The position numbers and the translations under genes are program-made. A stretch of DNA of 43,885 nucleotides from assembly GCA_028875055.1 (NCBI GenBank), contig JAPPGG010000016.1, forward strand, positions 1 to 43,885, read 5' to 3'. Of this stretch, positions 1 to 43,885 are shown piece by piece (the first letter of the stretch is position 1; the number at the start of each line of letters is the position of its first letter). The notes under the pieces are model-generated. The model was not told where the DNA came from, made no database searches, and saw nothing but the letters and a program-made list of their open reading frames with translations. The DNA is from Chloroflexota bacterium. GTDB lineage: Bacteria; Chloroflexota; Dehalococcoidia; Lucifugimonadales; UBA3495.

Positions 1-166
1 CTTCCCAAGCTAATTCCAAACCAATTTTGACCCTTACATACCCCTGTCAGCCCGTCAAGGGGGAAGGGATAATCGAAAGACCCTGGCTCCCTGCCCCAAT
101 CCCTTAACATCGGCTCGCGGGCGGTGGTATGCTCAACATTCCATTGGCAAGTCAGCGGAGGACGAC

Positions 167-1123
167 ATGCAGCAAAGACCCTTCGGCAAACTGGGCTCCG
201 TCAGCGCCCTCACCCTGGGGGGAGGCGGCCTGGGGCAGGTATGGGGCGCAACTACCAGGGAGGAATGCGTCGCGACAGCGCGGGAGGCCGTGGACTCCGG
301 CATAACCCTGCTGGACCTGGCGCCCACCTACGGCAACGGCGAGGCGGAGAGCGTCATCGGCGAGGCCTTCGACGGGAACCTGCCCGACGGAGTGCGGATT
401 ACCACCAAGTGCCGGGTTGGCGCCACCCCGCCGGAGCGGGTTTATGACCTCATCTCCGGAAGCCTGGAGGAAAGCCTGCGACGCATGAAGCTGGAACGGG
501 TTGACGTTATGTTCCTGCACAACGCCGTCACCCTGGCAGAAGAGGGAGGCGAGCGATTGACCACCGTAGCCACGGTAACCAATGCGGTGGCGCCCGCTTT
601 CCAGCGGCTCGTAGCCGAGGGCCGGATAGGCCACTGGGGATTAACCGGCATCGGCGAGGCGGATGCCCTGATTCACCTGCTGACCAGCGGCCCCTGCCCC
701 GACTACATCCAGTGCATCGCCAACCTGCTGGACTCGGCCGGGGCCCTGCCCCAGGGAAACCAGCCCCTCCGTCCTCGCGACGTCATCGACGCAGCCAATG
801 CCAGCGGAGCGGCAGTCCTGGGCATACGGGCAGTCCAGGCCGGAGCTCTCACCGACGCCCTGGACCGGCAACTACCCGAGGGGCACCCGGAGCTGGCGGA
901 CTTCGCGAGGGCGGCCCCCTTCCGCGCCATTGCCGCCGGACTGGGCTGCAGCGCCGCGCACCTGGCCCACCGCTACACCCTCACCATGGAGGGTGTCTCC
1001 ACGGTAGTCCTGGGTGTCAAGAACCGCCTGGAGCTGCGGGAATGCGTGGCGGCCGAGTCAGCGGGACCGCTGGACGCCGCCCTGGTGGCCCGCATCGACG
1101 CCGCGGTAAGTCCCCGGGGTTGA
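167..1123 (+). CDS. Aldo/keto reductase family oxidoreductase
   Basis: This 318-residue protein has the AKR layout. The N-terminal strand (RPFGKLGSVSALTLGGGGLG) is followed by the catalytic region LLDLAPTYGNGEAESVIGEA. The expected tetrad is visible: Asp50, Tyr55, Lys81 in ITTKCRVG and His118 in VMFLHNAV. The family reduces carbonyls with NADPH in the cytosol, and the substrate cannot be read from the sequence. It is nearest in style to the L-fucose/D-threo-aldose dehydrogenase-like AKRs of environmental bacteria. The ATG has a purine-rich GGAGGAC a few bases upstream. It stands alone and converges on the methyltransferase gene, with about 50 bp between the two stops. Confidence 0.9.
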   Translation: MQQRPFGKLGSVSALTLGGGGLGQVWGATTREECVATAREAVDSGITLLDLAPTYGNGEAESVIGEAFDGNLPDGVRITTKCRVGATPPERVYDLISGSLEESLRRMKLERVDVMFLHNAVTLAEEGGERLTTVATVTNAVAPAFQRLVAEGRIGHWGLTGIGEADALIHLLTSGPCPDYIQCIANLLDSAGALPQGNQPLRPRDVIDAANASGAAVLGIRAVQAGALTDALDRQLPEGHPELADFARAAPFRAIAAGLGCSAAHLAHRYTLTMEGVSTVVLGVKNRLELRECVAAESAGPLDAALVARIDAAVSPRG

Positions 1124-1174
1124 TCCCCATTCATCAGCTTTCGGACCGGCATCTACCCCTGCGCGATCGCAGAT

Positions 1175-2260
1175 CTATACCACCTGACCTGGCACACTGA
1201 CGCTGTCCTTTTCGAAGGCCGCATTCCCAGGTTTACGAGCCAGGAAACAGTACAGCGGCGTAAAAATACCGGCTCTGCCGCCGGCAACGTAGGCGTCGGC
1301 GGTATTGTCCAGCAACGCAACAACCTCTGCGCAGCCCTTCGGGAACATACCCAGCATCTCAGACAGCCTGATGGTCCCCTGTAGCAGCTTGCGACCCAGG
1401 GGAGTCCGGTACAGGGCATTGCCCCGGGTTCCGCGCCCGGTTGCCATTGGCTGATACCATGGGGTGGCCAATTCACTGTCCAATACGGCCAGGTCCTGCC
1501 CTTCAATCAATTGAAACCCCACCGTTTCAAGGGCCTGGTTCACCTGGTGTGTGGTCGCAATATCTTTGAGCGCAATGCCGCGCATCAGGTCCCGTTTAAT
1601 GTCGTGGTGCCGGCGGTCGCCGGGGTCGAATTTTTCGGTAAGGCACATTTCCTGGCCCCAGAAGAGGGCCCCGGGTTTCAGCACACGGTAGATCTCGGCG
1701 AATGCCCCAGCTTTGTCCGGCGCGTGGCAGGTGGATTCGATGGCATATCCACGATCGAAGGTGTTGTCCGGTATGGCGCCCATGTCCATGAAGCTGCACT
1801 CCAGATAGTCAACCATGTGGCCAATCCCTGCGGCCTCATCCAGCAATTTCGCCTTCTCTAACTGAATTCCATTGCTGTTGATTCCCAGGACACTGGCGCC
1901 GGACTCCCGAACGACGCGGCGCATCGGACCTCCGACTCCGCAGCCAACATCAATCACCCTCATGCCCTTGCTCAACTCCAGCCTGTCAATCATCAGACGC
2001 TGGTGCCGGACCTTGGCGTCTTCCAGGCTTTCTCCGGACGAAAGCGGGGCGAAGTGAAGGCTATCGCCCCAACCAAACTCCATGAACTCGGTGCAGAGGT
2101 CGTAATATTCCTTGACGGTATCGGCATGGTCGTAGCCGGTTGGGCCGGAATTCCCTTCCTCCGCCCTTTCCACCCAACCATCGAAGCCCTTCACGCGATG
2201 GCGAACGTCCGACCCTCGGTACGCAGCCTTCAGCCCGCTGGATAGTTTTCGCAGTTGCAT
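1175..2260 (-). CDS. Sterol C-24 methyltransferase-like SAM-dependent methyltransferase
   Basis: From the preferred start the protein has 361 residues. It carries three blocks diagnostic of the Erg6/SMT family: an aromatic block FMEFGWGDSLHFAP (about 59-72), SAM motif I VIDVGCGVGGP (about 102-112) and the sterol-binding block YAIESTCHAPD (about 172-182). The C-terminal part (TPLGRKLL, KGCAEVV, AGGRAGIFTPLYCFLARKP) matches the sterol methyltransferase C-terminal domain. The family moves a methyl group from SAM to C-24 of the sterol side chain. The reading frame extends upstream to 2362, but the ATG at 2260 is chosen because it follows GAAGAAGAGC and starts the conserved region. No other sterol gene is in the window. 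A related small-molecule methyltransferase with a different prenyl-type substrate is the main alternative. Confidence 0.8.
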   Translation of the reverse strand: MQLRKLSSGLKAAYRGSDVRHRVKGFDGWVERAEEGNSGPTGYDHADTVKEYYDLCTEFMEFGWGDSLHFAPLSSGESLEDAKVRHQRLMIDRLELSKGMRVIDVGCGVGGPMRRVVRESGASVLGINSNGIQLEKAKLLDEAAGIGHMVDYLECSFMDMGAIPDNTFDRGYAIESTCHAPDKAGAFAEIYRVLKPGALFWGQEMCLTEKFDPGDRRHHDIKRDLMRGIALKDIATTHQVNQALETVGFQLIEGQDLAVLDSELATPWYQPMATGRGTRGNALYRTPLGRKLLQGTIRLSEMLGMFPKGCAEVVALLDNTADAYVAGGRAGIFTPLYCFLARKPGNAAFEKDSVSVPGQVV

Positions 2261-2371
2261 GGGATGCTCTTCTTCAGATGACGTTCCGTCCGGGGCGGTT
2301 TCGTGAGCTGGGGAGGGGGCCGCCGCCAGCCATGCCCCCAAGCTCCAGCAGCATTCTAGCACCCAGTTCGG

Positions 2372-2680
2372 ATGCTGCCACTCTACAACGATTGCTGTTC
2401 ACGCTCGTGGCGGCGGTGGGCGGCCTCTATTTTCGTGTCCGCTTCCTGGGCCCAGAGCCACATGGACTATCATCCCCTACCCGAGCGCAGGATCATTACT
2501 CACATATCCGGCGGGGTGAAAATCGGTACCAGCGACGGGTCGGAAATAGTCCTGCGTGCCGGAGACATCCGCTTGATGGACGACGTGTCCGGCAAGGGCC
2601 ACAAGCACGATGCCCTCTCCAACCAGATGCGGTGTATGCCCTGCTCGCCGACTGAGCGGGGTTGGCGGCAGAGGCAATAG
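2372..2680 (+). pseudogene. Remnant of a cupin-domain protein
   Basis: From about 2430 the frame reads as the last part of a small cupin. HPLPERRIITHISGGVKIG is followed by SDGSEIVLRAGDIRLMDDVSGKGHKHD, which is the pattern of cupins with a GDVLL-x-D-TTGKGH ending. The N-terminal half of the barrel is absent; the codons before about 2430 (CCSRSWRRWAAS) do not look like protein. No ribosome site precedes the frame. The fragment has about 75 plausible residues, while intact members have 110-140. I read it as a 5'-truncated remnant in the decayed zone beside the methyltransferase. A short functional protein is less likely. Confidence 0.45.
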
Positions 2681-2875
2681 TACCGCCACCAAAGCTACAG
2701 AATGCCAGTTCCGCACCCTTTCCACTACCCGTGTTAACCCCTCGGGTACGTTCACGGTGAGCGTGCCGGACCGCGAACGGCCAGCCCTGCGACAAGTCCG
2801 GGGCGTACGGAAGAGCGGGTTACACGCCAATGACGAAAAGCCCCTGACCCCCGGTTTCCTTGCACCTGACCTGCC

Positions 2876-2917
2876 AGGAAAAGAAGGCCGCCAGGGCGAC
2901 TCACCCTGGCGACCTTC
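2876..2917 (-). terminator. Intrinsic terminator after the NMT1-like gene
   Basis: Read leftward, a stem of about 12 pairs (AAGG-CGCCAGGG against CCCTGGCG-CCTT, one bulge) with a 7-base loop is followed by CTTTTCC. It lies 25 bp past the stop of the leftward binding-protein gene, so that gene was an independent transcription unit. Confidence 0.75.
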
Positions 2918-2940
2918 TCCAGCTTCTGCCAGCTTGAGAT

Positions 2941-3864
2941 CTAGTCGTCGGCCGGCGCCGGCGCGGCCACCCGGTTGTCCACCAGATCTGCGGTGCAGGC
3001 CGTTTCGCTCAACAGACCCCAGCGCACCATCCAGTTGTAGGTGTCTTCCACAATTTCCGGCGAGTAGTAGGTATCCTTGGTGTAGCGCAGGCGCGGCAGG
3101 TGGAAGTCCTCCGGGGAAATGCCGCCGTACCTGGCTGCCACCTCGGCAAAGCTGGGCTCATCGATCATGTAGTGAAGGTACTTGCGCTTGTCGGCGTTGA
3201 ACATATCTATGGCCCGGCCCACTGCCCGGTTGATGGCAGCGAAGGTCTCCGGGTCCATGTCGTCGCTGGCGTTTTCGGCACCCAGGTAGTGGCCTTCCGC
3301 CAGGGACTTACAGCCCAGCTTTTCGCCCAGCGAAATCCAGGGTTCCATCACCACGCAGGCGTCGGCCTCACCGTTCATCATCGCCTCAAAACGCTTTCGT
3401 GGCGAACCAAAGGACACCAGCTTGATCTTTTCGTTGGGGATGTAGCCCTCCAGCAGGCGCAGGGAAACATAGTGGGCGGCGGCGTGGAAAGACACTGCCA
3501 CCGGCCGGTTGCCCAGCGTGCCCGGATAGTTATGGGGCGAGTCGGGACGCACCATCAGCGACTGGCTCATCACGGCGGCGCGGAGGGATATGATCTTGGT
3601 ATCTTCACGCTTGCTCTCATAGGCCCGACGGACCTGACCCTCTTCTCAAGCGCGGTAGATGGACACCATGTTCTGTTCGTAAGGCACGTGCCCCAGGATG
3701 GGGTCCACCTCGTTCGGGTCGTAGGCAACCCGGTTCTCCCGGTCGCCCTGGGCCCGCACAAAGGTCATATCAATGCCTTCTTCTTCAAAAAGGCCCTCGT
3801 CCTTGGCGATCAGCCAGGGAATGGAAAACACGATACCGCTGATTTCACTGACTACTTTTTTCAT
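2941..3864 (-). pseudogene. NMT1/SsuA-like ABC substrate-binding protein with in-frame TGA
   Basis: The two open parts (3646-3864 and 2941-3573) are in the same frame. They are separated by a single TGA at 3646-3648 (codon 73 of 308). The frame reads IYRA, stop, then EEGQVRRAYESK, and continues without a break. The N-terminal part (VFSIPWLIAKDEGLFEEEGI) and the later blocks (RPVAVSFHAAAHYVSLRLLEG, MMNGEADACVVMEPW) are typical of NMT1/THI5-like periplasmic binding proteins for nitrate, sulfonate or pyrimidine-type ligands. No signal peptide is visible. A good GGGAGG/AGGGAG site precedes the ATG. Most likely a recent nonsense mutation or a base error; selenocysteine is a remote option. No partner permease or ATPase of this family is adjacent. 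Confidence 0.75.
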
Positions 3865-4173
3865 AACTCCCTGAACCCTCCCGTTGGGACTGTGGGGTAC
3901 TTAGGGCGCCGACCGTTAATCTTCCGCAGTCAAGTCTCCCGCGGCCAAATCTATCTCGGCGTTGATGGCATTCTACTGCCCGCCCGGCCGCAAGGCAATG
4001 CCCCGCTCGTACCGCCAATACAGGTGGTACGTACAGTTGGCGTAACGTCCTGTGGAATTCAATCGCCCCGGCCGCCGCTGCCACTACCTTGACAACCGTA
4101 TCCTCCCCGCGTTTAATGCTCTCCATATCTCCGTCCTTCCGTCAACAGTCCCATCCTTGCCCCGTATGGCCAG
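3865..4173. other. Gap before the peptide importer with a decayed ORF
   Basis: On the leftward strand between about 4126 and 3916 two frames together look like protein. One starts MESIKRGEDTVVKVVAAAAG, and a second continues as YHLYWRYERGIALRPGG, an in-frame TAG, then NAINAEIDLAAGDLTAED and a stop at 3916-3918. This suggests a short gene broken by one frameshift and one nonsense codon. I do not recognise the family. No clear promoter for the importer operon could be picked out here. Confidence 0.3.
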
Positions 4174-5235
4174 GTGATTGTGACCACTTTTCCTTCTGAT
4201 GCCGGAACTTCCCTGGACGCTCCCTCATCGCCATCACGCCTTGAAGTAAAGGACCTTCAGACCTGGTTCTACACCGGTCGCGGCGTGGTGAAGGCCGTGG
4301 ACGGTGTTAGTTTTACCCTGGAACCTGGCGAAACCCTGGGCCTGGTTGGAGAATCAGGTTCCGGCAAGAGCATTACCTGCCTCTCCATCCTCAGACTGGT
4401 CCCGGAGCCCGCCGGACGCATAATCGGTGGCGAAATCTGGCTGGGAGATACCGACCTGCTTCAACTGTCGCGCCATGAAATGGAGCAGATACGGGGCCGG
4501 CACGTTTCGATGGTGCTTCAGGACCCAATGACCTCCCTGAATCCCGTTTTCAACGTGGAAAAACAGGTGGGGGAGGGCTCTATGTACCACCTGGGCCTTC
4601 ACGGGTCCGGCCTCAAGGACAGGGTACAGCAACTGCTGCGCTGGGTGCGCATCCCCGCCCCGGAAGTTCGGGCCAACGACTACCCCCACCAGATGAGCGG
4701 TGGCATGCGCCAGCGAATCGTGGGCGCTATTGCCCTCTCATCCCAGCCCTCGGTGCTGATCGCCGACGAGCCTACCACCTCCCTGGACGTCACAATTCAG
4801 GCCCAGTACCTCCAGCTGCTGAAAGACCTGCAGGAAGAGCACCGTTTCTCCATGATATTCGTTACCCACGACTTCGGAATTGTGGCCAGGGTATGCGATC
4901 GGGTGGCGGTAATGTACGCCGGCAGGATAGTTGAGATGGCCCCAACCCGGGAACTGTTCGGTTCACCCCGTCATCCCTATGCCAGGGCGCTGATCCATTC
5001 CCTTCCCGACCCGGATACCGAAGTTGAGTGGCTTACCACCATACCCGGTCAACCGCCTTCCCTCTACGACCTTCCTCCCGGCTGCCCCTTTGCGCCCCGC
5101 TGCTCCGAGGCCATGGATATCTGCACGCAGGAGTATCCCCCAACCTTTGAGACGGGAATTGCCGAGTCGGGAGCCGCCGGCCCTCCCGCCAGCCATACGG
5201 CTGCCTGCTGGCTTTATGGAGACAAGAGCAGATGA
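4174..5235 (+). CDS. Peptide/nickel-type ABC transporter ATPase (DppD/OppD-like)
   Basis: This 353-residue cytoplasmic ATPase is the first of the two that power the importer encoded here. Walker A is GESGSGKS, the Q-loop region is [12 protein letters not shown], the signature is MSGGMRQR, Walker B is [12 protein letters not shown] and the H-loop is VTHD. The C-terminal oligopeptide-transporter extension is present ([12 protein letters not shown], then GCPFAPRC with paired cysteines), which places it in the DppD/OppD group rather than among amino-acid ATPases. The start is GTG (4174, or GTG at 4180); the ATG at 4165 runs into a stop. Its TGA overlaps the ATG of the next ATPase by four bases, so the two are translationally coupled. 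Confidence 0.9.
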
Positions 5236-6269
5236 CGGCGACGGCAGGAAGCCCGCAGCCGCTGCTGGACGTTCAACACGTACGGAAATACTTCCCTGTG
5301 AACCAGGGCGTGCTGTTCCGCCGGCCGGTGGGCTACATCAAGGCGGTGGACGACGTGGCCTTCACCATTGCGCCCGGTGAAACCTTCGGCCTGGTGGGAG
5401 AGTCGGGCTGCGGCAAGTCCACACTGGCCAAGCTGATACTGCTGCTGGAACCCCTCACCGAGGGCGAGATAGTATTTGAGGGCCAGTCCTTGACACGCCT
5501 GTCGGGAGAATCGCTGAGAAAATATCGCGGGACTGTGGGGGCTGTCTTCCAGGACCCCTTCAGCTCCCTTTCCCCGCGCATGAGGGTCCGGGACATTGTT
5601 GGAGACCCCCTTACCGTAACCACCGACACCCCCAGGCGCCAGATTGAGGAACGGGTGGCGGAAGTGCTGGACCAGGTAGGGTTGAATCCGGCCACCGCCT
5701 CCAACTACCCTCACGAGTTCAGCGGGGGGCAGCGGCAGCGCATAGCCATTGCCCGCGCGCTTTCCGCCTTTCCCAGGCTGGTAATTCTGGACGAGCCCGT
5801 GTCCGCCCTGGACGCTTCCATTCGCGCCCAGATCATCAACCTGCTCAAGGCGCTGCAGCAGGACCTGGGCCTCAGTTACCTGCTCATCGCCCACGACCTG
5901 GGCACAGTGCGCTTTCTCAGCGACTATGTGGGGGTTATGTACCTGGGACAGCTGGTTGAGAAGTCCACCTCCAGGCGGGTCTTCACCAACCCCCTGCATC
6001 CCTACACCCGCGCCCTCCTTTCTGCGGCCCTGCCGGTGCGACCGGACGTGGCTCGGGAAGAAGTAGTCATTTCAGGCGAGGTGCCAAGTCCCCTGGATCC
6101 TCCCTCCGGATGCCGGTTCTTCCCTCGCTGCCCGGCGGCAATGCCCGTCTGCGAAACGGTTCAGCCCCTTCTGGCTCCGGCCGAGGATGGTCACGAGGTG
6201 GCCTGCCACCTTTACCCCACCAGCGTCCCCCAGGGCGCGACCGTTCCCGGAATTCAGGGAGGTACCTGA
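5232..6269 (+). CDS. Peptide/nickel-type ABC transporter ATPase (DppF/OppF-like)
   Basis: This 345-residue second ATPase of the importer shows Walker A GESGCGKS, Q-loop FQDPFSSLSPRM, signature FSGGQRQRIAIARALS, Walker B LVILDEPVSALD and switch histidine AHD. The FSSLSPRM sequence and the C-terminal HPYTRALLSAALP...GCRFFPRCP block are typical of DppF/OppF partners. It starts inside the stop codon of the preceding ATPase gene and is followed by a 124-bp leader before the binding-protein gene. The N-terminal VRKYFPVNQGVLFRRPVGYIKAVDDV region is standard for the subfamily. Confidence 0.9.
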   Translation: MTATAGSPQPLLDVQHVRKYFPVNQGVLFRRPVGYIKAVDDVAFTIAPGETFGLVGESGCGKSTLAKLILLLEPLTEGEIVFEGQSLTRLSGESLRKYRGTVGAVFQDPFSSLSPRMRVRDIVGDPLTVTTDTPRRQIEERVAEVLDQVGLNPATASNYPHEFSGGQRQRIAIARALSAFPRLVILDEPVSALDASIRAQIINLLKALQQDLGLSYLLIAHDLGTVRFLSDYVGVMYLGQLVEKSTSRRVFTNPLHPYTRALLSAALPVRPDVAREEVVISGEVPSPLDPPSGCRFFPRCPAAMPVCETVQPLLAPAEDGHEVACHLYPTSVPQGATVPGIQGGT

Positions 6270-6393
6270 TTGAGCGGAAAGTTGCGCTTGCGCGGCGGCG
6301 CCCGCGTTGCTTATATTTGCCCAGACAAGCACTACGCCCCGTCGGGAACGGCCCCGGCCAAGGGTCCGATAATCAAAGGGAGAAGTTATTGAC

Positions 6394-8241
6394 ATGAAAA
6401 CAGGAAGATTTTTCCGGCTGTTGGGAGTTTGTCTTTCGCTGATGGCGCTGGCCAGCGTGGCCGTTGGCTGTGGCAGTTCGGCCACCCCGACTGAGGCCCC
6501 GCCACCCGCAGCCTCCGAACCTGCCGCATCCGCTGCCCCGGCTGCGCCGGCCGCCGCCCAGCCGGCCGCTCCGGCGCCCGCCGGCCAGGATGCCATGACC
6601 GGGGCGGAACCGACCCAGGCGCCGGTTCAGTCCCAGGCGCCGGTTCCTGCCGCCGCCGCCCAGCAGGAAGGCAGCGTTACCGCAGAGCCTACGGCCGTAC
6701 CTGAACCCGTGGATTCGGTCCGTGTCCCCGAGGGCATTTTGACCGTATCGGAGTTTGATTACGATACCGAGTCGTGGCTGCCCTGGGAGGGCGTTACCCA
6801 GCGATTCTACTGGGAACGCGTCATGGAAACCCTGCTGCTGCTGGACCCCGTAACCTGGGAATTCAAGGCGGGCCTGGCTGAGGAATGGTCGCTTTCCGAA
6901 GACGGCCGTACCGTTACCTATAACCTGAAGGAGGGCGTTCCCTTCCACGGCGGCTATGGCGAGTTCACCGCCTCCGACGCCGCATACAGCCTCGACCAGT
7001 GGCTTTACAACGAAGAGTCCACCCACCCGTCGGTGGCTGCCCAGCTGCAGGCCGAACCTCAGGTGCGGGCCCTGGATACCTACACGGTCCAGGTGGAATA
7101 CACCAAGAACCCCTTCCTCACCGCCTTTATGGACCTTTCCTCGGGCAATAACGGCACGGGAATGATGTCCCGCGCCTTCGTCAAGGAAGTCGGTCTCGAC
7201 GGCGCCCGCCGCGAGGCCATCGGCACCGGCCCCTACGAATTCGTGGAACACAAGCTGGGCGAGTCCATGGAGGTGGAGGCCACCGAGGGCCGCCACTGGC
7301 GCATAGTGCCCCAGTGGAAGACCATTAAATTCCGGATTACTCCCGAGGCCTCAACCCGTCTCGCCCAGGTATTGAGCGGCGAGGTGGACATCGCCCTTCT
7401 GCCCGGGTCCTTCAAGCGCCAGGCGGAAGCGGCCAATGTGCGCACCATCCTCAACCCCGGAGTTGCCGGCGTCTTCATCGTGCCCGTGGTTTACATTCCG
7501 GGCACCACCGGCATAGATGCGCCGGACCCCAACAACCCCAATGCCGACCCCGTATTCCGGGAAGCCCTGAGCCTGGCCATTAACCGCCAGGAACTGGCCG
7601 ACGTCGTCTTCGCCGGCGGCGCCGTACCTACCGGCATTACCGACCTGTCCCCCATCTCCCTGGGTTACGACGCCCGCTGGGAAGAGCCCGACCCCTATGA
7701 CCTCGAACGGGCAAAGCAGTTGCTGGCCGAGTCGGGCAAGGCCGGCCTGACCTTTGAGTTCCAGCAGCGTCCCCTGGGCGGTATTCCTGAAGGGCCCCAG
7801 TTGGCGGAAGCCATTGCCGGCATGTGGGAGGCCGCAGGCCTGGACGTGGAACTGAAGCTGAACCTGCAGGGCAGCGCCCATTCGGCCATGCGCAGGGCCA
7901 GGGAGCTGGAAGGCAAGATCTGGCTGATGCGCCTGGGCCACCTTACCGACACCACCAGGCGGCTCATCTCCCAGTATCGCTGCACGGCCGAGCGCACGGC
8001 CCTGTTCGCCTGCAATTCGGAGCTGGAAGCCCTTACCCCGAGAATTCAGGCCTCCACCAACCTGGAGGAAAAGGACGAGCTCATTCGCGAAGCCTACGGG
8101 ATACTACTGGACGAGCGCACGGTTATTCCCGTTGTCCAGACCGCCAGCCTCTACGCCATCGGGCCCCGGGTTGGCAGTTGGTCGCCCCGGCTGGGCGAAC
8201 GCTTTACCACTGAACTGGAAAGCGTGGGACACGCCAACTGA
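6394..8241 (+). CDS. Peptide-type ABC transporter substrate-binding lipoprotein (SBP family 5)
   Basis: This 615-residue exported protein captures the ligand for the importer. Residues 1-26 are a lipoprotein signal (basic MKTGRFFR, hydrophobic core, lipobox VAVGC with Cys26). Residues about 30-105 form a long Ala/Pro/Gln-rich linker (ATPTEAPPPAASEPAAS and similar), common in Chloroflexota lipoproteins. The family 5 binding domain then starts at about residue 110. It is recognised by WSLSEDGRTVTYNLKEGVPFHG, the region around GTGPYEF, the TRLAQVLSGEVDIA block and the C-terminal REAYGILLDERTVIPVVQ. The ligand could be a peptide, glycoside or opine and cannot be predicted. A GGGAG ribosome site precedes the ATG, and a hairpin separates it from the permeases. 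Confidence 0.9.
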   Translation: MKTGRFFRLLGVCLSLMALASVAVGCGSSATPTEAPPPAASEPAASAAPAAPAAAQPAAPAPAGQDAMTGAEPTQAPVQSQAPVPAAAAQQEGSVTAEPTAVPEPVDSVRVPEGILTVSEFDYDTESWLPWEGVTQRFYWERVMETLLLLDPVTWEFKAGLAEEWSLSEDGRTVTYNLKEGVPFHGGYGEFTASDAAYSLDQWLYNEESTHPSVAAQLQAEPQVRALDTYTVQVEYTKNPFLTAFMDLSSGNNGTGMMSRAFVKEVGLDGARREAIGTGPYEFVEHKLGESMEVEATEGRHWRIVPQWKTIKFRITPEASTRLAQVLSGEVDIALLPGSFKRQAEAANVRTILNPGVAGVFIVPVVYIPGTTGIDAPDPNNPNADPVFREALSLAINRQELADVVFAGGAVPTGITDLSPISLGYDARWEEPDPYDLERAKQLLAESGKAGLTFEFQQRPLGGIPEGPQLAEAIAGMWEAAGLDVELKLNLQGSAHSAMRRARELEGKIWLMRLGHLTDTTRRLISQYRCTAERTALFACNSELEALTPRIQASTNLEEKDELIREAYGILLDERTVIPVVQTASLYAIGPRVGSWSPRLGERFTTELESVGHAN

Positions 8242-8260
8242 TACAGATCCAGACTTACTT

Positions 8261-8315
8261 CCGCGTCTCCCCGGGGAGGTTCCGCTCCGGTACGGGGGAC
8301 GCGGGGGTCTTTTTC
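8261..8315 (+). terminator. Terminator/attenuator hairpin between binding-protein and permease genes
   Basis: CCGCGTCTCCCC (8261-8272) pairs with GGGGGACGCGG (8294-8304), with a 21-base loop, and is followed by a T-rich run at about 8309-8314. It lies 20 bp after the binding-protein stop and 22 bp before the permease start. Partial read-through would give more binding protein than membrane subunits. Confidence 0.65.
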
Positions 8316-8336
8316 CATCAAGGATGCAGGTCCTGA

Positions 8337-9254
8337 ATGCGTAGATACATACTGGCCCGCTTCGTCCAGGCGCTGGTGAGCATGGTTGCCCTGAGCCTGA
8401 TCGTCTTCTTCCTGGCCCGCCTTACCGGCGACCCCAGGGACGTGCTGCTGGGCGACGATTACTCCCAGGAGCAGTGGGACAAGATGGGCGAACTCTGGAG
8501 CCTGGACGAACCCATCTACGTCCAGTACGCCATATTCCTCAGGAATGCGGCCACGGGCAACTTCGGCGAATCCATATTCTGGAAGGAACCGGCGGTGGAA
8601 ATGCTGGCCCGACGCATACCGGCCACCGTCCAGTTGACCCTTACCGCCATGTCCCTGAGCGTAATCATCGCCATTCCCATGGGAATCCTCTCCGCCGTAA
8701 AGCGGGACACCTGGATTGACTACGCGGGCAAGACCATCGCCATGCTGGGCCAGTCGGTGCCCGCTTTCTGGCTGGGCATCATCCTCATCTGGGTGTTTGC
8801 CGTATCCTGGAGCCTGCTGCCCACCTCCGGTCGCGACGGGCCCCTCCATTACGTGCTCCCTTCAGTCACCCTGGGCTGGTTCACCGTGGCCGGCATCATG
8901 AGGATTACCCGCTCGGCCATGCTGGACGTGCTGGACAGCGAATACATCAAGCTGGCCCGGGTAAAGGGTGTGCCGGAGAACGTCGTCATCTGGAACCATG
9001 CCCTGCGCAATGCCGCCATTCCGGTGGTCACTTTCCTGGGGCTCATCCTGGGCAACTTCCTGACCGGATTCGTGGTGGTTGAGACCATCTTCTCCTGGCC
9101 GGGCGTCGGGCTGCTGGCCATCCGGGGAATTCAGTCCAACGATTTTGCCATCATCCAGACGGTGGTCATGTTTGGCGGCCTGCTGTTTATTACCATCAAC
9201 TTCCTGGTGGACATCTTTTACGGGTACCTGGACCCCCGGATCCGCTACGAATGA
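8337..9254 (+). CDS. Peptide-type ABC transporter permease (DppB-like)
   Basis: This 305-residue inner-membrane subunit has an N-terminal transmembrane segment (RYILARFVQALVSMVALSLI), the conserved DppB start region RLTGDPRDVLLG, and about six membrane segments in all. The coupling (EAA-like) loop is IKLARVKGVPENVVIWNHALRNAAIPV, which contacts the ATPases. The C-terminus VDIFYGYLDPRIRYE is characteristic. DppB pairs with DppC, encoded 57 bp downstream. Length and topology are normal for the family. Confidence 0.92.
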   Translation: MRRYILARFVQALVSMVALSLIVFFLARLTGDPRDVLLGDDYSQEQWDKMGELWSLDEPIYVQYAIFLRNAATGNFGESIFWKEPAVEMLARRIPATVQLTLTAMSLSVIIAIPMGILSAVKRDTWIDYAGKTIAMLGQSVPAFWLGIILIWVFAVSWSLLPTSGRDGPLHYVLPSVTLGWFTVAGIMRITRSAMLDVLDSEYIKLARVKGVPENVVIWNHALRNAAIPVVTFLGLILGNFLTGFVVVETIFSWPGVGLLAIRGIQSNDFAIIQTVVMFGGLLFITINFLVDIFYGYLDPRIRYE

Positions 9255-9311
9255 CCACAACGGCAATAACCAACCGGAGCGCAATCGAGTTGAAAACAGT
9301 GGAAGGGAACG

Positions 9312-10202
9312 GTGGCTGACGCAGGAACCACCCCGCGGCTGGTCAGGGCTCGGCAGGTCAGCGGGTTCTGGCGGCAGCTCCGAAGGGCGCCCCTGATCCC
9401 GGGGGTAATACTGCTCGCCGTGGTTGTATTCGCCGTTTTCGCCCGTTCCCTGGCTCCCGAGGCGCCAACCTTCGGCAAGCTGGCCGATGCCTTCATACCT
9501 CCGGCCTGGGTGGAGGGCGGCAGCTCGGCTCACCTGCTGGGCACCGACAGCCTGGGCCGCGATGTTTACAGTCGCATAGTTTACGGGGCCCGCGTCTCGC
9601 TGATAGTGTCCATCTTCGCCATTTTCATTGCCGGCGGCATTGGCACGGTTCTGGGACTGGCCTCCGGTTACTTCGGCGGCCGCATGGACGGAGTAATAAT
9701 GCGCCTGGTGGACATTGCCCTGGCCCTGCCAACTATTCTGATGGCCCTGGTCCTGGTTGCGGTGCTGCAGCCGGGCATCGTGACCGTAATAATCGTAATC
9801 GGCTGCCTCAACTGGGCCAACTATGCCCGGCAGATCCGGGGTGAGGTTTTGACGGTCAAGGAGCGGGACTTCGTGGTGCTGGCCCGGTCCATAGGCTCTT
9901 CTCCCGCCCGCATAATGTCCCGCCACATCCTGCCCAACGTATTCAATACCATCATCGTGCTGGCCACCCTGCAGGTAGGCTCCGTGATTCTTCTGGAGGC
10001 TACCCTGAGCTTCCTCGGGCTGGGAGTACCGCCGCCCGAGCCCTCCTGGGGTCAGATGGTGGCGGAGGGCCGCAACTTTATCGTGGTGGCCTGGTGGATG
10101 GCCCTTTTCCCAGGCATGGCCATTATGCTCACCGTCCTGTCGATGAACCTCATGGGTGACTGGCTCAGGGACTTGCTAGACCCCCGTCTCAGGCAGCTCT
10201 AG
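9312..10202 (+). CDS. Peptide-type ABC transporter permease (DppC-like)
   Basis: This 296-residue inner-membrane partner of the DppB-like subunit begins at a GTG preceded by GGAAGGGAA. The N-terminus carries one membrane segment (PGVILLAVVVFAVFARSLAP). It is followed by the periplasmic motif LLGTDSLGRDVYSRIVYGARVS, which is nearly invariant in DppC/OppC, and the coupling loop VVLARSIGSSPARIMSRHILPN. The C-terminal GDWLRDLLDPRLRQL is typical. It closes the importer operon (two ATPases, lipoprotein, two permeases). Confidence 0.92.
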   Translation: MADAGTTPRLVRARQVSGFWRQLRRAPLIPGVILLAVVVFAVFARSLAPEAPTFGKLADAFIPPAWVEGGSSAHLLGTDSLGRDVYSRIVYGARVSLIVSIFAIFIAGGIGTVLGLASGYFGGRMDGVIMRLVDIALALPTILMALVLVAVLQPGIVTVIIVIGCLNWANYARQIRGEVLTVKERDFVVLARSIGSSPARIMSRHILPNVFNTIIVLATLQVGSVILLEATLSFLGLGVPPPEPSWGQMVAEGRNFIVVAWWMALFPGMAIMLTVLSMNLMGDWLRDLLDPRLRQL

Positions 10203-10306
10203 GCATTTCCTGCCTGGGCCAGCCTTGCCGGGCAACTGTCAGCTGGGGCCCTTCTGGTATATTATCCAAACGCCATTCCAAAACCGGCAATGAACGGAGC
10301 GTCCTT

Positions 10307-11317
10307 ATGTCCCAGTCTCAACCGGCTCGCATCGACTCCCACGCCCACATAGTGCCCCCTTCGCTGATTGACGAGGCCCGAAAATCCGGGGCCACCCTGG
10401 GGGTGTCCGTGGAAGACACCGATCGGGGCCCCGCCCTGCAGTTCGATGGACTGGTCCACCTGAGGCCGGTCGGCGGATTGGCCCGCCTGGAACCCCGGCT
10501 GGAGTGGCTGGAACAGCAGGGCCTGGGCATGCAGATCATCGGCTCCTGGCTGGACATCCAGGGCTACACCCTTTCCGCCGAAAACGCCGCCACCTGGGCG
10601 CGCCTGTTCAACGAGCACCTGGCGGGGATTGTCCGTGCCCATCCGGACCGGTTTGCCGGCCTGGCCACCGTACCGGTTCAGGATGGCGCCCTGGCAGCCA
10701 GGGAACTGGAGTACGCGGTGAAGGAACTGGGGATGCTGGGTGCGATGCTGGCCACCGACCCCATGGAACAGGACCTGGCCAAGGAGAGCTTCGAGCCCTT
10801 CTGGGAAGCGGCCGAGGACCTGGGCGTTCCCCTGGTGATGCACCCGCCCACTCACGGCTTCGGCGCCAGCATCCGGCCCTCCTACCTGGCCTTCTCGCTG
10901 GGCCGGACCCTCGACACCACCATCACCATGGCCAAGCTCATCCTGGGCGGCCTACTGGACCGGCGCCCCAACCTGAAGATGATGCTGGTGCACGGAGGCG
11001 GTTATCTTCCCTACCAGGCCGCCCGCATCGACAATGGCTACCGCAGCGGCGCCGGACGCCCCGTGGACCTGCAGCGGGACAAACCCTCGGACTACCTGCC
11101 GCTGCTGTACTACGACAACGTCGCCGTGTCGGCCCCCGCCGTCCGCATGATGCACGATATCGCCGGAACCGAACACCTGCTGCTGGGCTCCGACTATGTC
11201 TTCGCCGGCTCGCGGGAACCCATATCGCAGAATATTGAGGAAGCCGGATTCTCGTCCGAACAGGTCAACCTGATCTGTTGCGGCAATGCCCGCCGGCTGT
11301 TCTGGAACGAAGGCTAG
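10307..11317 (+). CDS. Amidohydrolase 2 family metal-dependent hydrolase/decarboxylase (ACMSD-like)
   Basis: This 336-residue TIM-barrel protein starts with the metal motif RIDSHAHIVP (His12, His14). The later ligands are visible as His179 in VMHPPTH, His229 in MLVHGGGYLPYQAAR and Asp296 in LLGSDYVF. The HGGGYLPYQ...R block followed by GSDY is the signature of aminocarboxymuconate-semialdehyde decarboxylase and related gamma-resorcylate-type enzymes. Such enzymes decarboxylate or hydrolyse aromatic acids or their ring-cleavage products. The true substrate is unknown. A GGAG site precedes the ATG and a -10-like TATATT lies about 45 bp upstream. It follows the importer but with a 104-bp gap, so co-transcription is uncertain. 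Confidence 0.85.
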   Translation: MSQSQPARIDSHAHIVPPSLIDEARKSGATLGVSVEDTDRGPALQFDGLVHLRPVGGLARLEPRLEWLEQQGLGMQIIGSWLDIQGYTLSAENAATWARLFNEHLAGIVRAHPDRFAGLATVPVQDGALAARELEYAVKELGMLGAMLATDPMEQDLAKESFEPFWEAAEDLGVPLVMHPPTHGFGASIRPSYLAFSLGRTLDTTITMAKLILGGLLDRRPNLKMMLVHGGGYLPYQAARIDNGYRSGAGRPVDLQRDKPSDYLPLLYYDNVAVSAPAVRMMHDIAGTEHLLLGSDYVFAGSREPISQNIEEAGFSSEQVNLICCGNARRLFWNEG

Positions 11318-11518
11318 CCCGGGCCGGACGCAGATGGGGAGAGCAGAACGTTATCCCCGGCGGGAAAGTCCAGGAGCGACGCCGTATCCGGAAGCCACTT
11401 CAAGATTTCTTCCCCTCTGACGGGGTAAGTCCGGGGTGGGTGTGACGCATTGCGGAAATCCCCTGTCCATTTGTCCACTGACATCCGGCGAAAGGGCGGC
11501 CTGTTCCTGAAACGGCTG

Positions 11519-12337
11519 CTACGTCCCGATCCGCACCGGGTCCACCGCGTCGCGCACCGAGCGAATGATGGACAGGGCGGTCAGTCGGCCGGTCTTGGGG
11601 TTCTCCGAGGGAATGTTCTCGATATGCACCCGCAGCAGGCCGAACTCCCCCTCCACCGTAATGTCGTGGCAGTTGCGGGTCAGTGAAGGGTCGGCAACTA
11701 TCCGGACCATCGTCCGGTCGGCCCCGATTCCCGCCAGGCTCACCGCCGCCGACACGTTCAGGTTCGAGGGAAATCCCCGCACCGCCTCCCTGGCCGGGCC
11801 GTAGAAAACTTCCCGCTCTTCGGTAAGCAGCCTGATGGGAACCTCGTTCTCCACCAGGTAGGGCGCGCCCTCCAGGGCCTCGACGGGCTTGCGGGACACC
11901 ATCTCCACCCGGTCCACCCGACCCTGGCAGGCCGACTTTATCCCGTCCAGGCCCGCAATGGCCCCCGAAGGAGCGTAGAGACGGCAACCCGTCGCCCGGG
12001 CCTGCTTGATAATCTCCGGGTACTCCAGCAGCGCGCCAATGCTGATGACCATGAGGTCCTTTCCCGCCGCAAAGGCCGCCTCTGCCAGGCCGGGAACAAC
12101 GTGCCCGCCGGCCGTTTCCACCAGCAGCGACGAGCGTTCCACCAGCTCCGGCAACTCCAGGTAGGGCGGCGGGGTATCCAGGGTGGCCAGGAACTCCCGC
12201 GCCGTGGCAGACGTGCGGCTGGTAACGCCGGCCACGGGTACGCCCAGGGCGCCCGTATCGCCCGCCCGCAGCAGGGCCCGGCCAATGGCTCCGCAACCTA
12301 CAATCCCTATAGCATCAGTCCCTGCGGCATCAGTCAT
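11519..12337 (-). CDS. L-aspartate dehydrogenase
   Basis: From ATG 12337 the protein has 272 residues, the normal family length. It opens with a Rossmann fold (AIGIVGCGAIGRALL). It then shows SGAIAGLDGIKSA, NLNVSAAVSLAGIGADRT, CHDITVEGEFG (with the likely catalytic His) and ENIPSENPKTGRLTALSII, the successive blocks of NAD(P)-dependent aspartate dehydrogenase. The enzyme interconverts aspartate and iminoaspartate/oxaloacetate. In some bacteria it feeds quinolinate and NAD synthesis, in others aspartate breakdown. The open frame runs on to 12487, but GGAGG just before 12337 fixes the start. It is divergent from the DUF917/hydantoinase pair; no nadA or nadC is in the window. Confidence 0.88.
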   Translation of the reverse strand: MTDAAGTDAIGIVGCGAIGRALLRAGDTGALGVPVAGVTSRTSATAREFLATLDTPPPYLELPELVERSSLLVETAGGHVVPGLAEAAFAAGKDLMVISIGALLEYPEIIKQARATGCRLYAPSGAIAGLDGIKSACQGRVDRVEMVSRKPVEALEGAPYLVENEVPIRLLTEEREVFYGPAREAVRGFPSNLNVSAAVSLAGIGADRTMVRIVADPSLTRNCHDITVEGEFGLLRVHIENIPSENPKTGRLTALSIIRSVRDAVDPVRIGT

Positions 12338-12640
12338 AGCGCTGCCTCCGGCCCCAACTCTACCACACTGCCAGCCCCCGGTTCCCGGGAAGGACTGGTT
12401 TGGCGCGGATGGCGCGATTGCCCTCATATAGCCCCCAGGTTGACACCCCCATACCCCCTCAATACACTGCTGACTTACCGGTACCATAAGACCGGTATTC
12501 CCAAAAGCAACACCGTTCCGACTCGGGTCAATAGCCGGACGGAGTAAAGGCCTGCTTCCGGATTACGCGGGAATTGCGGGGCATATGGGGCGGCGTTCGG
12601 AACGCATTCATGAGTTTTGCGGTCAGGGGCCAGAAGGGAT
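12338..12640. other. Divergent intergenic region between aspartate dehydrogenase and DUF917 genes
   Basis: About 300 bp with no credible gene. It must hold both divergent promoters. The best rightward candidate is the TTGACA/TACACT pair at 12440-12468, annotated separately. I saw no clear operator or riboswitch. Confidence 0.5.
12440..12468 (+). promoter_or_regulatory. Candidate sigma-70-type promoter for the DUF917/hydantoinase pair
   Basis: TTGACA (12440-12445), a 17-base spacer and TACACT (12463-12468; four of six consensus bases) point rightward. The predicted leader to the DUF917 ATG would be about 165 bases. The spacing is ideal but the -10 is imperfect. Confidence 0.4.
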
Positions 12641-13720
12641 ATGTGGCAGGCTACTGAGGATGTGCTGGAGGCGGTTGCCATAGGCGCCGGAATTCTGGGT
12701 ACGGGCGGCGGCGGCAACCCGTACATCGGGCGGTTGCGGGCGCGGCAGGCAATGCGCCGGTGGGGTCCGGTGAGCGTAATGGCGCCGGAGGAGGTTCCGG
12801 AGGATGCCCGGGTAATCTGCGTGGGCGGTATTGGCGCGCCTACGGTGGGCATTGAGAAGGTGCGGGACCTCCAGTCTTACCATGCCCTGCGCGCCATAGA
12901 GGAGTTCACCGGCGAAGAGGCCACCGCCCTGATCTCCAACGAGATTGGCGGCAGCAACTCGGTGGAGGTGATGATCGCGGCCGCCAAGGCCGGCCTGCCC
13001 ATCGTGGACGCCGACGGCATGGGGCGGGCCTTCCCCGAGTTCCAGATGAAGACCTTCTTCGTGTACGGCGTTCCCTTTTGCCCCATGGCCATTGCCGACG
13101 AGAAGGGCAACTCCATCATCATCCGGGAGACCATCACCCCGGCCTGGGCCGAACGACTGGCCCGGGCCGCCACCATCCAGATGGGCTGCGTGGCCTGCTA
13201 CGCCGTGGCTCCCATGTCCGCCGAGCAGGTCAGGACCACCGCCGTTCCCAACACCCTGACCCTGGCCCGAGACCTGGGCAACGCCGTAATGCAGGCGCAT
13301 GACACCGGCGACGACCCGCTGCAGGCCATACTGGGAACCTGTCCCGGCAGGATTCTATTCTCGGGCAAGGTGGTGGACCTGGACCGCCGCACCACCGGCG
13401 GCTTCGCCCGGGGCACGCTGGCCATCGACGGACTGGACGATTTCGCCAGACAAAGGATGGTAATCGACTTCCAGAACGAGAACCTCATTGCCCGGGTGGA
13501 CGGAGAAATTGTCTGCACCGTTCCCGACCTTATCTGCGCGGTGACCACCGACGGGGGCGAACCGGTGACCACGGAACTGATGCGGTACGGCCTGCGGGTG
13601 ACCATTCTGGGCTTTCCCGCGCCCGCGCTGTGGACGACACCCCAGGGTCTGCACGAGTCCGGCCCCAGACACTTCGGATACGACACCGATTACATCCCCC
13701 TTCAGGTGGCGGCGGACTGA
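12641..13720 (+). CDS. DUF917 family protein (partner of hydantoinase-type ATPase)
   Basis: From ATG 12641 the protein has 359 residues. The DUF917 start is clear: GAGILGTGGGGNPYIGRL, then ISNEIGGSNSVEVMIAAAKAGLPIVDADGMGRAFPE. The family (also described as S-methylthiohydantoin desulfurase-type domain) almost always occurs beside or fused to hydantoinase/oxoprolinase-like proteins, as here. A role in opening or modifying a cyclic amide is inferred from that pairing only. The frame could begin at TTG 12617, but AGAAGGGAT directly before ATG 12641 favours the latter. Its stop is one base from the next ATG, so the pair is co-translated. Confidence 0.85.
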   Translation: MWQATEDVLEAVAIGAGILGTGGGGNPYIGRLRARQAMRRWGPVSVMAPEEVPEDARVICVGGIGAPTVGIEKVRDLQSYHALRAIEEFTGEEATALISNEIGGSNSVEVMIAAAKAGLPIVDADGMGRAFPEFQMKTFFVYGVPFCPMAIADEKGNSIIIRETITPAWAERLARAATIQMGCVACYAVAPMSAEQVRTTAVPNTLTLARDLGNAVMQAHDTGDDPLQAILGTCPGRILFSGKVVDLDRRTTGGFARGTLAIDGLDDFARQRMVIDFQNENLIARVDGEIVCTVPDLICAVTTDGGEPVTTELMRYGLRVTILGFPAPALWTTPQGLHESGPRHFGYDTDYIPLQVAAD

Positions 13721-13721
13721 T

Positions 13722-15269
13722 ATGTTCATTGGCGTGGACGTGGGGGGCACCAACACCGATGCCGTCCTGATGGACGGCAGTCAACTGGTCGGCGCGGCCA
13801 AGGCGCCAACCACCGGCGACGTCACATCGGGCATCGTTGACTCGGTAACCGAACTGCTCAGGCAGTATCCAACCCACACCACCGACGCGGTGATGGTCGG
13901 CACTACCCACTTTACCAACGCCCTGCTGGAACGGAGAGAGCTCTCGCCCACGGCGTCGCTGCGGCTGTGCCTGCCGGCAACGCAGCTGCTGCCGCCACTG
14001 GTGGACTGGCCTGAGGAACTGAAGCAGGCCATTGGGGGCCTCACCTACATGGTGGGCGGCGGCAACGAGTTCGACGGACGGGAAATCTCATCGCTGGACC
14101 GGGCGAAACTGCGGGCGGCGGCAAGGGATATGGTAAGCCGGGGAGTGCGGGCCGTGGCCGTCTGCGGAGTATTTTCCCCGGTTGACCCGGCCCACGAGAG
14201 CGAGGCGGCTGCCCTCATACGAGAGGAAGCGCCGGACTTGCGGGTGTGCCTTTCCCACGAGAACGGGCGCATGGGCCTGCTGGAGCGGGAGAATGCCGCC
14301 GTCCTGAACGCCTGCCTGGGCGAGCTGGCGCACCGGACCGTCCGGGGCATTGCCGAGGCTTTGAAGCGGCTGGGCATTGACGCGCCCCTCTTTATGAGCC
14401 AAAACGACGGCACACTGATGGATACGGACTTTGCGGCGCGCTTTCCCGTGCTGACCATCTCATCGGGTCCCACCAACAGCATGCGGGGCGCGGCGTACCT
14501 GTCGGGCATCACGGACGGCATCGTGGTGGACGTGGGGGGCACCTCCACCGACGTGGGCGCGCTGGTGAAGGGATTTCCCCGGGAGTCGGCGGTGGCCGTC
14601 CAACTGGCTGGCGTCCGGACCAACTTCCGAATACCCGACATGGTTTCAATAGCCCTGGGAGGAGGCACCGTGGTAACGCCCGACCCCTGGAGGATGGGTC
14701 CGGAGAGTGTGGGGTACCGGCTGACGGCGGAGGCGCGGGTCTTCGGCGGGGACGTTCTGACCACCACCGACCTGGCCGTGGCCGCGGGACGGGCCAGTAT
14801 TGGAGACCCCCAGCGGGTGGCGGAACTGGATCCATCGTTGGTGGAACGGGGCATGGGTGAAATCCAGGCCAGGGTGGAGACCGCGGTGGACCGGGTGAAA
14901 CTCAGCGGCGAAGACGCGCCGGTGGTACTGGTAGGCGGCGGCAGCATTCTGCTGGGGGACGCGCTGGCCGGAGCTTCCCAGGCGCTGCGTCCGGAACACG
15001 CCGGAGTGGCCAATGCCATCGGGGCTGCCATTGCCCAGGTGGGCGGGCAAATGGAACGGGTCTATTCGCTGGAGTCGGAAGGCCGCGCCGAGGCCATCGC
15101 CGACTGCTCGGCCGGGGCGGTACAAAGAGCCGTGGCAGCCGGAGCGGACCCTTCAACCGTTGAAGTGGTGGACGTGGAGGAGGTCCCCCTTACCTACATC
15201 CCCAGCAACGCTACCCTGGTAAGGGTGCGGGCCGTGGGAGACCTGGCGCTCTGTGGCGCCGGTAAGTAG
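13722..15269 (+). CDS. Hydantoinase/oxoprolinase family protein (HyuA-like)
   Basis: This 515-residue protein has an ASKHA-type nucleotide fold. The N-terminal phosphate loop is FIGVDVGGTNTDAVLMDG, a second phosphate motif is IVVDVGGTSTDVGALVKG (about residue 267), and the adenosine-type motif is VLVGGGSILLG (about residue 405). The family performs ATP-dependent opening of 5-membered cyclic amides such as hydantoins or 5-oxoproline. The 500-residue type lacks the separate B subunit and usually sits with DUF917, as seen here. Length is normal for this short class. The substrate is not known. The gene converges on the 734-residue protein gene. Confidence 0.87.
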   Translation: MFIGVDVGGTNTDAVLMDGSQLVGAAKAPTTGDVTSGIVDSVTELLRQYPTHTTDAVMVGTTHFTNALLERRELSPTASLRLCLPATQLLPPLVDWPEELKQAIGGLTYMVGGGNEFDGREISSLDRAKLRAAARDMVSRGVRAVAVCGVFSPVDPAHESEAAALIREEAPDLRVCLSHENGRMGLLERENAAVLNACLGELAHRTVRGIAEALKRLGIDAPLFMSQNDGTLMDTDFAARFPVLTISSGPTNSMRGAAYLSGITDGIVVDVGGTSTDVGALVKGFPRESAVAVQLAGVRTNFRIPDMVSIALGGGTVVTPDPWRMGPESVGYRLTAEARVFGGDVLTTTDLAVAAGRASIGDPQRVAELDPSLVERGMGEIQARVETAVDRVKLSGEDAPVVLVGGGSILLGDALAGASQALRPEHAGVANAIGAAIAQVGGQMERVYSLESEGRAEAIADCSAGAVQRAVAAGADPSTVEVVDVEEVPLTYIPSNATLVRVRAVGDLALCGAGK

Positions 15270-15387
15270 CCCAGCCACGTAGGGGCAGGAATTACAACCG
15301 GTGTAAGGGTTGGCGTCTCCGAGGATAGGTCCAGGGTCGGCGCCGGCCGGTGAAGGTTCCGGAAAGACCTGGCGGGAGGCCGGTCGG

Positions 15388-17592
15388 TCAGGCGGCGGAG
15401 GTGCGCTGATGCTGGCCGATGTAGCCAATGACCACCTTCTGCAGCTGACGGTCCCAGTCGAAGGCAATGCGGATAGTGCGGCGGGGGTCGAAGCTGTTGC
15501 CCTTGCCAATGTGCTCGCCCAGCCAGATCCGCCGTCCGTCAACCCAGGTGCTGTAGGAATCCCTGAACTGGGTCATGGTATTCTCGTGCTGGCTGGTCTT
15601 GTACCACATGCCGCAGGCGGAGCGGCAGGCCTCGTCCATGTCGCCGATGGGGTTTCGACCCAGGTGCGAGGTGAAGTAATCGGTGGCCAGCCAGCGCAAG
15701 GCGTTCCAAACCTGCTCCGGCCACTTAAAGGAACTTTCATCCGCATTCGATTCGGCGTTCAGCTGGAACAGCAACTGGCCCGGGTAACGCTCCCTGGCCA
15801 GGGCCACCGCCGCGCCGACTGAATCCAGCTCGGGAGTATCCTCGGTCTCTCCGGGGTTGTCCCGGTATGCTACCGCCCAGCGCAGGTTTTCCTCCTGGCT
15901 GCGACTCTCGTACAGCCGGCGCTCCAGGGCTTTAACCTGCTCCTTGAGTCCCGCGTTCTCATGCTCCAAGTCATCGGTCTCCTGCTCCAGGTCCTGGAGG
16001 GACAGCAGCAGCAGAATATGGCCATCGATGTCGCAGGCAGGCGCCGGGGTTTCCTGGTCCAGGCTGCCGGGGGTTTCCGTATCGCACTTTTCGCCGTTCC
16101 GATTCCGGTTGTCGAGTTCAATCGCTGCGGCGGCGGATTCCGCCTGGACACTGGAAATGGCACTACACACGGGCTCCGTGTCGGCTTCGAGCTCCTGGTG
16201 GTCCTCGCCGCCGTCCGATACCTCAGGGTCTCCAAAGATGCGCTGCAAGAGGCCAGTTGCGTCCAGGATTTGCGGTACTAGTTCCGCCCGCCGAGCTGCT
16301 CGGGCCATTTCGTCGGAGACTACAGGGGCCCTGTCGTAGATGGGCGCGTATTGGGCCAGCAGTTCCCGTAGTTTTACTGCTTGGAATTGAAGCTCTAAAC
16401 AGGTGTAAGCTGGAACAAGGTTCTTAACTGACCAGGCCGATGGTTCACATTGGAAGAATACCAGCAGGTTAGAATATTCCGACTGGATTTCCTCAAGAAG
16501 AGCATCCACCGAGGACGCCATAGCTCTCTGCGTCTGCTTGGTATCGGTAATACCGGAGAGTGATCTGGCAAAGCTTGGTATGACATTTTCCCATTCGGGC
16601 GCAGAAAATGGCAGGTTCCACAGGGTTGACAAGGTAGAAGATAGAACCTCCCCAATCTCGGAGCTACTCCACAACTCGTCAGGATCCTCTAGATCCAGTT
16701 CTTCTTCACCATCGTCCTCTAGGTCAAATTCATTACATTCGAGGTTGCACGCCACCGCCTTGCCCGAAAGAAGTTGCAACATCAGCATCACCGCATTCGG
16801 GTCGTAGTCCGGCAGTTTCTCCACACAAGCCAACAGTGCTTCAGTGACTGTAGTATCCTCGTATTCGACCTCTAACGGTTCTGTTAAGGCGTGGGGTGCC
16901 CGAACTGGAATGTCCAGTAGCTGTAGCTCTGCCGTCACTGACTGGGCCAGCTCTTGCTGTGTCTCGTACCAGGCACGCAATATTGGCGCAGCCATTCGAT
17001 GAGATGACTGCACCAATTCGCTCACCCGCCGCAGGATGACGGGCGTGGGAGCTAAACGGGCATTGCGGAACCCATCTACTTTCCTTATGTGGCTGTCTAT
17101 GGCCTGGTTAAGGACATCGCGGATACGGCCTGGTAGTTCTCCCCGTGACTCCAGGGCCACTTTTACGGCCTCTTCCAGAATGTCGTCTTCCAGCATTGCA
17201 AACAAAACAGTCAACGGTAATTCCCTGAACTTTTCGTCGGAATTGCCCTTATGGTCCATCATTTCCAATTCCCGATCCTCTCGTGCTTTTGCCGCGCGTT
17301 TTTGCCAAGAAATACGCTCGCCTTTAGAGATTATCTTGGTCAGTTCGTCCTTGTCCCACAGGTTCGGGAAATTAATCCTGATAGGCCGGTCGGTGTGCGG
17401 CCGAGCCATATCTCTAGATATGAGTCCCGCTTTCTCCAAATGCTTGATGTGGTAACGGACACCGGATCGAGAGCAGCCCAGGTAATCAGCCAGATTCTGC
17501 AGGGAGTACCAGCACTCACCTTTCGCGTCTGCCTTATCCCGAACCGCGAGGTAGATGCTCAGGGTCTTATTGAAGTCGGGCGGTGCGGGCAT
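15388..17592 (-). CDS. Large winged-helix/coiled-coil protein of unknown function
   Basis: This 734-residue protein is not recognised as a whole. Residues about 1-75 form a winged helix (YSLQNLADYLGCSRSGVRYHIKHLEKAGLISR) like those of plasmid/phage replication proteins and ArsR/MarR-type regulators. Residues about 100-450 are helical and acidic, including an Asp/Glu run (DDGEEELDLEDPDE). Residues about 535-575 are a heptad coiled coil (LLSLQDLEQETDDLEHENAGLKEQ split over two helices). The last 130 residues form a compact domain with YPGQLLFQLNAESNADES, a DPRRTIRIAFDWD strand and VVIGYIGQH at the end. The codon bias and base content of the first two thirds are AT-richer than the neighbours, hinting at acquisition. 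GAGGA precedes the ATG, and a palindrome lies 45 bp upstream. A self-regulated DNA-binding protein is inference. Confidence 0.7.
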   Translation of the reverse strand: MPAPPDFNKTLSIYLAVRDKADAKGECWYSLQNLADYLGCSRSGVRYHIKHLEKAGLISRDMARPHTDRPIRINFPNLWDKDELTKIISKGERISWQKRAAKAREDRELEMMDHKGNSDEKFRELPLTVLFAMLEDDILEEAVKVALESRGELPGRIRDVLNQAIDSHIRKVDGFRNARLAPTPVILRRVSELVQSSHRMAAPILRAWYETQQELAQSVTAELQLLDIPVRAPHALTEPLEVEYEDTTVTEALLACVEKLPDYDPNAVMLMLQLLSGKAVACNLECNEFDLEDDGEEELDLEDPDELWSSSEIGEVLSSTLSTLWNLPFSAPEWENVIPSFARSLSGITDTKQTQRAMASSVDALLEEIQSEYSNLLVFFQCEPSAWSVKNLVPAYTCLELQFQAVKLRELLAQYAPIYDRAPVVSDEMARAARRAELVPQILDATGLLQRIFGDPEVSDGGEDHQELEADTEPVCSAISSVQAESAAAAIELDNRNRNGEKCDTETPGSLDQETPAPACDIDGHILLLLSLQDLEQETDDLEHENAGLKEQVKALERRLYESRSQEENLRWAVAYRDNPGETEDTPELDSVGAAVALARERYPGQLLFQLNAESNADESSFKWPEQVWNALRWLATDYFTSHLGRNPIGDMDEACRSACGMWYKTSQHENTMTQFRDSYSTWVDGRRIWLGEHIGKGNSFDPRRTIRIAFDWDRQLQKVVIGYIGQHQRTSAA

Positions 17593-17636
17593 AAATCCTC
17601 AAGTACTTTAGCTCGACTCTGGTTTGGATGAGGGGG

Positions 17637-17667
17637 TTATAGCACACTTTCGTCGATTGTGCTATAA
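17637..17667. promoter_or_regulatory. Operator-like inverted repeat upstream of the winged-helix gene
   Basis: TTATAGCACA (17637-17646) and TGTGCTATAA (17658-17667) are perfect 10-base inverted arms with an 11-base spacer. The palindrome lies 45-75 bp before the ATG of the winged-helix gene and overlaps a -10-like TATAAC on that strand. Further half-site-like AGCACA and GGCACA words follow at about 17707-17720. Autoregulation is a natural reading but untested. Confidence 0.55.
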
Positions 17668-17738
17668 ACATTGGATCTAAAGATCTCCAAACAGAGGTAG
17701 TAGAGTAGCACAATGGCACAATGGGCTATTCCTATGCG

Positions 17739-17768
17739 CTATCACCCGCCCGATCTGACAGGTGATAG
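17739..17768. repeat. 8-bp inverted repeat between the winged-helix and amt genes
   Basis: CTATCACC (17739-17746) and GGTGATAG (17761-17768) form a stem with a 14-base loop, 13 bp past the amt stop. There is no T-run on the leftward strand, so it is either a weak terminator for amt or another protein-binding site. Confidence 0.35.
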
Positions 17769-17780
17769 GTAGGTTGTACC

Positions 17781-19172
17781 CTAATCCTCGTCCATGTCGG
17801 GCATCAGGACGAACTCGGGGTAGGACTCCATACGGAGTTCACCGGCGTCCTGGCCCAGGCGTTCCACGTCGTAGGAGACGCGGGTCTTGATGGTGATTTC
17901 CATCAACTGCCAGAGCCCCCAGGAAACGGAGAACACGAAGGCTCCGATGGACAGGATGCCCAGGGCCTGGATGTGGATGGGCGCGCCCCCGGTAATGCTA
18001 ACGGCCAGGGTCCCCCAGATTCCGGCGAACAGGTGGGCCGGCACCGCGCCAACCACGTCGTCCAGCTTCACCTTTTCCAGCAGCTTCAGGCCCAGGACCA
18101 CAACCAGGCCTCCTACGGCCCCGATTATTACCGCCCAGTAGTGCTCGGTAATGTCGGGACGGGCAGTAATGGAGACCAGGCCGGCAATGGCGCCATTGAG
18201 AATGGCAAAAAGGTCGATGCGGCCCAACAGAGGGCGGGACACCAGCAGGGCAACCACCACGCCGGCCGCCGCCGCCAGGTTGGTGTTGACGATGACGATG
18301 CTCATGGCAACGGCGTCCTTGACGCTGGCGATGCCCAGCTGAGAGCCCCCGTTGAACCCGATCCAGCCAAACCAGAGAATGAACACTCCCAGGGTGACCA
18401 CCAGGATGTTGGACGGGGGCGTGGCCCGTACCGAGCCGTCGGCGCGGAACTTGCCCAGCCGCGGGCCCACCACCAGCATGCCGGCCAGGGCGGCCCACCC
18501 GCCGGTACTGTGGACTATGGTGGAGCCGGCGAAGTCGGAGAACCCCAGGTCGCTGAGCCAGCCGCCGCCCCAGGTCCAGGCGCCGACGACAGGATAGATG
18601 ATGCCCGTCAGTACCAGGGTGAAGAGCAGGAAGGACCACATCTTGACACGTTCGGCCAGGGCTCCGGAGACAATGGAGGCTGCCGTGGCCACGAAGACCA
18701 TCTGGAAAAACCAGTCGGACATGGTTGCGTAGCCGGCGCCGTTGGCCAGCACGCTGGCAGCGGCCGAGTCGTCGCCCCCCAGCAGGGCCACCTCATCGCC
18801 GGTGGGCCCGTACATGAACCCGGGCATGCCGATGACCTGCATTACGTCGGTGTACATGAGGTTGTACCCGATGAAGAAGTAGGCCAGGGCGGCGATGGAG
18901 TAGAGGCCGATGTTCTTGAGACAGATCATGCTGGCGTTCTTGGTGCGCACCGACCCGGATTCCAGCATGGTGAAACCGGCGCACATCCACATCACCAGCG
19001 CGCCCCAGATGAGGAAGGAGAAGGTGTTGAATACGAAAGCAGCATCCTCGTCCACGCCGGCGGCGTAGGCAACCGACGGCCTGACAAGCAAGAGGGCCAC
19101 CGTGGCAATGCCGGTGGCGGCGGCAATTACGGCGAGACGCGGCGTGGGAAGGGAATTGAGCAGTCTGAACAT
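17781..19172 (-). CDS. amt: Ammonium transporter (Amt family)
   Basis: This 463-residue polytopic membrane protein moves ammonium into the cell. Residues 1-37 are a likely cleaved signal (long hydrophobic run ending PSVAYAAG). The Amt core follows: FSFLIWGALVMWMCAGFTMLE, GYNLMY, DFAGSTIVHSTGGWAALAGM with the first pore histidine, FILWFGWIGFNGGS, and PAHLFAGIWGTLAV with the second pore histidine. About 11 membrane helices fit. AAGGAGAG precedes the ATG at ideal spacing. No glnK/PII gene is adjacent. A TATAAT on the leftward strand lies at 19395-19400. Confidence 0.93.
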   Translation of the reverse strand: MFRLLNSLPTPRLAVIAAATGIATVALLLVRPSVAYAAGVDEDAAFVFNTFSFLIWGALVMWMCAGFTMLESGSVRTKNASMICLKNIGLYSIAALAYFFIGYNLMYTDVMQVIGMPGFMYGPTGDEVALLGGDDSAAASVLANGAGYATMSDWFFQMVFVATAASIVSGALAERVKMWSFLLFTLVLTGIIYPVVGAWTWGGGWLSDLGFSDFAGSTIVHSTGGWAALAGMLVVGPRLGKFRADGSVRATPPSNILVVTLGVFILWFGWIGFNGGSQLGIASVKDAVAMSIVIVNTNLAAAAGVVVALLVSRPLLGRIDLFAILNGAIAGLVSITARPDITEHYWAVIIGAVGGLVVVLGLKLLEKVKLDDVVGAVPAHLFAGIWGTLAVSITGGAPIHIQALGILSIGAFVFSVSWGLWQLMEITIKTRVSYDVERLGQDAGELRMESYPEFVLMPDMDED

Positions 19173-19520
19173 GATTCTCTCCTTTGCTGGCTACGCAAAT
19201 TGCGCAGGCACTTCAGGCTGAGGCAAGCGTCCGGGACACTGAGTTCGGGACTCCATATTCGGCGCCAGCGTGTCGGGAGAGAAGGGCAGGGAGGGCGGCT
19301 CAGAGGAGGGCCCTTCCCGTATCCGGTTTGCGCCGTGGCGGCACGGCGTTACCGGCACGGTCCGCCGGCTCGAGACACTTACGATGTCGTCTCAATTATA
19401 TTGGCAAGCCGGGCGCTTAACCATAACCGGTCCGCCCCCCGTGCCCGCGCAGCCTGATTTTGGGTACGCGGGCGTGTTAATATAGGCTATCAACCCAGAA
19501 TCGGGGAGGTTACGCGTCCC
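19173..19520. other. Divergent regulatory region between amt and thrC
   Basis: About 350 bp without a gene. It holds a leftward TATAAT (19400-19395) for amt with no good -35 and a rightward TATAGG-like word at about 19481 for threonine synthase. I see no recognisable riboswitch or NtrC-type site. Confidence 0.5.
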
Positions 19521-20699
19521 ATGTTCAGCTACATAGACCGCCTGGAGTGTACCCAATGCGGCAAAACGTATCCCCACGACCAGGTAAGCAAAATCAGTCC
19601 TTGCTGCGGGAAGGTGCTGTTCGCGCGCTATGACCTGCCACGACTGCGCCGCGAGGTAAGCCGGGACGTTTTTGCGGGCCGCGACTCCAACATGTGGCGT
19701 TTTTCTGAACTGATGCCGGTGACCCAGCACGACAACGTGGTCACCCTGGGCGAGGGGGGCACGCCGCTGCTGGCGGCCACCAACCTGCAGAAGAAACTGG
19801 GCCTGAAGAGCCTGTTCATCAAGGAAGAGGGCCTCAACCCCACCGGAACTTTCAAGGCGCGGGGAATCTCCGCCGCCGTTTCCAAGGCGGTGGAGCTGGG
19901 CATAAGCGGATTTACCATGCCTTCGGCCGGCAACGCCGCCGGCGCCGCAGCGGCCTACGGGGCCCGGGCCGACCGCCCCATGAAGGTATTCATGCCCCAG
20001 GATGCCCCTTCCGCCAACAAGAAGGAATCGGTCATGGCGGGTTCGGAGCTTAACCTGGTGGACGGACTGATCAGCGACGCGGGCCGAATCGCCGTGGCAG
20101 TGGCGGAGGAACAAGACCTGTTCGACCTCTCCACCCTGAAGGAACCCTACCGGGCCGAGGGCAAGAAGACCATGGGCCTGGAAATAGCGATGCAGCTGGG
20201 CTGGAAGATGCCCGACGCCATAATCTACCCCACCGGCGGCGGCACAGGCATCATCGGGATGTACAAGGGCTTCCAGGAACTGCTGGAACTGGGCTGGATT
20301 GAAGGCACGCCGCCCAAGTTCATTGCCGTTCAGCCCACCGGTTGCCAGCCCATAGTAAAGGCATTCAATGACGGCGCCGACACGGCCCAGATGTGGGAAA
20401 ACGCCGCCACGGTGGCGGACGGCCTGCGGGTGCCCGGCCCCTTCGCCGACTACCTGATCCTGAAGGCTATCCGGGAGACGGGCGGTACTGCCCTGGCCAT
20501 CGAGGATAACGATATGGTGGAAGCCATGTACGAAATCGCCACGGAAGAGGGCATCATCGCCTGTCCCGAGGGAGCGGCCACCCTGGTGGGCCTTAAGAAG
20601 CTGCTGGAGCAGGGGTTCCTGGGCGCCGAGGAGTCCATAGTCCTGCTGAATACGGGGTCCGGTTACAAGTACCTGGACCTGATTCGCGACAGCAACTAG
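19521..20699 (+). CDS. thrC: Threonine synthase
   Basis: This 392-residue PLP enzyme converts O-phosphohomoserine to threonine in the cytosol. The N-terminus has a small zinc-ribbon-like motif (Cys10, Cys13, Cys28, Cys29), common in one bacterial/archaeal threonine synthase class. The PLP lysine is Lys112 in NPTGTFKARG, with the substrate loop SAGNAAGAAAAYGA and the phosphate-binding YPTGGGTGIIGMYKGF. TLGEGGTPLLAA marks the family. A GGGGAGG site lies about 13 bp before the ATG. It stands alone, with no hom or thrB beside it. Confidence 0.9.
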   Translation: MFSYIDRLECTQCGKTYPHDQVSKISPCCGKVLFARYDLPRLRREVSRDVFAGRDSNMWRFSELMPVTQHDNVVTLGEGGTPLLAATNLQKKLGLKSLFIKEEGLNPTGTFKARGISAAVSKAVELGISGFTMPSAGNAAGAAAAYGARADRPMKVFMPQDAPSANKKESVMAGSELNLVDGLISDAGRIAVAVAEEQDLFDLSTLKEPYRAEGKKTMGLEIAMQLGWKMPDAIIYPTGGGTGIIGMYKGFQELLELGWIEGTPPKFIAVQPTGCQPIVKAFNDGADTAQMWENAATVADGLRVPGPFADYLILKAIRETGGTALAIEDNDMVEAMYEIATEEGIIACPEGAATLVGLKKLLEQGFLGAEESIVLLNTGSGYKYLDLIRDSN

Positions 20700-20741
20700 T
20701 GGTTTGGCGCCTTGTATTAACAGGTAAAGTGAGTCCGTTCG

Positions 20742-20777
20742 CGGTGAGACCTTCGACAGGTTCAGGGCGAAGGGGAT
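20742..20777. repeat. REP-like hairpin upstream of ispH
   Basis: CCTTCG and CGAAGG flank a 12-base loop containing ACAGGTTCAGGG. This is the degenerate form of the widespread intergenic TTCGACAGG-type repeat. Related words occur in the MITEs elsewhere in the window. Confidence 0.4.
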
Positions 20778-20816
20778 ACTTCGATACCCCGGAAGACGAA
20801 AGGAGTTGAGGGAGGG

Positions 20817-21722
20817 ATGGTCATGGAAGTGGTACTCTGCTCTCCTCGCGGCTTTTGCGCCGGCGTGGTCCGGGCCATCCAGGTGGTGGAAGAATGCCTG
20901 GAGCGGTTCGGTCCGCCAATCTACGTAAAGCACCAGATTGTCCACAATCCTTACGTGGTGGGGGAACTGGAAGCGAAGGGCGCGGTCACCGTGGAAACGG
21001 TGGAAGAGATACCGGAAGGGTCGCGGGTGGTCTTTTCGGCCCACGGGTCCCCTCCCGAGGACTTTGAACGGGCAAGGGAACGCAACCTGCAGGTAATTGA
21101 CGCCGTCTGCCCGCTGGTTACCCGCGTACACAACGAGGCCAAGAAGTATCATCGTGAGGGCCGCCGAATCATACTGGTGGGCCACGACGGGCACCAGGAA
21201 GTGAAGGGCACCATGGGGCAGGCCCCCATGGAACTGGTGGACGAGAACTCAGACAATGGCATTCCTGTATGGGAAGATGATGTGCCGGTGGCCGTGCTGA
21301 CCCAGACCACCCTTTCCACCGGCGACACGGCCGCAGCCATTGACCATATTCGGGAACGGTTTCCCCAGGCCGAGATACGCAACGACATATGCTATGCCAC
21401 CACCAACCGCCAGGCGGCGGTCAGCAGGATGGCAGCCTTGGTGGACATGGCCCTGGTAATCGGGGCCCAGAACAGTTCCAACTGCAACCGGCTGCTGGAG
21501 CTGGCCCTGTCCCTGGGAATACCGGCCTACCTGATAAACGGGCCCGAAGAGATCCAGCCGGAGTGGATGGCCGGGGCAGCCAGAGTGGGGATCGCATCCG
21601 GAGCTTCAACCCCGGAAGTGCTGGTGGACGCCGTGATAGCTGCGCTGAACCCGGAAAAGGTGACCAACCTGGAGGTGGTGGATGAAGACATCAGCTTCAC
21701 CATGCCCCGGGAATTACGGTAG
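20817..21722 (+). CDS. ispH: 4-hydroxy-3-methylbut-2-enyl diphosphate reductase
   Basis: This 301-residue enzyme performs the last step of the MEP pathway, making IPP and DMAPP, and uses a [4Fe-4S] cluster. Its three cluster cysteines are visible: Cys14 (SPRGFCAGVVRAI), Cys98 (IDAVCPLVTRVH) and Cys192 (NDICYATTNRQ). The active-site residues His43 (IVHNPYVV), His76 (SAHGSPP) and the HQEVKGTMGQ block with His126 and Glu128 are all there. The ATG at 20817 follows GAGGGAGG; ATG 20823 is an alternative. Its isoprenoid output is the general precursor for any sterol or quinone made by this cell. Confidence 0.95.
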   Translation: MVMEVVLCSPRGFCAGVVRAIQVVEECLERFGPPIYVKHQIVHNPYVVGELEAKGAVTVETVEEIPEGSRVVFSAHGSPPEDFERARERNLQVIDAVCPLVTRVHNEAKKYHREGRRIILVGHDGHQEVKGTMGQAPMELVDENSDNGIPVWEDDVPVAVLTQTTLSTGDTAAAIDHIRERFPQAEIRNDICYATTNRQAAVSRMAALVDMALVIGAQNSSNCNRLLELALSLGIPAYLINGPEEIQPEWMAGAARVGIASGASTPEVLVDAVIAALNPEKVTNLEVVDEDISFTMPRELR

Positions 21723-21876
21723 CTCAGATCCTCGCCAACCTGGCGAAGGGACCGCAAGCGGCGCGCGCCTGCCGGAAATTTCGTGACCATGTTCAGTCAA
21801 CCTCCCCTTCCCGCTAGTTTGGCCCGGTTATCGAAAGACAGGCACCGGCGCCTTTTCGCCCGCCATCGGGGCTGAT

Positions 21877-22962
21877 TTGAGCCTCCTGGAGGAACGGGGA
21901 GCTCCCCGACCCCTGATCCGCCGTGTCTTTTCCCTGCCCACCCTGGTGTCGCTGGCGCTGGCGGGGGCCTTCCTCGCCTTCCTGTCCACCCGCCTGGAGG
22001 TTGACTTCGGAGCAACCTGGCAGCACGTGCGTTCGGCCAATGCCTGGTACCTGGCGCTGGCCGTGGCGATTCACTACACTACCTTCCTGTTCCGGGGCCT
22101 CAGGTGGAGGCTGCTGCTGAACAACAGCCGGGACGGGGACGGAGAAGCTGCCGGAGTATGGCAGTGCAGCCAACTGGTTTTGCTGGGCTGGTTTGCCAAC
22201 TCGGTGGCCTGGTTGCGGCTGGGCGACGCCTACCGCGCCTACCTGTACCACGAGGAGCGCCGCGCCCCCTTCGTCCGCACCATGGGGACCATCCTCTCGG
22301 AGCGGCTGCTGGACATCACCACCGTGGCGCTGCTGCTGGCCGTTTGCCTTCCTTTCGTGGCGAGATCGGGCGGAGGCGGGGCCTGGACCGTGGTGGCCAC
22401 TGCCGCCTCCCTGCTGGGGCTGCTGGCCATGGCGTTGCTGGCAATTGCCGCCACCCGGGACAGCGGCGGAGGGCTGCTTCGGCGCCTTACTGCCTGGCTG
22501 CCGGACCGCCTGGCAGGGTGGATTCTGGAACGTTACAGCCAGTTTCGCGACGGTGCCCTGCTCAGCCTTCAGCGGATACCCCTGGCCGGGGTTTACGGGC
22601 TGCTGGGATGGCTGGCGGAGACAGCCCGGCTGTACCTGGTAACCCAGGCGCTGGATATTCACCTGTCGCCGGCCCTGATCGTGTTTACGACCCTGGCCAA
22701 TTCGCTGCTGACCCTGGTACCCACCCCGGGGGGAGTGGGAGCGGTGGAAGCGGGCCTGGCCGGCCTACTGAAGCAACTGTCCACCCTGTCCACGCCGGCG
22801 GTGGCGGCCCTGGTGGTGGTGGACCGGTCCATCAGCTATTTGAGCGTCATTGCGGTGGGCGCCGTCCTGTTCCTGGTCAGGTGGGCGGCTGGGCACCTGC
22901 GGAAAACCGAGCCTTCTACCGCCGACGCAGAGAACCCCGCGGGGAAGGGTGGGCAGGCATGA
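21877..22962 (+). CDS. Flippase-like/LPG-synthase-type integral membrane protein (UPF0104)
   Basis: This protein has about 361 residues and 7-8 membrane segments. The family pattern is clear: TTFLFRGLRWRLLL, LLGWFANSVAWLRLGDAYRAYL, a segment with ILSERLLDITTVALL, and near the end TLVPTPGGVGAVEAGLAGLL. Members resemble the membrane domain of lysyl-phosphatidylglycerol synthase and are thought to flip or modify lipids. No aminoacyl-transfer domain is attached. The start is uncertain: TTG 21877 is used because no ATG is in frame upstream. Its stop overlaps the next ATG by four bases. Confidence 0.8.
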   Translation: MSLLEERGAPRPLIRRVFSLPTLVSLALAGAFLAFLSTRLEVDFGATWQHVRSANAWYLALAVAIHYTTFLFRGLRWRLLLNNSRDGDGEAAGVWQCSQLVLLGWFANSVAWLRLGDAYRAYLYHEERRAPFVRTMGTILSERLLDITTVALLLAVCLPFVARSGGGGAWTVVATAASLLGLLAMALLAIAATRDSGGGLLRRLTAWLPDRLAGWILERYSQFRDGALLSLQRIPLAGVYGLLGWLAETARLYLVTQALDIHLSPALIVFTTLANSLLTLVPTPGGVGAVEAGLAGLLKQLSTLSTPAVAALVVVDRSISYLSVIAVGAVLFLVRWAAGHLRKTEPSTADAENPAGKGGQA

Positions 22963-23330
22963 TTTATACGGCCAGCTACTATGACCCCCAGGACTGGATG
23001 GGGCAAACTTACCGGGTTTCCCGCGCCCATCCGAGGGGCCGCAAGACACAGTGGGAGACGCTGCCCTTCCTCTACCCGCCCCTTGCGCTGTTGAGGGCAT
23101 ACCGGCAGGGAGACCTGGATTTCGAGGAGTTGAGCCGGGAGTATCGACGGGAGCTGGACCAGAAGCTGCTGGTGGATTTCCGGATGAGGCGCTGGCTGAC
23201 GCAACTGCCGAGCATGGGAGACGTAACCCTGCTCTGCTTTGAGCGGGGCGAGGAATTGTGCCACCGCCGTATAGCGGCCCGATGGCTCCATGAACACGCG
23301 CCAGGGCTGGAAATGGGGGAGTTGAGGTAG
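22959..23330 (+). CDS. DUF488 family protein
   Basis: This 123-residue protein has the DUF488 pattern. The N-terminus MIYTASYYDP...YRVSRAHPRG is followed by a YRRELD block and the ending VTLLCFERGEELCHRRIAARWL, where the Cys/Glu...CHR motif is nearly invariant. The function of the family is unknown. It begins in the stop codon of the flippase-like gene (ATGA overlap), so the two are translationally coupled; this does not by itself show a joint role. Confidence 0.82.
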   Translation: MIYTASYYDPQDWMGQTYRVSRAHPRGRKTQWETLPFLYPPLALLRAYRQGDLDFEELSREYRRELDQKLLVDFRMRRWLTQLPSMGDVTLLCFERGEELCHRRIAARWLHEHAPGLEMGELR

Positions 23331-23497
23331 TTTCCGGTGCGGGCCAGGGGCGCGGAAGAGGCCACGCCCGGGCAACGGACCTCCCCAGGGATGTGTCAGG
23401 TGGGAAGGCAGGCGGAGTGGAACACGTCATTGCGGAGCGGGCCGAAATCCTGCATGGCCAACAGTGCACACCGGTCAGGCACAGCAAGGACTCGAGG

Positions 23498-23693
23498 CAG
23501 GGCTATCGCATGAAAGATTCTTCCTACAGCCGGCTAATATCCACAAGGCAAAGCTATGTCGCCCTGAGCTTGCCGAAGGGCCTGAAATCCTTCCCCACGG
23601 CCTCGCTACGGTCCGAAAGCCAGTTGGCAGGGAGGAGTTTAGATTCTTCGGCAAGCTCAGAATGACAATTTACTTACTCATGCGATTGCCCTG
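23498..23693. mobile_element. MITE family A, copy 1
   Basis: This 196-bp non-coding element is about 90% identical to 43614-43810. It starts CAGGGCTATCGCATG and ends CATGCGATTGCCCTG, so the ends are inverted repeats with one change here. Inside, CTGAGCTTGCCGAAG (23564-23578) and CTTCGGCAAGCTCAG (23646-23660) form a second perfect 15-base inverted pair. The flanks GGACTCGAGG and GGACTCCTGG agree at 8 of 10 bases, like an aged 10-bp target duplication. Confidence 0.75.
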
Positions 23694-23832
23694 GGACTCC
23701 TGGATGCCGGCCTTCGCCGGCCGGCCGGGGCTGGCCGGCACGGAAATCGCGCCAACTCGGAACTCTTGCCCTTAGCAGGGGAACGTTCCATTCGAGGCAG
23801 TACCGCCCAGGCGGAGCGATCGAAATGTAATC

Positions 23833-23856
23833 AGGGCGGGTTTGAAACCCGTCCCT
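23833..23856. repeat. Palindromic intergenic repeat B, copy 1
   Basis: The core GGGCGGGTTTGAAACCCGTCC is a near-perfect palindrome. It is preceded by TCGAAAT and followed by CTGCC; the same arrangement recurs at 41611-41633. Confidence 0.6.
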
Positions 23857-24009
23857 GCCTGTATAGACCACCCAAATCGCAACGCCGACCCGCAGTCGGT
23901 TGGCATTCCCTTAGGGCCGGGATGTCTTGTATAATCTGTTTACCGGTAAGGCTGGTGGTCGTACATCTGGCGGCAACAGACCCAATCTGGAGCAGGTGGC
24001 GGGGTAGAA

Positions 24010-24432
24010 ATGCCTGACAGGTATCAGGACGAAATAGAAGAGATTCTCAAGGGCATTGAGGAAGATGAGCCTGCCCGGCCGGCTCGCCGAACCCAGCCTA
24101 TCATCGACGACATGCCCCGGGAGGCCCGGCAGGAACCGCCCCTGTACCGCGACCAGCCCAGCTCCGGCGACGGCTCGGCGTCCAGGTGGAAGCACGTAAC
24201 TCCCGGCAGGGTAGCCCTGGCCGGATTCGCGCTCCTGGTACTGGGCCTGGCGTTGAACTCGGTGGGGTTTGGCTGGCTGGTGTGGCTGGGTTTGCTGGGA
24301 CTGGCCGGCGCCTATCTGCTGTTCTTCGTCCGCCCCCGTCCGATAAACCAGGACAAGCGGTGGCGTGGCAGGTCGGTAGAGTCGCAGGGGCCGTCACCGT
24401 GGCAGAGATTCAAGCGCTGGATGAGCGAATAA
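24010..24432 (+). CDS. Small membrane protein of unknown function
   Basis: This 140-residue protein is not recognised. Residues 1-60 are acidic and proline-rich (begins MPDRYQDEIEEILKGIEEDE) and probably cytoplasmic. Residues about 66-107 form a tight hydrophobic hairpin of two membrane helices (VALAGFALLVLGLALNSVGF and LVWLGLLGLAGAYLLFFV). The basic C-terminus ends WQRFKRWMSE. The DEIEEIL start resembles the short helical tails found on some rhomboid proteins. A TATAAT at 23930-23935 and a terminator just downstream suggest it is a single-gene transcript. Confidence 0.65.
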   Translation: MPDRYQDEIEEILKGIEEDEPARPARRTQPIIDDMPREARQEPPLYRDQPSSGDGSASRWKHVTPGRVALAGFALLVLGLALNSVGFGWLVWLGLLGLAGAYLLFFVRPRPINQDKRWRGRSVESQGPSPWQRFKRWMSE

Positions 24433-24445
24433 TCGCTGGGACCAG

Positions 24446-24928
24446 TCAGTCCTCTGGAAGGTACTCCCGAAGCGCGAAGCTTTGGGAGTTTTGCTTTTCA
24501 CCTGCCACCCAGACGCCGTGCCTTCCCCCGCCGGCATTCTGATACAACTGCTTTCGCATGTCGGCCAGTCCTGCCGCGTCTTCCAGGCGCAGCAGGTGGG
24601 TGGAGCAGCGGCAGTCTGACGAACCGAATCCCCGGGCCACTGCCTCTCCGCCCATGCGCGCAATGGCTTCGGCCCAGCGACATTCCCAGCGTTTCCCGCT
24701 GACCAGCCACCAGACTTCGGATACCCTGGCCGAAGCAGTCAGATAGTCAATGTGCCAGTGGAGTTTCTTGTCCTGGCGGAGATGGCGGCGGACCCGACTC
24801 TGGAGGCCATTCATGGCGCTGCCGCAGTAGAGGTAGAGGCCGGCGGGAAACTCGCAGGTTCCCAGCCGGCCCACTTCCAGGCTCAGGCTTTCCGCCAGGT
24901 CAATGACCAATATGTAGCTGCCCTTCAA
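24446..24928 (-). CDS. DUF123 family protein (GIY-YIG-like nuclease fold)
   Basis: This 160-residue protein matches DUF123. KGSYILVIDLAESLSLEVGRLG is followed by FPAGLYLYCGSAMNGLQSRVRRHL and HWHIDYLTASARV, then CRWAEAIA and GFGSSDCRCSTHL. In some archaea and bacteria this domain is fused to endonuclease III, so a DNA-repair-related nuclease is suggested by family only. The start is a TTG; no ATG is available. The last 15 codons are read through a terminator hairpin belonging to the opposite gene. It follows the LLM oxidoreductase gene by 30 bp. Confidence 0.8.
   Translation of the reverse strand: MKGSYILVIDLAESLSLEVGRLGTCEFPAGLYLYCGSAMNGLQSRVRRHLRQDKKLHWHIDYLTASARVSEVWWLVSGKRWECRWAEAIARMGGEAVARGFGSSDCRCSTHLLRLEDAAGLADMRKQLYQNAGGGRHGVWVAGEKQNSQSFALREYLPED
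24463..24497 (+). terminator. Intrinsic terminator for the small membrane-protein gene
   Basis: ACTCCCGAAGC (24463-24473) pairs with GCTTTGGGAGT (24479-24489; one G-T pair), with loop GCGAA and then TTTTGCTTTT. It lies 30 bp past the stop at 24432 and inside the 3' end of the convergent DUF123 frame. Confidence 0.75.
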
Positions 24929-24958
24929 GACCGGCCGAACCCGCAGGAGAGAGGCTTA

Positions 24959-25822
24959 CTAACCGGACACCGCCTGCTTGAATTCTTCAATGGCCTTGAT
25001 GTGGGCATCGGGATTGGGCAGCCCGGCCCGCATGGTGTTGATGGACAGGTGGGTGGCCCCGCACTCGGCCCAGGCTTCGGTGGCACGGTTCCAGGCCTCG
25101 GCGCCATCAGCGTAATTGAGACGCCCCTCGATGCCGATGCTGGCGGGGTCCCGGCCGGCCTTGGCGGCCAGTTCGCGCATCTGGCCGATGCGTTCCTGGC
25201 CGGCGCTGTCAGGCTGGAACTGGGGGAACCAGCCGTCACCCAGCCTTCCGATGCGGTCCACCACCTGGTCGGCGCCGCCGCCGAACCAGACGGGGATGGG
25301 CTGCTGCACCGGCAGGGGGTTGATGCCGGCGTGGGTGACCTTGTGGTACCTACCCTCGAAGTTGACGATATCCTGGGTCCACAGGGCCCTCATCAACTCA
25401 ATCTGCTCCTCGCAGCGGCGGCCCCGGTTGCGGAAGCTTTCGCCCAGGGCCTCGTATTCCACGTCGTTCCAGCCGACGCCAATGCCCAGGCGGAGCCGTC
25501 CGCCGGTCAAAACGTCCACGGCGGCGGCCTGCTTTGCCACCAGGGCGGCCTGCCGCTGGGGCAGGATGAGAATGCCAGTGGTCATCTGCAGCCTTTCGGT
25601 GATGCCGGCCAGGTAGCCAAAGAGGACGAAGGGTTCGTGGAAGGTGTCCACGTGGCTGTAGGGCCGGTTCCACTCCTCGCGCTTGCTGGCATCGGCGCCA
25701 AGGACGTGGTCGAACACCAGCAGGTGCTCGTAGCCCAGGGCTTCGGCGGCCTGGGCATAATCGCGAACGGCCCCGGGGTCGGACCCGATTTCAGTCTGGG
25801 GAAAAACAACGCCTAGCTGCAT
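24959..25822 (-). CDS. LLM class F420-dependent oxidoreductase
   Basis: This 287-residue luciferase-like TIM-barrel protein opens with MQLGVVFPQTEIGSDPGAV. It shows the family blocks FDHVLGAD, ERLQMTTGILILPQR, KQAAAVDVLTGGRLRLGIG, VGWNDVEYEALG and PIPVWFGGGADQVVDRIGRLGDGWFP. These belong to the F420-type (TIGR03619-like) LLM subfamily, which oxidises or reduces small organics with coenzyme F420 or sometimes FMN. The substrate is unknown. AGGAGG precedes the ATG at good spacing. Confidence 0.88.
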   Translation of the reverse strand: MQLGVVFPQTEIGSDPGAVRDYAQAAEALGYEHLLVFDHVLGADASKREEWNRPYSHVDTFHEPFVLFGYLAGITERLQMTTGILILPQRQAALVAKQAAAVDVLTGGRLRLGIGVGWNDVEYEALGESFRNRGRRCEEQIELMRALWTQDIVNFEGRYHKVTHAGINPLPVQQPIPVWFGGGADQVVDRIGRLGDGWFPQFQPDSAGQERIGQMRELAAKAGRDPASIGIEGRLNYADGAEAWNRATEAWAECGATHLSINTMRAGLPNPDAHIKAIEEFKQAVSG

Positions 25823-26390
25823 ATGGGGGGCCTCCTATAACTTGTGTGGTTTTGTCAAAATTCTAAAGGACATTCTTGTCTTTGCTTTTGTCCTGGTCAA
25901 AGACCTCTACGGGGCCACGCCAACCATTACGAGCGGCACAGCAGGGACGCCACGGCCCTGCCGGACTACATTCATCAAATCCCGTTCATAGTAGGGCACC
26001 CCAGATGACATCTCCTTTTCCAGTTCTTTCATGGGCAGAAATTGGGCGCCAGCATTGGATAAAATGGCTGGCGACCCGCTCTGCGAAACCGTGATCCACG
26101 GAATCCATCTCCATAGGCACCTAGCGTTCCAGCATTGTATCGGGAGGCAGAATTTTGTCGTTAACAACGCTGTTATCGGATGCCATCATGCCCTTTCCCT
26201 GAGAGTTCTCGTGTTGAGTTAATGCAAATTTGACCGTGAATTTCGCCAACCAGACTTCCAAGATATTCCCACAAAGAGTTGACCAGTTCAAGCGCAAACC
26301 ATCAGCAGCCCTGGTCTGAAGCAGGTCAATGAACCCTGGAAAAAGACAATAGCAGGACCAACGGCCTGAATGGAGGCTGAAAGGTGTTGA
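25823..26390. other. Intergenic region with a decayed ORF
   Basis: Nearly 570 bp between the LLM gene and tRNA-Gln. The only protein-like signal is the leftward remnant at 25907-26189, described separately. The rest shows no structure that I can support. Confidence 0.5.
25907..26189 (-). pseudogene. Decayed small gene of unknown family
   Basis: A good AGGGAAAGGG site precedes ATG 26189. The frame reads MMASDNSVVNDKILPPDTML, an in-frame TAG (26121-26123), then VPMEMDSVDHGFAERVASHF. After that the protein-like reading jumps frame to FLPMKELEKEMSSGVPYYER followed by DLMNVVRQGRGVPAVPLVMV, ending at 25907. One nonsense codon and one frameshift would explain it. The family is not recognised. Chance cannot be excluded. 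Confidence 0.35.
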
Positions 26391-26464
26391 TGGCTGGGGA
26401 TGGAGGGTTCGAACCTCCGCTTCCTGATCCAGAGTCAGGCGTCCTACCACTGGACTAATCCCCA
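26391..26464 (-). tRNA. tRNA-Gln (CUG)
   Basis: On the leftward strand the acceptor stem TGGGGAT pairs with ATCCCCA. The anticodon stem CCTGA/TCAGG holds loop CTCTGGA with anticodon CTG at 26432-26430. The T-arm is GGAGG-TTCGAAC-CCTCC, and the discriminator G is followed by an encoded CCA (26393-26391). Length is 74 nt. It has a good promoter upstream. Confidence 0.95.
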
Positions 26465-26540
26465 GCGAGGAAGAGCGGCTGCCCGTCGCTGGTCCGGAAA
26501 CACTCGGACTGGTCAGGCGGGTTGCCGGAGGGTATATTCC

Positions 26541-26569
26541 ATACTATTAACCGCCAAGCTGACTGTCAA
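26541..26569 (-). promoter_or_regulatory. Sigma-70-type promoter for tRNA-Gln
   Basis: On the leftward strand TTGACA (26569-26564), exactly 17 bases, then TAGTAT (26546-26541). It lies about 75 bp before the tRNA 5' end. Confidence 0.65.
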
Positions 26570-26670
26570 GTGAATTGGCAGGTGACAACCCCCAGCCCCA
26601 GGGCGAGGGCGCCGGGAGAGAACAGGAACAACAGGCGTGAAGTCTGCTTCACCAGCAAACGGGGAGGAGA

Positions 26671-27447
26671 ATGCCAATGGCACGATTTGAAGAGTACGCG
26701 GACCGGTTCCAGTACGCCAGGCTGGAACGGGAGGACGGCATACTGCAGATGACCCTGCACAGCGACGGCGACACCCTCCAGTGGGGAGCGGGCCCGCACA
26801 CTGAACTGGTGGAGGTTTTCCACGCCGTGGGGACAGACCCCGATACCAGGGTAGTGATAATGACCGGCGCAGGCGACGGCTTTACCGGGCCGGCCGGTTC
26901 CAGCGATACGGTGCCCCGTCGCACTCCGGCCCAGTGGGACGCCACCTATTGGGAGGGAAAGCATCTGCTGGGCAACCTGCTGAACATCGAAGTTCCGGTG
27001 ATTGCGGCAGTTAACGGGCCGGCCCTGCGCCACTCGGAGCTGCCACTGCTCAGCGATATAGTGCTGGCGGCGCCCCACACCACCTTCCAGGACTCGGGCC
27101 ACTTCATGAGCGGCCTCACCCCGGGCGACGGGATGCACATCATCTATCCCCTGTTGCTTGGGATGAACCGGGGACGCTATTTTCTGCTGACAGGGCAGCA
27201 ACTTGACGCGGCTAAAGCGCAGGACCTGGGACTGGTGGCGGAGGTGCTGGCGCAGGAGGAGCTGCTTCCCCGAGCGTGGGAACTGGCCCGGCAGCTGGCG
27301 AGACAGCCTCGGCTGGTGCTGCGCTACTCCAGGACGCTGTTGACTCACAAGCTGAAGCAGGAGCTGCACGACCTGCTGGGGTATGGCCTGGCTTTGGAAG
27401 GACTGGGTTCGGCGCAGGACTACCTGGACCGGGGACAGGGCAGGTAG
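26671..27447 (+). CDS. Enoyl-CoA hydratase/isomerase (crotonase) family protein
   Basis: This 258-residue protein has the crotonase core: VVIMTGAGDGFTGP, PVIAAVNGPALRHSELPLLSDIVLAAPHTTFQD and then MNRGRYFLLTGQQLDAAKAQDLGLVAEVL. The oxyanion-hole positions fit, but the canonical Glu residues of true hydratases are not clearly placed. The usual AALxGxA/GGG element reads NGPALRHSELP. A CoA-ester hydrolase or isomerase, or a diketone hydrolase of the 6-oxocamphor hydrolase kind, is as likely as a hydratase. GGGGAGGAG precedes the ATG. Confidence 0.82.
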   Translation: MPMARFEEYADRFQYARLEREDGILQMTLHSDGDTLQWGAGPHTELVEVFHAVGTDPDTRVVIMTGAGDGFTGPAGSSDTVPRRTPAQWDATYWEGKHLLGNLLNIEVPVIAAVNGPALRHSELPLLSDIVLAAPHTTFQDSGHFMSGLTPGDGMHIIYPLLLGMNRGRYFLLTGQQLDAAKAQDLGLVAEVLAQEELLPRAWELARQLARQPRLVLRYSRTLLTHKLKQELHDLLGYGLALEGLGSAQDYLDRGQGR

Positions 27448-27616
27448 GTAAAGCCTCGGAGGGTGAGCCAATTGTTACGCCAGCGGTAGGGCCAGCGAGG
27501 AGACAGGAGCTGTGGCTGCGGGACGGAACGGGGGACCACCGGCATGAACGGCGACTATAATCGGCGCCCTCGCACCCCAAAGCGGCAAGGTTTCTTTGCG
27601 ATACGAGGTATTACTA

Positions 27617-27645
27617 TTGACTGGCAATTAACGGAATGATAGAAT
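27617..27645 (+). promoter_or_regulatory. Sigma-70-type promoter of the amino-acid importer operon
   Basis: TTGACT (27617-27622), a 17-base spacer and TAGAAT (27640-27645) point rightward, about 60 bp before the binding-protein ATG at 27707. Both boxes are one base from consensus. Confidence 0.7.
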
Positions 27646-27706
27646 TCGTAACCGACATTCACGAATCCGATAATCTGAGAGAATTTAGGGAGGATACGAA
27701 AGTCTC

Positions 27707-28888
27707 ATGAAAAGAACACTACTATTGTTCGTGGCGCTTAGCGCCCTGGTGCTGGTACTGGTCGGGTGTAGTGACACATCCGCCCTGGAGACGGAGAATG
27801 CCAATCTCAAGGCGGAGAACGAGGCCATGAAGGCCGAAAACGAGGCTATGAAGGCCCAGATCGAAGAGGGGATGGCCATGCTAGCCGCCGGCACCCTGCC
27901 CATGGGAGACGGAGAGAGCCGCTTGAATACCGTCAGGGAGCGGGGCAAGGTTATCTGCGCCAGCCGCGACGACGTCCCCGGTTATGGCGGAATTGACGCC
28001 GCAGGTAACAACGTGGGCTTCGATATCGACCTGTGCCGCGCCCTTGCCACGGCAGTGCTGGGAGACCCCAGCGCCATCGAGATCCGGCTGATCACCGCCG
28101 CCGAGCGCGGCCCTACGATCCAGTCCGGTGAAGTTGACATGCTGGTACGGACGGTAACCTGGACCTCCTCCCGTGACGCCGGCTGGGGCAACTACGCCCA
28201 GACCATGTTCTATGACGGCCAGGGCTTCATGGTGCGGGCCGACTCGGGAATTACGGACGCGCTGGAACTGGAAGGCGCCACCGTCTGCGTAACCCTGGGT
28301 ACGACCACCGAGCTGAACCTGCAGGACTTCAGCGACCAGAACGGGCTGGGCATAACCGTGTCCACCTTTGAGGACACCGACGCGGTGGTGGCCGCCTACG
28401 ACGCGGGCCAGTGCGACTCCTTCACCAATGACAACTCGCAGCTGGCCGCGCTCAGGACCGCCCTGAGCAACCCGGCCGACCACGTGATTCTGCCCAATAC
28501 CATCTCCGAAGAGCCGCTCGGCCCCGTGGTGCCCCACGGCGACGACCAGTGGTTCGATATCGTGAAGACGGTAATGGCCATCCTCATCTACGGTGAGGCC
28601 TACGGGGTAACCCAGAACGACGTTCCCAGCGCAGCTACCGACAACACCAAGGTTGACCGGCTGCTGGGACTGAGCGGCGCCTTTGGCCAGGAAGAACTGG
28701 GACTTAGCGAGACCGTAGCCCAGGACGTGCTGAAGGCCGTCGGCAACTACGGCGAGATTTACGACCGCAACCTGGGCCCCAGCGGCATTAACCTCCCCCG
28801 GGAGGGCGGCCGCAACGCCCTGTGGGCCAATGCGCCCTGCACCGACTGCCCCAAGGGCGGTCAGATTTACGCTGCGCCGCTGCGCTAG
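27707..28888 (+). CDS. aapJ: General L-amino-acid ABC transporter substrate-binding lipoprotein (AapJ-like)
   Basis: This 393-residue exported protein is the ligand-capture subunit of the importer encoded here. Its signal (residues 1-21) ends in the lipobox LVGC with Cys21. Residues about 26-56 are an acidic heptad repeat (LETENANLKAENEAMKAEN and on) that predicts a coiled coil between the lipid anchor and the binding domain. The AapJ-type domain follows: RLNTVRERGKVICASRDDVP, FDIDLCRALATAVLGD, DMLVRTVTWTSSRDAGWGNY, and QCDSFTNDNSQLAALR. The C-terminal NLPREGGRNALWANAP and an extra Cys pair are as in AapJ. GGGAGG and a strong promoter lie upstream. Confidence 0.9.
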   Translation: MKRTLLLFVALSALVLVLVGCSDTSALETENANLKAENEAMKAENEAMKAQIEEGMAMLAAGTLPMGDGESRLNTVRERGKVICASRDDVPGYGGIDAAGNNVGFDIDLCRALATAVLGDPSAIEIRLITAAERGPTIQSGEVDMLVRTVTWTSSRDAGWGNYAQTMFYDGQGFMVRADSGITDALELEGATVCVTLGTTTELNLQDFSDQNGLGITVSTFEDTDAVVAAYDAGQCDSFTNDNSQLAALRTALSNPADHVILPNTISEEPLGPVVPHGDDQWFDIVKTVMAILIYGEAYGVTQNDVPSAATDNTKVDRLLGLSGAFGQEELGLSETVAQDVLKAVGNYGEIYDRNLGPSGINLPREGGRNALWANAPCTDCPKGGQIYAAPLR

Positions 28889-28927
28889 GAATGCCATAAA
28901 AGCAGCGTGAAAGCCGAGGCATTTCCG

Positions 28928-28960
28928 GGGGCGGGCCGTAATGGCCCGCCCCTTTTCCTT
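28928..28960 (+). terminator. Intrinsic terminator/attenuator between aapJ and aapQ
   Basis: GGGGCGGGCC (28928-28937) and GGCCCGCCCC (28943-28952) form a perfect 10-pair stem with loop GTAAT, followed by TTTTCCTTTT. It lies 40 bp past the aapJ stop and 90 bp before aapQ. Confidence 0.85.
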
Positions 28961-29049
28961 TTACGTGGGCAATCCCCCGGCAAATGCGCTACAATTTAAA
29001 GCACTTTCGGCAGCCCAAATTTCCAATGACTTTGATTTAGCACGGAGAT

Positions 29050-30255
29050 ATGGACACCGCCTCACGATTACTAAGCTACCAGGGCATTCCGGTCTGGCGA
29101 CACGTCCAGATCATTCAATGGGCCGTCCAGATAGTATCGGGTATCCTGGTGGTGGCGTTGGTGGTCTGGTTCTTCTCCAACATGGTCAACGCCATCCAGG
29201 ACCGCGACATTCCCTCCGGCTTCAGCTTCCTCTCCCGCGAATACCAGACCCCCATCGGCGAGCACTTCCTTCCCTACGAATCCTCGGACACCTTCCTTTA
29301 TGCTCTCTTTGTGGGCATCACCAATACTGCCATTGTGGCCGTGGCCGGCGTATTCCTGGCCACCGCCCTGGGCATTTTCATCGGCGTTTCCCGCCTGTCC
29401 AGCAACTGGATAGTGTCGAAGCTGGCCATGGTATATATCGAATTCTTCCGAAACGTTCCATTGCTGGTGCAGTTGTTCTTCTGGTTCTACATCGTGCTGG
29501 AACTGCCCGCCATACGGGAAAGTTTCGTGGTGGCCGACGCCTTCTACCTGAGCAACCGGGGCTTTTCCATGCCCTGGCCCAAGGCCACAGACTATTCCAT
29601 CGCCGGGATCTGGCTGGGACTAGCGGCGGTAGCCATCGTGGCGGGATGGCTGGTGTACCGGAGACAGTCCCGAATGGAGGAGCAGACCGGGCGTTCCGGT
29701 TACCCGCTGATCTATTCCTTGGCGACCGCCCTAGTTATCGGGGCGATTGCGTGGCTGATCCTGAGCTTTGCCGGCGGCAGTTCGCCCTTCTACATCTCAA
29801 TACCCGAGCCCCAGGGACGTTTCGGCAACATAGTCGGCGGCTTTACGGCGCGGGCCGGGTTGCTGGTGCTGCTCACCGGGCTGGTGATGTACACGGCCAG
29901 CTTCATCGCCGAAATTGTGCGGGCTGGCATCCAGTCGGTGGGTCGAGGCCAGACCGAGGCGGCCCGTGCCCTGGGGCTGTCTCCCATGAGCACGCTGCGC
30001 AGCGTTACATTTCCCCAGGCGATGCGGGTTATCATTCCGCCCCTGATCAGCCAGTTCCTGAACCTGACCAAGAACAGCAGCCTGGGCGGCGCCGTGGCGT
30101 ACAGCGACCTGACCAACATAGCCGTGACCATGACCCAGACCGCACCGGCAGTGTCCATATTCATGCTGATAATGGCTTCGTACCTGGCCATGAGTTTGAC
30201 CTGGTCATTAATCGGCAATCTGTACAATCGACACATCCGGTTCGTGGGAGGTTAG
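29050..30255 (+). CDS. aapQ: General L-amino-acid ABC transporter permease (AapQ-like)
   Basis: This 401-residue inner-membrane subunit has the long AapQ N-terminus with a periplasmic segment (PSGFSFLSREYQTPIGEHFL). It continues with GIFIGVSRLSSNWIVSKLAM and IEFFRNVPLLVQLFFWF. The coupling loop GRGQTEAARALGLSPMSTLR is that of amino-acid permeases. The C-terminal segment SLTWSLIGNLYNRHI ends the fold. Length fits AapQ rather than the short HisQ type. CGGAGAT precedes the ATG. The stop is four bases from the next start. Confidence 0.9.
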   Translation: MDTASRLLSYQGIPVWRHVQIIQWAVQIVSGILVVALVVWFFSNMVNAIQDRDIPSGFSFLSREYQTPIGEHFLPYESSDTFLYALFVGITNTAIVAVAGVFLATALGIFIGVSRLSSNWIVSKLAMVYIEFFRNVPLLVQLFFWFYIVLELPAIRESFVVADAFYLSNRGFSMPWPKATDYSIAGIWLGLAAVAIVAGWLVYRRQSRMEEQTGRSGYPLIYSLATALVIGAIAWLILSFAGGSSPFYISIPEPQGRFGNIVGGFTARAGLLVLLTGLVMYTASFIAEIVRAGIQSVGRGQTEAARALGLSPMSTLRSVTFPQAMRVIIPPLISQFLNLTKNSSLGGAVAYSDLTNIAVTMTQTAPAVSIFMLIMASYLAMSLTWSLIGNLYNRHIRFVGG

Positions 30256-30259
30256 ACCG

Positions 30260-31507
30260 TTGGCTTCTCCACCCCTCAGCCAGCCGGAAGGAATGCTGCC
30301 GCCCCGCAGCGAGGTGGGGGTAATCGGGTGGCTGCACGCCAACCTGTTCAGCAGCTTGTTCAATTCCGTGCTGACCCTGGTTTCCGGGGCATTGCTGGTT
30401 ACAGGGCTTTGGTTCGGCTTGAAATGGATTTTCCTGGCCGCCGACTGGACGGTTATAGCGGAGCTGGGAGGCAGGTTCCTGCTGGGACGGTACAATACGG
30501 AGGCCGCCTGCGAGGGCCAGAACTGCTTCTGGCGACCCCAGGCGGCCCTGATAATGGTGAGCTTGCTGCTGGGCGCCGCGTGGGGGCTGCGGGGCAACCG
30601 GGTGGCCCGCACAGTAGCCTGGCTGGTGGCCGGGGTTTCGGCTGCCTTCGCGTTCCTGCCCTACAGCCTGGAAACCATGGGGCTGGACGTACGAATACTG
30701 CTGCTGCTGAATTTGCCGGCCGTTCCGCTGGGGTGGGCGCTGGCCAGGTACACGCCCATGGGCACCGGGACCCGGGTGACCATTCTGGGCGTGGCCATTT
30801 TCTTCCTTACGCTGATATTGCTGCGGGGGCTGCCGGCGGTGCCGTTCCTGCAACCCGTGTCGGTGGTCTATTGGGGAGGACTGTCGCTCAACCTCATACT
30901 GGCGGTGGGGGGCATTACCCTCAGCCTGCCCATCGGTATCGCCCTGGCCCTGGGGCGGCGCAGCAACCTGCCGGTAGTTAAAGTCCTGTGCGTGTTCTTC
31001 ATTGAGGTATTCCGCGGGGTACCGCTGATTACGCTGCTGTTTATGTCGCAGACGCTGGTGCCCCTGGCTTTTCCGGAGGACATGCCGCAGAACTCGCTGT
31101 TCCGCGCCGCCGTGGTAATTACCCTGTTCAGTTCGGCCTACATGGCGGAAAATATCCGGGGCGGCCTGCAGGCGCTGCATCCGGGGCAGGCGGAGGCGGC
31201 CCGCGCCCTGGGACTTCCCGGCTGGCAGACCACCATGCTTATTTCCCTGCCCCAGGCCATTCGCAACGTCATTCCGGCCATCGTGGGGCAGTTCATCGGC
31301 CTGTTCAAGGACACCAGCCTGGTTTACATCATAGGCATGCTGGACGTGGTGGCTATTGGTCGCTCCTTCATCCAGAGCAATCCCGAATACCTGCCCAGCG
31401 CCCGGGAACTGTTCGTTTTCCTGGCGGCGGTGTTCTGGATTTTCACCTACGGCATGTCCTACATCAGCGGGAAGGTGGAGGACTACCTGGGGGTGGGCCG
31501 CAGGTAG
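30260..31507 (+). CDS. aapM: General L-amino-acid ABC transporter permease (AapM-like)
   Basis: This 415-residue partner permease starts at a TTG with GGAGG in the preceding stop region. AapM features are the N-terminal segment WLHANLFSSLFNSVLTLVSG, the internal four-helix extension, then PVSVVYWGGLSLNLILAVGG, FIEVFRGVPLITLLF and the coupling loop HPGQAEAARALGLPGWQTTM. The C-terminus ends YISGKVEDYLGVGRR. It forms the membrane pore with AapQ and binds AapP. Confidence 0.9.
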   Translation: MASPPLSQPEGMLPPRSEVGVIGWLHANLFSSLFNSVLTLVSGALLVTGLWFGLKWIFLAADWTVIAELGGRFLLGRYNTEAACEGQNCFWRPQAALIMVSLLLGAAWGLRGNRVARTVAWLVAGVSAAFAFLPYSLETMGLDVRILLLLNLPAVPLGWALARYTPMGTGTRVTILGVAIFFLTLILLRGLPAVPFLQPVSVVYWGGLSLNLILAVGGITLSLPIGIALALGRRSNLPVVKVLCVFFIEVFRGVPLITLLFMSQTLVPLAFPEDMPQNSLFRAAVVITLFSSAYMAENIRGGLQALHPGQAEAARALGLPGWQTTMLISLPQAIRNVIPAIVGQFIGLFKDTSLVYIIGMLDVVAIGRSFIQSNPEYLPSARELFVFLAAVFWIFTYGMSYISGKVEDYLGVGRR

Positions 31508-31577
31508 CGGACGGGGCGGCGCGACAGCAAGCGCGGACGAATCAGGATGACAGCCAAGTCAACGACAGGAGGGCGTC

Positions 31578-32342
31578 ATGGCGGTTGAGGAAACCACCAC
31601 AGGCCAGGAAATAGAGGACATCATCATCTGCCGCGACGTACACAAATGGTACGGCAGTTTCCACGCGCTAAAGGGGGTGTCCACCACGGTCAAGCCCGGC
31701 GAGGTGGTGGTAATCCTGGGACCTTCAGGGTCGGGCAAGTCCACCCTTATCCGGACCATAAACCACCTGGAGCAACACCAGCGGGGCGACATCATCGTTG
31801 ACGGCATTGAGCTTAGCGGCGACATCCGCAACATTGACGCCATCCGGCGGGAAGTGGGGATGGTATTCCAGTCCTTCAACCTCTTCCCCCATCTTACCGT
31901 GATGCAGAACATCACCCTGGCGCCCACCAAGGTGCGCCACTGGTCCAAGTCACAGGCCGAAGAGGTGGCCAACGAGCTGTTGACCCGGGTGGGCATCCCC
32001 GAGCAGGCGTCCAAGTTCCCCGCGGAGCTTTCCGGAGGCCAGCAGCAAAGGGTGGCCATAGCCCGGGCGCTGGCAATGCAGCCCAAGGTTATGCTATTTG
32101 ACGAGCCCACCTCTGCCCTGGACCCTGAGATGATCAAGGAGGTGCTGGACGTAATGCGGGAACTGGCCAGCACCGGAATGACCATGCTGACCGTAACCCA
32201 CGAGATCGGCTTCGCCCGGGAAGTGGCCGACCGGGTCATTATGATGGACGAAGGCAACATCGTTGAGGAAGCGGAACCCAACGAGTTCTTCACCAACCCC
32301 AAGAACGAGCGGGCGCAGATGTTCCTCTCCCAGATTTTGTAG
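31578..32342 (+). CDS. aapP: General L-amino-acid ABC transporter ATPase (AapP-like)
   Basis: This 254-residue ATPase has Walker [11 protein letters not shown], the Q-loop [13 protein letters not shown], signature [17 protein letters not shown], Walker [16 protein letters not shown] and [15 protein letters not shown]. These are the amino-acid (GlnQ/AapP) class patterns. It completes the four-gene importer with the preceding permeases and lipoprotein. AGGAGG lies a few bases before the ATG, 70 bp after the aapM stop. Confidence 0.93.
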
Positions 32343-32411
32343 GGAGATGACGGCACAACCGCCGCGTTATACGCAGGCGTTGCTACGCCAACCAGAATCG
32401 CTTAAGCCCAG

Positions 32412-34283
32412 GTGAGTCGGCTGTTTTCCCGCACTTTAATCGTCGCGTTAGTGGCTGTAGTTGTCGCCCTCGGCGGCCTCTTCGTCTATTCCACCCTGGT
32501 CATACCCCTTGTACCCGGAAACGGGGGTTATGCGGGCCGGCCGCCGGAATCTGCTTCGGCTCCCACGCCGGAAACGGAAAAGACGACAACGGCGCCAGTT
32601 CCCGCTTTACCTGCGGCCACCGCGCCGCTTCCACCTGAACTTTCCCGTCCCACCAGGCGTCCGGCCAACTCCTCGGGTTTCCATTCATTGCAGAACGCCG
32701 TCGTGCTGGAACAGCGCAGCCGGTCCGCGGCCCGCGCCATCCGGTCATTGCCCTGGATCTCCGACGGAATTGACGACTCCGAGCGGGAAGCTGCCGAGTC
32801 CCTCGTTTACCTGGCGGCAACCCAGGGTGAACTTTTCGATAAGCTTTCCAGCAAGCCCTGGATTGCCGTGGGCGACATTTCGCAGGGGGCGCCGGCAATA
32901 GTTGCCTTCAGCTATATCGCGGAAACAGCCCGAGCGGCCGCCGCGAGACTGATCGACATGCCGTTCCTGGACACGCTTGAGGCCCCCGATTCCCTGGCGG
33001 TGGAGTCCCTTTCCTACCTGGCCTTCGGGAATCTGCCGGTCTTCAGCAGAGTTATGCTGCACCCAGCCGTTCTGGATGGAATTGATGACGAGGAGGCCCG
33101 GGCGGTTGCCCTGCTGGAAGGCGCAGCGCAGTTCGACCCGTCGCTGGTGGGCGTATTGCTCGACCCCTCCAGGACTCATACGGAACAGAGGACGGTGAAC
33201 CTGCCGCTGTCGGGGCCGGTTACGCTGGCCATTACGCGTACCAGTCCCGGGGCCGCCCGCAGCATGGACCTGCTGGAGGAAGCAGTAAGGACTACCGAGG
33301 CAATTATCGACCGCCCCTTTCCCACCAGGTACGTGGCATTGCTCTTTGAGAACGCCGTTCCCGGGTATTTCGGCGGTACCCACAACGGCCTTAACCTGAC
33401 CATAGTTCCCGACTACGACGTGGACAATGGCAGCTACGAAGCGGCCACCACCGGGCGGGTTATTGCCCACGAGGTGGCCCACTACTACTGGCGGCACTCG
33501 GAACCGTGGCTGGACGAAGGGGCGGCAGAATTCACGGCAGCCCTGGTAGAACACATCCGCACGGGTCATCCCCTGGAACCGGTCAACTACCCGTGTCCCT
33601 CCTCGACAACCATAAGCCACCTGGACCGGCAGGGACTGCAGGAGTCCGATGCCGGCTACGCCTGCAATTACGCTGTGGGGGAACGGCTGTTCCTGGACCT
33701 GGACAGCGCGCCGGGACAGTACCCATTCATTCAGGGATTTCGCCACCTCTACGACATAGTCTCGGACGCGGGCGACAGCCAGGAGCCCCGATTGGCCGGA
33801 ATAGACGAACTCCGGCAGGCCTTTGCGGGTACGGCCGAAGCCAGCGTCATCGACCGCTGGTACACCGGGCAGGGATCCGGAAGCACGTATGGGCCAGACA
33901 AACGGCCCGTAGTGGCCGAACTGCCGGAGGTAAACGGCTGGATCAACCGCGCCTATATTTCGTTGGAAGAGGAGGGAGAGCCGGTCAGGAGTTTTTCCGC
34001 CGCCAAAGCGGGCGATTGGGCATGGCTGACTCTCGACTACTCCCACGACTACGCCGGCCCACCGACGGAACTGACCTTTGAGGTAGTGGAATACTACCAG
34101 GACGGTTTCCCCTACCGGCGAGATACCCTCACCATTGAGGCCAGCCGCCTGTATTCGGGGGGCCTCCAGTGGCTATCCGTGGGGCCCGGCCCGGGGCAGC
34201 AGTGGGCGACGGGCCGCCACTGGATTTCGGTGTTCCACGAGGGGCGCAAAGTGGCCCAGGCGGAATTTGAGGTGACGCCTTAA
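32412..34283 (+). CDS. Secreted/membrane-anchored metallopeptidase-like protein
   Basis: This 623-residue protein has an uncleaved N-terminal anchor or signal (residues about 8-32), a Pro/Thr/Ala-rich linker (about 45-85) and a large extracytoplasmic part. The zinc-peptidase motif is at residues 353-357: RVIAHEVAHYYW. It is followed by WLDEGAAEF with Glu369 as the likely third ligand. The gap of 11 residues between the HEXXH motif and that Glu is shorter than in M1 aminopeptidases. A C-terminal beta-rich region of about 130 residues ends in SVFHEGRKVAQAEFEV. The start is GTG 32412. It may or may not belong to the amino-acid importer transcript; a link of extracellular peptidase to amino-acid uptake is inference. 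Confidence 0.7.
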   Translation: MSRLFSRTLIVALVAVVVALGGLFVYSTLVIPLVPGNGGYAGRPPESASAPTPETEKTTTAPVPALPAATAPLPPELSRPTRRPANSSGFHSLQNAVVLEQRSRSAARAIRSLPWISDGIDDSEREAAESLVYLAATQGELFDKLSSKPWIAVGDISQGAPAIVAFSYIAETARAAAARLIDMPFLDTLEAPDSLAVESLSYLAFGNLPVFSRVMLHPAVLDGIDDEEARAVALLEGAAQFDPSLVGVLLDPSRTHTEQRTVNLPLSGPVTLAITRTSPGAARSMDLLEEAVRTTEAIIDRPFPTRYVALLFENAVPGYFGGTHNGLNLTIVPDYDVDNGSYEAATTGRVIAHEVAHYYWRHSEPWLDEGAAEFTAALVEHIRTGHPLEPVNYPCPSSTTISHLDRQGLQESDAGYACNYAVGERLFLDLDSAPGQYPFIQGFRHLYDIVSDAGDSQEPRLAGIDELRQAFAGTAEASVIDRWYTGQGSGSTYGPDKRPVVAELPEVNGWINRAYISLEEEGEPVRSFSAAKAGDWAWLTLDYSHDYAGPPTELTFEVVEYYQDGFPYRRDTLTIEASRLYSGGLQWLSVGPGPGQQWATGRHWISVFHEGRKVAQAEFEVTP

Positions 34284-34309
34284 CCCGGGGTGGGGAGGAC
34301 CGGCAGTTG

Positions 34310-34864
34310 ATGATAGCGACTTCGCGGCTGATACTGCGGGAGTTTGTGGAAGAAGACTGGGCCGCGGTGCTGTCTTACCAGCAGGACGAGCGTTATCTGC
34401 GCTACTACCCCTGGACTGAACGTACCGAGGCTGATGCCCGGTCCTTTGTCCAGACGTTCCTGGAGTGGCAACGCGAAGTCCCCCGGCGCCGGTTCCAGCT
34501 GGCCGTCACCCTCAAGACCGGCGGGACTCTGATCGGGAACTGTGGCATAAGGCGCAAACCGGACAACAGCTGGGAAGCGGACATCGGCTACGAGCTGGCG
34601 CCGGAATACTGGGGACGGGGATATGCCACGGAAGCCGCGCAGGCACTGGTAAGTTTCGGGTTCCTGGACCTGGGCTTGGAACGCATTTCGTCCTGGTGCA
34701 TTGCAGACAATGCCGCCTCGGCCGGGTTACTGGAGCGGCTGGGTTTCAGACAGGAGGGGCGCCTTCGCAGTAACGAATACTTCAAGGGCCGATGGTGGGA
34801 CACCCTGCTATTTGCCCTGCTGAAGGGGGAGTGGGAGGGACAGGGAGGATACCGGCAGGCCTGA
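34310..34864 (+). CDS. GNAT family N-acetyltransferase (RimJ/RimL-type)
   Basis: This protein has 184 residues from ATG 34310 (a TTG one codon earlier is possible). It starts TSRLILREFVEEDWAAVLSY, as in RimJ/RimL acetyltransferases. It has GGTLIGNCGIRRK, IGYELAPEYWGRGYATEAAQ (the acetyl-CoA loop) and the ending ERLGFRQEGRLR...WDTLLFALLKGEW. The family acetylates protein N-termini or small amines such as spermidine or antibiotics, and the target is unknown. GGGGAGGAC lies upstream. It follows the peptidase-like gene by 26 bp. Confidence 0.85.
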   Translation: MIATSRLILREFVEEDWAAVLSYQQDERYLRYYPWTERTEADARSFVQTFLEWQREVPRRRFQLAVTLKTGGTLIGNCGIRRKPDNSWEADIGYELAPEYWGRGYATEAAQALVSFGFLDLGLERISSWCIADNAASAGLLERLGFRQEGRLRSNEYFKGRWWDTLLFALLKGEWEGQGGYRQA

Positions 34865-35064
34865 CCTGCAGAGACTGACGCACCGGCAAGAGGCCAACAA
34901 TCGAGGAAGAAAGGACGGGGCCGCCGCATAAACCAGCCAAAAACTGCCGTCGATGAGCGGGCAGTTCCGGCCGGAGTGCAACGACCCCGCCAGCAAGGAG
35001 ACCTTTCTTCCCCCACCGCTTCCCATGCGCCAAAGAGGCGCCCCCGGCCTCCGGGAGATTCAGG

Positions 35065-36345
35065 TTATGGTTTGAGCATCCGGTAGCCCACGCCGTGCTC
35101 GGTAAAGATGTATGTGGGCCTCCTGGCGTTGTCTCCCAGTTTCTGGCGCAGTGTCTTTACGAAGGCCCGCAACAGCTGGATATCTCCCATGTATTCCTCT
35201 CCCCAGATGCGGCGCAGCAGTTCGTCCTGGGTCAGGACCCGTCCGGCCTTGGTGGACAGTTCGTAAAGCAGCTGGTACTCGGTGGCCGTGAGGTGCACCT
35301 TCTTGCCCGCCACGGCGACTCTCCGCTCAGGATAGCTAATGGACAGGTCGCCGACGACGAACTCCTCGCGCGCCAGGGCGTGACGGTTATCCGACCGCTT
35401 GCGGAAGGATGCCCTGATCCGGGCGACAAGCTCGGAGGGAGAGAAGGGTTTGACGATATAGTCATCAGCGCCCTTTTCGAAGGCTCGGACAATGCACTCG
35501 CCGTCGCCCTGGCCTGAAAGGACGATGGCCGGAACCCCGTAATCCTGCGTGACCCTTTGAATAACTTCAAAATCCCTGGCGCCGGGAGCCGTCAAGTCCA
35601 GCAGCACCAGGTGGGGCTTTTCGTCTTCAATCAAACGCTCCAGGTCCGCGTAATTGAGGGTACCAATGGGAACGTAACCACAATGGGACAGAGTCCGCTG
35701 AATGGCGCTGAGCATCCGGGAGTTCTCAACCACGGAGAGTATGCGGGATTTGCCACCCTCTACCGGATGGGGCCTTTCGGGAGCGGGCCCGGACGGCGGT
35801 ACGGGCCGGATATCAGCTTCAGCAACCGCCGGCAGGGAAAACCCCACCGTCATGCCCTGGCCCGACTCGCCACATTCCGCCCAGAGCTTGCCGCCGTGCG
35901 AATTCAGCACGCCCTTGCAGACTGCCAGGGCGATGTCCTCGTTGCTCTTGCCGGCAAAGCCGCCCTTTACCTGGTCGCGGGAGATTTCCTGGATGGTCTC
36001 GTACAGTTCTCGGTCGGCCGCAACCGGCCCTTCGGTGGAAATCGTCACTTCGACCCGTCCGGCCTGCCTTCGGACTGAAACCTTCAGGGCCGAGGCGGGA
36101 GACGAACACTTCAGGGCACAAAGCAGCAGGGTGTTGACGGCCTGTCCCAGCCGCTGCCGGTCAACCATGACGGTGGGCAACGGGGCTGCAATCTCTACCA
36201 GAATGCGTCGACCCGGGTGGACACGCTGGAAGGCGGCGCAGACATCCTTCAGCAGGGATGCCGCGTCGCTGGACTCAAGGCTGATGGCCAGGGCGCCGGC
36301 CTCAATGTTAATCAGGTCCGTGACTCCGTTCAACTGGGCCCGCAT
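35065..36345 (-). pseudogene. 3' half of a split sensor kinase/response regulator (HATPase-REC-winged helix)
   Basis: This 426-residue open part begins at an ATG inside the MITE target duplication with no ribosome site. Residues about 1-175 are the end of the dimerisation helix and an ATPase domain with damaged motifs: N-box position Cys76 instead of Asn, no DxGxG (STEGPVAA instead), and NEDIALAVCKGVLNSHGGKL where GTGLGL is expected. Residues about 200-315 are a receiver domain with phospho-Asp250 (LVLLDLTAPG), Ser277 and Lys299 (VKPF), but Glu207-Asn208 replace the acidic pair. Residues about 325-426 are an OmpR-type winged helix (LTATEYQLLYELSTKAGRVL...EHGVGYRML). REC plus wHTH could still work if re-initiated. 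Confidence 0.8.
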
Positions 36346-36349
36346 CAGG

Positions 36350-36492
36350 GGGTGTCCGTCAAATTTTTGGGGAATGCCTGGTGGGGCCCCGTTGCAGGCC
36401 GTCGCTGTAGGGGCGCAGGGCCCTGCGCCCCTACCTTAGCTTTCGATATCTGCCCCTATCCAGTTGCTCTACCAAAATCTTGACGGACACCC
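36350..36492. mobile_element. 143-bp MITE family C inserted in the sensor kinase gene
   Basis: The element starts GGGTGTCCGTC and ends GACGGACACCC. The inverted ends extend about 20 bases with one mismatch and a slip (GGGTGTCCGTCAA...TTTTTGG). It is flanked by identical 9-bp copies CGCATCAGG at 36341-36349 and 36493-36501, a perfect target duplication. Inside is a 28-bp perfect palindrome (36407-36434). It encodes nothing. The end sequence and 9-bp duplication are reminiscent of IS256-family insertion sequences, whose transposase may mobilise it. It introduces a frameshift and a stop into the gene. Confidence 0.88.
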
Positions 36493-37589
36493 CGCATCAG
36501 GTCGGCCTGCAGGTCAATTATCTTCAAGAGCTGGTGAGATTCGGACGAAGTGGACTGGGACAGCGCATCCGCCAAGGCCGAAACGGAGCCCTTTATGGTG
36601 GACAGGGGGGTGCGCAGTTCTTTGCCGACCAGGCACAGATAGTCTCTCCGTTCCCGGTCAATCTCCTCAATCGGCGTCAGGTCCTGGGCGGCAAAGGCCA
36701 CGGACATAACCTCGCCTTCATCAGAGTAGATGGGCGCCGCGTTGGCCAGGATGTGCATGGTCCGGCCATTGGGAAAGTTTATGAAGAGCTCCTGGGCCCG
36801 AACCGTCCGACCAGTGCGGACGATGGGGGCCACCAGTCCTTCCTCCATGCTGACTTCACTTCCGTCAAGGCGACGGATAGACATTGCCCTGACAGCCGCC
36901 TCGGGATGGAGTTCTTCCAGTCCCGTAAAGGCCGCAATGCGCTGGGCTTCCCGGTTATGGGACTTCAGTTCGCCCGTGTGGGCATCAATGACAAACACGC
37001 CCATGGGCGAGGAATCGAGAAGGGCTTGCAACTCCGCCCTGGCACTGACCACCTGGTCATACTCGCTGGCGGTGGCCATGGCGGCAGCGGCCTGGGCCGC
37101 AAAAGTGGTTATAAGTTCTTCGTCTTCCTGGGTAAATTCGGCGTGGGTCTGCTTGTCGGCCAGATACAGGTTGGCCAAGTGCCTGCCACGGAAACGGATG
37201 GGCATGCCCAGGAATGACACCATCAGGGGGTGATACGGGGGTACCCCCACCGAATCGGGATGGTCGTCGATGTTTCTGATCCTTACCGGTTTATCGGCGT
37301 TGTTCAGGGCGCCCAGTACCCCCCGGCTTCCCGGCGTCGCGCTGATGAGACCGGCCTGCTCTGGGGCCAAACCGCTGATGACGACGGCGCCGGCGTTGCC
37401 CTCTTCATCAAAGCAGAGCAATGCCCCATATTTGGCTTCCGTGAGGAAGCGGGCCTGATGAACAACCTCCTGGGCTACTGGCCCTCCTTCCAGATGTTCG
37501 CTGATTTTAAGGCTGGCCTCTCTCAACCGGGAGAGGGCATCCAGAGTGGCATCCTGCTGCAGCTTCGTACAATCAGTTTCCCTAAGCAT
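36456..37589 (-). pseudogene. 5' half of a split sensor kinase/response regulator (GAF-PAS-HisKA)
   Basis: From ATG 37589 (or TTG 37595) this part has about 377 residues and stops inside the MITE. Residues about 35-180 are a GAF domain (FLTEAKYGALLCFDEEG, FLGMPIRFRGRHLANLYLAD). Residues about 190-305 are PAS. The dimerisation helix has LCLVGKELRTPLSTIKGS, where the phospho-accepting His of the usual SHELRTPL is replaced by Lys at about residue 323. The helix breaks at QADLMR, exactly where the 3' half resumes as MRAQLNGVTD. The last residues GVRQDFGRATG come from the MITE. Removing 152 bp joins both halves into one protein of about 790 residues. Confidence 0.82.
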
Positions 37590-38094
37590 ATTCAAACACT
37601 TTCATAGTATCGGGCGCCTGGTTGATAACTGTATTTATCTTGACTTATAAATACACTACATCACACCGCTAGGTAATATAACACATTGATTATACTGGAG
37701 GCACGTCCATTATAAAATCTTCACTAATCACGGCCGGTCCGGAGCAGGGAAACCACTAAATTGTGAAGAGTAGTACGAATGCCGTAATGCAGTAGCCGTT
37801 TTACGTCGACTCCGACCACGCGCCTGCCGAGCAGTCAGCGAAGGGCCCTGACCCCGAAGGGCAAATGTTCAACTGGGGCGGAACAGGCGCCCCAAGGACA
37901 GGTCTTCCGGAGAGGTCCGGAAGCAAGGAAGGCAAGTTGGGCCAGGGCCATATTTAGAGGCATGGGCGCTGGGTACCGGCTTTCGCCGGCAGGGCGGTTT
38001 CGGGAGGGGAGAACCTCCAAAGAGTGGACTGTTACGATGAAGGTGCGCCGCTACCAGACCCCCCCTTTTCTTGGTATAATTCGTCGGGAAGAGC
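37590..38094. other. Regulatory/empty region between the sensor kinase and tRNA-Gly
   Basis: About 500 bp with no credible gene. The first 150 bp are AT-rich and hold the inverted repeat GTATTTAT/ATAAATAC (37631-37638, 37647-37654). A rightward TTGATA, 18 bases, TATAAA pair overlaps that repeat. The rest contains a CCGGCTTTCGCCGG-type hairpin at about 37976-37990 and, at 38075-38080, the -10 box of the tRNA. Confidence 0.5.
38075..38080 (+). promoter_or_regulatory. -10 element of the tRNA-Gly promoter
   Basis: A perfect TATAAT lies 14 bases before the tRNA 5' end. No good -35 box is visible at normal spacing. Confidence 0.5.
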
Positions 38095-38169
38095 GCGGGC
38101 GTAACTCAGTGGTAGAGTGTTTGCTTCCCAAGCAAAAAGTCGTGGGTTCGAATCCCATCGCCCGCTCCA
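38095..38169 (+). tRNA. tRNA-Gly (CCC)
   Basis: The acceptor stem GCGGGCG pairs with CGCCCGC. The anticodon stem TTTGC/GCAAA holds loop TTCCCAA with anticodon CCC at 38127-38129. The T-arm is GTGGG-TTCGAAT-CCCAT, with discriminator T and an encoded CCA. Length is 75 nt. Confidence 0.95.
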
Positions 38170-38189
38170 TTTTATTCAGGGGATTGCTT

Positions 38190-38217
38190 GAGGGCAGGCT
38201 TTGCGCCTGCCCTCTTT
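38190..38217 (+). terminator. Intrinsic terminator after tRNA-Gly
   Basis: GAGGGCAGGC (38190-38199) and GCCTGCCCTC (38205-38214) form a perfect 10-pair stem with loop TTTGC, followed by TTTAACTTTC. It lies 20 bp after the tRNA and shows that the open frame starting at 38188 is not the true start of trmI. Confidence 0.85.
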
Positions 38218-38373
38218 AACTTTCGCCAAACCCCCGCTACGAGTGACAACCCTGTTCCCAGCGGTTACCATTGCACACAGATACGGGTCGGACAGAGAGA
38301 AGGCCGCGGGCTTTGGGCCTGCGCCGCTGCCGAACCTTCCGGGTTTGATGCGCGTTCTGGCTTCGGGGACGAA

Positions 38374-39237
38374 TTGAACACTGACAAGAATAGATTCCAC
38401 AGCGGCGACATGGTTTTGCTGCAGGACCGCAAGGACCGGCGCTACCTGACAACGCTGGCCGACGGACAGGTTTTCCACAGCCACCTGGGCCGCCTTTCCC
38501 ACGACTTTCTCATCGGCCACAGCGTGGGTGGCTGGTACCGGACTGACCGCGGCCACACCCTGCTGGCGGTGCGTCCCACTTTGGGCGAATTCGTGCGGCA
38601 GATGCCCCGGGGCCCGCAGATCATCTACTCCAAGGACCTGGGCAACATTGTGGCCTTTGCCGACATTTTCCCCGGGGCCACGGTGGTGGAGTCGGGCCTG
38701 GGTTCGGGCGCCCTGACCGCCGCCCTGCTGCGGGCCGTGGGAGAGCAGGGCCGCGTCATCACCTACGAGATTGACGAATCGGTGACGCCCAAGGCCATGG
38801 CCAACATCAGCAGGGTAATACCCAACCCCTCCAACCTGACGGTCACCATCGGGGACATTTACCAGGGCATCGAAGAGAGGCAGGTGGACCGGGTGGTGCT
38901 GGACGTGCCGGAACCCTGGCAGGCGGTACCGGGGGTGGCGGAAGCCCTGGTGATGGGCGGCATCCTGATCAGCTTCCTGCCCACCATTCTGCAGGTACAC
39001 CAGTTGGTGGGAAAGCTGCAGGAGGACGGGCGTTTCCAGATGGTGGAGACGGTGGAGACCCTGCTGCGGCCCTGGCACGTTACCGAGCGCAGCGTGCGTC
39101 CGGCCCACCGGATGGTGGCCCACAGCGGTTTCCTGACCACGGCCGTCCGCTGCCTGCCCAGGGTTATCGGAACGGTGGACAACCCATCGCCGCCGCTGAA
39201 CGCTGAACCGGATGAGCCGCTGAGCCCCCGCGACTGA
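38374..39237 (+). CDS. trmI: tRNA (adenine-58-N1)-methyltransferase
   Basis: This 287-residue enzyme, with the start at TTG 38374, methylates A58 in the tRNA T-loop using SAM. The N-terminal barrel has HSGDMVLLQDRKDRRYLTTL. The methyltransferase core shows PRGPQIIYSKDLGNIV, motif I VVESGLGSGALTAALL, the acidic residue in VITYEIDE and LDVPEPWQAVPGVAEAL (motif IV; the family has LDLPEPW). The frame is open back to 38188, but that stretch is the tRNA-Gly terminator. ATG 38410 is another possible start. It follows tRNA-Gly, a chance but apt neighbour. Confidence 0.88.
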   Translation: MNTDKNRFHSGDMVLLQDRKDRRYLTTLADGQVFHSHLGRLSHDFLIGHSVGGWYRTDRGHTLLAVRPTLGEFVRQMPRGPQIIYSKDLGNIVAFADIFPGATVVESGLGSGALTAALLRAVGEQGRVITYEIDESVTPKAMANISRVIPNPSNLTVTIGDIYQGIEERQVDRVVLDVPEPWQAVPGVAEALVMGGILISFLPTILQVHQLVGKLQEDGRFQMVETVETLLRPWHVTERSVRPAHRMVAHSGFLTTAVRCLPRVIGTVDNPSPPLNAEPDEPLSPRD

Positions 39238-39304
39238 GGGCACGGGCGGCTGCCAGGAGAGGTACCCGCCGGGCGGCGCAGGCCATTTGCTGGAGAGAGC
39301 CGTT

Positions 39305-39877
39305 ATGGACGTAATGGATAGAGACCATACCCTGGAGTTTCTGCGGGAGCACGTCAGGACGGACATGCTGATGAAGCACCTCTTTACCGTGGAGGCGGCC
39401 ATGCGGGGTTACGCCCGCAAGTATGGCGAGGACGAGGAGCGCTGGGCCATTGCCGGCCTGCTGCACGACTTCGACTGGGAGATATGCCCTACGCCCGAGT
39501 CTCACCCCACCTTTGGCGCGGATATCCTCAGGGAGCATGGGTACCCGGAGGACATCATCCGGGCGGTGCTTACCCACGGGGAGCATACCGGCATACCCCG
39601 GGAGTCGCTGATGGAGCACACCCTCTTCGCCGTGGATGAGCTGTCGGGCTTCATCCGGGCCGTAACGCTGGTGCGGCCCAACAAGAGCCTGGACGAGGTT
39701 ACGCCCCGTTCAGTGCACCGCAAGCTGAGGGACAAGAACTTTGCCAAAGACGTGAACCGGGACGACATACGCAAGGGCGCCGACGAGCTGGGGGTGAACC
39801 TGGACGAGCACATCAGCTTCATCGTGGAGAGCATGAAGCCGATTGCCCAGCGCATCGACCTGACCACGGACGGGTAG
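39305..39877 (+). CDS. HD domain-containing hydrolase
   Basis: This 190-residue protein has the HD metal-phosphohydrolase pattern. His is in LMKHLFTVEAAMRGYA, the HD pair in AGLLHDFDWE, and a further His in VLTHGEHTG; a late Asp lies in VDELSGFIRAVTLVRP. It resembles the HDIG-type stand-alone proteins common in Chloroflexota and Firmicutes. The substrate, perhaps a nucleotide, is unknown. ATG 39305 with GGAGAG is chosen over TTG 39287. The last third (NFAKDVNRDDIRKGADELGV) is typical of this subgroup. Confidence 0.85.
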   Translation: MDVMDRDHTLEFLREHVRTDMLMKHLFTVEAAMRGYARKYGEDEERWAIAGLLHDFDWEICPTPESHPTFGADILREHGYPEDIIRAVLTHGEHTGIPRESLMEHTLFAVDELSGFIRAVTLVRPNKSLDEVTPRSVHRKLRDKNFAKDVNRDDIRKGADELGVNLDEHISFIVESMKPIAQRIDLTTDG

Positions 39878-39922
39878 CAGAGGGCCTTCCGCTCCCGAAC
39901 CGGCATTACCCTCGCGCCGCCG

Positions 39923-40474
39923 TCAGAAGCGGCTGGACAGGGAGAACTCCAGGTACCAGGTGAAGCCCAGGGGAATGACGGCTATCAGCCCGGATATGGC
40001 GACTACCAGCATGGCCCGGCCCGTGCTCTCGTAGTCCATGCCCTGCCGGACGCCCAGGACCGCTGCGGCCACAGACCAGAAGATGGCGGCCCAGAAGAAG
40101 ACCCAGTCGGCAAAGGGAACGCTGGCGAAGATGGCCAGGATGCCGGGGGTGAGGGAGAAGCCAAGGATGCGGCCCATTTCCGCCCAGCTGGTCTCGGTAT
40201 GGTGGGTGCGGAGCAGGCCGCCCCCCACCAGCAGGACGATGGTTACCCAAAGGGCCCACCGGATTATGCCGAAGGTGAGGCCGACGGCCAGCTTCAGCAA
40301 CACCATGCGGGCCGTGATGTCTCCCAGGATGTCCCCGGCGAGGCCGCCGATGATGGTGCAGAAGGTTACCAGCAGCACCACGGCGACGGCCTGCACCATA
40401 GTGCCGGGGTTGGCCTCGATTTCCTCGTAGGTGTGGGCGTTGAAGAAGGCCGCCCCGGCCATCCGCTTCAGCAT
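39923..40474 (-). CDS. Yip1-like integral membrane protein, paralogue 1
   Basis: This 183-residue protein has about five membrane helices and the Yip1 pattern. The cytoplasmic start MLKRMAGAAFFNAHTYEEIEAN is followed by hydrophobic segments, then GRILGFSLTPGILAIFA and VRQGMDYESTGRAMLVV. The bacterial family's function is unknown. It is about half identical to the protein encoded 190 bp upstream at 40665-41213, so the pair came from a tandem duplication. It converges on the HD hydrolase gene. Confidence 0.8.
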   Translation of the reverse strand: MLKRMAGAAFFNAHTYEEIEANPGTMVQAVAVVLLVTFCTIIGGLAGDILGDITARMVLLKLAVGLTFGIIRWALWVTIVLLVGGGLLRTHHTETSWAEMGRILGFSLTPGILAIFASVPFADWVFFWAAIFWSVAAAVLGVRQGMDYESTGRAMLVVAISGLIAVIPLGFTWYLEFSLSSRF

Positions 40475-40575
40475 CAGTCGCCTGTACCCTTCCCTGATTG
40501 CCCTGCCGCCGACTCCAGCCAGTCGCTCAACTGCGCGGTTTTCCTGGTCCGCTTCTCGTATGCGGGGAGCCGGGA

Positions 40576-40637
40576 AAGCGGCCGGAAGGAGGGAAAGAGG
40601 TGGCCGCTTGTGAAGGGGAAGGAAGCGTCCTTCCCCT
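40576..40637 (-). terminator. Hairpins between the two Yip1-like genes
   Basis: A perfect 10-pair stem (AGGGGAAGGA at 40614-40623, TCCTTCCCCT at 40628-40637, loop AGCG) lies 28 bp after the stop of the upstream leftward gene. A second 8-pair stem (AAGCGGCC/GGCCGCTT at 40576-40583 and 40602-40609) follows it. Neither has a T-run, so termination may be weak or the hairpins may protect the mRNA end. Confidence 0.45.
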
Positions 40638-40664
40638 CAACTTGTACGGTTCAAGCCGGGCGGT

Positions 40665-41213
40665 TCAGGTAGCGAGAATGGCAGCCTGGATCACCCAGAG
40701 GATACCCCAGGGGATGAAGCCGACGATGCCGGCGACTACCACCACCAGGATAGCCCGGCCGGTGTTGTCGAAGTCCATGGCCTGGCGCACGCCCATGATC
40801 GCAGCCGCCAGGGTCCAGAAAAAGGCGACCACAACAATGAGCCAGCCTATGCCCGGAATCCAGGAGAAGATGGACAGCAGGCCGGGGGTGTAGGCGAACC
40901 CCAGGACCCGGCCCACCTCCGACCAGTTGGTCTGGGTGTCGCTGGTCCGCAGCAGGCCCCGGCCCACCATCAGGATGACGGTGACCCACAGGGCCCAACG
41001 GACGATGCCAAAGGCCAGGCCGATGCACAGTCCCACAAAGAGGCCCAGGGCCGTGGCGCCTTCGAGGATATCGCCGACCAGGCCACCGATGGCGCCGCAG
41101 ATGGTGACCAGGACCACCACCGTAAGGGCCTGACCCAGGGCGTTCTGGTCTGCCTCCACTTCCTCGTAGGTCTGGGCATTGAAAAGGGCCGCGCCGATCA
41201 TTCGCTGCAACAT
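40665..41213 (-). CDS. Yip1-like integral membrane protein, paralogue 2
   Basis: This 182-residue protein aligns end to end with its neighbour: MLQRMIGAALFNAQTYEEVEAD, FGIVRWALWVTVILMVGRG, GRVLGFAYTPGLLSIFSWIP and VRQAMDFDNTGRAILVVVV. About five membrane helices are predicted. AGGTGGAG precedes the ATG, better than the site of paralogue 1, so this gene may be the more expressed of the two. The role of bacterial Yip1-domain proteins is not established. Confidence 0.8.
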   Translation of the reverse strand: MLQRMIGAALFNAQTYEEVEADQNALGQALTVVVLVTICGAIGGLVGDILEGATALGLFVGLCIGLAFGIVRWALWVTVILMVGRGLLRTSDTQTNWSEVGRVLGFAYTPGLLSIFSWIPGIGWLIVVVAFFWTLAAAIMGVRQAMDFDNTGRAILVVVVAGIVGFIPWGILWVIQAAILAT

Positions 41214-41610
41214 CGCTCCACCTCACCAATCAGGAATCGTATGACCACGCCCCGGATTATACCGATTTGCGCCGGGAAATGTACCCTGAAGGCATGCGGA
41301 TTTTGTGGACGTTTTGGGCCGGCGGCCGGTGGTTGGCGGGGCGCCGGGCGGGGTTGGCGGGGCACGCCGGGAGGAAAATTGCCGTTTCGGGGTAATCTGA
41401 TCTCATTTGACCTCATTTTGTAGCTGGGGAATCGGCGCGGGAGCGGGGGATTTTATAGATTTTGAGGTTTCCTGTCATAGCTGGAAGGGAGTTTGAGATG
41501 ATTTTCTGTTGATTTTTGAGTACACCTGGTTATGGCGCTGAATTCCGGCTCTCGCCGGACTTTGGCAAGTTGGGTGGTATGGCACAGGCAGAACGGTCGA
41601 AATTTAGACG

Positions 41611-41633
41611 GGGGCGGGTTTGAAACCCGCCCC
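41611..41633. repeat. Palindromic intergenic repeat B, copy 2
   Basis: GGGGCGGGTTT and AAACCCGCCCC surround a single central G, giving an 11-base-arm palindrome. It is preceded by TCGAAAT and followed by TGCCC, and flanked at a distance by GGTGGTAT and GAACCACC (near-inverted), matching the setting of copy 1 at 23833. Confidence 0.65.
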
Positions 41634-41680
41634 TGCCCGTTGTGAACCACCTGAATCGCCAGGCTGCCGTTTGGTTCCTG

Positions 41681-41708
41681 GTCGGGTATTTTCTGTCGGG
41701 TATTTTCT
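41681..41708. repeat. Perfect 14-bp tandem duplication
   Basis: GTCGGGTATTTTCT occurs twice in direct contact, in the intergenic region just past the MidA-like gene's stop. Confidence 0.8.
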
Positions 41709-41757
41709 TATGGTAGGCGGCGGTCAAGCAGAATGGGAAGGGGGGAGGGTCAGGGGA

Positions 41758-43044
41758 TCAGGTATCGCCGGTGAAGGGGCTGGACCAGAGGTCGGTGAGG
41801 TCGAATTCCTGGACGTGGGGCTGGGGCCAGCCGGCGGGGAGGGATATGTGGTCGGGGGAGAGCAGGGGCAGGGGCAATGCCGCCACCAGCGGGCGGACTT
41901 CGGGCGATGGGGACAGGCCCCACAACTGCGGCGGTGCATCTGAACTGCAGGGCAGATTCCTGCCCTGCACCAGGACCTTGAAGTCGCCCAGGCCATCTGG
42001 GCGGGCCAGGGCCAGCAGGCCGGCCCGGTTGGCGGCCCCTTCCTCAACGGGCAGGGGACAGGAGGTAACGCGGCGGCGCAGGCGGTCCAGGTCCAGGTTG
42101 CGCAGGAATTGGGCCTGGGTCGTATAGCCCAGGGGGTCCAGGCCGGCGCGGCGGCCGGCGTACACCAGGGCGGTGAAGTCCACCTGGGAAGTAATGTCCT
42201 GCTGGCCAATACGGCGCAGGGGAGCATCGGTCTGGGTGTGGCGGTAGTAGGTTACCAGGGCGCCCCGGGGACGAAGCTGGGCCGAATAGAGTTCGTCAGC
42301 AGTCCTGCCGTAGTCAATGGTCAGGACAAAGCCCTGGTCAAGAGCAGACGCCGCGGCCGCTGACCAGGATTCCAGGTCCAGGCAAATTTCCGCAGTCTGA
42401 CCCTCTGCCAGGGTAATTTCCAGCTCCTCCAGCCGGGCGGCCAGGGCCGGCGTGGACGGGTCGGCCAGGGTCTCGACCAGCGGCGCATCCCCCGGGCCGC
42501 CGGCGGTTTCCAGGGTGACAAAGACCTCCCGCAGCCGGCCATCCACGAGACGCACCTGGTGGACGGGGAAGGCGTCGATTAGCTCGTTGGACAGGATGCA
42601 GCCGCGCAGGCCCCGCAGGGGAAGGCCGCTGGCGGCGATAGCGGCGGCCGGTGGCGGTCCGGGCGTTGTGTCAGGGGGATGGCGGTCCAGGCAGAGGTAG
42701 CGGAGGGAGTGGGAGAAGGCTTCGGGCAAGCCGCGGGCCGCCGCCAGAACGTCGCGGGAAAGCTGGCCGTTGCCCGACCCTGGTTCCACCACGTGAAAGG
42801 GGGTGGGCCGGTCCAGCAGCAGCCAGAACTGGTAAAGCTGGACGGCCAGGAGGGCCCCAAAGGCGGGATGGACCACGGGGGCGGTGTAGTAGTCGCCCCG
42901 GGGGCCGAAGGGCGTCGGGGAGTCGCCGGCGGAGGCGGAGTAGTAGCCGCCGTCGGGCCAGTAGAGGGCGACGTCCATGAACTCGGCGAAGGTGATGGGG
43001 CCCGCCCGGGCGATGCGACGGCGGATTTCGGCTTCGGGGTTCAT
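41758..43044 (-). CDS. MidA/NDUFAF7-type SAM-dependent methyltransferase
   Basis: From ATG 43044 the protein has 428 residues. The family start is clear (GPITFAEFMDVALYWPDGGYYS, GPRGDYYTAPVVHPAFGALL) and is followed by the SAM motif HVVEPGSGNGQLSRDVL and ILSNELIDAFPVHQVRL. In mitochondria the homologue methylates an arginine of a complex I subunit. The bacterial substrate is not known, and no nuo genes are nearby. The frame is open to 43125, but that part is repeat sequence. A TATAAT nine bases before the ATG, with no ribosome site, suggests a leaderless message. Confidence 0.88.
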   Translation of the reverse strand: MNPEAEIRRRIARAGPITFAEFMDVALYWPDGGYYSASAGDSPTPFGPRGDYYTAPVVHPAFGALLAVQLYQFWLLLDRPTPFHVVEPGSGNGQLSRDVLAAARGLPEAFSHSLRYLCLDRHPPDTTPGPPPAAAIAASGLPLRGLRGCILSNELIDAFPVHQVRLVDGRLREVFVTLETAGGPGDAPLVETLADPSTPALAARLEELEITLAEGQTAEICLDLESWSAAAASALDQGFVLTIDYGRTADELYSAQLRPRGALVTYYRHTQTDAPLRRIGQQDITSQVDFTALVYAGRRAGLDPLGYTTQAQFLRNLDLDRLRRRVTSCPLPVEEGAANRAGLLALARPDGLGDFKVLVQGRNLPCSSDAPPQLWGLSPSPEVRPLVAALPLPLLSPDHISLPAGWPQPHVQEFDLTDLWSSPFTGDT

Positions 43045-43053
43045 GCTGGAGGG

Positions 43054-43059
43054 ATTATA
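43054..43059 (-). promoter_or_regulatory. -10 box close to the MidA-like start (possible leaderless mRNA)
   Basis: TATAAT on the leftward strand ends nine bases before ATG 43044, so transcription would begin at or within a few bases of the start codon. The -35 position (GTGAGG) is poor. Confidence 0.45.
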
Positions 43060-43075
43060 CCGAATTGGGGGACTG

Positions 43076-43155
43076 CCCTCACCCACGGCCCCTCTCCCGC
43101 GAGGAGAGGGGGGGACGGCCCTCACCCCCGTGCCCCTCTCCCGCGAGGAGAGGGG
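43076..43155. repeat. Tandem pair of CCCTCACCC-type hairpin repeats
   Basis: Two copies of a 36-bp unit (43076-43111 and 43119-43155) share CCCTCACCC and the hairpin CCTCTCC-cgcga-GGAGAGG. This intergenic repeat type is found in many bacterial genomes. It lies between the small membrane-protein gene and the MidA-like gene. Confidence 0.7.
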
Positions 43156-43176
43156 TGAATTGGGGAAGGGCGGGGA

Positions 43177-43500
43177 CTAGTCGGGGGTGAAGGGTATGGT
43201 GTGGCGGAAGCCGCGCAGGTCAAGAAAGTCCGGGGTTTGGGTAGCGGGCGCGGCGGCGGTCCCGGGGGTGGTCTCTGCGGAGGGGCACAGCCGCGGGCAG
43301 TCGAGGGCGGACGCGGCCTGAGAATGGCGGGAGGCCGTGGGGATGTCTGCCACGGCGTGGAGGAGGCGGTATTCGTTGACGGTGATGCCGACCAGGGCGA
43401 GGGCCGCCACGAGGATGGCCGCGCCCAGCAGCCGGCGGGCCGGGGCGAGGGCCGGAGGGAAGGGCGGCGGCTTGATTTTCGTAAGGTTTTTCAGGTCCAT
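43177..43500 (-). CDS. Small single-span membrane protein of unknown function
   Basis: This 107-residue protein has a basic start (MDLKNLTKIK), one membrane segment at about 22-43 (ARRLLGAAILVAALALVGIT) and a Pro/Ala/Thr-rich tail with two cysteines (DCPRLCPSAE). No family is recognised and there is no good ribosome site. A leftward promoter-like pair lies 50-80 bp upstream, which raises the odds that it is real. Confidence 0.45.
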   Translation of the reverse strand: MDLKNLTKIKPPPFPPALAPARRLLGAAILVAALALVGITVNEYRLLHAVADIPTASRHSQAASALDCPRLCPSAETTPGTAAAPATQTPDFLDLRGFRHTIPFTPD

Positions 43501-43550
43501 TTTATGCCTGTGGACATAATTATGAGTAATATATGAGGACTCTTATATTC

Positions 43551-43580
43551 AGTTTAATGGGGTAATAGCGTGACAGTCAA
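43551..43580 (-). promoter_or_regulatory. Candidate promoter for the small membrane protein
   Basis: On the leftward strand TTGACT (43580-43575), 18 bases, then TAAACT (43556-43551), in an AT-rich stretch. It would give a leader of about 45 bases before ATG 43500. Confidence 0.45.
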
Positions 43581-43613
43581 TACCTAGTATCACGATAATG
43601 GGGGGGTGAAGGT

Positions 43614-43810
43614 CAGGGCTATCGCATGAAAGATTCGTCCTGCAGCCGGCTAGTATCCATAAGGCAAAGCTATGTCGCCCGGAGCTTGCGGAGGGGCCTG
43701 AAATCCTTCCCCACAGCCTCGCTACGGGTCCGAAGGCCTGTTGGTGGGGAGGAGTTTAGATTCTTCGGCAAGCTCAGAATGACCATTTACTCTTTCATGC
43801 GATAGCCCTG
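43614..43810. mobile_element. MITE family A, copy 2
   Basis: This 197-bp element is about 90% identical to 23498-23693. The first and last 20 bases are perfect inverted repeats (CAGGGCTATCGCATG... at the left, its complement at the right). It has no coding capacity. The flanks GGGTGAAGGT and GGGTGAGGGG agree at 8 of 10 bases, again suggesting a 10-bp target duplication. The internal inverted pair that is perfect in copy 1 is mutated here, while the outer ends are better kept. Confidence 0.8.
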
Positions 43811-43885
43811 GGGTGAGGGGGGGTGGGGGGCTGAAAGGGGTATGTAAAGGGTATTCAGGGGGGCACGTGGCAGGTAATTTCCAGT

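Follow-up and report, generated by a model that had tools for sequence, protein, structure and literature searches.

A separate clade of the sterol methyltransferase family in a Chloroflexota genome and its recurrent oxygenase and transporter neighbours

The locus and its gene

The window analysed here is a stretch of 43,885 nucleotides which forms contig C17 of a SAR202-like Chloroflexota MAG (3.75 Mb, 98.4% complete, 75 contigs). Close to its beginning lies a gene for a member of the sterol methyltransferase (SMT) family. The gene is read on the minus strand, and the plus-strand frame over the same interval is interrupted by stops. The features of the locus are listed in Table 1. The open reading frame is genuine and goes far beyond what chance would produce, as nearly full-length relatives at 59–73% identity are present in at least 80 genomes.

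Table 1. Features of the SMT-A locus in the window.
Feature	Positions	Strand	Remarks
SMT-A gene, 361 aa	1175..2260	-	ATG at 2260, stop 1175-1177
Putative ribosome-binding site AAGAAGAG, purine-rich, 6 nt upstream of ATG	2267..2274	-	Read from sequence
Region I, FMEFGWGDSLHFAP, residues 59-72	2045..2086	-	ERG6 Y81/F89 positions correspond to M60/L68
Region II, SAM-binding VIDVGCGVGGP, residues 102-112	1925..1957	-	
Region III, YAIESTCHAPDK, residues 172-183	1712..1747	-	
Region IV, WGQEMCLTEKFD (canonical form AVYEWVMTDKYD)	1625..1660	-	
Sterol_MT_C domain (PF08498), residues 285-344	1229..1408	-	

The protein has each of the four SMT regions as well as the C-terminal domain of the family. The latter, Sterol_MT_C (PF08498), reaches 66.5 bits where the curated cut-off lies at 21.7, and matches to this domain are found in none of 14 control genomes. 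The protein combines the class I methyltransferase domain and Region II (GCGVGGP) of the SMT/ERG6 family with its Region III and its conserved acids and histidines. A generic methyltransferase (sarcosine/dimethylglycine, CFA synthase) was rejected, since the corresponding NCBIfam models all fall far below their cut-offs. The preliminary description had placed an SMT homologue here on the strength of an aromatic block, the VIDVGCGVGGP motif, a sterol block and a C-terminal SMT domain; its coordinates are right and each of the four elements is found in the protein.

The surroundings in the window are modest. Dipeptide-type ABC transporter genes (two ATPases, a lipoprotein and a permease, read by eye) occupy 4174-9254 and appear ordinary. 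The aldo/keto-reductase-like neighbour at 167-1123 was considered as a partner and set aside, as the sole recurrent neighbour family of the window is an ABC ATPase. The earlier remark that no cyclase or demethylase gene lies nearby holds within the window.

Family, fold and a reshaped Region I

The window protein is 35% identical to yeast ERG6 and 39% identical to two canonical bacterial SMTs. A maximum-likelihood tree of 65 rows places it within a clade, here called SMT-A, whose support is 100/100 and whose stem is long, at 0.86 changes per column. The neighbours of SMT-A in this tree are bacterial SMT-B groups and three SMTs from eukaryotes; the root is weak, with one partial outgroup sequence on a long branch. 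Two rows labelled A (L046_A and L048_A) are canonical copies; a second tree, restricted to SMT-A, was built with stricter picking.

An AlphaFold model of the protein reaches a pLDDT of 88.5 and a pTM of 0.87. The closest solved folds in the PDB are TleD, MitM, SpnF, RebM and the geranyl diphosphate C-methyltransferase. These share the class I methyltransferase fold, with TM-scores (normalised by target length) that mostly lie between 0.70 and 0.82, but at no more than 24% identity, and the match stops short of the sterol-specific C-terminal domain. No solved full-length SMT structure was recognised by sequence search. Domain, motifs, tree and fold together support membership in the SMT family, in the separate clade SMT-A.

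The clade departs from other SMTs in Region I, which reads FM[V/E]FGWG.SLHF in SMT-A and YEYGWG.SFHF in canonical enzymes, so that two aromatic residues are lost. The GWG.S.HF core is largely retained, whereas methionine at Y81 and leucine at F89 are found clade-wide (ERG6 numbering here and below) and valine is the commonest residue at the E82 position. Beyond leucine for F89, the substitutions include glutamine for E108, tryptophan for A221, glutamine for Y223 and cysteine for L362. Among 80 SMT-A and 22 other SMTs, at least 95% in either set retain the equivalents of H90, H107, D125, D189, E195, E209 and D276. Yeast ERG6 and plant SMT1/SMT2 share with SMT-A Regions II and III, the C-terminal domain and the conserved acids and histidines, while SMT-A differs from ERG6 by Y81M, F89L, A221W and Y223Q and by being bacterial.

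Region I, from Tyr81 to Phe91, is reported to guide the cation through its aromatic residues and to determine how diverse the products of SMTs are (PMC5711494). With Region I aromatics replaced, regiochemistry or substrate may therefore differ, and the sequences make it likely that the substrate or the product of SMT-A is shifted relative to ERG6-like SMTs. Of the proposed name, sterol C-24 methyltransferase, the family part thus stands, and the phylogeny with eukaryotic and bacterial SMTs that had been called for puts the protein inside the family; the C-24 part is less certain, given the change of Y81 to methionine and of F89 to leucine.

Distribution and probable transfer among phyla

In the GTDB genome collection, the best 80 loci are all SMT-A and come from MAGs of at least 11 phyla. 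Seven of them bear accession prefixes that match the symbiont table of the sponge Aplysina aerophoba (bins 22, 52, 56, 65, 75, 90 and 129), and an eighth (bin134) belongs to the same series. Bin22 (SAR202) is described among the symbionts of this sponge (Slaby et al., PMC5649159). Furthermore, genome names with RHO, COS, IRC and APA would correspond to the sponge hosts of PMC8163846. The organism of the window is probably a sponge symbiont too, to judge from a relative of the same genus (G002).

Within the phylum of the window, 25 of 400 sampled genomes have a strong match (7 of 225 genera), with an identity of at least 61% in 23 of the 25; the occurrence of SMT-A is therefore patchy. On the tree restricted to SMT-A, the phylum labels need 21 changes where the least possible number is 10. 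The 65-row tree contains well-supported cross-phylum pairs, Gammaproteobacteria with Gemmatimonadota and Palauibacter with Acidobacteria. Both observations point to a spread of SMT-A among phyla by horizontal transfer. Carriage by phages or plasmids was considered and rejected: no plasmid or phage match was obtained at 1e-30, and viral contigs gave only distant methyltransferases.

A recurrent set of neighbours

The neighbours of the 80 loci were collected by homology-weighted gene picking in flanks of up to 8 kb, annotated with Pfam and NCBIfam and recounted by tblastn. Four core genes recur: a fusion of GPP34 and cytochrome P450, a KshA-type Rieske oxygenase, an FAD oxidoreductase and an MMPL transporter. 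At least one of them lies within 8 kb in 65 of the 80 loci, and genes of this cassette are found near SMT-A in all 11 named phyla. The P450 part of the fusion (~675 aa) is near SMT-A in 57/80 loci and a Rieske oxygenase with a KshA C-terminal domain in 46/80. The Rieske protein gives KshA_C and KshA matches, and its best solved match is 3-ketosteroid 9alpha-hydroxylase. FAD oxidoreductases were counted at 28 of the 80 loci, MMPL transporters with sterol-sensing or Patched matches at 21 plus 14, and AcrB-type pumps at 13.

The association also holds at the level of genomes. Among 59 order-level relatives, the Rieske gene occurs in 10 of 11 genomes with SMT-A and in 1 of 48 others (p=1.9e-9), and a closely related P450 fusion accompanies SMT-A in 10 of 11 genomes and is found in 0 of the 48 others (p=1.8e-10); these p values overstate the strength of the co-occurrence, because related genomes are not independent.

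In the genome of the window, the P450 fusion, the MMPL and the Rieske gene lie together on contig C14 without SMT-A. Two relatives (G001 and G037) carry SMT-A between the MMPL and the P450 fusion. The corresponding slot between fusion and MMPL measures ~166 bp in the genome of the window (L154:11016-11182), and in relatives it holds SMT-A (L155:11324-12586). In G002 and G053 SMT-A is on a different contig from the cassette. The shrunken slot and the separate contigs suggest repeated relocation, or loss and regain, of SMT-A.

The GPP34-P450 fusion deserves a comment of its own. GPP34, a Golgi phosphoprotein 3-like domain, is joined to the cytochrome P450 in one open reading frame, an arrangement conserved across phyla (for example L024:9077-11101 on the minus strand, and L154:8992-11013 on the plus strand in the genome of the window). 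The P450 part shows the ExxR motif and a GLGTHxCLG heme loop. No description of this fusion architecture was found in the open-access literature. Distant fusions at 33-34% identity are encoded at G020:C14:105467-107470, G030:C42:584555-586546 and G026:C20:841-2841; G020 and G030 carry theirs without an SMT match, hence a second branch of the GPP34-P450 family exists.

Sterol capacity and linkage to sterol genes

The preliminary description proposed a genome search for squalene epoxidase and oxidosqualene cyclase (OSC). At the sensitivity used, squalene epoxidase gave no match in the genome of the window, and the search for OSC returned only a squalene-hopene-type cyclase. This single cyclase lies in an hpn cluster on contig C62, has a DxDD-type motif and is flanked by hpnH-, hpnG- and hpnA-like genes (read by eye). 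The pair that marks de novo sterol synthesis of the type encoded by clusters of steroid genes (CSGs), OSC and squalene epoxidase in one genome, was thus not detected, and with a squalene-hopene cyclase alone the organism has no detectable sterol route. The same hopanoid cluster contains a cytochrome P450-like open reading frame beside the hpnH-like gene (L005:14711-16156, minus strand), possibly a hopanoid-modifying P450. The genome also encodes a second, canonical SMT on contig C21 (L001:598-1701) with the Region I sequence FEYGWG.SFHF. The open reading frames in the 20 kb around it (L006), read by eye, include no recognisable sterol-synthesis gene.

This picture extends to other genomes with SMT-A. 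A long OSC-like protein is found in only 7 of 49 and is absent from 42; no cyclase of any kind matched in 26, and no squalene/phytoene synthase (SQS/PSY-type) gene in six, including three Dadabacteria. One of these three, which also lack a cyclase match, is a single-chromosome assembly. The Dadabacteria in question (L026, L040 and L061 in G066, G075 and G089) each contain two to three SMT_C matches in a small genome, and hold SMT-A together with the Rieske gene and an MMPL. Incompleteness of MAGs can explain single absences but hardly the overall pattern. We infer that exogenous sterol is the simplest common substrate, and the earlier suggestion that the enzyme might act on scavenged sterols is favoured.

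In Nitrospirota, the cassette is physically linked to sterol genes. Within 20 kb, the Nitrospira bin75 from Aplysina aerophoba combines a P450 fusion, SMT-A, a Rieske fragment, an SMT-B and a fused epoxidase-OSC with a second P450, SdmA, SdmB, an MMPL and an FAD oxidoreductase. In another MAG of the Nitrospirales (L048), SMT-A and the Rieske gene adjoin an SMT-B, SdmB (303 bits) and SdmA (415 bits), the last two being named by best match since their scores lie below the NCBIfam cut-offs of 600. No other observation speaks as strongly for an action of the cassette on sterols.

What SMT-A may do

Taken together, we consider it reasonably probable that SMT-A is a divergent sterol side-chain methyltransferase and part of a horizontally spread tailoring and transport set that works on exogenous sterols. 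The enzyme would move a methyl group from SAM onto a double bond of the sterol side chain and quench the resulting cation, as ERG6 does; the re-shaped Region I would therefore probably go with a different preferred sterol or product. The set would consist of SMT-A, the GPP34-P450 fusion, the KshA-type Rieske oxygenase and an MMPL with sterol-sensing-domain-like matches, often joined by the FAD oxidoreductase. Its carriers are MAGs from many phyla, among them several documented sponge symbionts, and in the genome of the window it is divided between the contig of the window (SMT-A) and C14, which holds the P450 fusion, the MMPL and the Rieske gene. An outside source, the host or other symbionts, would supply the sterol, because no OSC or squalene epoxidase was detected in that genome. 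Several observations count against this explanation: the lost aromatic residues of Region I, SMT-A being unlinked to the cassette in the genome of the window, the FAD oxidoreductase gene not being found there, and 15/80 loci that have no cassette gene in the retrieved flank, some flanks being incomplete. In addition, KshA-type Rieske enzymes, like P450s, accept many substrates, and the hopanoids made by the genome of the window mean that an endogenous triterpenoid is available.

A rather unlikely alternative is methylation of a non-sterol isoprenoid such as squalene, a hopanoid, a carotenoid or a quinone side chain. The altered sterol-binding Region I would fit, as would the hopanoid cluster and the SQS/PSY-type gene present in 43 of the 49 SMT-A genomes, and the Botryococcus TMTs, SMT relatives with variant sterol-binding domains, do use linear triterpenes (PMC3533583). 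The conserved partners, however, include a steroid-type Rieske oxygenase and MMPLs with sterol-sensing matches, and in Nitrospirota the cassette is linked to complete sterol clusters. The 26 genomes without a cyclase match and the six without SQS/PSY, three Dadabacteria among them, weigh in the same direction, and as a general substrate hopanoids or squalene are disfavoured for this reason.

The kinship of the Rieske protein with 3-ketosteroid 9alpha-hydroxylase, an enzyme of steroid degradation, raises the prospect that SMT-A serves the breakdown or detoxification of sponge steroids and not the making of membrane sterols. Its substrate would then be a steroid on which the Rieske enzyme or the GPP34-P450 had already acted as an oxidase, or it would carry out another reaction on such a steroid (methylation elsewhere, or no methylation). 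The change in Region I and the efflux-like neighbours of the AcrB and MMPL types agree with this. We nevertheless regard it as quite improbable: no other steroid-degradation gene was noticed among the recurrent neighbour families as annotated, the Nitrospirota cassette sits inside a biosynthetic cluster, and side-chain alkylation is not known as a step of sterol degradation. De novo synthesis, with the missing genes in unassembled regions and SMT-A as an ordinary pathway enzyme, draws on the assembly being a MAG in 75 contigs and on such clusters in other sponge symbionts, including Dehalococcoidia (PMC9531527). At 98.4% completeness, with no squalene epoxidase match and a single cyclase of the squalene-hopene type, it is disfavoured and appears highly improbable; OSC is also missing from most other SMT-A genomes, and the other SMT of this genome is canonical, like those that lie within sterol clusters.

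Relation to known systems

Bacterial SMTs exist and work. According to Brown et al. 2023 (PMC10070321), three of them make 24-isopropyl sterols; symbiont enzymes, including those from Aplysina aerophoba, methylate, ethylate or isopropylate C-24; a Chlamydiae MAG without other sterol genes has an active SMT; and 23 of 24 bacterial SMTs fall in two clades. In the same study, two of ten sponge-symbiont SMTs are not reported active on desmosterol, which would count against our preferred explanation of SMT-A as a sterol side-chain methyltransferase if either belonged to SMT-A. By description, these enzymes belong to the same family and the same kind of source as SMT-A; the main text of that study mentions neither a P450 fusion nor a KshA-type Rieske neighbour. 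In Ircinia symbionts, CSGs occur in ten phyla with evidence of horizontal transfer and an enrichment of SMT1/ERG6 (Kelly et al. 2022, PMC9531527). These are de novo clusters (ERG24, CYP51, LSS), whereas most genomes with SMT-A have no OSC-like protein, and the gene belongs to a tailoring and transport cassette. A sterol cluster with an SMT has also been described from Melophlus (PMC7074536). TMT-1/2/3 of Botryococcus braunii, likened to SMT-A by description, are SMT relatives with an altered sterol-binding region, but they are eukaryotic and act on squalene or botryococcene (PMC3533583). No later work on the theme was found in the open-access literature. The SMT-A subfamily (provisionally) and its cassette appear to be new; bacterial SMTs and sterol clusters of sponge symbionts were already known.

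Implications for sterol biomarkers

Side-chain alkylated steranes are read as eukaryote traces, and 24-isopropylcholestane possibly as the oldest animal trace. Bacterial SMTs had already weakened this reading. Our analysis adds a distinct SMT clade which spans at least 11 phyla, its bearers being documented or probable symbionts of sponges, and which is tied to repeated oxygenases and transporters in genomes which mostly seem unable to make sterols. It leads to the testable prediction that symbionts alter sterols made by others, and names a partner set: the GPP34-P450, the KshA-like Rieske enzyme and the MMPL. A broader view, which we hold only tentatively and somewhat doubt, is that horizontal transfer has given sponge-dwelling bacteria from a dozen phyla a common cassette for moving and remodelling host sterols, with side-chain alkylation by SMT-A and oxidation by the GPP34-P450 and the KshA-like Rieske enzyme. 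If this were true, part of the unusual sponge sterols, including some animal biomarkers, would be co-produced by symbionts from host sterols.
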